A stretch of DNA of 64,000 nucleotides from Flavobacterium ovatum (GTDB lineage Bacteria; Bacteroidota; Bacteroidia; Flavobacteriales; Flavobacteriaceae), in the NCBI RefSeq assembly GCF_040703125.1, contig NZ_CP160035.1:3003001-3067000 (forward strand), read 5' to 3'. Below the pieces are notes generated by a model. That model was given only the letters and a program-made list of their open reading frames with translations. It did not search any database and was not told where the DNA came from. Below, in pieces: positions 1 to 64,000 of the stretch. Position 1 is the stretch's first letter. Every line of letters begins with the position of its first letter. The position numbers and the translations under genes are program-made.

Positions 1-759
1 GGTAAATGGATGCCCTTTTATTTTGTGTTTCTGAATTAAGTTTTTCAGAATCAATTGAATCTGAATATAAAACAATTCTTCAAATTTCAAACGGTATTCG
101 GCTTTCGCCAAAGTATCCGTACTTTTAGGGAAATGAATATTGAACAAGGCTTCACGTTTAGAAATCAGCTTCAACTCTTCAATTAAGTAATCTGGTAAAG
201 TCTCTGTAAATAAAGCTTTTGACTCGATAAAAAGTTGTTGCATCAACTTATTCACTGTTCGATTGGTTATACCACGATTAGCCATTTTCTCGGTTGAAGG
301 ATAAACAGGTTGCATGGCAGAACGCAGACTTTGCTGGTGCTCTGTGAGTAACTCAATTTCGGGATGCGCCATATTAAATGCGCCGTTAAACGAAGTACAT
401 TTTCCAAAGATCACAACCACTTCATTGAGCTTCAAAGATTCCTTAATCCATTTTTGACCTTGAAACCAAACTAATTCCATTTGCCCAGTATCATCTACAA
501 AACTAGCCACTAAGCGTTTTTTGTTCTTGCCAAATTCGACCGTTTTTATATGGATTATTTTTCCTATAATTTGGACTTCGGCAGTAGTGTTTTGTAGTTC
601 GTTGATTTTATAATATCGGGTGCGATCAATATATCTGTTGGGATACAAATTAATCAAATCTCCATACTTATGGATCCCTAATTCCTTCCTAAAAAGCTCA
701 CCCCTGCTAGGACCAACGCCTTTGAGGTATTCGATAGGAGTGAGGAGAAGATTGTTCAT
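1..759 (-). CDS. recG: ATP-dependent DNA helicase RecG, N-terminal part (cut by window edge)
   Basis: The reading frame opens at the ATG at 759-757 and runs off the left edge without a stop, giving 253 residues of a protein that is normally about 700. The start reads MNNLLLTPIEYLKGVGPSR, the typical RecG opening with the helix-hairpin-helix-like GVGP motif. It is followed by the OB-fold wedge region (IIGKIIHIKTVEFGKNKKR, then FVDDTGQMELVWFQG). RecG remodels stalled forks and branched DNA; the wedge domain binds the junction and the missing C-terminal part carries the helicase motor. The family is clear from the N-terminus, but the helicase motifs cannot be checked here. Confidence 0.9.
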   Translation of the reverse strand, partial: MNNLLLTPIEYLKGVGPSRGELFRKELGIHKYGDLINLYPNRYIDRTRYYKINELQNTTAEVQIIGKIIHIKTVEFGKNKKRLVASFVDDTGQMELVWFQGQKWIKESLKLNEVVVIFGKCTSFNGAFNMAHPEIELLTEHQQSLRSAMQPVYPSTEKMANRGITNRTVNKLMQQLFIESKALFTETLPDYLIEELKLISKREALFNIHFPKSTDTLAKAEYRLKFEELFYIQIQLILKNLIQKHKIKGHPFT

Positions 760-950
760 TTATTATTAACGATTTTTTATTTCAGATTTAGGAGTTGAAT
801 GACATCTTAGGAATATTCCCTGTTTTTCAAGCCATCTTACTTGTAAATCTATTAAAAAACGAAGATAGTTTTTTAATAGCGATTTTGAAAATTAGAATCT
901 ACAGAATTTATTACAGATGAAACGTAGATAATGTAAAAAAACAAAACAAT

Positions 951-986
951 AAAGCCTCGTTTGTCAACAAAATCAAACGAGGCTTT
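951..986 (-). terminator. Intrinsic terminator, possibly bidirectional
   Basis: The 13-bp perfect inverted repeat AAAGCCTCGTTTG / CAAACGAGGCTTT has a 10-nt loop. Read on the minus strand it is followed by a T-rich tail. It lies just 3' of the acetate-transporter remnant. Confidence 0.75.
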
Positions 987-1008
987 TAGTAGTTGTATAA
1001 AGTATATT

Positions 1009-1252
1009 TTAGTAAGGAAGTACTCTTTTATTTTTCATTTCTTCAAGTAATTCGGCACCTGCAAAGGTTTTTTCTCGTTTGAAAGCTAAAATTCCAGCAA
1101 TAATTTGTGCTATACCACCATAAAATATCCCCATGGATAAGATTACAGCGCTAACAGGAAAGAATCCTAAATTGTGAAGGTTGAGTAAAATTGTTGTCAT
1201 TCCAAAACCCATCAAGTACAAGGGGAGCTGGGTTTGCTAATTTGTTTTCCAT
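1009..1252 (-). pseudogene. Remnant of a GPR1/FUN34/YaaH (SatP-type) acetate transporter
   Basis: Residues such as GFGMTTILLNLHNLGFFP and GIFYGGIAQIIAGIL are hallmark N-terminal segments of the acetate/succinate transporter family (about 190 residues). Two defects are visible. First, the natural ATG at 1252-1250 opens MENKLANPAPL, as in the family, but in a different frame from GFGMTT; one extra base near 1228-1235 separates the two. Second, the protein stops after about 70 residues, right after the second membrane segment, with a tail (LLEEMKNKRVLPY) unlike the family. The open frame alone would start at a TTG inside the conserved segment. I read this as a broken gene rather than a small protein. 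Confidence 0.7.
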
Positions 1253-1442
1253 AAATAGTTGATTTGGTTAGTCTTTTTCAAAATAAGTTTTATTTTGTTA
1301 TTTCCTAAAAAATTACCGTAAATACTAAGAAAAAGCATGAAAAAACACGGACTAAACTTTGGTTTCGCATAGTATTAGCTTTTTAGTTCAGGAATGAAAA
1401 CAAAGAAAATTAATGTCCTTATGTGTTTCGATAAAAAGTGAA

Positions 1443-1450
1443 TATCTTTG
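1443..1450 (+). promoter_or_regulatory. Bacteroidota -7 promoter box
   Basis: TATCTTTG matches TAnnTTTG and lies 19 nt before the ATG of the DUF1697 gene. No convincing -33 TTG element is visible. Confidence 0.55.
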
Positions 1451-1469
1451 AGCAAATAAATTTTATAAA

Positions 1470-2018
1470 ATGACAACTCACTTAGCTTTACTTCGAGGAA
1501 TTAACGTATCTGGTCACAACATGATTAAAATGGAGGCATTGAAAAGCTGTTTGGAAGCTGTTGGTTTTCAAAATGTAGTAACATATATTCAGTCTGGAAA
1601 TGTTTTTGTAGACTCCGAAGAAGAAAATGCACCTAAAGTAGGTTTTCTAATCAAACAGGAAATTTTCAAGGTATTTGGTCATGAAGTACCTGTTATTGTG
1701 ATTAATAAATCAGATTTGGCTGCTTGTTATACTAACAACCCTTTCTTGAAAGAGAAAGAAGCAGACACTAAAAAATTATATGTGGCTTTTATCTCTACAG
1801 CTTTACGAACAGATAGTATTAATGATTTAAGGATTAGTCAATTCAAACCTGATGAAGCGAGTATTGATGAAAATCGTATTTTTATTAAATATGCAGTTGG
1901 TGCTGGAAAAACTCGTTTTGACCAAAAGTATATCGAGAAGAAACTGAACGTTTCGGCTACGATTCGGAATTGGAATACCGTTACGCAGTTGTTAAAAATG
2001 TATGAGGAACGATTATAA
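1470..2018 (+). CDS. DUF1697 family protein
   Basis: A 182-residue soluble protein with the family's signature opening MTTHLALLRGINVSGHN and the segment YIQSGNVFVDSEE. Family members are small cytoplasmic alpha/beta proteins with no settled function. The length is normal for the family. It stands alone, with its own -7 box upstream and a convergent neighbour downstream, so context gives no hint of function. Confidence 0.85.
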   Translation: MTTHLALLRGINVSGHNMIKMEALKSCLEAVGFQNVVTYIQSGNVFVDSEEENAPKVGFLIKQEIFKVFGHEVPVIVINKSDLAACYTNNPFLKEKEADTKKLYVAFISTALRTDSINDLRISQFKPDEASIDENRIFIKYAVGAGKTRFDQKYIEKKLNVSATIRNWNTVTQLLKMYEERL

Positions 2019-2231
2019 AATAAAACAGATTTATAATCTTCAAAACAATAGATACTAAATTTAACAAATTACCACAAATTTTCGAAATGTATATCTATAA
2101 TTTCTATGCTCTGACACGGCTTTTAAACGCAAATGAATCTGTATTTTGGCGAGTTTCAAAATAATGGCCTAATTATCTGAAAGTAATTTTTAAAAGATAA
2201 TACTTATTTATATTTGTGACTACAAAGATAT

Positions 2232-2281
2232 GAGCCCGACCCGCTCCCGACATTTCGGGATTTCAGCGGGTCACGCCCAAA
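2232..2281 (-). repeat. Branched repeat element, copy A (partial)
   Basis: This shares GCCCGACCCGC...GCGGGTCACGCCCAAA with the copies at 9621-9727 and 54846-54948. Here only the GACCCGC/GCGGGTC arm is kept, with a nested TCCCGA/TCGGGA hairpin in its loop. It begins 38 bp 3' of the ald stop codon, so an ald transcript would carry it. The rest of the 2019-2318 gap shows nothing further that I can name. Confidence 0.65.
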
Positions 2282-2318
2282 CTACTGTTATTCTGTTTAT
2301 TGATAATGAGATTAAAAC

Positions 2319-3401
2319 CTATTCAAAACCTTCCATTATTCCTGGGTAAATGCATTCTCCGTTCACTATATTTAATCCGAGCGAGAGGGAAGCATTTGTT
2401 TCGCAAGCTTTTTTCCATCCTTTGTTCGCAATTTGTAAAACATAAGTTAACGTAACATTTGTTAACGCCAAGGTTGATGTGTGAGGTACGGCACCGGGCA
2501 TATTGGCAACACAATAGTGTACAACGTTGTCAATGATATAGATTGGGTCTTGGTGTGTGGTGGCTTTAGTAGTTTCAAAACAACCGCCTTGATCTACGGC
2601 AACATCAACCATTACTGTTCCTGGTCGCATATCTTTAAGCATGTCTCTTGTAATTAATTTTGGTGCTCTAGCTCCTTTTAACAATACGCCGCCAATGATT
2701 AAATCATGAGTTTGTATGTTTTTTCGAATGTTATACTCGTTAGAGTATTCCGTTGTGACATTATTTGCCATAATATCATTAATATAACGTAATCTCTTCA
2801 TATTTACATCCATGATGGTTACGTGAGCACCTAAACCAGAGGCTTTTCGGGCAGCTTGCATTCCAACTACTCCTGCACCAAGAATCAATACTTTGGCAGG
2901 TGGAACTCCAGGAACTCCTCCTAACAATATTCCTAAACCACCGTAGGTTTTTTCTAAATATTTTGCACCTTCTTGTATGGACATCCTACCAGCGACTTCA
3001 GACATTGGTGTTAATAATGGTAAACTTCCATCAGGATCTTCTACGGTTTCGTAGGCGATGCAAATGGAATTACTTTTTAGCATTGCTCTTGTTAACGTTT
3101 CACTACCTGCAAAATGGAAGTAGGTAAATACAATTTGATCTGATTTTATTAAATTATATTCAGATTCAATTGGTTCTTTAACTTTGACAATCATTTCACT
3201 TTTCGCATAGACATCTTCAATGGTAGGGAGTATTTGTGCGCCAACGTCTATAAAATCCTGATCTGAAAAACCGCTACCTATGCCGGCAGTTTGTTGTATG
3301 TAAACGGTGTGATTGTGTTTTACTAATTCAAAGACACCTGCGGGTGTCATTCCAACGCGACTTTCATTGTTTTTAATTTCTTTGGGAACTCCTACTATCA
3401 T
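2319..3401 (-). CDS. ald: Alanine dehydrogenase
   Basis: This enzyme interconverts L-alanine and pyruvate plus ammonium with NAD. The 360-residue protein opens with MIVGVPKEIKNNESRVGMTP. Arg15, Lys75 and His96 fall where the family's substrate-binding Arg15, Lys74/75 and catalytic His95/96 lie. The Rossmann motif GAGVVG is at about 175-180. The C-terminus (GECIYPGIMEGFE) is slightly shorter than in many homologues (about 370). The gene is monocistronic and convergent with the DUF1697 gene. A branched repeat element lies just after the stop. Confidence 0.95.
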   Translation of the reverse strand: MIVGVPKEIKNNESRVGMTPAGVFELVKHNHTVYIQQTAGIGSGFSDQDFIDVGAQILPTIEDVYAKSEMIVKVKEPIESEYNLIKSDQIVFTYFHFAGSETLTRAMLKSNSICIAYETVEDPDGSLPLLTPMSEVAGRMSIQEGAKYLEKTYGGLGILLGGVPGVPPAKVLILGAGVVGMQAARKASGLGAHVTIMDVNMKRLRYINDIMANNVTTEYSNEYNIRKNIQTHDLIIGGVLLKGARAPKLITRDMLKDMRPGTVMVDVAVDQGGCFETTKATTHQDPIYIIDNVVHYCVANMPGAVPHTSTLALTNVTLTYVLQIANKGWKKACETNASLSLGLNIVNGECIYPGIMEGFE

Positions 3402-3660
3402 AAATATGTTTTTAGTTATTAAATAAATTGTGAAATAAAATCACCTTTATAGGCGATATGTTGATAAATTTACAAAAAATCAACAGTAAAAACAATATTT
3501 ATTGCGATAAATACATGAATTTTAACAAAAATTAAATATAAATACAGAGGTTTGTTAAATTATAAAATTTGATATAATTTACTTTTCGTATAGGAGCGAA
3601 GAGCCTTTTTGACTTAAATAAAATTCTATGTTTATATTTTTTAAAAAAGTATAGCGTAAA

Positions 3661-4395
3661 TTATTTAGCTACCAAATCACAATACCAGAAACCAAAATCA
3701 AAAGTCGTATCAACCGTATCACAAGCTGTGTTAGACGGTTTTTGTTCTTTAGGTTTTTCGTATTTTCGATAGACAACCTCTCCAATTTTGAAATCGATAG
3801 GCTTAGAGAAAATGGGGCCAGCAAAGGTAAAAGTATGAAACTCTCCGTTTTCACCACAAACATCCACATTGTCGGGTAAATCATTGATGAAATCTTGGTC
3901 GATTATGCGACCAACAAAACTTTCGTCCAAATATTTTTCATTCACACAAACGACAATAGTCTTGAACCCTAAATCAATAAATTCGTGAATCAAGTCGGTT
4001 GTTGGGGTTTTCCAAAGCGGAAAAACACCTTTAAATCCCATTGTTGCTAGTTTATCTTCACGGTATTTACGTAGATCCTCTAAGAATATATCTCCAAAAA
4101 TAGATTGGGTAATACCTTGGTTCTTTAGTTTTGTCAAAGTTTCAGTCATAACAGACTCGTAAACCTCCATAGTTGGCATTTCAGGAATTATCATAATTTC
4201 TAGTGGTAAACCGATGCTTTGGGCTTGTTGGTGCAGTAATTCAACTCGTACGCCATGCATGGATATGCGTTGGTACTGCTGATTGACGCTGGTAAGCAAA
4301 CAGCTAATTTCTATTTCTGGGTTTTGTAGTGTTTTATATAAGGCTAAAGCAGAGTCTTTGCCGCTGCTCCAGTTGAATAAGGCTTTTGTTTTCAA
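3661..4395 (-). CDS. Diphthine-ammonia ligase-type PP-loop ATPase (DUF71)
   Basis: The PP-loop motif FNWSSGKDSALAL marks an adenine-alpha-hydrolase/N-type ATP pyrophosphatase fold. The later segments SIFGDIFLEDLRKYRE and FPLWKTPT match the Dph6-like DUF71 group. In eukaryotes and archaea this group amidates diphthine; the bacterial substrate is not established. An ATG at 4458 gives 265 residues with an odd Cys/His/Lys-rich lead. Homologues begin M-K-T-K-A-L, and here that lysine is preceded by TTG at 4395-4393, so I prefer the TTG start (244 residues). The 3' end and family are secure; the start is a judgement. Confidence 0.8.
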   Translation of the reverse strand: MKTKALFNWSSGKDSALALYKTLQNPEIEISCLLTSVNQQYQRISMHGVRVELLHQQAQSIGLPLEIMIIPEMPTMEVYESVMTETLTKLKNQGITQSIFGDIFLEDLRKYREDKLATMGFKGVFPLWKTPTTDLIHEFIDLGFKTIVVCVNEKYLDESFVGRIIDQDFINDLPDNVDVCGENGEFHTFTFAGPIFSKPIDFKIGEVVYRKYEKPKEQKPSNTACDTVDTTFDFGFWYCDLVAK

Positions 4396-4699
4396 AGAGA
4401 TTAATTTGTGAGTATGATTGGTAAACTTACAAAATTTTAATGTTTTTTTGAAACACATAGAATCCTAGGGTTTTCTTTGCACTTATTTTTAGTTCTGTCG
4501 CTTAGAGAGAGAACATAGGATATCTGAATTAGACTTACGGAATTATGAGCCTTCTATTTTCTATGATTCTATGTATTTAAAATTTTAACATCCAGATAGT
4601 AATTTAAATTTCTCTAATCTGTGTTCTAAATATTAAACATCTGGCATACTAAATCTCCAATAGATTCTTCCTTACTAAATAAACATTCAAAACCTTTTG

Positions 4700-4707
4700 T
4701 AACTTTG
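4700..4707 (+). promoter_or_regulatory. Bacteroidota -7 box of the aminopeptidase gene
   Basis: TAACTTTG fits TAnnTTTG exactly and lies 25 nt before the ATG at 4732. It overlaps the in-frame TTG at 4705, which argues that this TTG is promoter sequence and not a start codon. Confidence 0.6.
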
Positions 4708-4731
4708 GATTTTAAAAAATTAATTCAGTCT

Positions 4732-6813
4732 ATGAAATACCTTTTTTTATTTATTTCCTATATAACTATTGCCCAGCAAATTAAATCGGTGGATTTTACA
4801 GAATCTTGTGGTAAAATAGCAATGAACACCAAAGAAAAATCTATTTCTGGAAAGGTGATTTATGAGTTTAAAGTGTTGAAAGCTATTGACACCATTAGTA
4901 TTGATGCACAAAATATGATTTTTGAAAATGTACTGGTTAACGGAAAATCATTAGTTTATAGAAATACAGACAAACAATTGCAGCTAATCGCTCCGTTTAA
5001 AAAAGGAAAGTATACGTTACAATTGGATTACAAAGCAATTCCAAAACAAGCTTTGTATTTTGTAGGTAATTTTGAAGCTTCGGGAGACTCTAAAATTCCG
5101 TCACAAATTTGGACACAAGGACAAGGTCGATATACGAGTAATTGGTATCCGAGTTTTGATAATGTGAATGAAAAGGTAATTTTTAATCTTGAAATTACTT
5201 TTGACAAAGGATATCAAGTAGCCGCCAATGGTGTTTTGAAATCTAAAAAAGAGCAAAACGAAAAAACAGTTTGGCAATACCATATGAATAAACCTATGAG
5301 TTCATATTTACTAATGTTAGGAATTGGACAATATGATATTTACAAAGAAAAATCCAAAAGTGGAATTCCGTTAGAAATGTATTTAGAAAAAGTTGATGCT
5401 TCCAAGTTTGAAACTACCTACAGAGGTTCTAAAGAAATTTTTGATTTTGTAGAAAAGAAAATAGGAGTAAAGTACCCTTGGAAAGTCTATCGCCAAATTC
5501 CAGTTCATGACTTTTTATATGCGGGAATGGAAAATACTTCTTCGACCATTTTTGCAAGTCGGTATGTGGTGGATGCAATCGGTCTTGAAGATAGAAGTTA
5601 CACAAATGTCAATGCACACGAATTAGCGCACCAATGGTTTGGAGACTTAATTACGGCAGAAAGCGGAAAACACCATTGGTTACAAGAAGGCTTTGCAACA
5701 TATTATGCATTACTGACTGAGAAAGAATTAAAAGGCGAAGATTATTTTTATGCTAAAATGTATGAATCAGCGCAGCAGTTAAAATATGCTTCCCGAACGG
5801 ATACTATTCCTGTTTTGAATGCCAAAGCAAGCTCATTGAGTTTTTATCAAAAAGGGGCTTGGGCTTTGTTTATTTTACAAGATGCTATTGGCGAACAAGC
5901 TTTTGCAAAAGCGGTACAATCGTACTTAAAAAAGCACCAATACGAGTCGGTTACAACGGCTGATTTTTTTGCTGAAATTAAAAAAGTATCTGATTATGAC
6001 TTAGTTAATTTTAGTAAAGTATGGCTAGAAGACTATCGTTTTAATACACAAGAAGCCAATGAGTTATTGTTTAAAAATAAAATGATAAAAATGCTATTTG
6101 ATGTGGAATCAAAAAAGAAAGTCACATTGACTGAAAAAGAAACTTTTTTTAAAAACATCTTACTATCGAATGCCAATATATTGATCAAAAAAGCTATTCT
6201 TAATCAATTGAAAACTGAAAAATGGGAAGACAAAAAGAGATTGTTTCAAGAAGCAATAAATACAAAAAATATTGAATTAAGACAGCAAATTGCTATTTTA
6301 ACTCCAAAGATTCCAGAAGATTTTCGATTAGATTATGAAACCTTATTAAATGATAAATCGTATCAAACTCAAGAAATAACTTTATACTATTTGTGGAAAA
6401 ATTTTCCAGAACATCGTTTTCAATATCTAGATCAGTCCAAAGAATGGATGGGTTTCAACGATTATAATTTGCGAACATTATGGCTATCTTTAGCGTTGTC
6501 AACGCCCAATTATATTACTGTCAAACAACCATTAATTGACGAATTGATTCAATATTCTAGTCCACAATATGAAGCGATTACAAGAGAAAATGCACTAGAG
6601 AAATTAATTGGATTTAAGATTATCAATGACAAAGTATTGATTAATTTGGTAAAAGCAACCACGCACCATATGTGGCAGTTTTCTAAATTTGGACGCGATA
6701 CCATACGAAAAATGCTCAAAGAAGAAGATATGAAATCCTCCTTTGAGCACATTTTACTTCAATTGAACGAAACGGAAAAATTTCAGCTGAATCGTTTATT
6801 GAAAGAGTTATAG
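4732..6813 (+). CDS. M1 family zinc aminopeptidase, secreted
   Basis: This peptidase removes N-terminal residues from peptides, probably in the periplasm. With the ATG at 4732 the protein has 693 residues and starts with a signal peptide (MKYLFLFISYITIAQQ). The substrate motif AGMEN is the family's GxMEN. The zinc site HELAH is at about 296-300, followed 18 residues later by the third ligand in WLQEGFATY (about E319). The last 250 residues are a helical C-terminal region. A longer frame from TTG at 4705 exists but overlaps the -7 box. The gene is monocistronic and convergent with the next. Confidence 0.92.
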   Translation: MKYLFLFISYITIAQQIKSVDFTESCGKIAMNTKEKSISGKVIYEFKVLKAIDTISIDAQNMIFENVLVNGKSLVYRNTDKQLQLIAPFKKGKYTLQLDYKAIPKQALYFVGNFEASGDSKIPSQIWTQGQGRYTSNWYPSFDNVNEKVIFNLEITFDKGYQVAANGVLKSKKEQNEKTVWQYHMNKPMSSYLLMLGIGQYDIYKEKSKSGIPLEMYLEKVDASKFETTYRGSKEIFDFVEKKIGVKYPWKVYRQIPVHDFLYAGMENTSSTIFASRYVVDAIGLEDRSYTNVNAHELAHQWFGDLITAESGKHHWLQEGFATYYALLTEKELKGEDYFYAKMYESAQQLKYASRTDTIPVLNAKASSLSFYQKGAWALFILQDAIGEQAFAKAVQSYLKKHQYESVTTADFFAEIKKVSDYDLVNFSKVWLEDYRFNTQEANELLFKNKMIKMLFDVESKKKVTLTEKETFFKNILLSNANILIKKAILNQLKTEKWEDKKRLFQEAINTKNIELRQQIAILTPKIPEDFRLDYETLLNDKSYQTQEITLYYLWKNFPEHRFQYLDQSKEWMGFNDYNLRTLWLSLALSTPNYITVKQPLIDELIQYSSPQYEAITRENALEKLIGFKIINDKVLINLVKATTHHMWQFSKFGRDTIRKMLKEEDMKSSFEHILLQLNETEKFQLNRLLKEL

Positions 6814-6815
6814 CA

Positions 6816-7337
6816 TTACCACATTTCGCTTACTTCGTCTTTTATATATGCTATAGCGGTACTACTTGGAGCTGTTTTTTCGAATAAATCATTCAAAACT
6901 AATTCCCGTAAACCGTCAGCATCTATTACTTTTTCATTTTTGGTAGCTACTCGAATCATTTGGATTGTAGCATTTTTGGCGGTCAATAGTATGGACCAAC
7001 ACTTTGCTGAAACATAGATTTGTTGTGCCAAATTATGCTCAAACTCTTGTTCGATTTGGGCAATTAAATAGTTTTGATAATCGTTTTTATCTGTTGAAAT
7101 AGGATGTACGCGAACTAATAATTGCGATGGATTAATACGTTCCATAAGTAAAGTCAGCCGTTCATAGGCTTGTAATCGTAATGGCAAAATTATAGGCTTG
7201 GTTTCCTTTTGCAATAACCAACGTCTCGTATTTTGTTGGTCTTTAAAATGTGCATCGAATAAGTAATATGCAACGCCTCCTGTAATTAATGAAGGAATAG
7301 TGTAGGAGAGAAGTTCTATCAAATGAGTTGAATCCAT
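6816..7337 (-). CDS. Conserved membrane-anchored hypothetical protein
   Basis: A 173-residue protein with one hydrophobic segment at about 10-28 (LLSYTIPSLITGGVAYYLF), followed by a charged, mostly helical soluble part. It resembles a hypothetical family common in Flavobacteriia, for which I know no function. No catalytic motif is visible. It ends 3 bp from the aminopeptidase stop codon, so the two transcripts converge with almost no gap. Confidence 0.7.
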   Translation of the reverse strand: MDSTHLIELLSYTIPSLITGGVAYYLFDAHFKDQQNTRRWLLQKETKPIILPLRLQAYERLTLLMERINPSQLLVRVHPISTDKNDYQNYLIAQIEQEFEHNLAQQIYVSAKCWSILLTAKNATIQMIRVATKNEKVIDADGLRELVLNDLFEKTAPSSTAIAYIKDEVSEMW

Positions 7338-7412
7338 TGTAAAATCAATTTTAAGTCACAAAAATATACTTTTTTGAATAGAATATGTGTAGCATTATCA
7401 ATTTTGGAATGT

Positions 7413-7420
7413 TATTTTTG
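7413..7420 (+). promoter_or_regulatory. Bacteroidota -7 box
   Basis: TATTTTTG fits TAnnTTTG and lies 26 nt before the ATG of the TSUP permease. Confidence 0.5.
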
Positions 7421-7446
7421 CGAACTAAACTTTTCAAAAGTCGTTC

Positions 7447-8217
7447 ATGGAAACCTATATTCTGATTTTGTTGTGTGTAGCGGCTTTTGTGGCTGGTTTT
7501 ATTGATGCTATTGTTGGCGGAGGCGGATTGATACAAACACCAGCAGGACTAATTTTATTGCCAAATTTACCCGTTTCGACCGTTATTGGAACCTTGAAAA
7601 TTCCTGCTTTTAGTGGTACTTCTTTTGCTGCTTTTCAGTATTTAAAAAAAGTTACTATGAACTGGCGGTTGTTGTTTTTGATGATGGCTATTGCAACACC
7701 ATCTGCTTTTGCAGGCTCGACACTTTTAACTTATATGAGTAATGATTTCATGAAACCATTACTGTTGTTTATTCTATCGTTATTAGCGATTTATACGTAT
7801 GCAAAGAAAAATTTCGGTCAACATATTGAAAAAAATCTGTCCAAACGAACTCAAATTATTAATGCTGTCCTTATTAGTTTTATAGTTGGGATGTACGACG
7901 GTTTTATTGGTCCTGGAACTGGTAGTTTTTTTGTAGTAGCATTTATTGCTTTGATGGGCTTTGATTTTTTACAGGCTTCCGCAAATGCCAAAATGGTTAA
8001 TTTGGCGACCAATTTTGGTTCCATCGTATTGTTTATGATTAAAGGTAAAATCATTTGGATGATTGCGATTCCAATGGCAGTGAGCAATGCACTTGGCGGA
8101 TGGTTTGGAGCAAAACTAGCAATTAACAAAGGGAATGGTTTTATCCGAATCTTCTTTTTGGTTGTGGTTGTGGGAACGTTGATTCGTTTTGCGTATGATG
8201 TTTTTTGGAATAAATGA
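7447..8217 (+). CDS. TauE/SafE (TSUP) family sulfite exporter-type permease
   Basis: A 256-residue integral membrane protein with about eight hydrophobic segments in two similar halves. Each half carries the family's glycine-rich motif: DAIVGGGGLIQTPA near the start and GFIGPGTGSFF in the middle. TSUP proteins move sulfur-containing or organic anions across the inner membrane; substrates vary and cannot be read from sequence. It stands alone with its own promoter box. Confidence 0.88.
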   Translation: METYILILLCVAAFVAGFIDAIVGGGGLIQTPAGLILLPNLPVSTVIGTLKIPAFSGTSFAAFQYLKKVTMNWRLLFLMMAIATPSAFAGSTLLTYMSNDFMKPLLLFILSLLAIYTYAKKNFGQHIEKNLSKRTQIINAVLISFIVGMYDGFIGPGTGSFFVVAFIALMGFDFLQASANAKMVNLATNFGSIVLFMIKGKIIWMIAIPMAVSNALGGWFGAKLAINKGNGFIRIFFLVVVVGTLIRFAYDVFWNK

Positions 8218-8294
8218 AATTATTTATTGAATCATATCAATCTATATTAAGAGTGTAAGTGCATATAGTTTTGGGTATACTTCTTTCGAATTAC

Positions 8295-9455
8295 TTAATT
8301 ATCCTTTGTTTTAAGAAAATACAATCCAATTACCGGACCAATGGCTAAGATTGTAAACAAGTACAATTCATTACTGTCATCCATAAAATAGCTAATCAAT
8401 TGGATACTTACAATCGTGATAAAAAAACCGATGCAATTGACCATTGTAATGACAGAGCCTTTCATATTTTGTGGTGCTTTTTGAGCAATTAATGTCGAAA
8501 AAAGCGGGGAATCTGCTATTACTACAAACGACCAAAAGAATAGAAATGCCAAAAACCATGCTTCTGAATTGACTTGTAAAAACAGTGGGGAGATTAAGCA
8601 GCAAAAGCCAGATAAGAACAAGATGATTTTGGAAAGTTTTTTGGTTCCAACAACTTTAGACAAATAACCACTAAAAACACAGGCTAAACTTCCAATAGCA
8701 ATGACGTAAAAGCTTAGTAAAGAACTATTTGTTTCCAAGGGTTGATGGTGTCTGTAGTAATTTTGAATCATCAAGGGGACAAAAGTCCAGAACGCATACA
8801 GTTCCCACATATGGCCAAAATATCCAACAGCAGCCGAAGTTAATTCTTTGTTTTTGAAAGCGTCAAAAACTGCCATCATCCGAAAAGATTTACCGGCAGT
8901 TCTATAAGGTCCGTCTGGAACCAAAACAAACAGTAAAAGCCCGCCAATAACTGAAAACAGGGAAGTTGCATAAGTAACATATTGCCAAGGTAAATTGAGG
9001 GTAAAGCTTTTGATAAAATGAGGGAAAGCAGTTCCTAAAACTAAAGCTCCAACCAAATAGCCCAATGATTTACCTAAACCTTGTTGGTAATAATCTGCTG
9101 CAATTTTAATTCCGATGGGATAAATTCCAGCTAGAAAGAAACCGGTTAAAAAACGAACCATTAAAAGGAGCGTAGGAGTAAGCTCTGGAAGATTAACTCC
9201 CAAATTAAAAAAACCTGCTAAAAGCGCACTAATAAAAAAAACTAGTGAAGGTGAGTAGCGATCAGCAATTGAGAATAATGCATAAAACAAAGTTCCTAGA
9301 ATAAATCCTAATTGAATTGCGCTAGTACTATGAGCTAAAAAATTATTAGAAACTCCTAATTTTTGTATCAATTCTGGTAAAATGGCGTTACCGGCAAACC
9401 AGAGTGAAGTACATAAAAATTGAGATAAAACAATGATGAATAATACTTTTTTCAT
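8295..9455 (-). CDS. Major facilitator superfamily transporter
   Basis: A 386-residue protein with about twelve hydrophobic segments in two six-helix halves joined by a polar loop (YRTAGKSFRMMAVFDAFKNK). The first half contains the MFS-like RFLTGFFLAGIYPIG segment. The family is clear from topology, but the substrate is not recognisable. It is convergent with the TSUP gene and separated by about 80 bp. Confidence 0.85.
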   Translation of the reverse strand: MKKVLFIIVLSQFLCTSLWFAGNAILPELIQKLGVSNNFLAHSTSAIQLGFILGTLFYALFSIADRYSPSLVFFISALLAGFFNLGVNLPELTPTLLLMVRFLTGFFLAGIYPIGIKIAADYYQQGLGKSLGYLVGALVLGTAFPHFIKSFTLNLPWQYVTYATSLFSVIGGLLLFVLVPDGPYRTAGKSFRMMAVFDAFKNKELTSAAVGYFGHMWELYAFWTFVPLMIQNYYRHHQPLETNSSLLSFYVIAIGSLACVFSGYLSKVVGTKKLSKIILFLSGFCCLISPLFLQVNSEAWFLAFLFFWSFVVIADSPLFSTLIAQKAPQNMKGSVITMVNCIGFFITIVSIQLISYFMDDSNELYLFTILAIGPVIGLYFLKTKDN

Positions 9456-9761
9456 TGGTTATAAAACAGTAGATCCCTTTTTGTTATGTGGGTATCTAAA
9501 TTTAGTTGTTTTTTTATTTGAACGGGTATAATTAAAATTCACATCATTCAGATATTAAGATAAAATAGGCTAACATCTTAGATTTGTAAATATCAAAATA
9601 GTGATTTAAGGTGTGGTTTTGCGTGAGGGATAGTAGTGTAAAGCCCACAAACAAGTGGAGCGATAGCGGAACTTGCTGAGGACTTGTAACGAATAGCCCG
9701 ACCCGCTTTTTCAGCGGGTCACGCCCAAATTAATTTATTTGATAAATTTAAACTTTTACAG
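9456..9761. other. Gene-free stretch holding a branched repeat
   Basis: This 306-bp gap carries the leader of the MFS gene (TAAATTTA, a weak -7-like match, near 9500) and then the branched repeat at 9621-9727. I see no open frame or RNA gene besides the repeat. Confidence 0.6.
9621..9727 (-). repeat. Branched repeat element, copy B
   Basis: About 107 bp. GCGTGA at the left pairs with TCACGC at the right as an outer stem. Inside lie a variable arm and a GACCCGC/GCGGGTC hairpin. It is homologous to 54846-54948 in the constant parts (GCGTGAGGGATA, CGAATAGCCCGACC, GGTCACGCCCAAAT). It lies 34 bp 3' of the beta-barrel gene's stop, in the sense GGGCGTGACC when read with that gene. Confidence 0.75.
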
Positions 9762-10598
9762 CTATAACTTGGTATAAACTCCAAAATTTAAAGAAGGTGC
9801 TAGGGGAGCGTTATCGTTTCCAAAAGCACCAAAAACAGCAACGTTAGCACCAAATTTGTCTTGTTTGAATTCGTAATTAAATTTTGCTCCTAAGGCATTG
9901 TATGTCTGACGATCTAAATAGGATGGCCATTGTGTGGGATTGTTGTTATATGCTTTTTCGTTGGAAACTACATTTTTAGTATTTAAAGCTAAAATTAAAT
10001 GTCCTTTAGGTATGATGTTGTAGCCTAGTTCAGCATCAAATTTCAAATAATCAGAGTAATCGTTACTCATATAACCATAACCAATATTTCCAAAATAGTA
10101 CCATTTCCCAGAACTAGTTCCTGCAGAAACATAAGGAATCAAAGTATTCGCGGCAAATCCTGTACTTAACTTTTGGCCACCAATTCCAGACCCGGTATCA
10201 ATGGTATTGGCTATATATTGTAAGCCAGAACTAATTTTCCAGTTTTGATCATAAATTTTATATTTAAGACCTAAAGTTATATTTCCTAATCCTGAAAGAT
10301 TGGCGGTATTTGAGTTTAGATTTGACTCTACATTAGTAAATTTATATGGAAGTATTAATTGCGCTTCGAGTTTATTAGTAAGTCCATATTCAACATAGAG
10401 TTGGGTTGTAATATCTGAATAATCAGCATTTAAATCAACAGTTTTTCCATCAATTTCAGCTTGGTTGTAAAAGATCCCGGAAACTCCTAATTGTACATAA
10501 GCTTTTCCTTGTTCTCTTGTCCATGGGCTTTGTGCTTGTACAATTTGTGTAAAAAATGCTAAGGTAATCACGGAGAGGTATAAGGCTGTTTTTTTCAT
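9762..10598 (-). CDS. Outer-membrane beta-barrel protein (MetA-pathway-type 'transporter')
   Basis: A 278-residue protein with a Sec signal peptide (MKKTALYLSVITLAFF, cleavage near QAQ-SPW). The body has alternating hydrophobic/polar strands such as DITTQLYVEYGLTNKLEAQL, ending in an aromatic-poor strand (FGVYTKL). The layout resembles the phenol-degradation MetA-like family of predicted outer-membrane proteins. The transported substrate is unknown. It is followed by the branched repeat and preceded by the mscS gene on the same strand. Confidence 0.75.
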   Translation of the reverse strand: MKKTALYLSVITLAFFTQIVQAQSPWTREQGKAYVQLGVSGIFYNQAEIDGKTVDLNADYSDITTQLYVEYGLTNKLEAQLILPYKFTNVESNLNSNTANLSGLGNITLGLKYKIYDQNWKISSGLQYIANTIDTGSGIGGQKLSTGFAANTLIPYVSAGTSSGKWYYFGNIGYGYMSNDYSDYLKFDAELGYNIIPKGHLILALNTKNVVSNEKAYNNNPTQWPSYLDRQTYNALGAKFNYEFKQDKFGANVAVFGAFGNDNAPLAPSLNFGVYTKL

Positions 10599-10659
10599 AA
10601 TGTATAAATTTTACTGTTTAGTCGTTTGAAAATATAAAACCTGACACAATATACTAAAT

Positions 10660-11484
10660 TTAATTATCACTTATTGACCCATCAAAATGAATAACGCTTT
10701 GTGGAAACGGAATCGTAATATTGTTTTCTTTGAAAAGTTTAAAAATCCTAATTCTAATTTCACTTTTGACATTTTCTACTCTAAAAACATTTTCGGACCA
10801 AAATATCACTGAAAAATCAAGTGAAGAATTCCCGAAATCCGAAAGTCGAATGAATGGTTTTGGGTCTTTTTGGACACCTTCTTGTTGCTCAACAGCTTCT
10901 TGAAGAACCTGTAAAACTAATGATACATCAGAGCTATAATCAACCCCTACATTAACTTCAAAACGGGAAGAAAGGTTACTGTGTGTCCAGTTAATAATCT
11001 GGTTACGAGTTAAATCAGTATTGGGTAGAATAATATATTTATCGTCTCGAGTCAGCACAGTTGTTGTTCTTAGATTGATTTCCTTTACGATACAAACTAA
11101 TCCATTAGCATCAATGATATCATTCACTTTTACAGAGGAATCTACCAATAAAACGATACCTGAAACAAAGTCACTGAAGAGGTTTTGTAAACCTAATCCA
11201 ATTCCAACTAATAAAGCTGCTGAACCTGCAACTAACACGGACAAGTTAAATCCTAAAAATTGTAATCCAAAAATGATAGCAAAAACAAGGACAAAATATT
11301 TTAATAAACTATAAATAGAATATTTTTTGGCAATATCAATTTTGTCGGTTTTGTAAATTCCTTTCTTAATTATTTTCAATAAAATTAAAGTAATAAAAAC
11401 GAATACAATCAACGAAAGAATACTAGTAACGGTCATATTAAAATGTCCCGATTGGAATAGTGTGTAAGTTAAAATTTCATTCAT
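10660..11484 (-). CDS. MscS family mechanosensitive channel
   Basis: A 274-residue channel of the small MscS type, about the length of E. coli MscS (286). There are three hydrophobic segments at about 15-37, 58-80 and 85-110. The third is the glycine/alanine pore helix GIGLGLQNLFSDFVSG. The beta domain follows (VNDIIDANGLVCIVKEINLR, then VLTRDDKYIILPN), then the C-terminal alpha/beta cage. It would open under membrane tension to release solutes during osmotic downshock. Confidence 0.93.
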   Translation of the reverse strand: MNEILTYTLFQSGHFNMTVTSILSLIVFVFITLILLKIIKKGIYKTDKIDIAKKYSIYSLLKYFVLVFAIIFGLQFLGFNLSVLVAGSAALLVGIGLGLQNLFSDFVSGIVLLVDSSVKVNDIIDANGLVCIVKEINLRTTTVLTRDDKYIILPNTDLTRNQIINWTHSNLSSRFEVNVGVDYSSDVSLVLQVLQEAVEQQEGVQKDPKPFIRLSDFGNSSLDFSVIFWSENVFRVENVKSEIRIRIFKLFKENNITIPFPQSVIHFDGSISDN

Positions 11485-11555
11485 TATAAGAAGTATTAAT
11501 TCGTTTTATTGCTGTAAAATTACTGAATAAAAACACTTTATTTCGCTACGAAATA

Positions 11556-11605
11556 AAAATGCCACAGATTAAAATTCATAAATCATTTTAACCTGTGGCA
11601 TTTTG
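11556..11605 (-). terminator. Intrinsic terminator, symmetric
   Basis: AATGCCACAG pairs with CTGTGGCATT, with an inner TTAAAAT/ATTTTAA extension, A-rich on one side and T-rich on the other. It lies directly 3' of the APC permease gene, between it and mscS. Confidence 0.8.
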
Positions 11606-11619
11606 TATAAAATCAATTA

Positions 11620-13362
11620 TTACATAATCAATCGAACTCCACCTAATTCTGATACTCTATATGAGAAACGGTCACCAGGAGAACCGATAAACATAAAGTT
11701 TTTTGGGATATTCCATTCATTAGACAATGTATCGATTATTTCTGGACCAAAAACGCCCTCTAATTCAATAAATTCAATGTCAATTTCTGGATATGCTCTA
11801 TCCAATACTTTTAAATCCGAGATAAGCAATTCATTGTTTTCGTGATCTTTATTGATGTTTACGATTTTTAACTTCTTTGTAGATTCGTTATTTTGAACAT
11901 ATTGCATTACTTTATTAATAATAGCAACATCATCCCCTTTAGTAAAAAACACAAACTCTTGTGATTCAATTTTTAGGTTCATTTTTAATAAATAGCGATT
12001 ACTAAAAATAACCATTTTACGTAAAGGTTTGTAAAAATATTCCAAAGCATCTATTAAAAGTCTAATTAACAAAGAGCGGTTAAGCATAATAGCAACAAAA
12101 CCAAAAGCAGGAATTAAATATTGTAAAAAGGTATAAAATGAATTGACATTCAGTTTTATATTTCCAATAAAGGCGGTAATGATTAATGCTACAGCAAACA
12201 CTACTGCAATACCACGTGCTCTCTCTGGTCTAGGTAGTTTTCTTCTTTTAAATTTCAACAATAGATTTCCGATTCCGAATAACCCCATCACGGCCAAAAA
12301 TGAAAAAGTATAAACACCTGCAAGTGCTATGATATCTCCTTTTGTTACTAGTAAAACCGAAATACAAAGGATTAAAAAGCTAATTATAATTCGGTAATTT
12401 GAACCTCTTTTATTTTGTTTTAAAAAATAATTGGGTAAAATTCTATCTAATGTCATACGATTTAATAATCCCGAAACCCCCACAAACGAAGTTAAAACCG
12501 CACCACATAATACTAAAACAGCATCAATTGAGATTAAATAAGCCAACCATGATCCTCCAGTAGTAGAACCTAAATGTGCTAAAAGCGATTCTTGATGTTC
12601 ACCTACCTGAGCTAATGGAATGATACAGATAAGTAACAAAGCAATTACAGGGTTGAAAAAACTAACAATTGCCCACATGTTACGAAGTGTTTTTGGAAAA
12701 ACACCTTGCTCTTGTTCTTCAACAAAGTTAGCTGAACTTTCAAAACCTGAAATCCCTAACATAGCTGCTGAAAAACCTAAAAATAAAGCATTTACAATGG
12801 TACCAGATGTAATAGGCATGCTCCAGTTCATATTAAAAACGTCTAGTCCATTCATGAAAATAAACCAAACAGAAGCTATAACCAACAGACTTAAGGTAGT
12901 TAAATGGGTAATAAAAATTACTACTGCTACAATTGCAGATTCACCGATACCAACTATAGCGAGCCCCGTAAATAATAATAAAATAATAATAGTAGCAATT
13001 GTTATATTGATACCAGGAGCTATATTGTGCAGATAATGCATCCCTTCAGATGCAGAAATTACTGCAGTAGCCATATAGGACAAAACGGTAAGCGTTGCTG
13101 CAACAGAAGCTAGTCTTTTGGAAGAAGTGTTTAAAAGTACATTGTAAGCACCTCCATTTAATGGTAAGGCCCCAACTACTTCACCATAAATTTTTCTAAA
13201 TAAGAAAAGTACAACAGCAACAAATAATAATGAAATCCAGGCATATTGCCCAGCATACATAATGGTTAATGCTGATACATACAAACAGGAAGAACTAATA
13301 TCATTTCCACAAATTGCTGTGGCTTGTAATTCATTTAATTTAGGGTGTAATACTTTTTTCAT
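11620..13362 (-). CDS. APC family amino acid permease with a C-terminal soluble extension
   Basis: A 580-residue protein with about twelve membrane segments in residues 30-440, including the family-like stretch GEVVGALPLNGGAYNVLLN and GISGFESSANFVEEQE. A cytoplasmic extension of about 130 residues follows (from LKMNLKIESQEFVFFT). APC permeases exchange or import amino acids or amines; the substrate is unknown here. The soluble tail is a regular feature of some long APC members and may be regulatory. The gene is monocistronic with a strong terminator. Confidence 0.88.
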   Translation of the reverse strand: MKKVLHPKLNELQATAICGNDISSSCLYVSALTIMYAGQYAWISLLFVAVVLFLFRKIYGEVVGALPLNGGAYNVLLNTSSKRLASVAATLTVLSYMATAVISASEGMHYLHNIAPGINITIATIIILLLFTGLAIVGIGESAIVAVVIFITHLTTLSLLVIASVWFIFMNGLDVFNMNWSMPITSGTIVNALFLGFSAAMLGISGFESSANFVEEQEQGVFPKTLRNMWAIVSFFNPVIALLLICIIPLAQVGEHQESLLAHLGSTTGGSWLAYLISIDAVLVLCGAVLTSFVGVSGLLNRMTLDRILPNYFLKQNKRGSNYRIIISFLILCISVLLVTKGDIIALAGVYTFSFLAVMGLFGIGNLLLKFKRRKLPRPERARGIAVVFAVALIITAFIGNIKLNVNSFYTFLQYLIPAFGFVAIMLNRSLLIRLLIDALEYFYKPLRKMVIFSNRYLLKMNLKIESQEFVFFTKGDDVAIINKVMQYVQNNESTKKLKIVNINKDHENNELLISDLKVLDRAYPEIDIEFIELEGVFGPEIIDTLSNEWNIPKNFMFIGSPGDRFSYRVSELGGVRLIM

Positions 13363-13546
13363 TATTTAATTTTTATATAAACCGACGCAAGGTAATGGTT
13401 TGTTAATTATTTCCCAATAATATTATTGTAAATTAATTAAAGGTCTTATTTCCTTCTATGGTAATATCTTTATTAGTAGATCAAATATTTTTATTCTTGT
13501 TGCATTCAATTTCTGACTTAAGGCAAATGGAATATTTATTGAAGAG

Positions 13547-14035
13547 TTAAATAGAATTATTATTTCTATGTAATGCTTTGTATTTATTTAATAAAAGCAA
13601 AGTTTTTTCTTGTATTTTTTCCTGCATAAAACCCGTCCATCCAAAAAGACTTCCTTTTAAACCTAAAGCTTGTCTTGACCATTTCCAAATATCAAAATCA
13701 TCAGTATGTTTGATAATAAGTCCGTCTTTGAAATGAAAATTAGCAGAAATACTATTAACCACTTTTCTATTAGTTGCACTATAATAATATGTTGCAGTCC
13801 ACAGAGCAGAGCCTAAAAATTCGTCAGCTTTTACATTTGATAAACTGATGTGTAAGTCTCCCTTGCTTTTTTCAATTAACATTGACCACATAGTCAAAAC
13901 ATCATTGCCTTTTAATAGCCCAAAAATGGGATCTCTGAATTTTACATCTGGGTGATAACATCTAAAAATAGTTGATGTATCAGAAGTAGATAAAGCGGAA
14001 TAAAATTTATGAATCGTTTTCTCGTTTGGTGTCAT
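13547..14035 (-). CDS. SnoaL/NTF2-like fold protein
   Basis: A 162-residue protein opening MTPNEKTIHKFYSALSTSD, then FRCYHPDVKFRDPIFGLLKG and TATYYYSATNRKVVNS. This is the helix-plus-curved-sheet pattern of the SnoaL/NTF2-like superfamily. Members bind small molecules or act as simple enzymes; no specific activity can be assigned. It stands alone. Confidence 0.75.
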   Translation of the reverse strand: MTPNEKTIHKFYSALSTSDTSTIFRCYHPDVKFRDPIFGLLKGNDVLTMWSMLIEKSKGDLHISLSNVKADEFLGSALWTATYYYSATNRKVVNSISANFHFKDGLIIKHTDDFDIWKWSRQALGLKGSLFGWTGFMQEKIQEKTLLLLNKYKALHRNNNSI

Positions 14036-14171
14036 CTTTTGGGGGCAAATTGTGTAGTAAAAATAGTTTTTTTTTTGTTTATTTTTACTTTTTTAATGTA
14101 ATTTGGTAATTAATGAGTAGGAGAGGCTTATTTTATGAATTTTATTAAAAAAACATAATGACTATAAGTCC

Positions 14172-14822
14172 CTAATTAGAAACCTTTAAATAATCTATTA
14201 CGTCAAACATGGAAGTTAAAATTTCATCAGCCAAAGTAAACCTAGGGTCTTTCGCGTTTTCAGGAATTACCAATGTTTTCATTGAAGCTGATTTAGCAGC
14301 AATCATTCCGGTTACACTGTCTTCCAAAACAAAACAATCATTAGTTGTAACTTTTAATTTTTTGGCAACATTCAAGTAAACTGCTGGATGTGGTTTACCA
14401 TAATCTTCGTTGTCAGCGCTACATACTACCTTAAAATAGAAACTAATATTAAGTTTCCTAAAAACAGCGTTAATTATAGGAATACTTGAAGAAGTACCCA
14501 AAGCAATATTAAAACTATTATTGGTTAAGTAATCTAAAAGTTCATATAGACCTTCTTTTGCTTCTCCTTTTTCACCTATTAATGTAACTACAGAGTTTAT
14601 AATTTCTTTTTCAATTACTTTGGGGTCTACCGATAATTGATATAGTTGGCACCATGTCAAGGCCACATCATCGATTCGTTTTCCCATGGTATATTGTATA
14701 CAGTCTTGAGCAGTGATAGTTACATTTTGATTGGCCAAAACTTTAATTTGAGCATCTCGCCAAATGGGTTCAGAGTCAATAATTACTCCGTCCATATCGA
14801 ATATAAAGGTGTTTTTTTTCAA
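14172..14822 (-). CDS. HAD superfamily phosphatase (beta-phosphoglucomutase/hexitol phosphatase type)
   Basis: A 216-residue HAD subfamily IA protein. Motif I is FDMDGVIIDSEP, with the nucleophile and acid aspartates at about 9 and 11. Motif II is the Ser in LGTSSS, motif III the Lys in YGKPHPAVY, and motif IV LEDSVTG. A four-helix cap follows motif I. It probably removes phosphate from a sugar phosphate such as 2-deoxyglucose- or hexitol-phosphate, as in the HxpB/YniC group. The substrate is inferred only from overall similarity. Confidence 0.87.
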   Translation of the reverse strand: MKKNTFIFDMDGVIIDSEPIWRDAQIKVLANQNVTITAQDCIQYTMGKRIDDVALTWCQLYQLSVDPKVIEKEIINSVVTLIGEKGEAKEGLYELLDYLTNNSFNIALGTSSSIPIINAVFRKLNISFYFKVVCSADNEDYGKPHPAVYLNVAKKLKVTTNDCFVLEDSVTGMIAAKSASMKTLVIPENAKDPRFTLADEILTSMFDVIDYLKVSN

Positions 14823-15119
14823 TTCTATATATAAATTTAGGTGTTTTTCTATATTTTACTTTGAACACAAAACTAACAAATTGCTTTTTGTCTAAAGTTA
14901 ATTGTTTTGTAATTATTATTATTTGAATATGAATACGTTTTTCACGGGTACTTATTTTATATAAGTCTCAAAAGCTGGACAAGGAAATATATATAGAGGG
15001 ATTGTTTTAGGTTTTGGAAACAATAAAGGTGTCAAAATAGAAAATATAACTGTTTCTATTTTGAACTATAATTTATATTATGTAAAATAGAAATTATTAA
15101 ACACTATTCCATCTTAAGA

Positions 15120-15157
15120 ACTATAGTAATCATTAAAAAATTAATGATTACTATAGT
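15120..15157. repeat. Perfect 17-bp inverted repeat with 4-nt loop
   Basis: ACTATAGTAATCATTAA, AAAA loop, then the exact reverse complement. No T-run follows on either strand and both flanking genes point away from it, so it does not act as a terminator of a visible gene. Confidence 0.75.
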
Positions 15158-15285
15158 ACCACACTCAATATCAATAAAAACGGCAAATTAATTTAGAAAT
15201 TCTGATAAAAAACAGTGTAAAAAGCATTTTCAATAAAAGAACTATAATCATAGGTATTACTATGTTTTTTGATTGTTTAATTTAT

Positions 15286-15293
15286 TAATTTTG
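15286..15293 (+). promoter_or_regulatory. Bacteroidota -7 box
   Basis: TAATTTTG fits TAnnTTTG and lies 22 nt before the ATG of the cNMP/CBS/DUF294 gene. Confidence 0.55.
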
Positions 15294-15315
15294 CAAAACT
15301 CAATTAAATATTACT

Positions 15316-17232
15316 ATGAATTCAATTGCTGCTCAAATTGCTGATTTTTTAAAAGAATGTGTACCATTTAATCATTTATCAATTCAAGAATTATCAGAAA
15401 TCGCATCTAGCATTAGAGTGATAAATTTGGAGAAAAACAAAACGCTTTTCAAAGTAAACGAGCCTTTACAAGATTGTTTTTATGTGGTTGCTTCAGGTCT
15501 TATTAATCTTTATGCTACAGTGGATGCCGAAGAAACAATTTTAAATAAATGTCATCAGGGAACTATTTTTGGATTACGTCCATTTTTTGCTAAAAATAAT
15601 TATATGATGACAGCAAAAGCACGTGAAGAAAGCATTGTTTATGCTATTCCAATTGCTGTTTTTAGACCTTTTGTGGCCAACAATCCAGATGTTTTGAATT
15701 TATTACTTGAAAATTTTGCTCTTGACAAACGTAATACAAATGACAAGGACAATTATGAAAATAATCTTATTTCTGAAAATGCTTTTTTTACAGGCCAACA
15801 ATCTGGGATGCAAATTTTTCAAAATCTAACATTCAATACAACTCCTTTAATTACCTCGGGAAATAGTATTGTTAAAGATGTGGCGCAACTAATGGCCGAA
15901 ATGAGAGTCAATAATGCTATTGTTGTAGAGAATAACCTTCCTGTTGGAATAGTTACTGATATGGATATGTCCTCCAAAATAGCAACTGGCCGCTACCCTA
16001 TAACCGCCACAGTAGATACAATTATGACATGGCCAGTGATTACTGTATCCGAAAATGTTTCCTTGGCTGAAGCTCAATTGTTGATGTTAAAGAATAATGT
16101 AACACATTTATGTGTTACAATTGATGGTTCAGATAAGACTGAAGTTAAAGGAATTATAACCGAACATGATTTGATTTTGGCTCAAGCCAATAATCCGGGG
16201 GTATTAATCAAAGAAATAAAACGCTCCCAAACAGCAAGTGAATTAAAACAAATACGTTCTCGTTTAGGAGATATTATCCAGTCTTCTATTCAAAAAAATA
16301 TTCCTTTGACGCATATTTCAAATATTGCTAGTGAGGTTAATTTTGCCATTTTGAAAAGAGCAGTAGAACAATCTATTTTGGAATTAGGCTCCCCTCCTGC
16401 TCGTTTTGCTTGGTTTAGCATTGGGAGTCAGGCTAGAAAAGAACAATTGTTGCTTACTGATCAAGATAGTTTTTTAGTCTTTGAAGATGTAGCCCCAGAA
16501 AAATATAGAGAAGTCAAAGATTATTTTTTGCAATTGGCAAAAAAATCAACTTTAAAATTAGAAAAAGTGGGGTATTCTGTATGTCCAAATGGACATGTAG
16601 CAAGTAATATGGTTTGGTGTAAATCATTGTCAGACTGGTTGAAACAATTCGATTCATGGATGAAGAATCCTGGTGAAAAGAACAATGAATTGAGTAGTAT
16701 CTTTTTTGATTATGAAATTATTTTTGGAGATCAAAGGATTGAAGAAGCTTTAAATTCTATTGTTTTTGAAAATACGCTGAATAATATTCTTTTTTATGAT
16801 TTTCTAGGTAATGACGCTTTGAGAAAAAATGCACCATTGAGCTTTTTTAAGAAATTCTTAGTCGAAGAAGAAGGTCCTAACAAAGATAAATTTGATATTA
16901 AAACAAGAGCGCTAATGCCGCTTATTGATGGTGCTCGTATGTTTACGTTAAGTTTTGGTATTAAAGGAATTAACAATACTTATGTGAGGTTCAAACAATT
17001 AGCTATTACAGATCCAAAACACTCTGAGGTATATCTTGATTGTGCTGACGCCTATTCAGCTTTAACAAAATTCAGAACTCTTGAAGGAATAAAAAATGAT
17101 GATACGGGACAATTTATCAACATCGAGGAATTGTCAAAAAGTGATCGTGAAAAACTCAAAAATGCGCTCTTACCAATGAAAGAATTGGAAGATTTGATCA
17201 AACATAAATTTCAATTAACTCAATTTTCTTAA
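15316..17232 (+). CDS. Cyclic-nucleotide-binding / CBS pair / DUF294 nucleotidyltransferase-like signalling protein
   Basis: A 638-residue cytoplasmic protein with domains in this order: a cNMP-binding-like domain (about 12-130), two CBS domains (about 170-295), a DUF294 putative nucleotidyltransferase domain (about 320-455), and a helical DUF294 C-terminal domain (about 490-630). The nucleotidyltransferase core GSQARKEQLLLTDQDS, at about 369-384, keeps the GS...DxD pattern of the pol-beta superfamily. Such proteins sense nucleotides and may modify a protein or RNA partner. The next gene starts 2 bp after the stop, so the two are almost certainly cotranscribed and work together. Confidence 0.87.
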   Translation: MNSIAAQIADFLKECVPFNHLSIQELSEIASSIRVINLEKNKTLFKVNEPLQDCFYVVASGLINLYATVDAEETILNKCHQGTIFGLRPFFAKNNYMMTAKAREESIVYAIPIAVFRPFVANNPDVLNLLLENFALDKRNTNDKDNYENNLISENAFFTGQQSGMQIFQNLTFNTTPLITSGNSIVKDVAQLMAEMRVNNAIVVENNLPVGIVTDMDMSSKIATGRYPITATVDTIMTWPVITVSENVSLAEAQLLMLKNNVTHLCVTIDGSDKTEVKGIITEHDLILAQANNPGVLIKEIKRSQTASELKQIRSRLGDIIQSSIQKNIPLTHISNIASEVNFAILKRAVEQSILELGSPPARFAWFSIGSQARKEQLLLTDQDSFLVFEDVAPEKYREVKDYFLQLAKKSTLKLEKVGYSVCPNGHVASNMVWCKSLSDWLKQFDSWMKNPGEKNNELSSIFFDYEIIFGDQRIEEALNSIVFENTLNNILFYDFLGNDALRKNAPLSFFKKFLVEEEGPNKDKFDIKTRALMPLIDGARMFTLSFGIKGINNTYVRFKQLAITDPKHSEVYLDCADAYSALTKFRTLEGIKNDDTGQFINIEELSKSDREKLKNALLPMKELEDLIKHKFQLTQFS

Positions 17233-17234
17233 TT

Positions 17235-17831
17235 ATGCTAGATTGGTTAAAAACTATGAATAAAGTATATCCAGAATTCTGGAAAACATACTTAGCAACA
17301 TTCAATAAAAAATCAAAAAGATATGTGGTCCTGTCTATTGAAGCTACAGGTGGAAATTTGCATAATGATGTGATTTTAACTATTGGAGCATTCTCAGTTA
17401 TTGATGACAGTATTCATATTGGAGATAGTTTCGAGACGGTTTTGATGCAATACAAATATTTTCATGATAACAAACTTCCTTTTGATTTTATTGTTGAAAG
17501 TAAGTTAAAAAAAATGGGAGAACCCGATGCTATAAAAGCTTTTATTGATTATTTAGGAAATGCAATTTTAGTGGGCCATGATATCAGTTTTAGCTTAGAA
17601 ATGATTAATGTAGCATTAGAACGTTTGGAATGTGGTCATTTAAAAAATGAAGCTTTGGATGTTACTATTATGCATCAAAAGTTAATTGAAATTACCGATC
17701 AAGATTTTACTTTTGATGAATTATTAAAAGTATATAAAATTCCAAATGATGAAAAAGGATCATCTCCTGATGCTGCTTATAAAACAGCTTTATTGTTTTT
17801 AAAATTAAAATCCAGATTGGGTATTAAATAA
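17235..17831 (+). CDS. DnaQ-like 3'-5' exonuclease fold protein, catalytic residues altered
   Basis: A 198-residue protein of the DEDD exonuclease superfamily, recognised from VLSIEATGGNLHNDVILTIG and LVGHDISFSLEMIN. The motifs are eroded. Exo I reads S-I-E where D-x-E is expected (about residue 34). Exo II reads F-S instead of F-D (about 117). The histidine of Exo III, expected five residues before the Asp in SSPDAAYKTALLFL, is a lysine. Only one Glu and one Asp remain, so metal-dependent cleavage is doubtful. It may be a binding or regulatory partner of the DUF294 protein encoded 2 bp upstream. Its 3' end overlaps the convergent exporter gene by 8 bp. Confidence 0.8.
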   Translation: MLDWLKTMNKVYPEFWKTYLATFNKKSKRYVVLSIEATGGNLHNDVILTIGAFSVIDDSIHIGDSFETVLMQYKYFHDNKLPFDFIVESKLKKMGEPDAIKAFIDYLGNAILVGHDISFSLEMINVALERLECGHLKNEALDVTIMHQKLIEITDQDFTFDELLKVYKIPNDEKGSSPDAAYKTALLFLKLKSRLGIK

Positions 17832-18783
17832 AATACATAATAGATACTAAAGACATAATAGCTATAAATAGCCATAATATAACACCATGTAATAAAGGTT
17901 TAAAACCAACTGAAACTAATACATTAAAATTTAGTCCTGAACCGATTAAAAATAAAGTTATTGTTAATCCAATTTTTGCCATCAAAACTACTTTTGGAGC
18001 AATGGTTGTAATTTCAGAAATGTACGTATTTAAAAGCATGGCGATAATAAAGAAGCCTATAAAATAAGGGATTTTAATTTTACTAGATTTATTTTTAAAG
18101 ATGATTGTTGTTAATAATGCTACTGGAATTATCCACAACGCTCTTGCTAGTTTTACTGTGGTTGCAATAGCCAAAGCTTCTGTTCCATATTTATTTGCCG
18201 CTCCTACTACTGAACTTGTGTCATGAATAGCAATAGCACACCATAATCCAAATTCTTGTTGTGTAAGTTGTAACCAATGACCAATAGCTGGAAATAAAAA
18301 GAGAGCTATCGAGTTTAGTATAAAAATAACTCCCAAAGCAACAGATGTTTGCTTTTCATCTGATTTTATAATAGGTGCAATCGCAGCAATAGCACTACCT
18401 CCGCAAATTGCAGTACCACAAGATATTAAGTGTACTGTTTTCCTTTCGATTAAAAACCATTTTCCCAGTAGAACTCCAATAGTAATAGTACTTACAATTG
18501 AAATTATTGTAAATAAAAAACTTGTAGAACCTATGGCAACAGCTTGATATACATTCATCCCAAAACCCAAACCTACCACCGAGAATTGAAGTAAGTATCG
18601 AATAGCAATATGGTTAAAAGGTAAAAAGGGATGACCAGAAACATTGGCCACTACTAACCCAAGTAACAATGCTATTGGCGGCGTAATTCCTGCGGTCAAG
18701 CACAAAATTAGTAAAACAATAAAAATTAGTTTCTGAAATCTTGGATTTACTTTAATAAAAGGATGTGCATTTTCACTTTCCAT
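17824..18783 (-). CDS. YeiH family putative sulfate exporter
   Basis: A 319-residue membrane protein with nine to ten hydrophobic segments. The YeiH-family glycine motif CGTAICGGSAIAAIAP is at about 121-136, followed by the HDTSSVVGAANKYG segment. Family members are predicted inner-membrane anion exporters, named for sulfate without firm proof. A LysR gene lies 74 bp upstream on the same strand, echoing the yeiE/yeiH pairing of E. coli, so regulation by that LysR protein is likely. Confidence 0.87.
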   Translation of the reverse strand: MESENAHPFIKVNPRFQKLIFIVLLILCLTAGITPPIALLLGLVVANVSGHPFLPFNHIAIRYLLQFSVVGLGFGMNVYQAVAIGSTSFLFTIISIVSTITIGVLLGKWFLIERKTVHLISCGTAICGGSAIAAIAPIIKSDEKQTSVALGVIFILNSIALFLFPAIGHWLQLTQQEFGLWCAIAIHDTSSVVGAANKYGTEALAIATTVKLARALWIIPVALLTTIIFKNKSSKIKIPYFIGFFIIAMLLNTYISEITTIAPKVVLMAKIGLTITLFLIGSGLNFNVLVSVGFKPLLHGVILWLFIAIMSLVSIMYFI

Positions 18784-18857
18784 TGTAACGAGTGTTAGGA
18801 TTACATGTCAAAGGTGCATTGTTTATTTGGATAACAACCATTCAAAATAACGATATG

Positions 18858-19754
18858 CTATAACTTTAAGTTATAATGTTTAATCAGGTTTTTAATAAAT
18901 AATGCTGTCAAAGCATTTTGACTTCCTTGTAGCGTAATAATATAAAAATAACGTTCAATCGCTAGATTATCAACATCAATAATCATTAATTCATTATTCT
19001 TCAGTTCTTTATTCACAGCATGAATAGACATAAAAGCAACACAATCAGAACTCGATAAATAAGATTTGATACTTTCAGTACTTCCTAGTTGCATTTCAAT
19101 TGTTAACTTATTAAGTGAAATGTTTTCTTTCTTTAAACTGTGTTCAATCACTTCTAATGTACCTGAACCTACTTCTCTGGTCAAGAATTTTAGTGTTTCT
19201 AATTCAGTTATCGAAATATTCCTTTTCCGTGCTAATGGATGATTCGTTCTGCAAACCAAAACTATTTCATCTTTTAAAAATGCTGTGTATTTTATAGAAG
19301 GATTTTTAGATTGTCCTTCCACGATACCCACTTCAATTTCTTTGTTAATCAAAGCATTTTCAATATGTTCCGTATTTCCATTTCTTAAGTTTACCTTAAT
19401 ATCTTTTAATTTCGAATGAAAATCAGCTAACAACGGTGAAATCACATATTGAGAAATGGTAGTACTCGCGCCCAATCGAAGTGAACCTTGGCGTTCTTTT
19501 GTCAAAATACTCATATCAAAATCGATAGTACGGTAGATTTCAAAAATATTTCGGCTGTGTTTTAATAAAATTTCACCTGCTTGAGTCAGGGATATTTTAG
19601 AACCTTTTCGATCAAAAAGCTTTATTTTATAACTGTCTTCTAATTCTTGAATGTGTTTGCTTACCGCAGGTTGCGTAATATACAATTCACTTGCCGCTTT
19701 AGTAAAACTTAAGCGATTGGCAGCTGTAACAAAAACTTGAAGTCTATAATCCAT
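18858..19754 (-). CDS. LysR-type transcriptional regulator, likely of the YeiH exporter
   Basis: A 298-residue regulator. The N-terminal winged helix-turn-helix (about 1-60) includes FTKAASELYITQPAVSKHI. The effector-binding domain follows from about residue 90 (RLGASTTISQYVISPLLADF). The Ser/Thr-rich segment TREVGSGTLEVIEH is typical of the CysB/YeiE/CbbR branch. It lies directly upstream of the yeiH-type gene on the same strand. Confidence 0.9.
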   Translation of the reverse strand: MDYRLQVFVTAANRLSFTKAASELYITQPAVSKHIQELEDSYKIKLFDRKGSKISLTQAGEILLKHSRNIFEIYRTIDFDMSILTKERQGSLRLGASTTISQYVISPLLADFHSKLKDIKVNLRNGNTEHIENALINKEIEVGIVEGQSKNPSIKYTAFLKDEIVLVCRTNHPLARKRNISITELETLKFLTREVGSGTLEVIEHSLKKENISLNKLTIEMQLGSTESIKSYLSSSDCVAFMSIHAVNKELKNNELMIIDVDNLAIERYFYIITLQGSQNALTALFIKNLIKHYNLKL

Positions 19755-19784
19755 TATTAAATATTAATTAAAAGAAAATCGTTC

Positions 19785-21812
19785 TTACAATAAGCCATTG
19801 TATTTTCTAACAAACCATTCGATAGAAAGAAAAAGAGTAATTAAAATCAATAGCCAATACCATTCAATTATAGGAGAACGACTGATAGTGTTTTTTTGGA
19901 TTGCTTTATAATCTGAATCATTCAATAGAGACTGTTCTAATTGCTCCATTTGATTAGGATAATAAAGCTTCCCTCTTGTTTGGCTAGCCAGTTGATTTAG
20001 TTTTTCGGCATCGGAATTTACAAATTGTTTTTCAATGTCAAAATCCAAAATATCAAACGTACTGGTGTAATTATTATTGGTATTTAATTCCTTGACAGTA
20101 AAAGCATAGTTACCTGGTTCAAGTCCGTCCAGGTTAACTTTGTATGAACTATTTGATTTCAGTAAATCATAATTTTTAGTTTGTTTTGTCTTTGTGTTTC
20201 TAACTGCAATCGTTAAATGTGCTTTCTCATCAAACTCATAATTTTTATTAAAAAATTGAGCATTAATTTCTATCGATTCTCCCGAATTATAAAAATTTTC
20301 ATGATTGACAATCAATGCTTTTTTGGAGTTGTTCAAAACTAAAAACTGAATAGTCTTGTCTATAAAAACATCATATTTATCAAATGACTGATTATTGATA
20401 TTGGTTTGTAAACGCCATCTCCAACTGTTTTCTCCAAATAGAAAAGCCATACGTTTTCCTTGACTCTCTGCAAATGATAATAAAGGTGCATCGGTATCGA
20501 TGTTTCTAATCTTGGAAGACAACAGAACAGAAACAGAACTTTTTGAAATAATTTTACCAAAAGGATTTTCTAAAGGAGGTAAATTTTCGAAACCAATATT
20601 TTCAATAGCAAACTGATTAAACTGCTCATTGAATTTACCAGTAAAATCTTCAGGTTGACCACTCATTTTAAACTCAAAATAATTTTGATTTTGATTCAAA
20701 AAACTAAAATCAGTGTGCATTCCTGTAATTATAAATGCATTAACTCCTGCTTTTTTAATTTGTTCAAAAACAGATTTAAAACTAATATTTGGCTGGTACA
20801 AAATACAAACAGCATAATCTTCTAATGCGTTGACTTCAATAGGCTTAATGATAGTTACTTTACGTTGTTCATTAGATTCTATAGAGCGTTTTAAAGCAGC
20901 AATATCAGGGTGAGTAATAGCTGAAATAATTGCAATATTTGTTTTTTGATTGAGAATCTCTACCGCAAAATTCTTAGTATTATTATAAGTGTTTTTTTCT
21001 TTTTCTACGGATAAAATAGTCACTTTGAATACTTGTACTCCTACTCTTTCAGCCGGTAAAAGTAAGTTGACAGTCGCACTTTTATTCGTACTTGAAAAAG
21101 AAACTTTTTGTTTTGCAATAATAGAATTTCCTTGTGAAATGGATAATTCAGCCTGAATGTTTTTATCTCCGGAATAGTTCATAAATACTTCTACAGGAAA
21201 TTTATTCTTGTAAAAAGCATATTTATTCACATTGAGTTGGTTGATTTTTAAGTCTAATACTTTTGTAGTATCTCCCACCACAATTGGAAAAACTTTGTTG
21301 GTGTTGTCAAAAGTAAAAACATAATCATTACCTGAAGTTTGATTTCCATCGGTAATAATGACTGTTGGATAAATTAGATTGCGATTGTAATTTTTTAATT
21401 TTTCAGCAATTCCATCAAAATTGGTTTGAGTTCCTTTAAAATCAAAAATATCTAAATATTTAAATTCGGAATCAAATTGATAGGATTGGATATTGAATTT
21501 ATCTGCTAACTTCTTACTATTACTCAAGTATTGGTAAGATTCTAAAGCTGTTTTAGAAGCATTTAAATGTACAATAGAACTAGAATTATCTACTACAATT
21601 GATAATGGAGGCTTAATTACTTCTAGTGTATTTCTTGTAATTACGGGATTTATTAATAAAATAAAAATTCCAAAAAGTGATAAAAAACGCAAAAAAGCCA
21701 AAAACAAATTCAGATTGGATTTGCTTTTGGCTTTATAATAATATTGAAAAAATGACAAACCTCCTGCTATTAGCAAAGAAAGTAAAAGTAGTAGTATTGT
21801 TGATTTATTCAT
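19785..21812 (-). CDS. Membrane-anchored von Willebrand factor A domain protein
   Basis: A 675-residue protein. Two hydrophobic segments at about 5-25 and 38-58 are followed by a vWA domain with an intact MIDAS start (SIVVDNSSSI, the DxSxS pattern) and TVIITDGNQTSG about 80 residues later. A long extracytoplasmic beta-rich region then leads to a C-terminal membrane segment (about 650-668, IEWYWLLILITLFLSIEWF). The layout recalls BatA/BatB-like proteins of the Bacteroidota envelope, but no MoxR ATPase gene is next to it. It lies 80 bp downstream of fabG on the same strand. Confidence 0.78.
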   Translation of the reverse strand: MNKSTILLLLLSLLIAGGLSFFQYYYKAKSKSNLNLFLAFLRFLSLFGIFILLINPVITRNTLEVIKPPLSIVVDNSSSIVHLNASKTALESYQYLSNSKKLADKFNIQSYQFDSEFKYLDIFDFKGTQTNFDGIAEKLKNYNRNLIYPTVIITDGNQTSGNDYVFTFDNTNKVFPIVVGDTTKVLDLKINQLNVNKYAFYKNKFPVEVFMNYSGDKNIQAELSISQGNSIIAKQKVSFSSTNKSATVNLLLPAERVGVQVFKVTILSVEKEKNTYNNTKNFAVEILNQKTNIAIISAITHPDIAALKRSIESNEQRKVTIIKPIEVNALEDYAVCILYQPNISFKSVFEQIKKAGVNAFIITGMHTDFSFLNQNQNYFEFKMSGQPEDFTGKFNEQFNQFAIENIGFENLPPLENPFGKIISKSSVSVLLSSKIRNIDTDAPLLSFAESQGKRMAFLFGENSWRWRLQTNINNQSFDKYDVFIDKTIQFLVLNNSKKALIVNHENFYNSGESIEINAQFFNKNYEFDEKAHLTIAVRNTKTKQTKNYDLLKSNSSYKVNLDGLEPGNYAFTVKELNTNNNYTSTFDILDFDIEKQFVNSDAEKLNQLASQTRGKLYYPNQMEQLEQSLLNDSDYKAIQKNTISRSPIIEWYWLLILITLFLSIEWFVRKYNGLL

Positions 21813-21891
21813 ATTTAGTAATACAATTTAGTCGCAGTGATCAGTTGCAGTGATCAGTTGAATACTGCAAACTGGGATTGTAAACTGTTTA

Positions 21892-22638
21892 CTATGTTAG
21901 CATTCCTCCACACACATTAAGTGTTTGTCCTGTTATATAAGCACTCATATCCGAAGCTAAGAAAAGACAAGCATTAGCAACGTCTACAGTAGATCCACCA
22001 CGTTTCAACGGAATTCCGTCTCTCCATCCTTGAACTACTTCTTCGCTTAATTTTGATGTCATTTCTGTTTCGATAAAACCTGGAGCAATTGCATTGCAAC
22101 GAATGTTACGAGAGCCTAATTCTAAGGCTACAGATTTTGTAAAACCAATAACACCTGCTTTTGAAGCCGCATAATTCGTTTGTCCTGCGTTTCCTTGTAC
22201 ACCTACTACACTACTCATGTTGATGATAGAACCTGCACGTTTTTTCAAAAATGTTTTTTGAACCGCTTTGGTCATATTAAACACCGATTTTAAGTTAACT
22301 GCAATAACAGAGTCAAAATCAGCTTCTGAGATACGCATTAACAAATTATCTTTAGTGATTCCAGCGTTGTTGATTAAGATATCAATAGTTCCAAAATCTT
22401 CCAAAACTTTATCTACCAAAATTTGTGCTTCATTAAAATCAGCTGCATTAGATTGGTATCCTTTAGCTTTAATTCCTAAAGCGTTTAATTCATTTTCTAA
22501 TTCTAAAGCTGATGCTGCGGAAGAACTGTATGTAAAAGCGACATTAGCACCATGTTTAGCAAAAACTTCTGCTACTCCTCTACCAATTCCGCGACTTGCT
22601 CCTGTTATAATGGCAACTTTTCCTTCTAGTAATTTCAT
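21892..22638 (-). CDS. fabG: 3-oxoacyl-[acyl-carrier-protein] reductase
   Basis: This NADPH-dependent reductase performs the first reduction of fatty acid elongation. The 248-residue short-chain dehydrogenase has the cofactor motif TGASRGIGRG (about 13-22), NNAG at about 89, and the catalytic Ser and YAASK (Tyr about 155). The ending GQTLNVCGGM is typical of FabG. A TATATTTG -7 box at 22673-22680 gives it its own promoter inside the minus-strand cluster. Confidence 0.95.
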   Translation of the reverse strand: MKLLEGKVAIITGASRGIGRGVAEVFAKHGANVAFTYSSSAASALELENELNALGIKAKGYQSNAADFNEAQILVDKVLEDFGTIDILINNAGITKDNLLMRISEADFDSVIAVNLKSVFNMTKAVQKTFLKKRAGSIINMSSVVGVQGNAGQTNYAASKAGVIGFTKSVALELGSRNIRCNAIAPGFIETEMTSKLSEEVVQGWRDGIPLKRGGSTVDVANACLFLASDMSAYITGQTLNVCGGMLT

Positions 22639-22672
22639 ATTTTTAGATGTATATTTATTGTATTTGGAAATA

Positions 22673-22680
22673 CAAATATA
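22673..22680 (-). promoter_or_regulatory. Bacteroidota -7 box of fabG
   Basis: Read on the minus strand this is TATATTTG, fitting TAnnTTTG, 34 nt before the fabG ATG. Confidence 0.5.
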
Positions 22681-22715
22681 GATTATTTAAGTGTTTTATA
22701 AAATTAGTTATATAA

Positions 22716-22745
22716 AAAAAGCCCCACAGATGCAGAGCTTTTTTA
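22716..22745 (-). terminator. Probable intrinsic terminator
   Basis: AAAAAAGCTCTGCATCTGTG then GGGCTTTTTTTA on the minus strand: AAAAAAGC pairs with GCTTTTTT, with further CTCTGCA/TGTGGGG partial pairing. It lies 3' of the 141-residue hypothetical gene and before fabG. Confidence 0.6.
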
Positions 22746-22763
22746 TAATTTAATGGAAAATGA

Positions 22764-23189
22764 CTAGAAAGCTACATTCCATCTTGGTAATTTCCCGTTT
22801 TTAGTTAAGAAATTTTGCAAAACTTGACCTTCTACAGAAGTTGGAATTCCTTTGTCTGCATCATTAAATGTTTCAAACCAAAGAACTTCTAGTCTTTCGA
22901 TGTTTTCGATTTTCATTTGTGCTGGCCATGAATATTTTCTTCCTGTTTTAGCAAATTGATGTCCGTTTACAATTTTATCATACAAACCACCATTTTTACT
23001 TTTCAAAGAACCGTCATTTTGAACTGTTCCTGTAGAACCTACCATGATTAATTCTTTATCATCACCGTTGATTGCGTTTACAACAAATACTCCACTTCCT
23101 TCTGAAGCATTACAAGCATCTTCTAAACTGTCTTCGATAGTAAAAGTAAAACTATTGTTTTCTTTGTATTTTTCTAATTCTTTGTACAT
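22764..23189 (-). CDS. Conserved hypothetical protein (possibly GIY-YIG-like)
   Basis: A 141-residue acidic soluble protein. Residues GSGVFVVNAINGDDKELIMV then VGSTGTVQNDGSLKSKNGG, YDKIVNGHQF and FLTKNGKLPRWNVAF form a recognisable conserved pattern, with a faint likeness to GIY-YIG nuclease folds (short strand, V-G-S, then a basic helix). The true GIY and YIG tripeptides are absent. I do not know its function. It has its own TACCTTTG -7 box at 23324-23331 and a terminator, so it is an independent unit between sucD and fabG. Confidence 0.7.
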   Translation of the reverse strand: MYKELEKYKENNSFTFTIEDSLEDACNASEGSGVFVVNAINGDDKELIMVGSTGTVQNDGSLKSKNGGLYDKIVNGHQFAKTGRKYSWPAQMKIENIERLEVLWFETFNDADKGIPTSVEGQVLQNFLTKNGKLPRWNVAF

Positions 23190-23323
23190 AATTGTTTGTT
23201 TATTATTTTGTGGTTTTCGACAAAAAAATACCCCACAAAATCGTGAGGATTCATCATAACCAATCGTTTATCAATCTTATAATTATTATTCGTACTGAAT
23301 AATCAGTGTTTTTTAATAAAGTG

Positions 23324-23331
23324 CAAAGGTA
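23324..23331 (-). promoter_or_regulatory. Bacteroidota -7 box
   Basis: TACCTTTG on the minus strand, an exact TAnnTTTG match, about 135 nt before the ATG of the 141-residue hypothetical gene. This implies a fairly long leader. Confidence 0.5.
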
Positions 23332-23354
23332 TTTCTTTAATTCTATTTTATACT

Positions 23355-23384
23355 AAAAAAGCCCCACAAAATGTGAGGCTTCTT
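23355..23384 (-). terminator. Intrinsic terminator of sucD
   Basis: On the minus strand GAAGCCTCACATTTTGTGGG is followed by GCTTTTTTAG. AAGCCTCACA pairs with TGTGGGGCTT around a short loop, and a T-run follows. It lies just 3' of the sucD stop. Confidence 0.8.
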
Positions 23385-23406
23385 ATATTTTAATTTTAGA
23401 AAAAGA

Positions 23407-24279
23407 TTATCCTAAAACTTCTTTTACTTTTTTACCAATTTCAGCTGGTGAATCAACAACGTAAATTCCGTTATCTCTCATGATTTGTTTTTTGGCAGCA
23501 GCAGTATCATCAGTACCTCCAACAATTGCACCAGCGTGCCCCATTGTTCTACCAGCAGGAGCAGTTTCTCCAGCGATAAAACCAATTACAGGCTTACGGT
23601 TACCATCAGCTTTGATCCATTTAGCAGCATCTGCTTCTAATTGACCACCAATTTCACCAATCATAATGATACACTCCGTTTCAGGATCGTTCATTAACAA
23701 TTCAACCGCTTCTTTTGTAGTTGTTCCAATGATTGGATCTCCACCAATACCGATAGCAGTAGTAATTCCTAATCCTTGTTTTACTACTTGATCCGCAGCT
23801 TCATAAGTTAAAGTTCCAGATTTAGAAACGATTCCTACAGTTCCTTTTTTGAAAACAAAACCTGGCATAATACCAACTTTAGCTTCACCCGGAGTAATAA
23901 CACCTGGACAGTTAGGACCAATTAATCTTGCATTTCTTGCCTTTACATAACCATTTGCTTTAATCATATCTGCAACAGGAATTCCTTCTGTAATAGCTAT
24001 AATTACTTTGATACCTGCATCTGCAGCTTCCATAATTGCATCTGCAGCAAAAGCTGGCGGTACAAAAATGATAGTCGTATCAGCTCCAGCTTGTTCAACC
24101 GCATCTTTTACTGTATTAAAAACAGGACGGTCTAAATGTGTAGAACCACCTTTACCGGGTGTAACTCCTCCAACAACGTTAGTACCATATTCAATCATTT
24201 GAGAAGCGTGGAATGTTCCTTCACTTCCTGTAAATCCTTGAACAATTATTTTGGAATCTTTATTAACTAAAACACTCAT
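23407..24279 (-). CDS. sucD: Succinate-CoA ligase (ADP-forming) subunit alpha
   Basis: The alpha subunit of the TCA-cycle enzyme that makes ATP (or GTP) from succinyl-CoA. The 290-residue protein starts [20 protein letters not shown]. It carries the CoA-binding Rossmann region ([10 protein letters not shown]), the conserved [14 protein letters not shown], and the phosphohistidine loop [10 protein letters not shown] near 245. Length is normal. sucC is not in the window, so the two subunits are encoded apart. A TATTTTTG -7 box lies at 24316-24323. Confidence 0.96.
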
Positions 24280-24315
24280 GATATATATTTTATGTAGTTT
24301 TTAAATTTTGTGTTG

Positions 24316-24323
24316 CAAAAATA
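24316..24323 (-). promoter_or_regulatory. Bacteroidota -7 box of sucD
   Basis: TATTTTTG on the minus strand, fitting TAnnTTTG, 37 nt before the sucD ATG. Confidence 0.5.
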
Positions 24324-24375
24324 GAAAATAGTAGGCAGTAATCTGTATTGAAAATCCGATTTTTTAACACAAAAT

Positions 24376-24738
24376 TCAGGGTTTTTGACTGATTTGAAAC
24401 CCACGGAATAATTTATTGTCTTTTATCTCCCAAATTACCATAAAATATCCCAGTAACATATCTTCTCTAGGGTTTTCAATGGTTTTTACTAAGTGGGAAT
24501 AACGAACTGAAATCGTATCTCCTTCTGCTACTATATGGCTTATTTTTACTTTTGAACGAACATATCCTTTGCTTAATTCCTTAGTAAAATTTATAATATC
24601 TTTATAATCAAATTTAGAAAATCCGCCACTATTATTCCAATCGAACGTAATTTCAGGATGTATATACTCCTTCATTATTTCACAATTGATTAAAGCATCT
24701 GATTTGTAAAAATCAACAACTAATTCTTTTGCAGTCAT
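24376..24738 (-). CDS. NTF2/SnoaL-like protein
   Basis: A 120-residue protein with a fold pattern like SnoaL: helix (AKELVVDFYKSDALINCEIM), HPEITFDWN, then strands VSEGD-like IVAEGDTISVRYSHLV and GYFMVIWEIKDNKLFRG. No catalytic residues can be assigned. The start codon is 2 bp from the stop of the lpxD-like gene, so it is cotranscribed with it and could serve the same envelope or lipid pathway, but this rests on context only. Confidence 0.72.
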   Translation of the reverse strand: MTAKELVVDFYKSDALINCEIMKEYIHPEITFDWNNSGGFSKFDYKDIINFTKELSKGYVRSKVKISHIVAEGDTISVRYSHLVKTIENPREDMLLGYFMVIWEIKDNKLFRGFQISQKP

Positions 24739-24740
24739 AA

Positions 24741-25670
24741 CTATCGTAATTTGGTTAAGATTTCAGGGATTTTTTTAAGATTTGCTAACTGTTTAAGTTG
24801 TTCTCTTGATTCTTGAATTGGTGTCCCAAAATAGGATTTACCACCTACAACAGATTTTGTAACACCCGTTTGCCCCATGATAACGGCTTTAGCTCCTATG
24901 GTAATTCCACTAGTGGTTCCTACTTGTCCCCAAAGTGTTACTTCATCTTCAATTATCACACAACCTGCAATACCAGTTTGTGAAGCAATTAAACATTTTT
25001 CACCAATAACGGTATCGTGTCCAACGTGAACTTGATTGTCTATTTTAGTTCCTTCTCCAATAGTAGTATCTCCAGTAACTCCTTTGTCAATGGTACAAAG
25101 CGCACCAATGCCTACGTTATCCTTGATAACTACTCTTCCTCCAGAAACCAATTGGTCAAAACCTGATTCTCTTTTTTTATAATAAAAAGCATCAGCTCCT
25201 AAAATAGTTCCCGCATGAATAATTACATTATTTCCAATAACGGTATGGTCATAAATTGAAACATTTGAGTGAATCAGACAATTATCACCTATAACAACAT
25301 TATTTCCAATGAAAACATTGGGTTGAATAATAGTTCCTTCACCTATTTTTGCCGAAGCAGCAATGGAAGTGGAAGAATATCGAAAAGGTTTGAAGTGATT
25401 GGTTAACTTATTAAAGTCTCTAAATGGATCATCAGAGATTAAAAGTGTTTTTCCATTTGGACAATCTACAATTTTATTAATCAATACAATAGTAGCAGCC
25501 GAATTAAGTGCTTTGTCGTAATATTTAGGATGATCCACAAAAACAATATCTCCAGATTCAACCACATGAATTTCGTTCATGCCTAGAACAGGAAAGTCCT
25601 TTGCTCCAACAAATTCGCATTGAAGCAAATTTGCAATTTCTTCTAAAGTATGTCCTTTTGGAAACTTCAT
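24741..25670 (-). CDS. Second LpxD-like UDP-3-O-acylglucosamine N-acyltransferase
   Basis: A 309-residue left-handed beta-helix acyltransferase. It has an N-terminal LpxD-type domain (about 1-95, [20 protein letters not shown]), then hexapeptide repeats ([13 protein letters not shown] and so on). His residues in [10 protein letters not shown] sit where the LpxD catalytic His is expected. It lies in the same cluster as the canonical lpxD (28633-29676) and is shorter and divergent from it, so it is a paralogue. It may attach another acyl chain or modify another UDP-sugar. An 18-bp perfect inverted repeat separates it from efp. Confidence 0.82.
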
Positions 25671-25700
25671 ATTATACTAATTGTATTTGATTAATAGTTT

Positions 25701-25746
25701 TACTTTTCCGTATTCAATATTAATTAGAATTGAATACGGAAAAGTA
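25701..25746 (-). repeat. Perfect 18-bp inverted repeat between efp and the lpxD-like gene
   Basis: TACTTTTCCGTATTCAAT, a 10-nt loop, then its exact reverse complement. No T-run follows on the minus strand, so it is a poor terminator. It could be a processing or attenuation stem between the two cistrons. Confidence 0.7.
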
Positions 25747-25752
25747 TAAAAA

Positions 25753-26319
25753 CTACTCTTTTACACGCTCCATGTAATTACCTGAAGCGGTGTCAATTTT
25801 AATTTTATCACCTTCATTAATAAATAAAGGAACGTTTACAGAAGCACCCGTTTCTACAGTTGCTGATTTTGTTGCATTTGTAGCTGTATTCCCTTTAATT
25901 CCAGGTTCTGCATAAGTTACTTCAAGTACCACTGATGAAGGCATATCTACAGAAAGAGGTAATTCGGTTTCAGTATTGATACTCACCATTACACTTTCAC
26001 CTTCCTTTAATAAATCAGGAGAATCTAATATGTTTTTATTCAAAGAAATTTGTTCGAAAGATTCTACATTCATAAAATGGAATAAATCACCTTCTGGATA
26101 TAAATATTGAAATTTATGGTTTTCAACACGAACTTCTTCGATTTTGTGTCCAGCCGAAAAAGTATTGTCTAAAACTTTACCATTTGATAAACTTCTAAGT
26201 TTTGTACGAACAAAAGCAGGTCCTTTCCCCGGTTTAACATGAAGAAATTCGATTATTTTATAAATATCATTATTGTATTTTATACACAATCCGTTTTTAA
26301 TATCTGATGTAGATGCCAT
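25753..26319 (-). CDS. efp: Elongation factor P
   Basis: EF-P relieves ribosome stalling at proline runs. The 188-residue protein has the full three-domain length. The KOW-like N-terminal domain contains VKPGKGPAFVRTKLRSL, with the lysine of the PGKG loop at the modification position. The two OB domains follow, ending GDKIKIDTASGNYMERVKE. It lies between lpxA and the lpxD-like gene, an arrangement I associate with Flavobacteriia. Confidence 0.96.
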   Translation of the reverse strand: MASTSDIKNGLCIKYNNDIYKIIEFLHVKPGKGPAFVRTKLRSLSNGKVLDNTFSAGHKIEEVRVENHKFQYLYPEGDLFHFMNVESFEQISLNKNILDSPDLLKEGESVMVSINTETELPLSVDMPSSVVLEVTYAEPGIKGNTATNATKSATVETGASVNVPLFINEGDKIKIDTASGNYMERVKE

Positions 26320-26333
26320 TTATTTTGCTTTTG

Positions 26334-26399
26334 GCTAATAGCTTTTACTATTAGCAGTTTATATTTAATTTTTCATCTTTTGGCCAAAAGCCAAAAGAT
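26334..26399 (-). repeat. Two tandem stem-loops between lpxA and efp
   Basis: On the minus strand the first stem is ATCTTTTGGC/GCCAAAAGAT (10 bp, 26375-26399) and the second GCTAATAG/CTATTAGC (8 bp, 26334-26355). Both are perfect. An A/T-rich stretch separates them. Neither has a clean T-tract, so partial termination or RNA processing is more likely than a full stop. Confidence 0.6.
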
Positions 26400-26404
26400 A
26401 TTTA

Positions 26405-27193
26405 TTACGAAGTACTACTTGTATATCCTTTCATCACTCCTCTTGATGAGTTTCTAATAAAATCTAAAATTTCATCACGTTCTGGAGTCGCTTCCATTTC
26501 TGCTTCAATGATACCGATTGCTTGTGTAGTATTGTAATTTTTTTGGTAAAGAATGCGATAAATATCTTGAATTTCTCTGATTTTTTCAGTGGTAAATCCT
26601 CTTCTTCTCAATCCAACAGAATTGATTCCTACGTAAGATAATGGTTCTTTAGCAGCTTTGGTATATGGAGGAACGTCCTTTCTTAATAAAGAACCTCCTG
26701 AAATCATAGAATGAGCTCCAATACTAATAAATTGATGTACGGCCGATAATCCACCAATTACCGCGTAATTACCTACTGTAACATGACCTCCTAATAAAAC
26801 TCCATTAACGATAATTGCATTGTCTCCAATGTGGCAATCGTGTGCAATATGGGCAGTTGCCATAATCAAACAGTTGTTTCCAATGGTAGTTTGCCCTGAA
26901 GCAATTGTACCTCTATTGATTGTAACACATTCTCTGATAGTACAATTATCACCTATAATGGCTAGAGAATCTTCTCCACCAAACTTTAAATCTTGAGGAA
27001 CAGCAGAAATAACGGCACCTGGAAAGATGTTGCAATTTTTACCAATTCTAGCACCTTCCATAATGGTTACATTGGATCCAATCCAAGTACCATCACCAAT
27101 AATAACATTATTATGGATGGTTGTAAAAGGTTCTATAACCACATTTTTTGCGATTTTTGCACCTGGATGAACATAAGCTAATGGTTGATTCAT
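26405..27193 (-). CDS. lpxA: Acyl-ACP:UDP-N-acetylglucosamine O-acyltransferase
   Basis: LpxA performs the first step of lipid A synthesis. The 262-residue protein opens with hexapeptide repeats from the N-terminus (LAYVHPGAKIAKNVVIEPF). The catalytic His lies in MATAHIAHDCHIGDNAIIVN. The C-terminal helical part (NSVGLRRRGFTTEKIREIQD) is the LpxA-specific acyl-chain ruler domain. It is 52 bp downstream of lpxC-fabZ in the operon. Confidence 0.96.
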   Translation of the reverse strand: MNQPLAYVHPGAKIAKNVVIEPFTTIHNNVIIGDGTWIGSNVTIMEGARIGKNCNIFPGAVISAVPQDLKFGGEDSLAIIGDNCTIRECVTINRGTIASGQTTIGNNCLIMATAHIAHDCHIGDNAIIVNGVLLGGHVTVGNYAVIGGLSAVHQFISIGAHSMISGGSLLRKDVPPYTKAAKEPLSYVGINSVGLRRRGFTTEKIREIQDIYRILYQKNYNTTQAIGIIEAEMEATPERDEILDFIRNSSRGVMKGYTSSTS

Positions 27194-27245
27194 CTACTAT
27201 TTTTTAAATTAGATTATCTACGGAGTAAAACTCCTAAAATGATTC

Positions 27246-28640
27246 TTAGTGTTTTGGTTTTAGAGCAATTTGAGCCATTAACTCAGCCTCTGCTACTAAT
27301 TTTCCATTAGCATACGCATTAGCCTGCATGTGACAAATTCCTCTACGAATAGGTGTAATCAAATCACATTTGAATAACAAGGTATCCCCTGGTAATACTT
27401 TGTGTTTGAATTTTACATTATCCATTTTCATGAAATAAGTCAAATAATTTTCTGGATCTGGAACAGTACTTAAAACAAGAATCCCTCCTGTTTGTGCCAT
27501 CGCTTCAACGATTAATACTCCAGGCATTACTGGTGCTTCTGGAAAGTGTCCTACAAAGAAATTTTCATTCATAGTTACGTTTTTCATCCCTACCACATGG
27601 TTTTCTGACATTTCGATGATTCGATCAATCAATAAAAATGGAGGTCTATGAGGTAAAACCGACATGATTTTATGAATATCCATTAATGGCTCTGCATGTA
27701 AATCAAAAGAGGGAACAAAATTACGTTGTTCTATTTTTATGATTTTTGCCATTTTTTTAGCAAATTGGGTATTTACAAAATGTCCTGGTTTATTAGCAAT
27801 AACTTTTCCTTGGATTCTAGTTCCAATCAAAGCCAAATCTCCTACTACATCAAGCAATTTATGCCTAGCTGCTTCGTTTGGATAGTGCAAAGTAAGATTG
27901 TCTAATATCCCATTTGGTTTTACTTTCAAAGTTTCTTTACCAAAAGATACTTTCAATTTTTCCATAGTACTTTCAGATATGTCTTTGTCAACATAAACGA
28001 TAGCATTATTTAAGTCACCTCCTTTAATCAAACCATTTTCTAATAATGATTCTAATTCATGCAGGAAGCTAAAAGTTCTAGAATTTGCGATTTCCGTTTT
28101 GAAATCATTCATGTTTTTTAGCGTAGCATTTTGAGTACCTAAGATTTTAGTACCAAAATCCACCATAGTAGTTACACTGTAGGAATCACTAGGCATCACA
28201 AGAATTTCACTTCCAGACTCTTCGTCGGTAAATGAAATTACTTCTTTGACTACATAAACGTTTCGTTTAGCATTTTGTTCTTCAACTCCTGCTTTTTCAA
28301 GAGCTTCAACAAAATATTTAGATGAACCATCCATTATAGGTAATTCTGAAGCATTTAGCTCAATGATAACATTGTCTAAATCACATCCGACTAGTGCCGC
28401 TAAAACATGCTCAGGGGTTTGAATTTTGACACCTAATTTTTCTAAATTAGTCCCTCTTTGTGTATTAACAACATAATTTGCATCTGCTTCAACAACAGGA
28501 TGTCCCTCTAAATCAACTCTTACAAAAGTAAAACCATTATTTACTGGAGCAGGTTTGAAAGTCATACTAACTTCTTTACCTGTGTGTAATCCAACCCCAG
28601 TTAGGGAGATTTCTGTGTTGATGGTCTTCTGTTTAACCAT
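27246..28640 (-). CDS. lpxC-fabZ: Bifunctional UDP-3-O-acyl-GlcNAc deacetylase / 3-hydroxyacyl-ACP dehydratase
   Basis: A 464-residue fusion typical of Bacteroidota. LpxC (about 1-305) starts [20 protein letters not shown]. It has the zinc ligand His in the ALVGCDLDN region and the [12 protein letters not shown] motif (HKxxD). FabZ (about 315-464) has [14 protein letters not shown], the active-site [11 protein letters not shown] and EAMAQTGG. LpxC commits lipid A synthesis; FabZ dehydrates 3-hydroxyacyl-ACP, so the fusion joins the two branches that compete for the same acyl-ACP. It overlaps lpxD by 8 bp, indicating translational coupling. Confidence 0.97.
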
Positions 28641-29676
28641 TGTTTACGTTTTTTGTGTTTAAAATTTGTTTCTTTAACTCTTCTAATTCAGTAATTATTT
28701 TAGGTAAGTTCTTGAAATGAACATACGATTTACTAAAATCATTATATCCAAAAGTAGGACTACCTTGTAATACCTCATTATCTTTTATATTTCTACCAAC
28801 TCCTGATTGTGCTTGAATGCGAACATTGTTTCCAATAGTCAAATGCCCCGCAATACCTACTTGTCCGCCAATCATTGCATTTTTGCCGATTTTTGTAGAA
28901 CCTGCAATTCCCGTTTGTGCTGCAATTACAGTATTTTCACCAATTTCGACATTATGGGCTACTTGTACCTGATTATCTAATTTTACTCCTTTTCGAATAA
29001 TAGTAGACCCCATAGTTGCTCTATCAATAGTAGTGCAAGATCCTATTTCTACATCATCTTCAATAACTACATTTCCTATTTGAGGTATCTTCTTGAAAGA
29101 ACCATCAGGATTTGGTGCAAAACCAAAACCATCAGAACCAATAATAGTTCCCGAATGTATTTTACACTGATTGCCTATTTCTGTTTCAGAGTATATTTTA
29201 GCTCCTGAATATAAGGTTACGTTGTTCCCTATTTTTACATTATCTCCTATATAACAATTGGGGTAAATTTTTACATCATCCCCTATTTTTACATTGTTAC
29301 CAATATAACTAAAACTACCTAAATAAAAATTATCTCCATAAGTTACACTATCCGAAATCACAGAGGGCTGTTCAATACCATCTTTTTGCCCCTTAACTTG
29401 GTCGTAAAACTCAAGTAGTTTTGTGAAAGAAAGATAAGCGTCCTCTACTTTAATTAATGTTGTTTTAATTTCGTTCTCAGGCACAAAAGTCTTATTAACA
29501 ATCGTAATTGATGCTTCTGTAGTATATATATAACTGTTGTATTTAGGATTGGATAAAAAAGTTAAAGAACCGTCTTTACCTTCTTCAATTTTAGATAATT
29601 GATAAACTTCAGCATTCGGATTACCAACTACTTCTCCTTCTAAAATACCCGCTATTTGTTCTGCTGTAAATTTCAT
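28633..29676 (-). CDS. lpxD: UDP-3-O-(3-hydroxyacyl)glucosamine N-acyltransferase
   Basis: LpxD performs the third step of lipid A synthesis, adding the N-linked acyl chain. The 347-residue protein has the uridine-binding N-terminal domain (about 1-100, [14 protein letters not shown]), hexapeptide repeats, the signature [16 protein letters not shown], and the catalytic His in [11 protein letters not shown]. The C-terminal helix ([19 protein letters not shown]) is the acyl carrier contact. It is the canonical copy; a shorter paralogue lies at 24741-25670. Confidence 0.96.
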
Positions 29677-29764
29677 CTTGTTAAAATTATTTTTATATAG
29701 CCTTAATAAATTTTTGTATAATCATAAACAGCTATTAAAAAATGATTGTCCTTTTCCATTCCGA

Positions 29765-29772
29765 CAAAAATA
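29765..29772 (-). promoter_or_regulatory. Bacteroidota -7 box of the lpx operon
   Basis: TATTTTTG on the minus strand, fitting TAnnTTTG, about 90 nt before the lpxD start and inside the 110-bp gap after the HD gene. Confidence 0.5.
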
Positions 29773-29786
29773 TAAAAAATATGATG

Positions 29787-31028
29787 TTAAATCTTTATTT
29801 GTTCGAGTTGTTTTGGGAAACAAATATAGTATTTAGTTACTGATTTTGATAATGATTTTAAATTCAACTGATCTGGTGATTCAAAAACGTCTTCAACGGA
29901 CCGGTCTTTTTTTAATATTCGAATGGGTTCTGCCTCCATACTGTAAGCTTGATTTTTTATTTTTCCCTTAAAAATAAAATAATTAGTATCCTGTACGCTT
30001 ATATTATTTTCAATAGCAAACTTTTCCCTTAATAGCTCTAAATCAGTAATAGTAGGTTTTTCGCTAGATAATATAATTTTTAATAAATCCCGATTAATAA
30101 TCATACTACTCAACGTAGATAATATAAAATCCTCGTTATTCTGCCAAGCTTTTAAGGCACTAATTACATCAAAATCATCCAATTGAGCAAATAAATCTAA
30201 ATTTTTTGAATTGAAAGTTTCAAGAGTAATTCTATTTTGCATAAAATACATCAATGGCTCGCTACAAGGTAATTCGATTCCTTTGGTAGTTAACTCTTTG
30301 GCGCGTTTTAATACTTTGGTCAAAATCAACTCTGCAACTAAACTAGTTTTATGTAAATATGCTTGCCAGTACATTAATCGTCTGGACATCAAGAACTTTT
30401 CAACTGAATATATTCCTTTTTCTTCAATCACTAAAACATCATCAACCACATTCATCATCTGAATGAGACGCTCTGAGTTAACATTGCCCTCTGCAACACC
30501 TGAATAAAAACTATCTCTTTTTAGATAATCCATTCGATCCATATCCAACTGACTTGAAATCAATTGTAGCATGAACTTCCTGTGATATTCTCCTTTGAAA
30601 ACCTGAATAGCTAAATCTAATTGTCCTTCGAATTCCTTATTTAAATGTTCCATGAATAAAAGAGAAATTTCTTCATGATGCACTTCTTCGACTATGGTTT
30701 TTTCCATGGTGTGTGAAAAAGGGCCGTGTCCAATGTCATGAAGTAAAATAGCGATATATAAAGCGTTTTTCTCTTCTTCACTAATAAAAACTCCTTTAAA
30801 ACGCAAAACATCTACGGCTTTTTGCATCAAGTGCATGCAGCCTAAAGCGTGATGAAAACGAGTATGATTAGCTCCCGGATACACTAGATAAGACAGGCCC
30901 ATTTGGGTAATTCGACGCAAACGTTGAAAATAAGGGTGCTGAATTAAGTCGTATATTAATGTATTGGGTATGGTAATAAACCCATAAATAGGGTCATTAA
31001 ATATTTTTAGTTTATTAATTTCAGTCAC
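29787..31028 (-). CDS. HD domain phosphohydrolase (dGTPase-like)
   Basis: A 413-residue protein of the HD superfamily. FQRLRRITQMGLSYLVYPGA is followed by RFHHALGCMHLM (first His) and ILLHDIGHGPFSHTME (the HD pair), then a later Asp in SSQLDMDRMDYLKRDS. This is the pattern of SAMHD1/dGTPase-like hydrolases that act on dNTPs or other phosphoesters. The substrate is not known. It sits first in the minus-strand cluster, ahead of lpxD, with a TATATTTG box at 31051-31058. Confidence 0.88.
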   Translation of the reverse strand: MTEINKLKIFNDPIYGFITIPNTLIYDLIQHPYFQRLRRITQMGLSYLVYPGANHTRFHHALGCMHLMQKAVDVLRFKGVFISEEEKNALYIAILLHDIGHGPFSHTMEKTIVEEVHHEEISLLFMEHLNKEFEGQLDLAIQVFKGEYHRKFMLQLISSQLDMDRMDYLKRDSFYSGVAEGNVNSERLIQMMNVVDDVLVIEEKGIYSVEKFLMSRRLMYWQAYLHKTSLVAELILTKVLKRAKELTTKGIELPCSEPLMYFMQNRITLETFNSKNLDLFAQLDDFDVISALKAWQNNEDFILSTLSSMIINRDLLKIILSSEKPTITDLELLREKFAIENNISVQDTNYFIFKGKIKNQAYSMEAEPIRILKKDRSVEDVFESPDQLNLKSLSKSVTKYYICFPKQLEQIKI

Positions 31029-31050
31029 CAGATCTTCTATTTTAGGTCCA

Positions 31051-31058
31051 CAAATATA
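31051..31058 (-). promoter_or_regulatory. Bacteroidota -7 box of the HD gene
   Basis: TATATTTG on the minus strand, fitting TAnnTTTG, 22 nt before the ATG. Confidence 0.5.
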
Positions 31059-31169
31059 TACAAATTAGTGTTTAAATCCGGTAGTAAACCGCTTTCGTTT
31101 CAATATTTATTCATTTATATTCATATTAATTTAGGTATTTAACCTTTAACAAAAAATTAAGTTCGTTTA

Positions 31170-31187
31170 GTTCGGTAATTACCGAAC
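31170..31187. promoter_or_regulatory. Operator: perfect 18-bp palindrome at the efflux promoter
   Basis: GTTCGGTAATTACCGAAC is exactly self-complementary. It lies 6 nt upstream of the -7 box at 31194, across the place of the -33 element, and ahead of the regulator gene that leads the operon. Autorepression by that dimeric winged-helix protein is the simplest reading. Confidence 0.75.
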
Positions 31188-31193
31188 CAGTTG

Positions 31194-31201
31194 TAAATTT
31201 G
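31194..31201 (+). promoter_or_regulatory. Bacteroidota -7 box of the efflux operon
   Basis: TAAATTTG fits TAnnTTTG, 16 nt before the ATG of the regulator gene, with the palindromic operator directly upstream. Confidence 0.65.
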
Positions 31202-31217
31202 CAAAAAATAATTTATA

Positions 31218-31712
31218 ATGAATATTGAAAAAGACAGAGCAGAAATCATTGAGTTGTTTGGTGTTCATTTTGCCCAACTTTACAACATACCTCCACTTGC
31301 CTCAAGGATATTGGGTACATTAATTATAGACGGATGTAAAACAGGACTCACTTTTGAATCCTTAGTAGAGAAAATGGGTGCTAGTAAAAGTTCTATTTCT
31401 ACTAATTTGAATTTACTACTTAAAATGGATAAAGTCACTTATTTTACAATTGCAGGAGATCGTAAAAAATATTTTAAACCTGCGGATTTAAGTGAACGCT
31501 TGGCAAATTACCACAAACTCATTGATTCAGAAATGGACATTATGGATCGAATGGTTAATTATAGAGAAGCAACAGCATCCTGTCCCGAAGAAATATGCAA
31601 CTTAGAAAACGTGAAAGCCTATCGGACGCACGTTATCGAGGTTGGGAAATTGTTTACCAAAACAATCAATGAATTTAAAACAATTGAAAGCAATAATAAA
31701 AACAATAAATAA
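31218..31712 (+). CDS. GbsR/MarR-type winged-helix regulator of the RND efflux operon
   Basis: A 164-residue regulator. The winged helix spans about 20-90 (LASRILGTLIIDG, then MGASKSSISTNLNLLLKMDK as recognition helix, and a wing at TIAGDRKKYFKP). A C-terminal helical part probably dimerises. The Cys pair in ASCPEEICNLE might respond to a ligand or oxidation, but this is speculation. The gene is first in the operon, 9 bp before the adaptor gene, and a perfect palindrome overlaps its promoter, so autoregulation is likely. Confidence 0.85.
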   Translation: MNIEKDRAEIIELFGVHFAQLYNIPPLASRILGTLIIDGCKTGLTFESLVEKMGASKSSISTNLNLLLKMDKVTYFTIAGDRKKYFKPADLSERLANYHKLIDSEMDIMDRMVNYREATASCPEEICNLENVKAYRTHVIEVGKLFTKTINEFKTIESNNKNNK

Positions 31713-31721
31713 GCAATTACA

Positions 31722-32834
31722 ATGAAGAAAATTTCATTAACCATTATAAGTTTAGTACTCCTAGTAGCTTGTGGAAAGAAAAACGAAGCACCTAAAGCGC
31801 CTCCAATTATGCCTTATAAAGTAGTGGAAGTCGCAGCATCTAGCACTACTCTACTAGCTGAATATCCAGCTACATTAGAAGGAATTACAGATATTGACAT
31901 ACGTGCAAAAGTAGACGGTTATATCGAGAAAATATATGTTCAAGAAGGTCAAGAAGTTCGAAAAGGACAACTACTTTTTAAACTAGAAACTCAAACTGCG
32001 AATCAAGAAGCGAGTGCGGCCAAAGCAAAAGTGACTGCTGCACAAGTAGAAGTTAATCGTTTGAAGCCATTAGTAGAGCGCAATATCATTAGTGATGTGC
32101 AATTGGCAACCGCTAAAGCAAATTTAGCAAGTGCAAACAGTACGTATCAAGGAATTGTTGCTAAGATCAATTATGCATCTATCAAAAGTCCTGTAAACGG
32201 AATTGTGGGAACATTGCCTTTGCGAATTGGTAGTTATGTAAGCAGTCAAACGGCTGAACCATTAACTCGTATTTCAGATGTTAGTACCATTTATGCTTAT
32301 TTTTCTGTGAATGAAAAGCAACAGTTGGACATTATGATGAATGCTGCAGGAACTACTTTTCAAGATAAAATTTCCAAAATGCAAAAGGTAAACTTAATCC
32401 TAAGCAACGGAATGGAATACGAGCAAAAAGGTAAAATTGAAACTTTTAGTGGTCAAGCGAATACTCAAACCGGTTCGTTTAATGTAAGAGCCAGTTTTCC
32501 TAACGCTAACAAATTATTGCGTTCTGGAGGAAGTGGAACGATTCAAATTCCTACTGATTTAAAAGATGTGATTTTGATTCCACAAAATGCAACTTTGGAG
32601 TTACAAGACAAACGTGTCGTTCTAATTGCCGATAAAGACAACAAAGTAAAAGCCATTCCTGTAGTGGTTCGTGCAGTACCTGGAGGACAATTTTTTGTAG
32701 TTGATAAAGGATTAAATATAAAAGATAAAATTTTGATAGAAGGAGTTGGAATTGTTGCTGAGGGCACTGAAATCAAACCAGAATTAGTGAATTATGCTAC
32801 TATAATCAATCCAGAAAAAAAAGCAATTAACTAA
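31722..32834 (+). CDS. RND efflux periplasmic adaptor lipoprotein (AcrA/MexA type)
   Basis: A 370-residue membrane-fusion protein. The signal peptide ends in a lipobox (LVLLVAC, Cys about 17), so it is anchored in the inner membrane. The lipoyl half (DIDIRAKVDGYIEKIYVQEG), alpha-hairpin (EASAAKAKVTAAQVEVNRL), second lipoyl half (YASIKSPVNGIVGTLPLRIG) and beta-barrel/MP domains follow in order. It bridges the pump and the outer-membrane channel encoded next. Confidence 0.93.
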   Translation: MKKISLTIISLVLLVACGKKNEAPKAPPIMPYKVVEVAASSTTLLAEYPATLEGITDIDIRAKVDGYIEKIYVQEGQEVRKGQLLFKLETQTANQEASAAKAKVTAAQVEVNRLKPLVERNIISDVQLATAKANLASANSTYQGIVAKINYASIKSPVNGIVGTLPLRIGSYVSSQTAEPLTRISDVSTIYAYFSVNEKQQLDIMMNAAGTTFQDKISKMQKVNLILSNGMEYEQKGKIETFSGQANTQTGSFNVRASFPNANKLLRSGGSGTIQIPTDLKDVILIPQNATLELQDKRVVLIADKDNKVKAIPVVVRAVPGGQFFVVDKGLNIKDKILIEGVGIVAEGTEIKPELVNYATIINPEKKAIN

Positions 32835-32854
32835 CTCGAATAAAAATAAACAAT

Positions 32855-35800
32855 ATGTTTTCAAAATTCATTGACAGGCCCGTATTGTCAACGGTGATTT
32901 CTATTATCATTGTCATACTGGGAGTATTAGGATTGATCTCGCTTCCCGTTTCACAATATCCAGAAATAGCGCCACCTACAGTATCCGTTTCTGCAACTTA
33001 CCAAGGAGCAAGTGCCGAAGTGGTAATGAACTCGGTAGTAATTCCATTAGAAGAACAAATTAATGGTGTAGAAGACATGACTTATATGACTTCTACTTCC
33101 AATAATGATGGTTCGGCATCGATAAACATTTATTTCAAATTGGGTACCAATCCCGATTTGGCGGCGGTAAATGTTCAAAACCGTGTTGCTCGTGCAGCTT
33201 CTTTGTTACCACAAGAAGTTACAAAAGCAGGGGTTACTACGTCAAAAAGACAAAGTGATAATATCTTGATTTTATCTTTATACAGTGAAAATCCTGAATA
33301 TGATATTACTTTTCTTCAAAACTACGCCAACATAAACCTTATTCCGAAAATGAAGCGTGTACCAGGTGTTGGAGAAGCGATCATATTTGGACAAAGAGAT
33401 TACTCGATGCGTATTTGGTTAAAACCAGACGTAATGGGAGCTTATGGTTTAGTACCGTCTGATATTACTGCTTTATTAGCAGAACAAAATATTGAGGCTG
33501 CTCCTGGACAATTAGGAGAAAATGCCGATCAATCTTTTCAATATACCTTAAAATACAAAGGGCGTTTACAAAGTACCCAAGAGTTTGAGGAAATCATTGT
33601 TCGCTCTACTCCAAATGGAGAAGTACTAAAATTAAGTGATGTTGCTCGAATTGAATTAGGAGCGGTAAACTACGCTAGTAATTCGTACACCAACGGAAAT
33701 CAATCTATTGCGATTGCGATTGCACAAACAGCAGGTTCCAATGCGCAGGAAGTGATTGAAGGTTCATTGAAAGTATTAGAGCAGTCGTCTGCAAACTTTC
33801 CAAAAGGAGTAAAATATGCTACCTTAATTAATGCCAACGACTTCTTGGAAGAGTCGATTACCAAAGTGGTTCATACATTAATTGAAGCTTTTATATTGGT
33901 GTTTTTAGTAGTTTTCGTCTTTTTACAAGATTGGAGATCTACTTTGATTCCTGCTATCTCAGTACCCGTTGCTATTGTTGGAACGTTCTTTTTCCTAAGT
34001 TTGTTTGGCTTTACCATCAATTTATTGACACTTTTTGCCTTAGTACTCGCGGTCGGAATTGTAGTCGATGATGCCATTGTAGTCGTCGAAGCCGTGCATG
34101 CCAAAATGGAAGCTGGAGAAAACGATCCCAAAAAGGCGGCTCATAGCGCCATGGGTGATATTAGTGGTGCCATCATTTCGATAACCTTAGTAATGGCAGC
34201 GGTATTTATTCCGGTTTCGTTTATTAGTGGTTCGGCTGGGGTTTTCTACAAACAATTCGGATTAACATTGGCGATTGCCATTGTACTTTCTGCAATTAAT
34301 GCCTTGACCTTATCCCCTGCTTTGTGTGCTATTTTCTTAAAACCTCATGATAAAAAGACGCATAGCGGATTTATGGACCGTTTTTATACGGCCTTTAACG
34401 TTGGTTTTGAAAGCACAACGTCGAAATACAAAAGATCGGTTGAATTTTTGGTAAAACGTAAATGGTTAGCATTCCTTGGAATTGCCGTTTTTGCTGGAAT
34501 ATTTGTTTTATTATTAAACATCACTCCAAAAGCCTTCGTACCTAGTGAAGATACTGGAGCAATCCTTTCAGATGTTTCATTGGCACCAGGAACTTCATTA
34601 GAAAGAACCGAAGAAATCTTGGTACAAATTCAAGATAAAGTAAAAGATATGCCAGAAGTAAAAGAAGTACTTCGTATCTCTGGACGTAGTTTGATTAGTG
34701 GAACTGGTAGTAACTACGGAATGGTTATTTTGAAATTAAAACCATGGGCAGATCGTAAAGAAGCCAATCAAGAAGCAGGTGCCTTAGTCCAAGAATTGTT
34801 CAAACGTGCTGCTACTATAAAAGATGCTAAAGTATTGTTTTTTGCTCGTCCTACTTTGACTGGTTTTGGTTATTCGAATGGTTTCGAATTCCAATTGCAA
34901 GATCAAAAAGGGGGAACGATTCAAGAACTAAACGAGGTGAAAAATAAATTCTTGGCAGACTTAAATAGTCGTCCAGAAGTGAAATATGCGGCAACGAACT
35001 TTTCACCAAATTTCCCTCAGTATCGAATTGATTTGAATGTGGCAGCGATCAAAAAATCGGGACTTACAGTGACCGATATTTTAGGAACCATGCAAGGATA
35101 TTACGGTGGAGTTTATGCTTCCAATTTCAATAAATTCGGAAAACAATACCGTGTAATGTACCAATCAGAGCCTCAATTTAGAAGCGATCCAGAATCGTTG
35201 AATAAAGTAATGGTTCGAAATAATAACGGACAAATGGCGCCTATTTCGCAATTTGTTACACTAGAAAAAACTTTTGGACCTCAAGCAATTGATCGTTTCA
35301 ACTTGTTTACTTCTGTTAAAGTTACGGGAGCGCCAAATGAAGGATTTAGTAGTGGAGATGCGATTAAAGCGGTTGAAGAAGTAGCTGCTCAAAGTTTACC
35401 ACTTGGTTATGGATATGAGTACTCAGGAATGACCCGTGAGGAAATTAGCGCAGGTAGTCAAACCTTGTTCATTTTCTTATTGTGTTTAGTATTTGTTTAT
35501 TTCTTACTAGCGGCACAATATGAGAGTTACATCTTGCCATTTGCAGTATTAATTTCGTTGCCAATTGGTTTAGCAGGAGCTTATATTTTTGCTTTTTTCT
35601 TTAATATTAGTAACAATATTTACCTCCAGATTACCTTAATCATGTTGATTGGTTTACTAGCCAAGAATGCGATTTTGATCGTAGAATTTGCTGCCGATGC
35701 ACGTCGAAAAGGATTGAGCATTACCCAAGCAGCAGTGCAGGGTTCTGTAGCTCGTTTACGTCCTATTTTGATGACTTCATTTGCTTTTATCCTTGGTTTA

Positions 35801-36007
35801 TTACCATTGATGTTGGCTCAAGGAGCAGGAGCTGTAGGAAACAAAGCGATTGGAACAGGAGCAATTGGCGGAATGTTAATCGGTACTATTTTGGGAGTAT
35901 TCGTAGTTCCAATTTTGTTTATCGTTTTCCAAACGTTGCAAGAAAAGGTTTCGATCAAACCGTTACCGGTAGCTAATGAAACAGATGTTAATACTTTAGA
36001 AAATTAA
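32855..36007 (+). CDS. RND multidrug efflux inner-membrane transporter (AcrB/HAE1 type)
   Basis: A 1,050-residue proton-driven pump of full family length. Twelve membrane segments flank two large periplasmic loops. The N-terminus MFSKFIDRPVLSTVISIIIV is typical. TM4 carries VGIVVDDAIVVVEAVHAKME, with the Asp-Asp pair of the proton relay. TM10 includes LAKNAILIVEFA, with the family's essential Lys. It would expel drugs, bile salts or dyes through the tripartite complex with its neighbours. It is followed by the channel gene after 1 bp. Confidence 0.95.
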   Translation: MFSKFIDRPVLSTVISIIIVILGVLGLISLPVSQYPEIAPPTVSVSATYQGASAEVVMNSVVIPLEEQINGVEDMTYMTSTSNNDGSASINIYFKLGTNPDLAAVNVQNRVARAASLLPQEVTKAGVTTSKRQSDNILILSLYSENPEYDITFLQNYANINLIPKMKRVPGVGEAIIFGQRDYSMRIWLKPDVMGAYGLVPSDITALLAEQNIEAAPGQLGENADQSFQYTLKYKGRLQSTQEFEEIIVRSTPNGEVLKLSDVARIELGAVNYASNSYTNGNQSIAIAIAQTAGSNAQEVIEGSLKVLEQSSANFPKGVKYATLINANDFLEESITKVVHTLIEAFILVFLVVFVFLQDWRSTLIPAISVPVAIVGTFFFLSLFGFTINLLTLFALVLAVGIVVDDAIVVVEAVHAKMEAGENDPKKAAHSAMGDISGAIISITLVMAAVFIPVSFISGSAGVFYKQFGLTLAIAIVLSAINALTLSPALCAIFLKPHDKKTHSGFMDRFYTAFNVGFESTTSKYKRSVEFLVKRKWLAFLGIAVFAGIFVLLLNITPKAFVPSEDTGAILSDVSLAPGTSLERTEEILVQIQDKVKDMPEVKEVLRISGRSLISGTGSNYGMVILKLKPWADRKEANQEAGALVQELFKRAATIKDAKVLFFARPTLTGFGYSNGFEFQLQDQKGGTIQELNEVKNKFLADLNSRPEVKYAATNFSPNFPQYRIDLNVAAIKKSGLTVTDILGTMQGYYGGVYASNFNKFGKQYRVMYQSEPQFRSDPESLNKVMVRNNNGQMAPISQFVTLEKTFGPQAIDRFNLFTSVKVTGAPNEGFSSGDAIKAVEEVAAQSLPLGYGYEYSGMTREEISAGSQTLFIFLLCLVFVYFLLAAQYESYILPFAVLISLPIGLAGAYIFAFFFNISNNIYLQITLIMLIGLLAKNAILIVEFAADARRKGLSITQAAVQGSVARLRPILMTSFAFILGLLPLMLAQGAGAVGNKAIGTGAIGGMLIGTILGVFVVPILFIVFQTLQEKVSIKPLPVANETDVNTLEN

Positions 36008-36008
36008 A

Positions 36009-37409
36009 ATGAAAAATAAAATATATAAAGTAGGTGTTCTCGTTGTCACGGCAACCCTAATGCAAGCGTGTTTTGTTGCCAAAGACTATCAACGACCGGA
36101 TGTAAAAACATCCGATTTGTACCGCACAGAACAAGCTACAACCGATTCACTTTCGATGGCCAATCTAAGTTGGGACAAAATCTTTACAGATCCTCTTTTG
36201 CAAGGATATATCCAAAAAGGGTTAGAAAACAATCTAGATATTCGCATTGCCATGCAAAATCTCGCGGCTGCTGAGGCAACCATGAAACAAGGAAAATCAG
36301 GTTACTTCCCTACCCTAAGTGTTTCTACAGACTGGACGCATACTGAACTGTCAAAAAACAGTCAGTTTGGTGCTATTGTAAACAACACTTCGGTAGACCA
36401 ATACCAACTGTATGGAAGTTTGTCTTGGGAAGCGGATATTTGGGGGAAAATAAGAAGTAACCAAAGAGGAACGCAAGCTTCCTTTTTGCAAACACAAGCA
36501 GCCAATCAAGCGATTAAAACGCAACTTATTGCTTCTATAGCTTCTACATATTATCAGTTGTTAGCCATCGATGAGCAAATTAAAATTGCCGAAAACACGT
36601 TGGTAAACAGAGAGCAAAGTATCGAAACCATTCTTGCTTTGAAAAAAGCAGGATCGGTTACGGAAGTAGGTGTCAAACAAACCGAAGCGCAAAAATTCGC
36701 AACAGAATTGATTCTAGCGGATTTAAAAAACAGCACTATTTTACTAGAAAATACGCTTAGTGTACTTTTAGGACAAGGACCTACAAAAATAGAGCGATCT
36801 ACTTTTAGTGCTTATCCCCTGCAGTCAGATCTTAATGTAGGTGTGGCAGCCAGTTTATTACGTAACAGACCCGATGTTATTGCTGCAGAGTACAATTTGA
36901 TCACCAATTTTGAAATGACAAATGTGGCCAAAAGCAGTTTTTATCCTTCTTTGAAAGTCAATGCAAATGTAGGTTTGCAAAGTATTGATATCCAAAAATG
37001 GTTGAGCGCCAATTCTATTTTTGCCTCTGTAATTACAGGATTAACACAACCAATTTTTAATCAAAGACAAATTAGAACCAAGCATGAAATTGCCATAGCC
37101 AATCAAGAAAAAGCTTATTTACAGTTTGAGCAATCGCTCTTAACCGCTGGTAAAGAAGTTTCAGATGCTTTAGCGCAATACAAAAACGAGTCGTACAAGA
37201 TTTCTGTTAGAGAAAAACAAGTAGCCTCGTTGACAAAAGCTTCTAGCTTTTCAGAAGAATTATTGACTTACGGACTAGCCAATTATTTAGAGGTTTTAAC
37301 CTCCAAAAATGATGCACTCAACGCACAATTAAATCTCGCCGACAATAAATATCAACAATACAAAGCCGTTATACAATTGTATAGAGCCTTAGGTGGCGGA
37401 TGGCAATAG
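36009..37409 (+). CDS. TolC/NodT-type outer-membrane efflux lipoprotein
   Basis: A 466-residue outer-membrane channel subunit. The signal peptide ends in a lipobox (TLMQAC, Cys about 21). Two OEP repeats follow, each with long alpha-helices (NLDIRIAMQNLAAAEATMKQ and the matching NRPDVIAAEYNLI in the second half). The family motif SLSWEADIWGKIRSNQRG (about 138-155) is intact. It is the last gene of the efflux operon, followed by a strong terminator. Confidence 0.94.
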   Translation: MKNKIYKVGVLVVTATLMQACFVAKDYQRPDVKTSDLYRTEQATTDSLSMANLSWDKIFTDPLLQGYIQKGLENNLDIRIAMQNLAAAEATMKQGKSGYFPTLSVSTDWTHTELSKNSQFGAIVNNTSVDQYQLYGSLSWEADIWGKIRSNQRGTQASFLQTQAANQAIKTQLIASIASTYYQLLAIDEQIKIAENTLVNREQSIETILALKKAGSVTEVGVKQTEAQKFATELILADLKNSTILLENTLSVLLGQGPTKIERSTFSAYPLQSDLNVGVAASLLRNRPDVIAAEYNLITNFEMTNVAKSSFYPSLKVNANVGLQSIDIQKWLSANSIFASVITGLTQPIFNQRQIRTKHEIAIANQEKAYLQFEQSLLTAGKEVSDALAQYKNESYKISVREKQVASLTKASSFSEELLTYGLANYLEVLTSKNDALNAQLNLADNKYQQYKAVIQLYRALGGGWQ

Positions 37410-37450
37410 TAAATTCCCTGTACGGAATTAATTTTGGTTAATTTGATTCT

Positions 37451-37488
37451 AAAGCCACTGAGTATTCGTACTTAGTGGCTTTTTTTTG
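37451..37488 (+). terminator. Intrinsic terminator of the RND operon
   Basis: AAGCCACTGAGTA, a TTCG tetraloop, then TACTTAGTGGCTT (one G-T pair) and an eight-T run. This is a textbook stem, 41 bp after the last gene. Confidence 0.93.
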
Positions 37489-37489
37489 T

Positions 37490-37596
37490 TTAGGAGCAGA
37501 AGATTTGATTTTCAAAATACGTTCCCTCCTGCTCTGCACTGTATCTTTATGGCTTTAAAAGAAAGCCATAAAGGATGCCGTTTCGATCAGGGCTAA
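37490..37596 (-). repeat. 107-bp structured repeat element, copy 1 (inverted to 45456-45562)
   Basis: Read on the minus strand it runs TTAGCCCTGATCG...CGGCATCC, then a 12-bp stem CTTTATGGCTTT/AAAGCCATAAAG, then ATACAGTGCAGAGCAGGA... ending CTTCTGCTCCTA. The copy at 45456-45562 has the same length and flanks but a different inner stem. I recall elements of this kind being frequent in Flavobacterium genomes. Confidence 0.75.
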
Positions 37597-38027
37597 TTAG
37601 GAAGTTTTTGTTTTCATAATTACGATGGTTTGAAGCGTAAATCCAACTCAAAGTCATTGCAAGCTAAGCTTGGTAATCACACATTGCGCTTAATTTTTTT
37701 AACCATATAAGCCATATAAGTTTTTCCTTTTTGGTTTTCTAAAATTTTTAGACCTAAGTAAAACTAAGTGCATATAAGTTATTTTATAAAAGCATAAAAA
37801 ATACACAAACTTGACATGAGATAGGAATCTCAGACAATCAATTAAAAAGAAGCAAAACTATGTAGAGTATTGCGAGCGAAGCGTGGCAATCACTTTGCAA
37901 AGAGCACAGAAAGTTGAACAAAACGAAAAATTGAAGTACGACTTAACAAACGTGATTACTTTCCCTAAAAACAGGAACTGGCTGTTCATCCTAATGACGA
38001 AAAGCAAAGGAATTTTAATGTGTAAAG

Positions 38028-39218
38028 TTATTTTATCCCCAACTCCCCATAAAAAGCATCAATTTCTTTAGTACTCCAACCCATAGCAACAATTGTAGCT
38101 TTTGCATTTCTGGCATTTTCAATGGCTGCCTTTTTATCACCAATTTTATGGTGTAATCGTGCCAATAGTAAAATAGTTTCAGCAGAATTGTTCAATTCTA
38201 CCGCTCTTTTCGCCCATGAAATGGCAGTTTTCAAGCTTTCTGTTTCATTTATATAGCTGTTGTAATTTTTGGTGATTCCGTTAAGGATAGAATAATCGCT
38301 CCAAGCGAATTTTGAAACCGATTCTAGAGTCGTTTCTTGGTATTTTTTCCAATTCTTGATTCCCTCATACATTTGTAAATCATTTCTAAAAACCAAGGAA
38401 TCTACTTTGGATAATTTAATATTTTTTGCAATTATTCGAGTTTTGGAATAGTTGATCGAATCCAAACTATTCATGCTCGTAGCAAACGTTCTCTTGACCA
38501 CATCTACAATCTTGGTTTCGACTCTTTTGGGAGAAGAAACTTTGGCAAAATCGGCTTGATGGTTTACCATCAAATCAAAGGATTTCGAATTCAAATCGTT
38601 TACACCATAAGCTACAATTTTCCAATTCATAGGCGTAAAAAGTTGTTCTTTGGACTGCGTTGCCAAAAATTGGCCCGTCACTTCATCGCTTTTCTCGGCA
38701 TCAATGCTTTTCTTTAAAGTATATAAATAGGCAAAACATTTATCAGGATTGCTTCTGTCTTGATTGAATTGCTTTTCCAAAAAAGGCAGCTGATTGTATG
38801 GATTTAACGCTTTTTGACCTTCTATTATAAAAGCTTCAGAAGTAAATTCACCGCCCGAACTGTAAATATGTGTTTCCTTTTCGTCCAGAAATACATAAGT
38901 GGGATAGGATTTTATGTTGAATCTTTTCATGAATTCTTTTCCTTGTAAGGTTTCAGAGTCCATCATTACATTGACAAAATTGTCGTTGAAAAATGTAATA
39001 ACCGCAGGATCTGTCAAAACGGTACTTTTCATTTTATTGCAATGCACACACCAACTGGCATAAACCATTACAAAAATGTTTTTTTTCGTCGCTTTGGACT
39101 CCACCACAGCTGATTGTATATCGTTTTGTATAAAATCGATGGTTGTCTTTTGTGCGTTTACCGTTGCCGTAAAAAGCAAAATAATAAAGATAAAAGTATG
39201 TTTTATTGTTGTTTTCAT
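38028..39218 (-). CDS. Secreted thioredoxin-fold protein with C-terminal TPR-like region
   Basis: A 396-residue protein. The signal peptide is MKTTIKHTFIFIILLF, with cleavage near NAQ. A thioredoxin-like domain follows (about 30-130) with the active-site motif ASWCVHCNKMKS (CxxC) and the cis-proline loop RFNIKSYPTYVF. A long helical region ends in a TPR-like segment (SAETILLLARLHHKIGDKKA). It probably reduces or isomerises disulfides in the periplasm. I use the ATG at 39218; a TTG two codons upstream is also in frame. It is the first gene inside the repeat-bracketed accessory block. Confidence 0.85.
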   Translation of the reverse strand: MKTTIKHTFIFIILLFTATVNAQKTTIDFIQNDIQSAVVESKATKKNIFVMVYASWCVHCNKMKSTVLTDPAVITFFNDNFVNVMMDSETLQGKEFMKRFNIKSYPTYVFLDEKETHIYSSGGEFTSEAFIIEGQKALNPYNQLPFLEKQFNQDRSNPDKCFAYLYTLKKSIDAEKSDEVTGQFLATQSKEQLFTPMNWKIVAYGVNDLNSKSFDLMVNHQADFAKVSSPKRVETKIVDVVKRTFATSMNSLDSINYSKTRIIAKNIKLSKVDSLVFRNDLQMYEGIKNWKKYQETTLESVSKFAWSDYSILNGITKNYNSYINETESLKTAISWAKRAVELNNSAETILLLARLHHKIGDKKAAIENARNAKATIVAMGWSTKEIDAFYGELGIK

Positions 39219-39370
39219 GTACAATTATAGGATGCTAATACTATTTGTAATAAACGGCAATTTAAGATTTTTGACTGTACTTTGAAATGATAATTAAGTA
39301 AAGAGTTTTTTTTATATGACCGATACGCAACTAAGTCCCGCTCTAATTTTATATAGCAATTTACTTCGCT

Positions 39371-39970
39371 CTAATATTGATTATATTTAGTAAAATTATT
39401 CAAATTCAGGACATCAACTACTGGTAAATCAGCTTTATTAATTTTTAGTAATCCATTATCAGAAACATAATTACTGGCGCTAGAATAAAGATAGTGTGAT
39501 GCTTTTTCTACAATTCCTGCACGAACAGGGTTTAGGTGAATATAATCTAATTTCGACCACATGAATTTGTCACTATAAATTTCTTCAGGATGATTGCCAT
39601 ATTGCCAAAACTGATAATTTTTGTTTCTACTGTGAGTTTCTGTTGAATTTTTAAATCGTTCTAACATCCATTCACGTCGACTCTCTGGATCTGTTTTTAT
39701 TTTTTCAATAATTTTTGTTGCAGTAAATTTTTTAAAATCACGCAACAAATCAGACAACTTTCCATCGCTAGATTGTATAACTATATGAATATGATTACTC
39801 ATAATAACATAACCGTACAAAATCATACTTTTATGCTTTATACAGTGCTCAATACTTTCTATAACTATGTCCCTATAGGTTTTTCTAGTAAACACGTCTA
39901 CCCAATCAACAACAGTAGCAGTAATAAAATGTGGTAACGATTGGTCTCTAATTTTATATCCTTCTTGCAT
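39371..39970 (-). CDS. REP-associated tyrosine transposase (RAYT, IS200-like Y1 HUH enzyme)
   Basis: A 199-residue single-strand DNA transposase relative. The HUH metal motif is SNHIHIVI (His60, His62). The catalytic Tyr is Tyr143 in LDYIHLNPVRAG, aligned by motif with Tyr115 of the E. coli REP transposase. FWQYGNHPEEIY and LYSSASNY are further RAYT hallmarks. All key residues are present, so the enzyme appears intact. RAYTs bind and cleave REP hairpins. Here a tandem array of paired inverted hairpins begins about 50 bp upstream of its start codon, the expected substrate. The gene is in the same direction as apeA beyond the array. Confidence 0.93.
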   Translation of the reverse strand: MQEGYKIRDQSLPHFITATVVDWVDVFTRKTYRDIVIESIEHCIKHKSMILYGYVIMSNHIHIVIQSSDGKLSDLLRDFKKFTATKIIEKIKTDPESRREWMLERFKNSTETHSRNKNYQFWQYGNHPEEIYSDKFMWSKLDYIHLNPVRAGIVEKASHYLYSSASNYVSDNGLLKINKADLPVVDVLNLNNFTKYNQY

Positions 39971-40019
39971 TTGTTTTTTTAATCTAATTTAAGAATTTAT
40001 TTAAATAAATGTACGTTTG

Positions 40020-43000
40020 TTTGAACATCATTACGAGTACGAAGTCTCCCGACTTCGTACACAATCCAACTGGCCGTTCCAATTTTTTAAACTTCTTGAA
40101 AATAATGTAAAAAAGCACGGTTATTTTACTAACTGTGCTAATTGAAATTTGCATACTGTTGCGGGTGCGAAGTCAGGAGACTTTGGACAGCATTCCATAA
40201 TTATATTTGGTTGATACAAGCATATTTGATTATTGTAACGTTTCAGGAAATAACATCATGAAAAAGTTCGTGAGGCTGAACGAATCCGTGTTGCTGTGCG
40301 AAGTCTCCCGATTTCGTATCCAATCCAATTGATCGTTCTTGTTTTTTAAGCTTCTTTAAACTAATGTAAAAAAGCACAGTTATTTTACTAATTGTGCTAA
40401 TTGAAATTTGCATACTGTTGCGGGTGCGAAGTCAGGAGACTTCGCACAGCATTCCATAATTATATTTTGTTGATACAAGCATACTTAGTTATTGTAACGT
40501 TTCGTAAAATAGCAAAATTAAAAAGTTCGTGAAGCTGATCGAATCCGTGTTGCTGTGCGAAGTCTCCCGACTTCGTACACAATCCAATTAACCGTTCTAA
40601 TTTTTTAAACTTCTAGATAACTAATGTAAAAAAGCACAGCTATTTTACTAATTGTGCTAATTGAAATTTGCATACTGTTGCGGGTGCGAAGTCAGGAGAC
40701 TTCGCACAGCATTCCATAATTATATTCTGTTGATACAAGCATACTTAGTTATTGTAACGTTTCGTAAAATAGCAAAATTAAAAAGTTCGTGAAGCTGATC
40801 GAATCCGTGTTGCTGTGCGAAGTCTCCCGACTTCGTACACAATCCAATTAACCGTTCTAATTTTTTAAACTTCTAGATAACTAATGTAAAAAAGCACGGT
40901 TATTTTACTAACTGTGCTAATTGAAATTTGCATACTGTTGCGGGTGCGAAGTCAGGAGACTTCGCACAGCGTTCCATAATAATATTTTGTTGATACTAGA
41001 ATATTTGATTATTGTAACGTTTCACAAAATAACAAAATTAAAAAGTTCGTGAGGCTGAACGAATTCGTGTTGCTGTGCGAAGTCTCCCGACTTCGTACCC
41101 AATCCAATTGACCGTTCCAATTTTTTGAGCTTCTAGAAACTAATGTAAAAAAGCACAGCTATTTTACTAACTGTGCTAATTGAAATTTGTATACTGTTGC
41201 GGGTACGAAGTCAGGAGACTTCGCACAGCATTCCATAATAATATTTTGAAGATACAAGGATATTTGATTATTGTAACATTTCCCAAAACAACATCATTAA
41301 AAAATTCGTGAGGCTGAGCGAATCCGTGTTGCTGTGCGAAGTCTCCCGACTTCGTACCCAATCCAATTGACCGTTCCAATTTTTAAACTTCTTGAAAATA
41401 ATGTAAAAAAGCACAGTTATTTTACTAACTGTACTAATTTAAATTTGAATGCTGTTGCGGGTGCGAAGTCAGGAGACTTCGCACGGCATTCCAGAATTAT
41501 ATTTTGTTGATACAAGCATACTTAGTTATTGTAACGTTTCGTAAAATAACAAAATTAAAAAGTTCGTGAAGCTGATCGAATCCGTGTTGCTGTGCGAAGT
41601 CTCCCGACTTCGTACACAATCCAATTGACCTTTCCAATTATTTAAGCTTCTTGAAACTAATGTAAAAAAGCACAGATTTTACTAACTGTGCTTATTGGAA
41701 TTTGAATACTGTTGCGGGTGCGAGTCAGGAGACTTCGCACAGCATTCCATAATTATATTTTGTTAATACATGAATATTTGATTATTGTAACGTTTCCCAA
41801 AATAACATCATGAAAAAGTTCGTGAAGCTGAACGAATCCGTCTTGCTGTGCGAAGTCTCCCGACTTCGTACCCAATCCAATTGACCGTTCCAATTTTTTG
41901 AGCTTCTAGAAACTAATGTAAAAAGCACAGCTATTTTACGAATTGTGCTAATTGAAATTGCATACTGTTGCGGGTACGAAGTCAGGAGACTTCGCACAGC
42001 ATTCCATAATAATATTTTGAAGATACAAGGATATTTAGTTATTGTATCATTTCCCAAAACAACATCATTAAAAAGTTCGTGAGGCTGAAAAAAATCGTGT
42101 TGCTGTGCGAAGTCTCCCGACTTCGTACCCAATCCAATTGACCGTTCCAATTTTTTAAGTTTATTGAAACTAATATAACAAAGCACAGCTATTATACTAA
42201 CTGTGCTTATTGAAATTTGCATACTGTTGCGGGTACGAAGTCAGGAGACTTCGCACAGCTTTCCATAATACTATTTTGTTGATACCAGAATATTTAGTTA
42301 TTGTAACGTTTCGCAAAATAACAAAATTAAAAAGTTCGCGAAGCTGAACGAATCCGTGTTGCTGTGCGAAGTCTCCCGACATCGTACCCAATCCAATTGA
42401 CCATTCCTGTTTTTTTTAACTTCTTGAAACTATTGTAAAAAAGCACAGCTATTTTACTAACTGTGCTAATTGAAATATGTATACTGTTGCGGGTGCGAAG
42501 TCAGGAGACTTCGCACCCGCATTCCATAATAATATTTTGAGGATACTAGAATATTTAGTTATTGAAAAGTTTCCTAAAACAACATCATTAAAAAGTTCGT
42601 GAGGCTGAACGAATCCGTGTCGCTGTGCGAAGTCTCCCGACTTCGTACCCAATCCAATTGACCGTTCCAATTTTTAAGCTTCTAGAAACTAATGTAAAAA
42701 GCACAGCTATTTTACTAACTGTGCTAATTGAAATTTGAATACTGTTGCGGGTACGAAGTTAGGAGACTTCGCACAGCATTCCAGAATTATATTTTGTTGA
42801 TACTAGTATATTTTTTTATTGTAACATTTCGCAAAATAACATCATTAAAAAGTTCGTGAGGCTAATCGAATCCGTGTTGCTGTGCGAAGTCTCCCGACTT
42901 CGTACCCAATCCAATTGACCGTTCCAATTCTTTAAGCTTCTTGAAACTAATGTAAAAAAGCACAGCTATTTTACTAATTGTGCTAATTGAAATTTGCATA

Positions 43001-43846
43001 CTGTTGCGGGTGCGAAGTCAGGAGACTTCGCACAGCATTCCATAATAATATTTTGTTGATACAAGCATACTTAGTTATTGTAACGTTTCGTAAAATAACA
43101 AAATTAAAAAGTTCGTGAAGCTGATCGAATCCGTGTTGCTGTGCGAAGTCTCCCGACTTCGTACACAATCCAATTAACCGTTCTAATTTTTTAAACTTCT
43201 AGATAACTAATGTAAAAAAGCACGGTTATTTTACTAACTGTGCTAATTGAAATTTGAATACCGTTGCGGGTGCGAAGTCAGGAAACTTCGCACAGCATTC
43301 CATAATAATTTTTGGTTGATACAAGGAATTTTGATTATTGTAACATTTCGCAAAATAACATCATTAGAAAGTTCGTGAGGCTAAAAAAAATCGTGTTGCT
43401 GTGCGAAGTCTCCCGACTTCGTACACAATCCAATTAACCGTTCTAATTTTTTAAACTTCTAGATAACTAATGTAAAAAAGCACGGTTATTTTACTAACTG
43501 TGCTAATTGAAATTTGCATACTGTTGCGGGTGCGAAGTCAGGAGACTTCGCACAGCATTCCATAATTATATTTTGTTGATACTAGTATATTTTTTTATTG
43601 TAACATTTCGCAAAATAACATCATTAAAAAGTTCGTGAGGCTAATCGAATCCGTGTTGCTGTGCGAAGTCTCCCGACTTCGTACCCAATCCAATTGACTG
43701 TTCCATTTTTTTAAGCTTCTAGAAATTAATTTAAAAAGCACAGCTATTTTACTAACTATGATAAAAGAAATTTGAATACTGTTGCGGGTGCGAAGTCAGG
43801 AGACTTCGCACAGCATTCCATAATTATATTTTGTTGATACAAGGAA
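40020..43846. repeat. BIME-like tandem array: about 15 units of about 259 bp, each with two inverted REP hairpins
   Basis: Each unit holds REP hairpin A (GTGCGAAGTC, AGGA, GACTTCGCAC), a spacer of about 110 bp, REP hairpin B in the opposite sense (GTGCGAAGTC, TCCC, GACTTCGTAC), a spacer of about 65 bp, and a third stem-loop (AGCACAGTTA ... TAACTGTGCT). I counted 15 A and 15 B hairpins; the first B is at 40037-40060 and the last A at 43788-43811. B to B spacing is 259-260 bp at the start of the array. Both REPs read 5' GGGTRCGAAGTC ... ACTTCGCACAGCA when set in the same sense. Short open frames inside are chance products. The array fills the gap from the RAYT start to 22 bp short of apeA. Confidence 0.93.
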
Positions 43847-43867
43847 CACCTTGTAGAGCTGGGCAAC

Positions 43868-45283
43868 CTATTCGACTTTTAAATGATTGAAGTTATTCTT
43901 GACTTTCTCCAGTAAATGATCAACAGTTTCCTTTGGAAATCCAATTTCATGTAGCAGTCCGATTACCAAAACCAGTTTCATTCGCTCAGACAATAACATT
44001 AAATCTCGTTCAGAAATTAGGTGTTTTTCTAATCCAGTTGAATAGTGAGTATAATAGTTTCTTAAATCTTTAATTTGTTTTACGAAAGCATTCTGATCAG
44101 GAATTAACTCTTTGAGTGTTTCGTTTGAATATTTGTCTATCAACTCGTTTAACCGTTGATGCAAGTTAAGATGATTACCAAAATTAAACTGCTCATTTAA
44201 CCAAGGATGATATTTCGCTGGAGTTGAATTTAAAATTTCGGTCTTCATTTCTGTATAGTCTTTTTTTGGAATTTTTGTATGGTTATAAAGTCTTGCATGC
44301 AACGTTTCTAGAGCTTGTGCTAGATTTAAGAATGTATTTTCTGAAAATTTGGATTCATTATAAAATTGCTCAAAAAGTAAACTGAATGCTGGCTTCAATT
44401 TTTCATATTTTTCGAACCAATTTTTTATGGCTATAGGAAAAAGATTTTCAATTTTTTTGTAATTAAATAGCATCTCCCAAGGATGTAGTTCATTTCGAGT
44501 TTTCCTTTTGGATGTAGTTTGGAAAAATTCTATCGGTTTCCGGTACTTTCCAGATTGTCCGTAATCATTTTTTATATTACTGTTATATAAAGTTATTGAT
44601 GTTGGAAATACACTTCTGTAAATTCCCATAATCAAAAAATTTTGGAAACGCGCTAATAATTTTCTAATATCTTCTAATGGTATGTTTTCGCTTGAGCCGA
44701 TTTCAATTTCAACATGTTGAGTTATAGATTCCAATTTCAGCGAACTGTACGTAGGCGAAGTACTAGAAAACACAAACTTTCCTGTGAACTTATCGTGCAA
44801 TTCAAATGCAATATTTTCTGGTAGCTTATAGTCTACACGTATTGATTTTTCACTTAAGTTGTCAATGTTTTCGGAATGCTTAAATCCAGTAATATTTAAC
44901 CATTCGTCAAAATTTTGCATTGAACTTTTTATCTCATTGAATTGTAAAGATTCTTCAGTTTCAAAATGATGTCCTTTTAAAATGAAGTTTACGATGTACT
45001 TCTCGAAAGCTGGACCCGATTCGTTGCCTTTCCGATAAGTTTGTCCACGTCTTGCAACGTTGAAACAATTATAGAGAGTTATATATTCGCTGTTAATAGA
45101 CAAGCCCAGAATGATAAATGCTTCGGATTGATGTTTTCTATGAAGTATTCCGAAGTCGTCAAAACTTCCAATTAATTCAAGTGTTGCACCTTCAACAGGA
45201 TCAAAACGCAAAGTGCCGGGAACTCGTTTTTCTTTATTTTCAGGCAAAAACCATAGGCCTTGTATCTCAAACTTTATTATCAT
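43868..45283 (-). CDS. apeA: ApeA-like anti-phage HEPN protein
   Basis: A 471-residue protein from the ATG at 45283; an upstream in-frame TTG at 45298 would add five residues. The N-terminal beta-rich part (GLWFLPENKEKRVPGTLRF, then ATLELIGSFDDF) fits the ApeA N-terminal domain. The C-terminal helical part is HEPN-like and carries the RNase motif R-x4-H in KDLRNYYTHYSTG (about Arg408, His413). The ApeA family was shown to defend E. coli against phage, presumably by RNA cleavage. The gene stands alone on the minus strand, its stop 22 bp from the end of the REP array. Family assignment is from memory of the domain pattern; activity is inferred. Confidence 0.8.
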   Translation of the reverse strand: MIIKFEIQGLWFLPENKEKRVPGTLRFDPVEGATLELIGSFDDFGILHRKHQSEAFIILGLSINSEYITLYNCFNVARRGQTYRKGNESGPAFEKYIVNFILKGHHFETEESLQFNEIKSSMQNFDEWLNITGFKHSENIDNLSEKSIRVDYKLPENIAFELHDKFTGKFVFSSTSPTYSSLKLESITQHVEIEIGSSENIPLEDIRKLLARFQNFLIMGIYRSVFPTSITLYNSNIKNDYGQSGKYRKPIEFFQTTSKRKTRNELHPWEMLFNYKKIENLFPIAIKNWFEKYEKLKPAFSLLFEQFYNESKFSENTFLNLAQALETLHARLYNHTKIPKKDYTEMKTEILNSTPAKYHPWLNEQFNFGNHLNLHQRLNELIDKYSNETLKELIPDQNAFVKQIKDLRNYYTHYSTGLEKHLISERDLMLLSERMKLVLVIGLLHEIGFPKETVDHLLEKVKNNFNHLKVE

Positions 45284-45808
45284 AGACAAATGTTTCAACT
45301 ACTTGCGCACAAATACCATACACTCTTAAAATAAAATAGTTTTATTCCTAATTGGCATCTTATACGTATGTTTTTGTTATTATTAATGTTATCATTTTTA
45401 CCCAAATATATAAATTAATCTTACAAAACGTAAATAAAAAAACAATACGAAAATTTTAGCCCTGATCGCCGCGGCATCCTCTTGTGTAACGATAGTGGAA
45501 CAAGAGATACAGCATAGAGCAGGACGACTCGTAATTTGAAAACCCAAATCCTTCTGCTCCTAAAAAAGAAGAGAAAGCGATTCTGTTGGGAATCATTTCT
45601 TTGGGATATTGCGCATTTTGAGCTGTTCTAGGTTATTCTTTAATTAAAAATGATTTTGGTGTTGTTTTTTTTGCGAAAATTGACTAAATTAGTGCATTAA
45701 TCAGTTGTTTTTTAACATAATACTAATACCCATTATCCTATAGCCTACTAAAATTGCAACTGTTTACCCGAAGATCATAAGTACGACCACTAAAACCTAA
45801 GTTACTAT
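45284..45808. other. Gene-free stretch with the second 107-bp element
   Basis: This 525-bp gap between the divergent apeA and nqrA genes contains AT-rich leader sequence, the structured element at 45456-45562 and an AT-rich nqrA leader. No open frame or clear promoter box was found. Confidence 0.55.
45456..45562 (+). repeat. 107-bp structured repeat element, copy 2 (inverted to 37490-37596)
   Basis: TTAGCCCTGATCGCCGCGGC, ATCCT, then the inner stem CTCTTGT/ACAAGAG with a 14-nt loop, then ATACAGCATAGAGCAGGA and a tail ending CTTCTGCTCCTA. The outer sequence matches copy 1 on the other strand; the inner stem is of unrelated sequence but still pairs. Confidence 0.75.
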
Positions 45809-47164
45809 ATGAGTGCATCTATAAAGATTAAAAAGGGATTGAATCTCAAATTGATTGGTGAAGCTGAAAAGTCCCTTTTGGAACTTCCTGTTGCCGAAGT
45901 GTTTGCTCTAAAACCAAAGGACTTTGTGGGACTTACGCCCAAAATGTTGGTAAAAGTAGGTGCGAATGTGGTGGCGGGTAGTCCGTTGTTTTATGATAAA
46001 AACAATGAGGCGATTCGGTTTTGTGCTCCTGTGAGTGGCGAGGTGATCGAAATTATAAGGGGTGCCAAAAGGGTCATCCTCGAGATAAAAATCCTTGCTG
46101 ACAGAGCCGTGAAATACGGCAGTTTTACCAAAGCGAATCCCAACGATCTTTCTCCAAAAGAAATCACTGACCAATTGTTGCAATCGGGTGTTTGGCCGTT
46201 TATCCGCCAACGTCCTTATGGCACGATTGCGAATCCTAGCGATAGCCCAAAAGCGATTTTTATTTCGGCTTTTGATACCAACCCGTTGGCGCCAGATAAT
46301 GATTTTGTGCTATCGGGAAAAGAATCTCATTTTCAAACGGGAATTGATGCTTTGCAAAAACTCAGTACGGGAAAAATCCATTTGAATGTAAAAGCCAACA
46401 GCTCCCCTGCTCCTGCATTTAGAGGTGCGCAAAAAGTGCAAATCAATACGATTTCGGGACCGCATCCTGCGGGAAATGTAGGTGTGCAAATTCACCACAT
46501 TGACCCAATTAACAAAGGCGAAATCGTTTGGTACTTGCATCCACAAGATGTGGTTATCATCGGAAAACTTTTTACAGAAGGAATTTATGATCCTTTGCGA
46601 ATTATTGCCGTGACGGGTTCGCAGGTTAGTTCTCCTAAATATTATAAAACAATTGTGGGTTCGTCCCTCAAAAATATACTTACAGACGCTGGACTTAAAA
46701 AAGGCGATAACCGCATTATAAGTGGTTCGATTTTGTCGGGAACGCAAGTAGCTGCTGATGGTTATTTGGGTTTTTACGATTCGCAAGTGACGGTGATTCC
46801 AGAAGGAAATGAATATGAATTTATGGGTTGGCTGGCACCTGGATTGGATAAATTTAGCGTTTCGCGTACTTTTTTCTCTTGGTTGACACCTAACAAAAAA
46901 CACGATTTGAACACCAATTTACACGGTGAGGAACGTCCGTTTGTGATGACAGGACAATATGAAAAAGTGTTTCCGATGGATATTTATCCGGTGCAATTAC
47001 TGAAATCTATCTTGATTGAAGACATCGACATGATGGAGAAATTAGGAATCTATGAGGTTGCTGAGGAGGATTTTGCGCTTTGCGAGTTGGTGTGTACATC
47101 GAAGATTAAATCGCAGGAGATCATCAGGCATGGATTGGATATGGTGCGAAAGGAGTTTAGTTGA
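45809..47164 (+). CDS. nqrA: Na+-translocating NADH:quinone reductase subunit A
   Basis: NqrA is the peripheral cytoplasmic subunit of the respiratory sodium pump. The 451-residue protein opens MSASIKIKKGLNLKLIGEAE, with KVGANVVAGSPLFYDK and FCAPVSGEVIEI of its barrel-sandwich part, and later TVVGSSL-like IVGSSLKNILTDAGLKKGDN and the RPFVMTGQYEKVFPMD ending region. Length is normal. nqrB follows only after 1,165 bp of repeats, unlike the usual tight nqr operon. Confidence 0.96.
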   Translation: MSASIKIKKGLNLKLIGEAEKSLLELPVAEVFALKPKDFVGLTPKMLVKVGANVVAGSPLFYDKNNEAIRFCAPVSGEVIEIIRGAKRVILEIKILADRAVKYGSFTKANPNDLSPKEITDQLLQSGVWPFIRQRPYGTIANPSDSPKAIFISAFDTNPLAPDNDFVLSGKESHFQTGIDALQKLSTGKIHLNVKANSSPAPAFRGAQKVQINTISGPHPAGNVGVQIHHIDPINKGEIVWYLHPQDVVIIGKLFTEGIYDPLRIIAVTGSQVSSPKYYKTIVGSSLKNILTDAGLKKGDNRIISGSILSGTQVAADGYLGFYDSQVTVIPEGNEYEFMGWLAPGLDKFSVSRTFFSWLTPNKKHDLNTNLHGEERPFVMTGQYEKVFPMDIYPVQLLKSILIEDIDMMEKLGIYEVAEEDFALCELVCTSKIKSQEIIRHGLDMVRKEFS

Positions 47165-47174
47165 TTTTTTTTTT

Positions 47175-47790
47175 ACCATATAAGTCATATAAGTTTTTTT
47201 TGTTTGTGACAAGTTTAGATAGAAGATCATAAAAGATAGAATTATACTGTTGCTGTTTTTTAAACCATATAAGACATATAAGAATTATAAGATTTTGGTC
47301 TGTAAAAAGTTTAAGGCAAGCCTTAATTGAAGAACATATAAGCTGGAGTGATACTGTTGCTGTTTTTTAAACCATATAAGACATATAAGAATTATAAATT
47401 TTTATCTATAATAAGTTTAAGGCAAGCCTTAATTGAAGAACATATAAGCTGGAGTGATACTGTTGCTGTTTTTTTAAACCATATAAGAGATATAAGAATT
47501 ATAAGATTTTGGTCTGTAAAAAGTTTAAGGCAAGCCTTAATTGAAGAACATATAAGCTGGAGTGATACTGTTGCTGTTTTTTAAACCATATAAGACATAT
47601 AAGAATTATAAATTTTTATCTATAATAAGTTTAAGGCAAGCCTTAATTGATGAACATATAAGCTGGAGTGTTACTGTTGCTGTTTTTTTAAACCATATAA
47701 GACATATAAGAAATATAAAATTTTTGTCTATCAAAAGTTTAAAGCAAGCCTTAATTGAAGATCATTTAAGTCGATTTGATACAATATTAA
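47175..47790. repeat. 107-bp tandem repeat between nqrA and nqrB
   Basis: Units start with ACCATATAAGACATATAAGA at 47264, 47371, 47478, 47585 and 47692, exactly 107 bp apart. A diverged partial unit begins at 47175. Each holds the palindrome TTAAGGCAAGCCTTAA and the phrase GGAGTGATACTGTTGCTG. Units 1 and 3 share one inner variant (GATTTTGGTCTGTAAAAAG), and units 2 and 4 another (ATTTTTATCTATAATAAG), so the array grew by copying a 214-bp pair. The open frames through it are repeats read by chance. Confidence 0.9.
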
Positions 47791-47876
47791 AATTGTTGTT
47801 AATGTTGAATGTAATCGTTATTACATACGAGATTTTAATGTCATTCGTTGCCGCAGTCGAGTGTCAAATGTTTGAA

Positions 47877-47939
47877 GAATCCGTAAAAAGAAAAGCGGTT
47901 TGATCCGCCGCGGCGGAGGGTTCTTTTCTTTTAGGATTC
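47877..47939. repeat. Long imperfect hairpin
   Basis: GAATCC and AAAAGAAAAG on the left pair with CTTTTCTTTT and GGATTC on the right, with a CCGCCGCGGCGG palindrome in the loop. It lies between the 107-bp array and the REP-like direct repeats. Confidence 0.6.
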
Positions 47940-47978
47940 GAAAACTAATTTGACCGACGAGTGAACGGAAGACTTGAT

Positions 47979-48174
47979 TTTTTTGTTTCCGTCACCCTGA
48001 GCGAAGTCGAAGGGTTGATCAAGCAAAAAAGAAAATTATGAAAACGAGAGCATCTTGTTTAAGAAAAGCGTCAATGATAAAAAGTAAAGTTGTTTGAGTT
48101 TTAGTGATTTTTGTTTCCATCACTCTGAGCACATTCGAAGGTTGATCAAGCAAAAAAGAAAATTGTGAAAACGA
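47979..48174. repeat. Two diverged direct repeats of about 68 bp with CACCCTGAGC-type REP motif
   Basis: TTTTTGTTTCCGTCACCCTG ... at 47979-48047 recurs as TTTTTGTTTCCATCACTCTG ... at 48108-48174, both continuing TTGATCAAGCAAAAAAGAAA. A reversed partial motif, CTTCGACAAGCTCAGCCTGA, follows at about 48199 and again near 60663. These are REP-like palindromic motifs (CCTGAGCGAAGTCGAAGG). Confidence 0.65.
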
Positions 48175-48329
48175 CAATATCTCAGTTAAAAAAATGGGCT
48201 TCGACAAGCTCAGCCTGACAAAACGAATTATTAAAGTTACACATTAGCATTTTAAACTTAAATACTATACAATCTATACTATACAATCTAACAGTTACCA
48301 AATTTAACAATTAAAAAAAACATCTGAAT

Positions 48330-49511
48330 TTGAAGCCACTTAGAAACTTACTAAACAATCTCAAACCTAATTTTGAAAAAGGGGGAAAACTAGAGAAATT
48401 CTATCCCGCTTTTGATGCGTTTGAAACCTTCTTGTTTGTTCCCAACCATACTACCAAAAGCAAGGGTACGCACGTTCGTGATGCGATTGATTTGAAGCGC
48501 ACCATGATTTTGGTGGTGCTATCTATGATTCCGTGTTTGTTGTTTGGAATGTGGAATATTGGGTACCAACATCATTTGGCTTTAGGAATGGAGAATGTTG
48601 CGCTACTGGATAATTTTATTTTTGGAGCGATTAAAGTACTTCCTTTAGTACTAGTATCTTATGGAGCTGGATTAACCACGGAATTTGTGTTTGCCATAAT
48701 TCGAAAACATACAATTAACGAAGGTTTTTTGGTGTCGGGAATGTTGATTCCGCTTATTATGCCGATAGATGTACCGCTGTGGATGCTGGCGGTGGCGACG
48801 ATTTTTGCTGTTATTATAGGGAAAGAAGTTTTTGGAGGTACTGGAATGAATGTTTTGAATCCGGCGCTTACGGCTAGAGCATTCTTATTTTTTGCGTATC
48901 CTACCAAGATGTCTGGTAACGAAGTTTGGATCAATACGAGCACCGAAAAAGGGCAAACGGTTGTAGATGCTTATAGTGGAGCTACCGCTTTGGGTGACGC
49001 CGCAGCAGGATATGCCGAAAAGATTCCAAGTATAATGGATTCTTTCTTGGGCTTTATTCCGGGATCGGTGGGGGAAACCTCTACCCTTGCCTGTTTGATT
49101 GGCGCCGCTATTTTATTGTACACAGGCATTGGAAGTTGGCGCATTATGACCTCGGTTTTTGCGGGTGGATTTTTGATGGCATTGATTTTTAATCTTTTTG
49201 GACTGAATACATTAATGCAAATCAGTCCACTGCATCATTTGGTATTGGGAGGATTTGCCTTTGGTGCCGTTTTTATGTCAACTGATCCCGTTAGTGCAGC
49301 ACAAACCAATACTGGAAAATATATTTATGGTTTCTTAATCGGACTGCTGGCGATTCTTTTTAGGGTTTTCAATCCTGCTTACCCAGAAGGAATGATGTTG
49401 GCCATTTTATTTATGAATGTTATGGCGCCATTGATAGACCATTATGTAGTAGAAGCGAATATCAAAAAAAGACTAAAAAGAGTTTCCTCAATAAAAAATC
49501 AAAATGGATAA
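48330..49511 (+). CDS. nqrB: Na+-translocating NADH:quinone reductase subunit B
   Basis: A membrane subunit of the sodium pump carrying a covalent FMN. The 393 residues align from the family's usual start (KPLRNLLNNLKPNFEKGGK), which here is coded by TTG at 48330; no in-frame ATG is available nearby, so TTG is the likely start. The FMN attachment threonine lies in DAYSGATALGDA (about 220). About ten membrane segments are present. The stop overlaps nqrC by 8 bp. Confidence 0.96.
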   Translation: MKPLRNLLNNLKPNFEKGGKLEKFYPAFDAFETFLFVPNHTTKSKGTHVRDAIDLKRTMILVVLSMIPCLLFGMWNIGYQHHLALGMENVALLDNFIFGAIKVLPLVLVSYGAGLTTEFVFAIIRKHTINEGFLVSGMLIPLIMPIDVPLWMLAVATIFAVIIGKEVFGGTGMNVLNPALTARAFLFFAYPTKMSGNEVWINTSTEKGQTVVDAYSGATALGDAAAGYAEKIPSIMDSFLGFIPGSVGETSTLACLIGAAILLYTGIGSWRIMTSVFAGGFLMALIFNLFGLNTLMQISPLHHLVLGGFAFGAVFMSTDPVSAAQTNTGKYIYGFLIGLLAILFRVFNPAYPEGMMLAILFMNVMAPLIDHYVVEANIKKRLKRVSSIKNQNG

Positions 49512-50235
49512 AGACAGCAACAAAGCCACGTTTATTTTTTCTTCCGTTATGGTGGTGGTTATCGCGATACTGCTATCAGTAACTGCGATTAGCCTTGCGC
49601 CTTTTCAGGATAAAAATATTCGCATCGAAAAGATGAAAAACATATTGACGAGTGTTTCTATTCCTACTGAAACTGCAGGTACCGAAGCCGCTTTTAACCA
49701 ATACATTACCAAACAAATTGTATTGAATAATAAGGGTGAAGAAGTTGCGGGAAGTGTCGCTGCTTTTGACATCGATCTCAAAAAAGAATTGGACAAAGCC
49801 AAAACCGGAAAAGCAGATGAGCAGCTGTTTCCACTCTTTATTTGTAACAAAGACGGAAAACCATTTTACATTATTCCGATAAGAGGAAAAGGATTGTGGG
49901 GACCTATTTGGGGTTTCATTTCACTAGAAAGCGACATGAATACGGTTTATGGAGTCAGTTTTGCTCACAAAAGTGAAACACCTGGATTGGGTGCCGAGAT
50001 AGCTACCGAGAAATTTCAGCAGCAATTTGTTGGTAAGAAAATACTAGATGAAACTGGGAAATTTGTTTCTATTACCGCAATCAAAGGCGGTGCAAAACCA
50101 GATGACACTCACGGTGTAGATGCGATTTCGGGAGCAACTATTACCAGTAAAGGAGTCTCTGAAATGATAAAACGAACAGTAAACAATTACATTCCTTATT
50201 TCAAAAAACAAGAAGCTGTAGCATCTACAAACTAA
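49504..50235 (+). CDS. nqrC: Na+-translocating NADH:quinone reductase subunit C
   Basis: A 243-residue subunit with one N-terminal membrane helix (IFSSVMVVVIAILLSVTAIS) and a periplasmic flavin domain. The covalent FMN threonine lies in DAISGATITSKGVSEM near the C-terminus. ApbE, encoded at the end of this cluster, attaches the flavin to this and the NqrB threonine. It is translationally coupled to nqrB (8-bp overlap), and nqrD follows after 11 bp. Confidence 0.96.
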   Translation: MDKDSNKATFIFSSVMVVVIAILLSVTAISLAPFQDKNIRIEKMKNILTSVSIPTETAGTEAAFNQYITKQIVLNNKGEEVAGSVAAFDIDLKKELDKAKTGKADEQLFPLFICNKDGKPFYIIPIRGKGLWGPIWGFISLESDMNTVYGVSFAHKSETPGLGAEIATEKFQQQFVGKKILDETGKFVSITAIKGGAKPDDTHGVDAISGATITSKGVSEMIKRTVNNYIPYFKKQEAVASTN

Positions 50236-50246
50236 AATAACAGGAT

Positions 50247-50927
50247 ATGAGCAAAGAAACAATCGCAGTTCCTGCAAAACCTAAAAAGGAAAAAGAGCCT
50301 TTATTTTCACCAAAAAATAAAAGACTTTTATACGACCCACTAAATGATAACAATCCCATTACGGTTCAAGTATTGGGGATTTGTTCTGCATTGGCAGTTA
50401 CCGTAAAAATGAAACCCTCAATTGTGATGGCGCTTGCAGTAATAGTTGTTTGTGCTTTTTCCAATGTTATTATTTCATTGATTCGAAATATTATTCCAAA
50501 CCGAATTCGAATTATCGTTCAACTAACGGTTGTTGCGGCAATGGTAATATTGGTCGATCAATTTCTAAAAGCTTTTGTGTTCGATGTCAGTAAGCAGTTA
50601 TCCGTTTTTGTTGGATTAATCATTACCAATTGCATTATCATGGGCCGCTTAGAAGCTTTTGCTATGGCCAACAAACCTTGGCGCTCCTTTTTGGACGGAA
50701 TCGGTAACGGCTTTGGCTACGGTTTAATTTTAGTCATCGTTTCTATGATTCGGGAATTATTTGGTTCTGGTGAATTAATGGGTTATCGTATTATTCCAGA
50801 ATCCATTTATAAATTAGGGTACTTTAACAATAGCCTTGTTATCATGCCTCCTATGGCTTTGATCATTGTGGGGATTCTTATCTGGATCCAAAGAAGCCGA
50901 AATCAAAAACTAATTGAATCGAAGTAA
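50247..50927 (+). CDS. nqrD: Na+-translocating NADH:quinone reductase subunit D
   Basis: A 226-residue integral membrane subunit with about six membrane helices. The conserved CIIMGRLEAFAM segment includes the Cys thought to help hold the membrane iron centre with NqrE. A charged N-terminal tail (MSKETIAVPAKPKKEKEP) precedes the family core that begins at NKRLLYDPL. Confidence 0.95.
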   Translation: MSKETIAVPAKPKKEKEPLFSPKNKRLLYDPLNDNNPITVQVLGICSALAVTVKMKPSIVMALAVIVVCAFSNVIISLIRNIIPNRIRIIVQLTVVAAMVILVDQFLKAFVFDVSKQLSVFVGLIITNCIIMGRLEAFAMANKPWRSFLDGIGNGFGYGLILVIVSMIRELFGSGELMGYRIIPESIYKLGYFNNSLVIMPPMALIIVGILIWIQRSRNQKLIESK

Positions 50928-50956
50928 TCAAGTGAAGAACGATTAAACTTATTCCC

Positions 50957-51571
50957 ATGGAAAACATCAATATATTTATAAAAGCAGTCTTTATTGAGAA
51001 CATGATATTTGCCTATTTTCTGGGCATGTGTTCCTATTTGGCCATTTCAAAAACGGTAAAAAGTGCTGTTGGACTAGGACTTGCAGTAACATTTGTCTTA
51101 ACCATTTCGGTACCTATTTGTTATCTCCTAGAAAAATTTGTCTTAAAAGCAGGGGCACTACAATGGTTATCGTCTGACTTTGAAACCGTGGATTTAAGTT
51201 TTTTAAGTTTTATTATGTTTATTGCAACCATCGCCTCCATCGTGCAGTTAGTAGAGATGATTGTTGAGAAATTTGCTCCCGCATTATACACGTCCTTAGG
51301 AATTTTCTTGCCGCTTATTGCGGTAAACTGCTCTATTCTAGGAGGTGCATTATTTATGCAAGAAAGAGAATATGGAACGTTGGGAGAAGCTACTGTTTTT
51401 GCCTTTGGTTCTGGTGTAGGATGGTTTCTAGCGATTGTTTCTTTAGCTGCAATTCGAGAAAAATTACGATATTCTAATGTTCCTGCACCTTTGAGAGGTT
51501 TGGGGATTACGTTTATTTTGACAGGACTAATGGCTATTGCGTTTATGAGTTTTATGGGGATTTCGATATAA
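50957..51571 (+). CDS. nqrE: Na+-translocating NADH:quinone reductase subunit E
   Basis: A 204-residue membrane subunit with six helices, a structural twin of NqrD in inverted topology. Conserved segments are [20 protein letters not shown] (first Cys) and [14 protein letters not shown] (second Cys). Length is normal. It is 29 bp after nqrD and 19 bp before nqrF. Confidence 0.95.
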
Positions 51572-51590
51572 ATCTATAATCAAATTAAAA

Positions 51591-52856
51591 ATGATAGTAT
51601 TAGATATAAATAGCACAACAATAATCAGTAGCGTAATTGTATTTTTACTCTTCATTACGCTGCTTGTATCTTTAATTCTGTATGCCAAATCAAAGCTTAC
51701 TCCTTCGGGCTTAGTCAAGATAATTATAAACGAAGATGATGAAATTGAAACAGAAGCAGGTTCGTCCTTACTAACTACGTTGTCCAATAAAAAAATATTT
51801 TTACCCTCTGCCTGTGGTGGTGGTGGGACCTGTGGGACTTGTAAATGCCAAGTGCTTTCCGGTGGTGGCGAAATATTACCCACTGAAACACCGTATTTTT
51901 CTAGAAAAGAACAGCAAAATAATTGGAGATTGGGATGCCAAGTAAAGGTAAAACAGAATATGGAAATCGTTATACCTGCAAGCATTTTGGGTATCCAAAA
52001 ATGGGAATGTAAAGTTATTTCTAATAACAATGTGGCTACTTACATCAAAGAATTAGTGGTTAAACTGCCCGAAGGTGAATTTTTAAACTTTGAATCAGGC
52101 TCCTACATTCAAATTGATATTCCGGAATGCGAAGTAGACTTTGAAAAGGATCTTTACAAAATTGATAGTCGTTTCAAAGAGGACTATGATAAATTTGGGA
52201 TTTGGAATTTAAAAATGAAAAATACAGAATTTATTTTTAGAGCTTATTCCATGGCAAATCATCCAGCAGAAGGCAATATTGTTATGCTCAACGTTCGATT
52301 GGCGACTCCCCCATTCGATCGGAAAAATGGCGGTTTTATGAAACTAAATCCCGGTGTTGCCTCTTCTTATGTTTTTTCACTAAATCCTGGTGATAAAGTC
52401 AATGTTTCAGGGCCTTTTGGAGATTTTCATATTAAGCCCACAAAAAGAGAAATGATTTATATAGGCGGAGGAGCAGGAATGGCGCCTTTACGTTCTCATT
52501 TATTTCACATTTTTCATACTTTAAAAGAAAAAGACAGAAAAGTAAGTTTTTGGTATGGTGGAAGGTCTTCCAGGGAAGTTTTTTACACTAAAGAATATAA
52601 GGAAATAGAAGAAGAATTTCCGAATTTTGATTACAATATTGCACTTTCGGAACCATTACCGGAAGATAATTGGACAGGATATACTGGTTTTATTCATAAT
52701 GTATTATTCGAAAATTATTTAAAAAATCATGAAGCTCCAGAAGACGTAGAATATTATATCTGTGGACCACCAATGATGAATGCTGCTGTACTTAAAATGC
52801 TGGACGATTTAGGAGTTCCTCAAGAGAACATTGCATTTGATGATTTTGGAGGTTAA
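51591..52856 (+). CDS. nqrF: Na+-translocating NADH:quinone reductase subunit F
   Basis: The electron entry subunit: one N-terminal membrane helix, a [2Fe-2S] ferredoxin domain and an FAD/NADH reductase domain, 421 residues. Cluster ligands are in [20 protein letters not shown], with the fourth Cys in [11 protein letters not shown] binding is seen in [10 protein letters not shown], and NADH binding in [15 protein letters not shown] and [17 protein letters not shown]. The ending AFDDFGG is typical. It is the last gene of the nqr series; apbE follows after about 115 bp. Confidence 0.97.
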
Positions 52857-52972
52857 AGAATTTATTAGACACAAAGGCGCAAAGACACAAAAAACTTCTT
52901 TATCTTTCTAATTAAGTTAAGAACGTAAAACACTAGTAAATCAGTGGCTTCGTGGCAAAACAAAATAATTTT

Positions 52973-53968
52973 ATGACAAAAACACTTTTCCTTCTTCTCG
53001 GCACTTTACTAATGTTAACGAGTTGCAGTTCCGATAAAAATGAAACAATAAAATTAGAAGGGAATTCGCAAGGTACAACCTACCATATTACTTATTTGTC
53101 TCAGGATGGCATCCAGTACAAAAAGCAAATCGATTCCCTATTGACGGATATTGATAATTCCATGTCAACTTGGTTTCCCAATTCGATTATCTCTAGAATA
53201 AACAACAATGAAGAAAATGTTGTTGTAGATGATTATTTCAAAACTGTTTTTAATAAAGCTGTGGAAGTATCTCAAAAAACAGAAGGTAATTTTGATATTA
53301 CAGTTGGCCCTTTGGTCAACGCTATGGGATTTGGACCTACAAATAAAAATGCGTTGAGTAAAACCCAAGTGGATAGTTTACTGCAATTGGTAAATTATAA
53401 AAATGTTTTTTTAAAGAATAATCAAATCATAAAAGCAAATCCAGAAATTAAAATTGACTTTAATGCCATTGCACAAGGTTATTCTGTTGACGTCCTGGCT
53501 GGTTTTTTGGAAACTAAAGGAATCAATAATTATCTAGTTGAATTGGGTGGAGAAATCAAAGCTAAAGGAAAAAAAGAAAATGAAGAATGGAAAGTTGGTA
53601 TCGACCAACCTACTGAAGAAAGACAATTAGAAGCCATCATCAATTTAAACAATAGAGCACTAGCGACTTCTGGTAATTATCGAAAATTTTATATTGAAGG
53701 TAATCAAAAACTATCGCACATTGTTGATCCAAAAACGGGTTATCCTGCCAAACATAATTTACTAAGCACCACAGTAATTGCTGATGATGGAATTACAGCT
53801 GATGCCTATGCCACTGCTTTTATGGTGATGGGTTTAAACAAATCGATTGACTTTCTTGAAAAAAACAAAAGTTTAAAACTGGAGGTTTATTTTATTTATG
53901 ACGAAAATGGGCAATGGAAAACCCATACTTCTGAAAGTTTAAAGGAACAAATTAAAGAATTGAATTAA
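52973..53968 (+). CDS. apbE: FAD:protein FMN transferase, lipoprotein
   Basis: ApbE transfers FMN from FAD to the threonines of NqrB and NqrC. The ATG at 52973 gives 331 residues with a lipobox signal (TLLMLTSCSS); a GTG seven codons upstream is an unlikely start. Motifs include the QGTTYHITY start of the domain, DFNAIAQGYSVDVLAGFL, YLVELGGEIKAKG, HIVDPKTGYPAK and GITADAYATAFMVMG with the metal-binding Asp. Its stop shares bases with the stop of the convergent nqrM. Confidence 0.95.
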   Translation: MTKTLFLLLGTLLMLTSCSSDKNETIKLEGNSQGTTYHITYLSQDGIQYKKQIDSLLTDIDNSMSTWFPNSIISRINNNEENVVVDDYFKTVFNKAVEVSQKTEGNFDITVGPLVNAMGFGPTNKNALSKTQVDSLLQLVNYKNVFLKNNQIIKANPEIKIDFNAIAQGYSVDVLAGFLETKGINNYLVELGGEIKAKGKKENEEWKVGIDQPTEERQLEAIINLNNRALATSGNYRKFYIEGNQKLSHIVDPKTGYPAKHNLLSTTVIADDGITADAYATAFMVMGLNKSIDFLEKNKSLKLEVYFIYDENGQWKTHTSESLKEQIKELN

Positions 53969-54150
53969 GATTTACATTTTTCTTGTGGTTTAGCACCACA
54001 AATTCCGCACGCTTCTCCGTCACCTTGTACCAGAGGATTATTACTGCTACAAGTACCGGAAAAGCGTCCGTTTTTTTTAACTAGGATTTTGATGGCAATT
54101 CCAGCAATTCCTAATGCTAAAAGTAGAATAGAAAGAAAAATTGTTGCCAT
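53965..54150 (-). CDS. nqrM: Na+-NQR maturation factor NqrM
   Basis: A 61-residue protein with one N-terminal membrane helix (IFLSILLLALGIAGIAIKIL) and a Cys-rich tail (GTCSSNN then GEACGICGAKPQEKC). This is the DUF539/NqrM pattern. NqrM is needed to insert the iron centre between NqrD and NqrE. The small size is normal. It is encoded on the opposite strand and overlaps apbE tail to tail by 4 bp (shared TTAA). Confidence 0.9.
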   Translation of the reverse strand: MATIFLSILLLALGIAGIAIKILVKKNGRFSGTCSSNNPLVQGDGEACGICGAKPQEKCKS

Positions 54151-54184
54151 AAAGCATTTTTCTAAGTTATGGTAAATTTAGTAG

Positions 54185-54622
54185 TTATTGAGCTTTAGTC
54201 CCGTGGATGTAAGAATCAAGATGATCAATTGTGTTTTTTTGTAATTCAATTATTGATTTTACAACATCACCAATAGAGACGATTCCAATTACTTGTTCGT
54301 CTAACAAAACAGGTAAATGTCTAACTCTCTTATTGGTAATTAAATCCATACAATAATCTATATCATCAGTTGGTTTTACCGTAATAATTTCCTTATCCAT
54401 GATCTCATGAACAAAGGTTTCCTTTGAAGCTTTATTCATCAATACAATTTTTCGAGCATAATCTCTTTCAGACAGTATTCCTTTCAAAATATTATCTTCA
54501 ATAACGAGAACAGCACCAATATTTCTTTCCCCCATTATTCTCAAAGCTTCATAAACTGTAATGGTAGAAAGTATGGAATGAACTTCATTGCCTTTTTCGC
54601 TTAATATTTGATTTACGGTCAT
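54185..54622 (-). CDS. Two-CBS-domain protein
   Basis: A 145-residue stand-alone Bateman module. CBS1 is at about 8-65 (ALRIMGERNIGAVLVIEDNI, then GILSERDYARKIVL). CBS2 is at about 72-130 (CMDLITNKRVRHLPVLLDEQ, then GIVSIGDVVKSII). Such modules bind adenosine nucleotides and adjust the activity of partners. The partner is unknown. Confidence 0.88.
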   Translation of the reverse strand: MTVNQILSEKGNEVHSILSTITVYEALRIMGERNIGAVLVIEDNILKGILSERDYARKIVLMNKASKETFVHEIMDKEIITVKPTDDIDYCMDLITNKRVRHLPVLLDEQVIGIVSIGDVVKSIIELQKNTIDHLDSYIHGTKAQ

Positions 54623-54958
54623 AATAGATGGTTTTATGTTATGCCTAAATTTAAGGAAAAAATAAGTGATAAGCTATAAATTTATATTATTTTTTTGTTC
54701 AAAACCCAATTTCAGCATCTAGTAATAGAACTTCAAAACACCTAGAAAAAGGTTAAGAAAATATAGAGGTTAACGAACCATTTGAATACTTGATTCGAAT
54801 AATAAACTAAATTCTGTATCTGAAAATGTATTATGAGATGCGTTTGCGTGAGGGATAAAAGTGGAAATCCTTGTGGGGGCTGGCATTTATGCCCCCACAA
54901 GATTGCAGCGAATAGCCCGACCGGCTTTTTTCGGCCGGTCACGCCCAAATTATTCTGT
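54623..54958. other. Gene-free stretch with a branched repeat
   Basis: This 336-bp gap holds AT-rich sequence and the branched repeat at 54846-54948. Nothing else is recognised. Confidence 0.55.
54846..54948 (-). repeat. Branched repeat element, copy C
   Basis: The same constant parts as 9621-9727, with different arms: a long CTTGTGGGGGC / GCCCCCACAAG stem and a GACCGGC/GCCGGTC hairpin where copies A and B have GACCCGC/GCGGGTC. The outer GCGTGA/TCACGC stem is kept. It lies 10 bp 3' of the stop of the M23-like gene. Confidence 0.75.
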
Positions 54959-55909
54959 TTATATTGTTTTACTTTTTAAGTGTTGTTTAATCTCCTTTTT
55001 TGACATTTCCTTTGTTATAATACTCTCATTTGTTTCGGAGGTAAAACTACTTTTGGGTACTATTTTGATTAAGCCTTCTTTGGTAAAAAAATAGGGCGTT
55101 ACAAAAGCATGGGTACTTTTGGCTGTTTTTAGAGTAGCATTTGTATTGTCAACGATGCGACTTTGATCATGATAATAAATATTAAAATGCAAAACATACC
55201 GCTTATTATTGAATCTGTCAAGTACTCCTAACATTGTATTTGGATAGACAATATCTCCTAGTTTTACTTTGAAGCTATCTTTTTTAAATCCTTTATAAGC
55301 GGCATAAGTACCATCTTCATGCTCTATTAAAAGGGTGTTTTTTTTGCTGGTATAAACCATATTGGTCACTGTGTCTGTTTGGTATTCATTTTTAAGGTCT
55401 ACCACAATTCCTTTGCGCATGGCAAAAATACTGTCTGCTGTCGTACTTGTGATGTGATAAGATTTCCAACTGTCTACCTTTTCAGCACCAAAGTATTCTT
55501 CATTTAAATTAGTGCTTTCATAAACAGTTACTTTTTTTCCTTTTTTGAATGGAAGTAAATATTGAAATAAGCTGTCTACTTTTGGTTTTTGGTTGCCCAT
55601 ACTATAGCTGTAATTATAACTATATCCAATATCCAGATTACTGTTTTGAGGTCTTAAAGTTATTAATGTTCCAGAGCCATACTGGATCACATCTTCATAA
55701 TCGGACGCAAATGTATTGCTTATGTTAGAGAATTTTACTTTTATAGTATAACTACCAGGTTTGTTTTTTTGGTACTGGATGTCTACCGATTTATCCGAAT
55801 TACGAATAGAGCTAACTTCTATTGCGCGTTCTTGTGCTTGTGTTTTTAAGGATGTACTGGTTGTCAATAAAGTTATTACAATAACTAAAAAAGAGTTCTT
55901 TTTTATCAT
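54959..55909 (-). CDS. Secreted M23-like (LytM fold) protein, probably inactive
   Basis: A 316-residue protein with a signal peptide (MIKKNSFLVIVITLLTTSTS, cleavage near TQA-QE), an N-terminal beta region, and a C-terminal LytM-like core: IFAMRKGIVVDLKNEY, LLIEHEDGTYAAYKGFKKDS, VKLGDIVYPNTMLGVLD and VLHFNIYY. In active M23 peptidases the DGT-Y segment continues to H-L and an HxxxD pair precedes it. Here the His is replaced by Lys in YKGF and no HxxxD is visible, so zinc peptidase activity is doubtful. Such degenerate LytM proteins often activate amidases; that role is only a possibility here. Confidence 0.68.
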   Translation of the reverse strand: MIKKNSFLVIVITLLTTSTSLKTQAQERAIEVSSIRNSDKSVDIQYQKNKPGSYTIKVKFSNISNTFASDYEDVIQYGSGTLITLRPQNSNLDIGYSYNYSYSMGNQKPKVDSLFQYLLPFKKGKKVTVYESTNLNEEYFGAEKVDSWKSYHITSTTADSIFAMRKGIVVDLKNEYQTDTVTNMVYTSKKNTLLIEHEDGTYAAYKGFKKDSFKVKLGDIVYPNTMLGVLDRFNNKRYVLHFNIYYHDQSRIVDNTNATLKTAKSTHAFVTPYFFTKEGLIKIVPKSSFTSETNESIITKEMSKKEIKQHLKSKTI

Positions 55910-55920
55910 ATAGAGGTGAG

Positions 55921-56625
55921 TTATAAATATAGGTTTATGTATTGGTAACCACGTGCAATTAGCATCGCTAGTCCAAAACTAATCAAGGTACCAATTAATA
56001 CATATTCTGTCAAATTACGGTCTTTGGCATTGTTTAGGTCACCAAAACGAAAAATAGATTTGGCACCCAATAAGAAGCCTATGCCTTCCCAATAATTCAT
56101 GAGAACAAATGAAAAAATAAATAATCGCTCCAACATTCCGATGTACTTTCCGGCTTGATTGGGGTTCTCGTCTTTCATTTTCCATTTTGACAATAAAACC
56201 TTGATAATGATTGCCGTTACTTGCGTTTGCAGGACTAAGGCCATTATGAATAATAATATTTTTGAAATGGATAGTATTTTGGTATCAAACACAAAAGGTT
56301 CGTAACAGTAAACTACTGTCGCAATAACTACTAAATGTGATAATTGATCTGCAAAAAATAAGATAATTTCATTTTTTTTGTTTTGGCATTTTAATTTAAT
56401 CCAATCGATTATAAAATGTGTGATGACTATCGTGAGCATCCCCAACCAATATTGTAATTGAAATTGCAAAGCAATCAATAACACCAAAGCATGCACTCCT
56501 ACATGATACAGTAAAAATTTAGGTCGGTGTTTGGCAACCGATTTAGCTTTGACCCATTTATCCGGTTGCAGCAAAAAATCGCCTGCAAAATGCGCGAATA
56601 ATAAAGGGATTAATAGTGTTAACAT
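55921..56625 (-). CDS. DUF3307 family membrane protein
   Basis: A 234-residue membrane protein of the DUF3307 family: FAHFAGDFLLQPDKWVKAK at the start with the typical polar Asp-Phe-Leu-Gln motif, then YHVGVHALVLL and ITHFIIDWIKL, with about six hydrophobic segments. The function is not known. It overlaps the satD gene by 7 bp, so the two are translationally coupled; this pair recurs in Bacteroidota and other phyla. Confidence 0.85.
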   Translation of the reverse strand: MLTLLIPLLFAHFAGDFLLQPDKWVKAKSVAKHRPKFLLYHVGVHALVLLIALQFQLQYWLGMLTIVITHFIIDWIKLKCQNKKNEIILFFADQLSHLVVIATVVYCYEPFVFDTKILSISKILLFIMALVLQTQVTAIIIKVLLSKWKMKDENPNQAGKYIGMLERLFIFSFVLMNYWEGIGFLLGAKSIFRFGDLNNAKDRNLTEYVLIGTLISFGLAMLIARGYQYINLYL

Positions 56626-57221
56626 AATTCGCGGATGCTTTGTTGGTAATAGTTTAACAACTGATTCAGTTCATCATAACCGCCTCTTTTTAAGGCTTCG
56701 CTAATGTTTCCTTGTCTTTTATTATCAAAATTTTTGGCTATGTCTTTTTGATTCATCGTAGGGTTCTGAAATTTAAAACAAACCACTTCGGCTGTTTTAG
56801 CAGTCCATTTATCCATGGTTATAGTTGCTAAATCCAACATGATGTTTAAAGTCGTGTTCAATGGATTCCATGGTGTTTGTAGTGCCAATGTTTGCTTTTT
56901 CAAAGCATCAAAACAAGTTCCAGAATTGACAAATGCAGTTCCGTTTGATTCCGTTGCCTTATCCGTTCTATAATCAATTTCTCCAATTCCTATTGCCATT
57001 CGAACATTGATTTCCTTACTTTTCAAATATGATTTGATAATAAAACTCAAATTCAAGGCTTGTTCTGGAGTGGTTATAATCTGGAAACTATCACCACGGT
57101 AAATTTCCCAATCCTTAGGACTAGAACCGTATTGATTCAAAATGTCTTTCAATAGATTAATCCAGACTTCTACTGCCGATTGTCGTGATTGAACTATATC
57201 CCCTGTGATTACTGCAAACAT
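56619..57221 (-). CDS. SatD family protein with C-terminal helix-turn-helix
   Basis: A 200-residue protein starting MFAVITGDIVQSRQSAVEVW, with YRGDSFQIIT and RMAIGIGEID resembling the nucleotide-cyclase-like SatD fold. A C-terminal HTH follows (MNQKDIAKNFDNKRQGNISE). It pairs with the coupled DUF3307 gene. Three phased 23-bp repeats lie upstream, and the nearest is 24 bp before the ATG, so DNA binding and autoregulation are likely. Its molecular activity is not established. Confidence 0.82.
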   Translation of the reverse strand: MFAVITGDIVQSRQSAVEVWINLLKDILNQYGSSPKDWEIYRGDSFQIITTPEQALNLSFIIKSYLKSKEINVRMAIGIGEIDYRTDKATESNGTAFVNSGTCFDALKKQTLALQTPWNPLNTTLNIMLDLATITMDKWTAKTAEVVCFKFQNPTMNQKDIAKNFDNKRQGNISEALKRGGYDELNQLLNYYQQSIRELC

Positions 57222-57244
57222 AATTTTGTATTTAGTATGTAAAT

Positions 57245-57323
57245 ATATCTATTAAAAAGCAGATAATCAATAATATCTACAAAAAAGCAGATAATTAAGG
57301 ATATCTATCTAAAAGCAGATATT
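57245..57323. promoter_or_regulatory. Three 23-bp direct repeats with exact 28-bp period (operator-like)
   Basis: Copies start at 57245, 57273 and 57301. Consensus ATATCTAnnnAAAAGCAGATA followed by nT; the ends ATATCT and AGATAT-like halves form an inverted repeat. They lie upstream of the SatD gene, and the nearest overlaps TATATTTA, a weak -7-like site, on the minus strand. Confidence 0.75.
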
Positions 57324-57479
57324 ACAACTCATTAATTCCAAAACCAATTTTAGAAATATTTTCACAGGACTAAAAGTAATTAATTTCTTAAAACAAATAC
57401 TGTTTTTATAAAAAAGTTAAAACTTAAAATTTTATAGTAAAAGGGGAGTCATTGCGTTTTAAATAGATTACAATTTTAA

Positions 57480-58403
57480 TCAGTACTGCTCGTACCAATT
57501 GAATTTCTCCTGTACAATCCTTTGCTTTTCTTCTTGTATGTACTTCAATAAAGCAGAAGATATTGGCGAATGTTTTTTTCCTTTCAGCCAAATCAAACTC
57601 CAATTGGTTGTAATTGGTAATCCTTTTACAGGAATAATTTGCAATTCATTGTTACGCAGTTCATTCTTGATACCAATTAAAGGCATGATAGAATAGCCTA
57701 AACCTGCAACCATAGCTTGTTTTACCGCTTCATTAGAGGTTAATTCCATTTTTTTAAACCCCGAAATGGAATTTTGAGCGATAAATTTTTCCATGATTTG
57801 TCTCGTACCAGAACCTTGTTCTCTATAAATCAATGGCAAATTTTTAAATACTTTTTTGATGTTTTTTTCCTCATTAAAAAGTTTTTCGGCACTCCCAACC
57901 AAATACAATTTGTTTTGAAGCAAATCCAATTGCTCCACATCTAGCGTAGTGGGAACAATGGAAACCAAAGCAAAATCAACTTCATTTTTTTTTAAACTTT
58001 CCATGACTTTACTTTTATTGGTCACATCCATCAAAAGTTCAATTCCGGTATGTTCCTTCATGAAATCGGCCAAGAAAAAAGGCATAATATACTTTCCTGT
58101 AGAAACGATAGATATTTTTAATTTACCCGAAAGTTGTCCTTTGTATGCCATCGTTTTATAATTGATGGCTTGGACTTGATTAATAATATTTTCAGCGGCT
58201 TCTGCAATTTCATAACCAAAATCAGTGATGTATATTTTTCTTCCTATAACTTCTGTTAGTGGAATTTCAAATTGATCTTGAAAATTTCGGAGTTGAATAG
58301 AAACTGCAGGCTGTGTCAAATGCAATTCTTCCGATGCCTTAGTAACACTTTGCGTTTGTACAATTTTTAAGAAAATCTGTAGTTGGTTGAGCGTATAATT
58401 CAT
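57480..58403 (-). CDS. LysR-type regulator, probably of the divergent bicarbonate permease
   Basis: A 307-residue regulator. The N-terminal HTH includes VTKASEELHLTQPAVSIQL. The effector domain follows from about 88 (KLKISIVSTGKYIMPFFLAD), with YREQGSGTRQIMEKFI, which resembles the CbbR/CysB-like branch that responds to metabolites. It is divergent from the small protein and SbtA-like permease genes, the usual layout for a LysR regulator and its target. Confidence 0.9.
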   Translation of the reverse strand: MNYTLNQLQIFLKIVQTQSVTKASEELHLTQPAVSIQLRNFQDQFEIPLTEVIGRKIYITDFGYEIAEAAENIINQVQAINYKTMAYKGQLSGKLKISIVSTGKYIMPFFLADFMKEHTGIELLMDVTNKSKVMESLKKNEVDFALVSIVPTTLDVEQLDLLQNKLYLVGSAEKLFNEEKNIKKVFKNLPLIYREQGSGTRQIMEKFIAQNSISGFKKMELTSNEAVKQAMVAGLGYSIMPLIGIKNELRNNELQIIPVKGLPITTNWSLIWLKGKKHSPISSALLKYIQEEKQRIVQEKFNWYEQY

Positions 58404-58432
58404 AAAATATTTTTATGCTTTTCATTACAAAT

Positions 58433-58448
58433 ATAAATAAAAATTTAT
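58433..58448. promoter_or_regulatory. Possible LysR binding palindrome
   Basis: ATAAAT, AAAA, ATTTAT is a perfect 6-bp inverted repeat in the 100-bp divergent promoter region between the LysR gene and the 93-residue gene. AT-rich palindromes arise easily by chance, so this is tentative. Confidence 0.35.
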
Positions 58449-58503
58449 GAATTAAAAGATTCAATTTTGCACCAGGAAATTTAACCCCGTAAACTCTTTA
58501 AAC

Positions 58504-58785
58504 ATGGACTCAAAACAAGAATTAAAATTAATTGATGGTACATTTTTGCCAAACGAGGCAATCGAAATTTTATTGAATTTATACAATCAAAAAATTAAAT
58601 TTCATGAATTAAAGAATTTCAGTACCCAAGAATGTACTGGAACAGCACATAGTTATTCTGTACAAAGAATTCCAGAGTTGGAAGTAGATATTGAAACTAT
58701 AAAAAAAATCATCAAAGACGCCGCGGAAAAAAATCAAAAATTGATTATCAAATCTATTCTTCATATTGACTTTGTTCAAAATTAA
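58504..58785 (+). CDS. Small conserved hypothetical protein upstream of the bicarbonate permease
   Basis: A 93-residue soluble protein (MDSKQELKLIDGTFLPNEAI ... KLIIKSILHIDF) with a strand-helix-helix-strand feel: a DGTF turn, a helix to about 35, a charged middle with Cys44, a long helix at about 68-82 and a final strand. It is not a PII/SbtB protein by any motif I can see. It starts 61 bp before the permease gene on the same strand, under the same LysR regulator, so a link to that transporter is inferred from position alone. Confidence 0.75.
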   Translation: MDSKQELKLIDGTFLPNEAIEILLNLYNQKIKFHELKNFSTQECTGTAHSYSVQRIPELEVDIETIKKIIKDAAEKNQKLIIKSILHIDFVQN

Positions 58786-58846
58786 ATTGATCAAAAATAC
58801 AGTCATTAGCTCGTCTTTTTTACTTTAAACTTTCTAAAAAAATAAA

Positions 58847-59809
58847 ATGAATTTTAATCTTCTTACTGAAAATTTAACGAATCCTGCGCTGCTTTTTTTT
58901 GTTCTCGGTATCATCGCTGCTTATTTAAAAAGTGACTTAGAAATACCTCCGAATTCATCTAAATTCATTTCATTGTACCTCTTATTTGCCATTGGTTTCA
59001 AAGGAGGTCAGGAATTATCACATGAAACATTTTCTGCAGAGATAGGTTGGTCGATCTTGTTTGGAATATTTATTTCCTTATTCATTCCGCTCTACACTTT
59101 TTTTATTTTGAGAAGAAAACTCAATGTCTTTGATTCAGGTGCTATTGCGGCAGCTTATGGCTCTGTAAGTGCGGTAACATTTGTAACAGCGGTTTCATTT
59201 CTTGAAGCACAACAATTAGAACTTCATGGACACATGGTGGCCATCATGGCGTTGATGGAATCTCCAGCCATTATAATAGGACTGGTTTTAATTACTATTT
59301 TTAATAAAAAAGAATCCAATACAGTCAAAAAAAGTTCCGTTATCAAACACTCCTTAACTAATGGTAGTGTGCTGCTGATTCTAGGAAGTTTGGTTATTGG
59401 TTTTCTAGCCGATGCAAAGCAAGCCGAAGGAATTAAACCTTTTACAAATGACCTTTTCAAAGGCTTCTTAGCTATCTTTCTTTTGGATATGGGAATTACA
59501 AGTGGTAAAAAATTGAAAGCTTTCTTTTCCTTTGGATGGTTTCCCTTTTTGTTTGCCATGTTCATACCGCTTTTCAACGGTTGTCTGTTCGCAATCCTAA
59601 GTTCCTTTATCACAGATGATATAGCTAACCGATTCATATTTGCCATCTTGGCAGCGAGTGCATCCTATATAGCGGTTCCTGCGGCAATGAAAATTACTGT
59701 TCCCAAAGCAAATCCGGGATTGTTTTTACCCATGGCTTTAGCAGTTACCTTCCCTATTAATATTACCATTGGAATGCCAATCTATTTCTTGGTCATACAA
59801 TCGTTTTAA
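58847..59809 (+). CDS. SbtA-like sodium-dependent bicarbonate permease
   Basis: A 320-residue membrane protein with about ten hydrophobic segments in two inverted halves. The first half contains LFAIGFKGGQELSHETFSA and the central GAIAAAYGSVSAVTFVTAVS. The second half contains AASASYIAVPAAMKITVPKA, the Ser/Ala-rich family motif. This is the DUF897/SbtA family, which imports HCO3- with Na+. In a non-phototroph it could supply carboxylases or, via Na+, link to the Na+-NQR gradient. The substrate is by family only. Confidence 0.87.
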   Translation: MNFNLLTENLTNPALLFFVLGIIAAYLKSDLEIPPNSSKFISLYLLFAIGFKGGQELSHETFSAEIGWSILFGIFISLFIPLYTFFILRRKLNVFDSGAIAAAYGSVSAVTFVTAVSFLEAQQLELHGHMVAIMALMESPAIIIGLVLITIFNKKESNTVKKSSVIKHSLTNGSVLLILGSLVIGFLADAKQAEGIKPFTNDLFKGFLAIFLLDMGITSGKKLKAFFSFGWFPFLFAMFIPLFNGCLFAILSSFITDDIANRFIFAILAASASYIAVPAAMKITVPKANPGLFLPMALAVTFPINITIGMPIYFLVIQSF

Positions 59810-59875
59810 ATGCAATTAGCTGTTAGTGCTCTATAAAGTCTTCGACGACCTCAAACTAACATTCCAAATACCACG

Positions 59876-59918
59876 AAAAAGGGTTTGACTTTATACCAAG
59901 TCAAACCCTTTTGTTTTT
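59876..59918 (+). terminator. Intrinsic terminator of the permease operon
   Basis: AAAAGGGTTTGACTT, a short loop, then AAGTCAAACCCTTTT followed by G and six T. The 15-bp stem is perfect. It lies about 67 bp after the permease stop. Confidence 0.93.
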
Positions 59919-59989
59919 TAATCATTCAAAAATGGAGAAACATTAAGACTTAATACTCTTAATATTTCTTTTTTTAATTAAGCAGTATG

Positions 59990-60574
59990 CTAAAAATCAA
60001 TTCCTAATGAAAATTGCCAAACTCTATTGTAGGCACTATTGTTTTCGTATAAATCTCCTAAACCTAAGTGGTAACGAACACCAATACTCACTCCTGAATC
60101 CGATTTTAAACCAGCTCCAAAATTCATACCCCAATCTAAACTTTTTGGGTCGTATTCTTGAGAACTACTAAACAATCCACTATATTCTTCTTTGTGTGTT
60201 ACGGCAAATCCAATTTGTGGACCTGCTTCTAAGAAAAAATTATCTGAAGGATACGCTTTGAACATTAAAGGCACATTGATATAATTTAATTTCTGAGTGA
60301 ATTTGCCATTACCATTATCAATCACATATCCTTGTTGTGAAAACATAACTTCTGGTTGAATCGCAAAATTGTCACTCACAAATGATTCTCCGTAAAGTCC
60401 AATATGAAAACCATGTCTTTGACTGGTTTCTCCTTCTCCATCAAATTGAACGGCGGCTAAATTATAACCTCCTTTAATTCCAACATTGGATTTGTCGTTT
60501 GTCTCTTTTTGGGCAAAAAGGGTTGAAAATGAACTAATGAATAAAGTTGCTAAGATGATATATGTTGTTTTCAT
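59990..60574 (-). CDS. Outer-membrane beta-barrel protein (porin/PorT-like)
   Basis: A 194-residue protein with a signal peptide (MKTTYIILATLFISSFSTLF, cleavage near AQK). Beta-strand pairs follow: VGIKGGYNLAAVQFDG, GFHIGLYGESFV, AIQPEVMFSQQGYVI, FFLEAGPQIGFAV and a final strand ending in Phe (VWQFSLGIDF). This is the eight-strand PorT/OmpW-like beta-barrel pattern common in Bacteroidota. The function is unknown. Confidence 0.85.
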   Translation of the reverse strand: MKTTYIILATLFISSFSTLFAQKETNDKSNVGIKGGYNLAAVQFDGEGETSQRHGFHIGLYGESFVSDNFAIQPEVMFSQQGYVIDNGNGKFTQKLNYINVPLMFKAYPSDNFFLEAGPQIGFAVTHKEEYSGLFSSSQEYDPKSLDWGMNFGAGLKSDSGVSIGVRYHLGLGDLYENNSAYNRVWQFSLGIDF

Positions 60575-60748
60575 TTTTGTTGTTTTAAGTTAAAATATCT
60601 TGTTTGTATATATAAATTAGCCGGTGTAGATTTCATCGAAGGGAAATGTTATCCTACGACAGCTTCGACAAGCTTAGCCTGAAAATTTAAACCAAACGAA
60701 ATAATAAATGATAATTTCATTAAACTGAAATCCTAGTAGTATTGCTAA

Positions 60749-61525
60749 TTATTTTCCGCCATTGGCTTTTAAATCGGCCAAACAAGCAGTGTCTAACTTA
60801 GGAACACTTCCACCTGAAATCATAGAACTAATACCTCCACCAGTTCCTGTGGACCAATACATTAGACAGCTTTCTGTGATACAGTGTTTTTCATTTGTTG
60901 TATCTTCATGGTTACTTTGTAGTGTTGTACCTAAATTTGTCAATCCTAAGATATGGCCAAATTCATGTTCAATTACCGTAGCTTCATAAGTACTTCTATT
61001 AGGTTGATTAAAACTACCTGAAAGTCTTTGAACCGTTTTTTGAAAAATCACAAACGAAGTATTGCGATAAGCAGTTCCTAGAACTACAGATTCAGTGGTG
61101 TTTTTGGAAGATTCTCCATCAGCAAAATATGCCCAAACTGCGATTTCAGAGTCTGTATTATAAAGCGTTCTGTTTTCAACTTCAATATCGATAATCTCCT
61201 GATCGGTGAAACTCGTTTTTCCTGTTGAAGCAATCACTCTTTTAACTACTCGAATTCCGTCTGGCTTATTAATTCGTTCATTCAAAAAAGCAACAAAATT
61301 GTTTATGGCAGTGGTTGACGGTTCAAATCCCTGCACATAAGCGACTTCAATAACCATGCTTTTAAAAGCATTGTTTGCCAACATATCATTTGCTGAAGTC
61401 CCAGTGTTTTTTTGATTACTGGATTTAGGAAAACCTTCAGGACTCAATTTGCTAGTATCATCTTCTTTGGAACACGATAACAATAAAAACAGAGAGCTCA
61501 AGAGTAATACAGTAGCTTTTTTCAT
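60749..61525 (-). CDS. Lipoprotein zinc metalloprotease
   Basis: A 258-residue lipoprotein (lipobox SLFLLLSCSKED, Cys about 18). The metzincin-type zinc site VIEHEFGHILGLTNLG (HExxHxxG; His about 190 and 194) lies in the C-terminal half. Cys pairs in KHCITESCLMYW may form disulfides. It is a predicted outer-membrane-anchored secreted protease. It follows the tandem-domain lipoprotein gene on the same strand across a strong hairpin, so partial readthrough from that ECF-driven promoter is possible. Confidence 0.85.
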   Translation of the reverse strand: MKKATVLLLSSLFLLLSCSKEDDTSKLSPEGFPKSSNQKNTGTSANDMLANNAFKSMVIEVAYVQGFEPSTTAINNFVAFLNERINKPDGIRVVKRVIASTGKTSFTDQEIIDIEVENRTLYNTDSEIAVWAYFADGESSKNTTESVVLGTAYRNTSFVIFQKTVQRLSGSFNQPNRSTYEATVIEHEFGHILGLTNLGTTLQSNHEDTTNEKHCITESCLMYWSTGTGGGISSMISGGSVPKLDTACLADLKANGGK

Positions 61526-61553
61526 TTTGAATTATTTTATTCTAATTTTTAAA

Positions 61554-61593
61554 TAAGGAACAACTCGCTCAGGCATGATTGAGTTGTTCCTTA
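61554..61593 (-). terminator. Hairpin between the two lipoprotein genes
   Basis: TAAGGAACAACTC and GAGTTGTTCCTTA form a perfect 13-bp stem with a 14-nt loop. It lies 13 bp after the upstream lipoprotein gene and is followed by TTTAAAAATTAGAA on the minus strand, a weak T-tract, so it may terminate only partly. Confidence 0.7.
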
Positions 61594-61606
61594 AACTCAA
61601 ATCAGA

Positions 61607-62644
61607 TTATATTTGTTTTAAAACCAAGGTTACAGCAGCATTGGTAGAACTTTGTAACGTAATTGTTGAAGAATTGAAACTAGTTACTTTCCAGTTGTTA
61701 TTCAATAAATTGAAAGTCGCGTTTCCTGAAAAAGTCATTTGAAAGAAAACATCCGTTTCTGAAGTTACTGCATACGTTCCATTCACTGTTGAAATTAGTC
61801 CGTTAGTCGCTTTAACTTTGAAATCATTCGTATAATCAATCGTATAATCTTTATAATCAGTAGCAGTATCTACTCCTAATTTAATATACGACTGCACTTT
61901 AAACGCTCCATCTACCATTATTTTTTGTAATCTAGCCACTTTTTCTTTTGCATCATCTTCTGCAGTATCTTTCGCTCTACATTCGTTTATACTTGACTGT
62001 AACTCTGCATTACTGTTTATTGATACTGTAGTATTGTCACTAAATGTAACTTTTACCGGGTAGTTCAAAGCAAACAATTCATTGTCATTAGCCTTATTCA
62101 TATACGTATATAATTCTTGTTTGGATTGAATAACGATACTTCCTGTTTGTTCAAATGTCAAATTATAAGTTAAAAGTGTCATAGGAAAATTAAAGTTGAT
62201 ACATTTAATAGCTTCTCTACCATCACTTTCAGCTTGGGAACAAACGTCTATAATTGTATTGTATTCTGATTGATTGTTTACAGTAACTTCAGTATAGTTA
62301 CTCATTTTTACTTTTAATGGAAATTGAAGCACAACAGTATCTTGGTCGTTATTAAACATTCCTAAAATAGAAATTACTTGAGCGTAATTTGCTTCAGTCA
62401 ATAATGAAACTGTAGTACCATTAACAATTGCAGTAGCTGGTAAAACAATAGAAGAACATGAAGCTCCGTCTAAAAAATCATCAAATGAACCATCATACAT
62501 TGAGGTACGTTTAATATTATTAGCTGTTGTCGAATTTGTTGAATTAGGATTTTCTCCTGTAACTACATCAACTTCGTTTTGACAAGATGTAAATCCAAAT
62601 AAGGCTACTAATGTCATTCCTGTAATAATTCTTAACTTTTTCAT
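61607..62644 (-). CDS. Lipoprotein with two tandem homologous domains
   Basis: From the ATG at 62644 the protein has 345 residues. An upstream TTG-type start would add a lead not needed, as the lipobox (LVALFGFTSC, Cys about 20) fits this ATG. Two repeats of about 85 residues are visible. Each ends in a strand-rich pattern: LQFPLKVKMSNYTEVTVNNQ, then YNTIIDVCSQ, and LNYPVKVTFSDNTTVSINSN, then LQSSINECRA, each with one Cys. A C-terminal lipocalin-like part follows (FKVKATNGLISTVNGTYAVT). The function is unknown. An ECF-type promoter lies at 62705-62732. Confidence 0.8.
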   Translation of the reverse strand: MKKLRIITGMTLVALFGFTSCQNEVDVVTGENPNSTNSTTANNIKRTSMYDGSFDDFLDGASCSSIVLPATAIVNGTTVSLLTEANYAQVISILGMFNNDQDTVVLQFPLKVKMSNYTEVTVNNQSEYNTIIDVCSQAESDGREAIKCINFNFPMTLLTYNLTFEQTGSIVIQSKQELYTYMNKANDNELFALNYPVKVTFSDNTTVSINSNAELQSSINECRAKDTAEDDAKEKVARLQKIMVDGAFKVQSYIKLGVDTATDYKDYTIDYTNDFKVKATNGLISTVNGTYAVTSETDVFFQMTFSGNATFNLLNNNWKVTSFNSSTITLQSSTNAAVTLVLKQI

Positions 62645-62704
62645 AATTTTCAAATTTAATGTTTTTATATTTATTGAGTGGTATTTCAAACCGTTTCTAT
62701 CAGT

Positions 62705-62732
62705 AAGACAACCATTGTTTATTTTACCCTAC
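62705..62732 (-). promoter_or_regulatory. ECF sigma-type promoter of the tandem-domain lipoprotein gene
   Basis: On the minus strand GTAGGG, 15 nt, then TTGTCTT, 60 nt before the ATG. It has the same sequence blocks and exactly the same 28-nt span as 62998-63025 and 63718-63745. Confidence 0.78.
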
Positions 62733-62733
62733 C

Positions 62734-62937
62734 CTAGTATTTAAAAAAAAAAATATATATTGTGTTAATTAATATATACGTCATTATTAAAGCAATAAAA
62801 TGTTTAACGTTTATAGAAGTTGTATAATCCTCCGAAGTATTATTATCTCCTTGCGCTTCATTTATATTTGTTTGAGATAATGTAAAACCAAATACATTTA
62901 CTAATGTTTGTCCTGTGATTGTTTTTAACTTTTTCAT
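62734..62937 (-). pseudogene. Decayed 5' duplicate of the tandem-domain lipoprotein gene
   Basis: The 67-residue frame MKKLKTITGQTLVNVFGFTL matches the neighbour's MKKLRIITGMTLVALFGFTS over the signal peptide, but the lipobox Cys is lost (GFTLSQTN against GFTSCQNE). The frame then drifts into an unrelated hydrophobic tail. The upstream ECF promoter is also duplicated (62998-63025). This is a remnant of a duplication, not a working lipoprotein gene, though its promoter may still fire. Confidence 0.72.
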
Positions 62938-62997
62938 ACTATTTAAGTTCGGAGTTGTTATTAATATGGTTTTATTCTTTAACCGCTTTCTAATAAC

Positions 62998-63025
62998 AAG
63001 ACAACCAATGCTTACTTTTCCCTAC
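62998..63025 (-). promoter_or_regulatory. ECF sigma-type promoter, duplicate copy
   Basis: On the minus strand GTAGGG, 15 nt, then TTGTCTT. It lies 61 nt before the ATG of the decayed copy, matching the spacing at the intact lipoprotein gene. Confidence 0.75.
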
Positions 63026-63187
63026 TCAATTTCATAAATAAAAAAAAATAATTAATCATTAAACACTTAATAACCAGATTATTATTATTATTTGGAAATT
63101 GTTCTAAAAGTAAAATCATTTGCTATAGCTAATTCTATTTAAAAAAAAAAGTAATTTTACCAATACCAAAAAACAAAAAGCCCCATA

Positions 63188-63703
63188 ATGACCGAAGAAA
63201 AAAATAATCTCTGTGAAGAACTTCACTTTAATGATTTTTATCTCAAAAATGTTCAATCAGCCACGAACTTCGCTTATTATAAATGTGGAGATCGGGATTC
63301 GGCATTGGATTTAGTTCAAGATGCCTTTACTAAAATCTGGGAAAATTGCTCTCAAATTGATTTTACCAAAGTCAAGACCTATTTATTGACAACCGTAAAC
63401 AATCTTTTCCTAAATACGATCAAACACAAAAAGGTCGTTTTTCAATATCAAAAGGAAGTTCCTAATTTGGATACTAATAATCAAAGTCCGGAATATCTAT
63501 TAGAAGAAGAAGAATTTAAAGTCAAACTTCAAAACGCCATTAGTTCCTTAACAGAAGCGCAACGGGAAGTATTCTTAATGAATAGGATTGAAGGAAAAAA
63601 ATACCGTGAGATTGCAGAACTATTAGCTATTTCACAAAAAGCAGTGGAAAAGAGAATGTCTGGCGCTTTGAAAATCCTAAAGTCGCAAATCGAAAACATA
63701 TAA
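63188..63703 (+). CDS. ECF RNA polymerase sigma factor
   Basis: A 171-residue sigma-70 family protein with only regions 2 and 4. Region 2 is at about 20-85 (YYKCGDRDSALDLVQDAFTK, then IWENCSQIDFTKVKTYLLTT). Region 4 is at about 115-170 (AISSLTEAQREVFLMNRIEG, then KKYREIAELLAISQKAVEKR as HTH). It is followed after 63 bp by a FecR-type gene, the usual partner in Bacteroidota. Its own upstream region lacks the GTAGGG/TTGTC motif found at three nearby promoters, so it is probably made from a housekeeping promoter. Confidence 0.94.
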   Translation: MTEEKNNLCEELHFNDFYLKNVQSATNFAYYKCGDRDSALDLVQDAFTKIWENCSQIDFTKVKTYLLTTVNNLFLNTIKHKKVVFQYQKEVPNLDTNNQSPEYLLEEEEFKVKLQNAISSLTEAQREVFLMNRIEGKKYREIAELLAISQKAVEKRMSGALKILKSQIENI

Positions 63704-63717
63704 ATTTAGTTTCAAAA

Positions 63718-63745
63718 GTAGGGTAATTCGAAAATGAGTTGTCCT
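63718..63745 (+). promoter_or_regulatory. ECF sigma-type promoter of the fecR-type gene
   Basis: GTAGGG, 15 nt, then TTGTCCT, on the plus strand between the sigma gene and the fecR-type gene, 21 nt before the ATG. The geometry is identical to the two sites on the other strand. Confidence 0.75.
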
Positions 63746-63766
63746 AATAGTATAGCACTGGAAATT

Positions 63767-64000
63767 ATGGAAAATGAGAAACAAATATTAAAATGGTTAA
63801 ATGGTGAACTTTCGAGTCAAGAAATCGAGGATTTGAAACAATCCCCAGATTTTAAGACTTACGAAAAAATGGCCCATTATACGGTACATCTACAAACCCC
63901 AACACTAGATGCTCAAGAAGCTTTGTCTGCATTTCAAAAACGTAAAAAAAATAAGAATACTGGTAAATTGGTTTCTTTCAATAGAACAATTTGGTACCAA
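63767..64000 (+). CDS. FecR-type anti-sigma factor, N-terminal part (cut by window edge)
   Basis: The ATG at 63767 opens 78 codons to the right edge without a stop. MENEKQILKWLNGELSSQEI and the following helices match the cytoplasmic sigma-binding part of FecR proteins of Bacteroidota. A basic stretch (FQKRKKNKNTGKL) then precedes the expected membrane helix, which lies outside the window. It would hold the ECF sigma factor until an envelope signal releases it. Confidence 0.8.
   Translation, partial: MENEKQILKWLNGELSSQEIEDLKQSPDFKTYEKMAHYTVHLQTPTLDAQEALSAFQKRKKNKNTGKLVSFNRTIWYQ

Follow-up and report, generated by a model that had tools for sequence, protein, structure and literature searches.

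An intact RAYT gene beside a tandem array of 15 inverted REP pairs in Flavobacterium ovatum

The RAYT gene and the adjoining array

The analysed window, a stretch of 64,000 nt from Flavobacterium ovatum, contains a RAYT gene next to a head-to-tail array of REP pairs (Table 1). The RAYT scores 96.9 bits against NCBIfam model NF047646 (REP-associated tyrosine transposase, cut-off 80) and 23.9 against Pfam Y1_Tnp (cut-off 23), while its 19 bits against NF033573 (IS200/IS605 transposase family) stay below the cut-off of 55. Residues N59, H60, H62, Q120, Y143, S163 and S164 are invariant in all 26 aligned RAYT sequences, a thinned set from an initial list of 41, with L103, L055 and L105 (the latter two with in-frame stops) among those left out. 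Based on H60, H62, Y143 and the NF047646 score, the gene can be considered an intact RAYT, as the first-pass annotation had stated. A profile built from this alignment matches the E. coli TnpAREP structure 4er8 (E 1.2e-5); the single RAYT sequence gave no match among solved structures. No PADLOC model matches the protein, and PHROGs returned one weak family match of unknown function. The subfamily is patchy in the genus, occurring in 74 of 398 genomes, own genome counted.

Table 1. Features of the RAYT locus (positions in the window).
Feature	Position	Strand	Basis
Possible outer right end remnant, AGAGCGGG	39337..39344	-	Sequence compared with relatives; uncertain
RAYT gene, HUH-Y1 transposase, 199 aa, intact	39371..39970	-	ORF, family profiles and alignment
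Tandem array, 15 REP pairs, head to tail, unit 256-261 bp	40037..43843	-	TRF and unit alignment
Hybrid REP between array and RAYT, double-foot type	40037..40060	.	By eye, compared with relatives' ends
REP A example from unit u04, right-end type in RAYT sense	41070..41100	-	Unit alignment
Third stem-loop example, followed by T-run on RAYT strand (terminator-like)	41152..41177	-	Terminator scan
REP B example, left-end type in RAYT sense	41198..41230	-	Unit analysis
Probable outer left end, 48 nt outside last REP	43816..43863	-	Likeness to relatives' outer left ends

TRF reports the array at 40040-43843 with a period of 260, 14.7 copies and 89% matches. Read in the sense of the RAYT, a unit consists of the left REP, the third hairpin, the right REP and a spacer of about 100 bp. 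The REPs alternate in orientation throughout the 15 pairs, counting the hybrid REP beside the RAYT and one REP left unclassed by the script. By-eye comparison with the relatives' ends shows that the array side of this hybrid is the right-end half and its gene side the left-end half. The third stem-loop is readable in nearly all units; that of u06 is shortened and that of u14 is broken. The earlier description of a tandem array with two opposite-sense REPs and a third stem-loop per unit is hereby confirmed. Folded as single-stranded DNA, a single unit reaches -49.2 kcal/mol (z = -8.0), which none of 200 shuffles equalled, and the inverted REPs of the units are able to fold together, as in a BIME or REPIN pair. 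Terminator-like signals on the RAYT strand were flagged in 5 copies, versus 3.0 (sd 1.9) in shuffles, in a scan that is weak by itself; the third hairpin would probably stop read-through transcription into the transposase gene.

The array was also considered as a coding region. This was rejected, as neither Pfam nor NCBIfam gave a family match (E 0.01) for its 146-aa ORF (41782-42222). In Rfam, the sole match at the gathering threshold within 38000-46000 is Flavo-1 RNA, outside the array.

REP feet and dispersed REPs

Among the array REPs fitting the strict pattern, the foot before RCGAAGTC is GGGT in 18 and GTGT in 6 of 24; in 16 relative loci, 43 of 58 REPs have GGGT and 15 do not. GGGT had been put forward as this enzyme's equivalent of the GTAG tetranucleotide. 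It is indeed the commonest foot, but its last two bases are able to pair in the stem, and therefore the unpaired foot would be NNGG.

Outside the array, the REP core was found at about 15 sites of the genome (10 by pattern and 5 more by BLAST), of which two may be chance, with 1 + 2 matches for the reversed pattern as a control. These copies agree with the earlier reading, which depended on the core recurring elsewhere. Thirteen of the 15 sites lie outside ORFs of at least 90 aa. Two are whole REP pairs, each about 68% like the array unit; dispersed pairs with the third hairpin occur in L125 and L129. The dispersed REP at 3255296 abuts another, broken RAYT (44% identity), which is bracketed by the same REP type. 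The dispersed REPs may be cognate to the window RAYT. Since most of the spacer (the part of the unit beyond position 194) has no further match in the genome and the dispersed pairs are about 68% like the unit, the array grew locally. Among the matches listed in order of E-value, no other of the 398 genus genomes has a full-length unit, and the best match outside the own genome covers 62 bases.

RAYT elements in relatives

Of the 73 RAYT loci fetched, 17 were mapped, hand-picked for GAAGTC-type REPs (L072-L074, L094 and L096, which also had hits, are among those omitted) and including the near-identical contigs L063 and L064 of one genome. In 13 of these 17, the RAYT is flanked by two inverted REPs, the left one 88-105 nt before the gene and the right one 37-40 nt after it. 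The array shares these REP ends. Directly upstream of the RAYT, one REP pair is present in L053, L062 and L102, two in L052 and L057, and three in L059, as opposed to 15 in the window and none in the other 11 mapped relatives. An inverted-repeat bracket beats every control in 49 of the 56 loci tested and fails in 7.

Near-identical complete copies of the element, with sharp ends, are present in L055 (97.1%), L056 (96.9% and 93.6%) and L053 (89.5%). Inside these ends, seven of the eight end stretches are 85-99% identical and one is 77% identical, while the 100 bp outside them show an identity of 41-52% versus a null median of 52%. Both RAYT genes of L055 are interrupted, and gene-less copies of the element were found in L054 and L062. 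The L056 element (F. algicola) has two gene copies free of interruption. Of the 121 matches to the end motif CC[CA]GCTCT kept out of 483, 95 have a C at -3 and 98 have one at -2; some of the 121 are REP tips or right ends in opposite-strand reading. Eleven of these matches (9.1%), L069 360 being a weak one, have their start within a REP loop by pattern. The control rates, in which the real nested cases are included, are 0.29% for random positions, 0.86% for positions following CC[CA] and 1.9% for those of the latter that lie near RAYTs. The pattern overlooked at least four further nested ends, situated in the loop or foot of a REP (L055 5778, L056 minus 785, L057 5669 and L131 2349).

The relatives' whole REP-RAYT-REP unit with its extra end sequence looks like an insertion sequence: its copies, 89-97% identical, stand in unrelated flanks and end sharply at a CC run, some of these ends being nested in REP loops. 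This is apparently the new part. What looks like a discrete multi-copy unit with precise ends is seen in L053, L055 and L056, and not in the window.

Ends of the window element and search for an empty site

The array probably extends outward to an element end at 43863. In RAYT sense, this left end begins with CCCAGCTCTACAAGGTGTTC (43848-43863), like the outer left ends of the relatives' RAYT elements. The end motif matches once in the window versus 0-2 times in shuffles, non-significant alone; the end was called because the motif sits at the array edge and not by its significance. REPs are found on the upstream side only, the right-end REP (+37 to +50 in relatives) being missing or decayed. 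The 8-mer AGAGCGGG is a possible remnant of the outer right end and may also be chance or other remains. Due to the decay of the right end, the composite has a boundary on just one side. As the right-end REP is unrecognisable, the entire locus has probably lost its mobility; the array could still be acted upon in trans. The first-pass annotation, made from the sequence alone, had missed the outer ends and, with them, the subterminal position of the hairpins in an IS-like element.

The nearest thioredoxin-like gene (69-73% identity at the DNA level) is present in three genomes of the genus, and no RAYT lies beside it there. However, the neighbourhood is non-syntenic, so the missing RAYT there does not establish an insertion at the window. 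The 20 kb taken from these genomes hold no other match to window positions 28001-64000. The gene neighbouring the RAYT locus, which we take to be NqrA-like, had no match in these three genomes, an absence that is uninformative by the search tool's own statement. For the L062 mini-element, the joined flanks of a putative empty site matched one-sidedly only, in 3 of 398 genomes, and no empty site was thus found.

Unit variation and origin of the array

Leaving out the partial unit u14, the mean divergence between units is 6% in the REPs and 13.6% in the spacer. The units are mosaic, fall into subfamilies and have discordant nearest neighbours in their two halves. Mosaic breakpoints are not confined to REPs, with u13 breaking in REP B and u02 between columns 69 and 89, outside the REP (by eye). 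Similarity does not decay with distance along the array (Mantel r -0.15 and -0.05, again without u14), and unit order was therefore rejected as a record of copying. Mosaic units without such decay indicate that recombination has shaped the array. Of the first-pass annotation's suggestion that the array may record repeated local copying, local growth stands (unique spacer) but a simple record of successive copying does not (mosaics, Mantel test).

The locus is probably a Bacteroidota-type RAYT element (TnpAY1 subclass 2.6-like, i.e. Bertels group 5) in which a mini derivative of the element itself was multiplied head to tail, on the stretch from the left end to the transposase gene. The array unit is best taken for this derivative, which is gene-less and MITE/REPIN-like. 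On single-stranded DNA, the RAYT would recognise a REP hairpin with a GG foot and would cleave at CC, founding the unit and the dispersed copies, whereas array growth and reshuffling would mainly be due to recombination or slippage between repeats.

In an ordinary tandem expansion, two chance copies would have seeded the array, followed by RecA-dependent unequal exchange or slippage, with the adjoining RAYT irrelevant to its growth. This has close to an even chance of being correct, given the mosaic units and the discordant neighbours of their halves. What speaks against it is that the share of bases in tandem arrays is 4.2% up to 1 kb from RAYTs versus 0.39% further off, a tenfold enrichment, although the hairpins themselves may promote slippage. 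By locus, arrays occur at 21 of 73 versus 5 of 73 control blocks 3-4 kb away, some short loci having no block.

The same concentration at RAYTs, together with the head-to-tail order, fits the RAYT-driven rolling-circle model for BIMEs (Nunvar et al. 2010; described in PMC2817692), in which one unit is nicked, circularised, copied as a concatemer and reinserted. Nevertheless, one recent burst would leave uniform units, while those observed differ by 6% (REPs) to 14% (spacer) and form mosaic subfamilies, making this origin rather unlikely; an old burst followed by recombination is compatible with the divergence. It is improbable that a host function (insulation of transcription, or the binding of gyrase or nucleoid proteins) keeps the array beside a domesticated RAYT, since the lower divergence of the REPs than of the spacer and the terminator-like hairpins in RAYT direction are opposed by the patchy subfamily and by the lack of a full-length unit in other genus genomes among the matches listed.

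Comparison with known systems

As in the BIME-2 or tandem REPIN clusters of E. coli yafM, Stenotrophomonas Smal4 and P. fluorescens SBW25 (PMC2817692, PMC3116915), inverted REP pairs and their flanks lie head to tail beside a cognate RAYT. The window differs in its 15 pairs over 3.8 kb, the lack of a GTAG foot, the third hairpin and the position of the REPs inside extra end sequence. According to PMC2817692, a tandem BIME adjoins one third of RAYTs, and Xanthomonas clusters are termed large there. In PMC3116915, the largest ordered SBW25 cluster is given as four REPINs (over 700 bp) and the largest REP clusters as 12 REPs. The array had been regarded as unusual; because tandem BIMEs beside RAYTs are already known, it is an outsized case of a known kind, and only its size stands out.

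The protein resembles TnpAY1 subclass 2.6 (RAYT group 5) of Bacteroidetes as described in PMC6006769 (NH[LIV]H, WQ, SS and a HUH-Y distance near 82 aa), having NHIH, WQ, SS and a distance of 81-83, with YIHLNP one position off the motif YIH[QN]NP. Atypical hairpins without GT[AG]G and copies elsewhere in the genome are also shared, whereas the element ends, the mini-elements and the presence of several whole copies apparently go beyond that description of the subclass. TnpAY1 class 3 is described in the same source as resembling both IS and REPtrons, as possible intermediates, but with the motif Y----Q, the foot CnGA and an occurrence in other phyla.

A Y1 HUH transposase, subterminal hairpins and precise ends are also typical of IS200/IS605 elements (IS608, ISDra2), but here the hairpins are inverted and near-identical, and the window RAYT is below the NCBIfam IS200 cut-off. 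TIRtrons likewise have a RAYT-like gene (TIRYT) enclosed by inverted ends, which make up repeat families as well; in place of their GGGGWSAS (PMC3733652), the ends here hold REP-type hairpins and the motif CC[CA]GCTCT.

RAYTs are regarded as single-copy, vertically inherited, domesticated transposases (PMC8049555), and PMC2817692 reports no sign of IS-like mobility. The copies in relatives suggest that a RAYT type thought tamed may still move like an insertion sequence. It is conceivable, if still doubtful, that flavobacterial RAYTs are undomesticated, REP-RAYT-REP with CC[CA]GCTCT-type ends being an autonomous single-strand IS between IS200/IS605 and domesticated REPtrons. The GG foot would then guide cleavage to CC, also where this lies in a loop or foot of the element's own REPs, so that copies would nest and stack in tandem at the parent, with the 15-unit array as the extreme product. 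If the RAYT of this lineage is still mobile as a unit that has mini-elements and definable ends, the step from IS to REP/BIME would be directly testable, and the natural ends would allow a test of whether the foot guides cleavage (GG to the site CC). With a GTGG foot, the Marinomonas enzyme cleaved at CC and also at CA, and retargeting of the E. coli and Stenotrophomonas enzymes failed (PMC8266576). At L060 and L061, more than 1 kb of upstream sequence is held in common, indicating vertical inheritance there.

Array and transposase gene

The RAYT (REP-associated tyrosine transposase) gene is intact and, in a sequence alignment, retains the conserved catalytic residues; the window containing it is placed within a single contig of 4,249,485 bases. 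Its closest named relatives are mostly from Flavobacterium species, the best having 79-86% identity, which points to a Flavobacterium-like host. A single-sequence query found no solved structure matching this RAYT, and a profile built from 26 relatives identified E. coli TnpAREP (4er8, E 1.2e-5).

Features of the RAYT locus and its surroundings (window positions)
Feature	Position	Strand	Description
RAYT gene	39371-39970	-	199 aa
Tandem array	40040-43843		upstream of RAYT; 14.7 units, unit length 256-261
Probable outer left end of element	43848-43863		beyond outermost REP pair
ApeA/HEPN protein gene	43868-45298	-	Pfam ApeA_NTD1, HEPN_Apea; PADLOC PDC-S58 and Cas13-ApeA models
Flavo-1 RNA	45454-45530		Rfam RF01705, 48.2 bits; upstream of an ORF
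Second tandem array	47222-47770		107-bp period, 5.1 copies

Read in the RAYT sense, each unit consists of a left REP (TGCTGTGCGAAGTC, loop, GACTTCGCACCC), a stretch of about 100 bp that contains a third stem-loop, a right REP (GGGTACGAAGTC, loop, GACTTCGCACAGCA) and a spacer of about 100 bp. Folding indicates that the two REPs of a unit are able to pair together (z -8.0). The third stem-loop is followed by a T-run, and from its shape we infer a terminator. This hairpin is shortened in unit u06, broken in u14 and also present in two dispersed copies, with a single compensatory change (C-G pair to T-A) in dispersed copy L129.

Pairwise comparison of 14 units gave mean differences of 6.3% for one REP and 5.7% for the other, 10.1% for the unit middle and 13.6% for the spacer. 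Units u03 and u13 have the same middle sequence, and u13 differs from u10 at one spacer site. Since the nearest-neighbour units are not the same for the two unit halves and similarity does not drop with distance along the array, recombination between repeats has played an important part in the array.

According to PMC2817692, tandem BIMEs adjoin one third of the RAYTs in that study. In SBW25, clusters are found beside all three RAYTs, the largest ordered cluster having four REPINs and the REP clusters reaching twelve REPs (PMC3116915). As such arrangements are already established, the array is of a known kind and stands out by its size: the first-pass annotation, which considered a head-to-tail array of this size beside its own transposase unusual, holds for the large size, but not for the tandem arrangement itself. 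Among the titles and abstract openings listed, no description of these elements was found.

The element in related genomes

In a sample of one genome per species, the RAYT subfamily (E 1e-70) is found in 74 of the 398 genus genomes when the own genome is counted, and 13 of the 74 have two subfamily matches, some perhaps fragments. In 13 of 17 hand-picked loci mapped in relatives, the gene is preceded by a left REP at a distance of 88-105 nt and followed by a right REP at 37-40 nt. Inverted similarity between the RAYT flanks is above every control at 49 of the 56 loci tested. Beyond the REPs, a conserved left end reads CC[CA]GCTCT.CGAAGTGTTC, with its inverse on the right in some species.

More than one element copy is present in three loci. 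In L053 (F. hibernum) the copies are 89.5% identical over 968 bp; in L055 (F. muglaense) they are 97.1% identical over 871 bp, and each gene is interrupted; L056 (F. algicola) has three copies, with 96.9% and 93.6% identity to the first, two of the three being uninterrupted 204-codon ORFs. Immediately inside the ends of the multi-copy elements, seven of eight stretches show 85-99% identity and the other one 77%; immediately outside it is 41-52%, the median for random 100-mers being 52%. Among the copies compared, there are 26 non-trivial pairs with at least 85% identity, and in 25 of them similarity reaches no further from the gene than 335 nt upstream and 233 nt downstream. In the remaining pair, L060 and L061, it extends more than 1 kb upstream, and their sharing therefore looks vertical. 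Judged from these alignments, the relatives' copies have the features expected of a discrete mobile element; a search of 398 genomes with the joined flanks of one mini-element revealed no empty site.

L054 and L062 each contain two further copies that lack the gene, measure about 200 bp and share the left end. Directly upstream of the RAYT, 11 of the 17 loci have no REP pair, three have one, two have two and one has three; in the window there are 15. The probable outer left end of the window element was assigned by its position at the edge of the array and by the matching sequence between motif and REP, the 16-base motif alone being nonsignificant (one match in the window at up to 3 mismatches, 0-2 in shuffles). 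The right end is decayed.

Tandem arrays with a period of at least 45 and a score of at least 150 cluster close to RAYTs: they cover 5,626 of the 134,883 bases lying within 1 kb versus 2,317 of 590,817 further out, and occur at 21 of 73 loci versus 5 of 73 in the comparison. By pattern, 11 of 121 element ends (9.1%) start inside the REP loop of another copy, compared to 0.29% for random positions, 0.86% after CC[CA] and 1.9% for such positions near RAYTs, a pattern that would be expected if the element targeted its own CC-rich loop. Upstream of the RAYT in L072 (a Lutibacter MAG), eleven REP-type hairpins spaced about 45-95 bp (5313-5987) apparently form an independent array with another unit.

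Dispersed REPs

In the whole genome, the 20-base REP pattern, at most 3 mismatches being allowed, gave 36 + 39 matches, and the reversed pattern 1 + 2. Outside the array, the pattern located ten REP sites and BLAST with a unit five more, so that the REP core recurs at 15 sites, in keeping with the first-pass annotation's reading. Thirteen of these are outside ORFs of at least 90 aa; sites 2803276 and 4108319 may be chance matches. A whole REP pair is found near 925470 and 2060255 (68.0% and 68.5% identity to a unit), and by eye 1278067 and 4104094 resemble decayed pairs. With 30 REPs, the array holds more than were found in the rest of the genome.

A unit match at E 1e-6 is present in at least 74 of the 398 genus genomes, own included. 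Among the matches listed, the best foreign one by E-value covers 62 bases around a REP, and the full unit was not found in any other sampled genome of the 398 searched. The unit beyond position 194, most of the spacer, has no match elsewhere in its own genome at E 0.001. Because of this private spacer and the absence of full units from the other sampled genomes, the array has grown locally.

The REP at 3255296 adjoins a different, broken RAYT (44% identical) bracketed by the same REP type; the dispersed REPs may therefore have depended on more than one RAYT. This broken gene (L131, G000:C1:3255469-3256023 of the own genome) has two stops, and stacked left ends accompany its bracketing REPs. 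A second RAYT type in this genome, with 48% identity to the query, is represented by the uninterrupted L136 (G000:C1:2308328-2308864) and the partial L137 (3338632-3338898); by eye, its bracketing palindromes differ, being of the GACTGCGTCGAGT type.

Proposed mechanism

As described in PMC8266576, TnpAREP of E. coli, Stenotrophomonas and Marinomonas cleaves single-stranded DNA beside REPs. The Marinomonas foot acts like an IS200/IS605 guide, a GTGG foot directing cleavage at CC, with CA also still cut; similar foot changes with the E. coli and Stenotrophomonas enzymes failed (PMC8266576). Here, the unpaired REP foot would be NNGG and the element begins at a CC run, in suggestive agreement with foot-guided cleavage at CC. 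By analogy with the Marinomonas GTGG foot, the GG would guide the predicted RAYT cleavage to CC. Array growth is a step separate from this cleavage, one in which recombination between repeats has had an important part. The RAYT may also drive array growth, following the rolling-circle model of PMC2817692. That the array is a tandemly amplified gene-less derivative of the RAYT's own element is considered fairly likely, a reading tempered by an outer-end motif that is nonsignificant alone and by dispersed REPs that are possibly not all this RAYT's.

Neighbouring features

The stop codon of the ApeA/HEPN gene, a candidate defence gene, lies about 4 bp from the outer end of the array. The ORF downstream of the Flavo-1 RNA is presumably NqrA-like. 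Fourteen further sites in the genome contain part of the 107-bp unit (24-49 bp).
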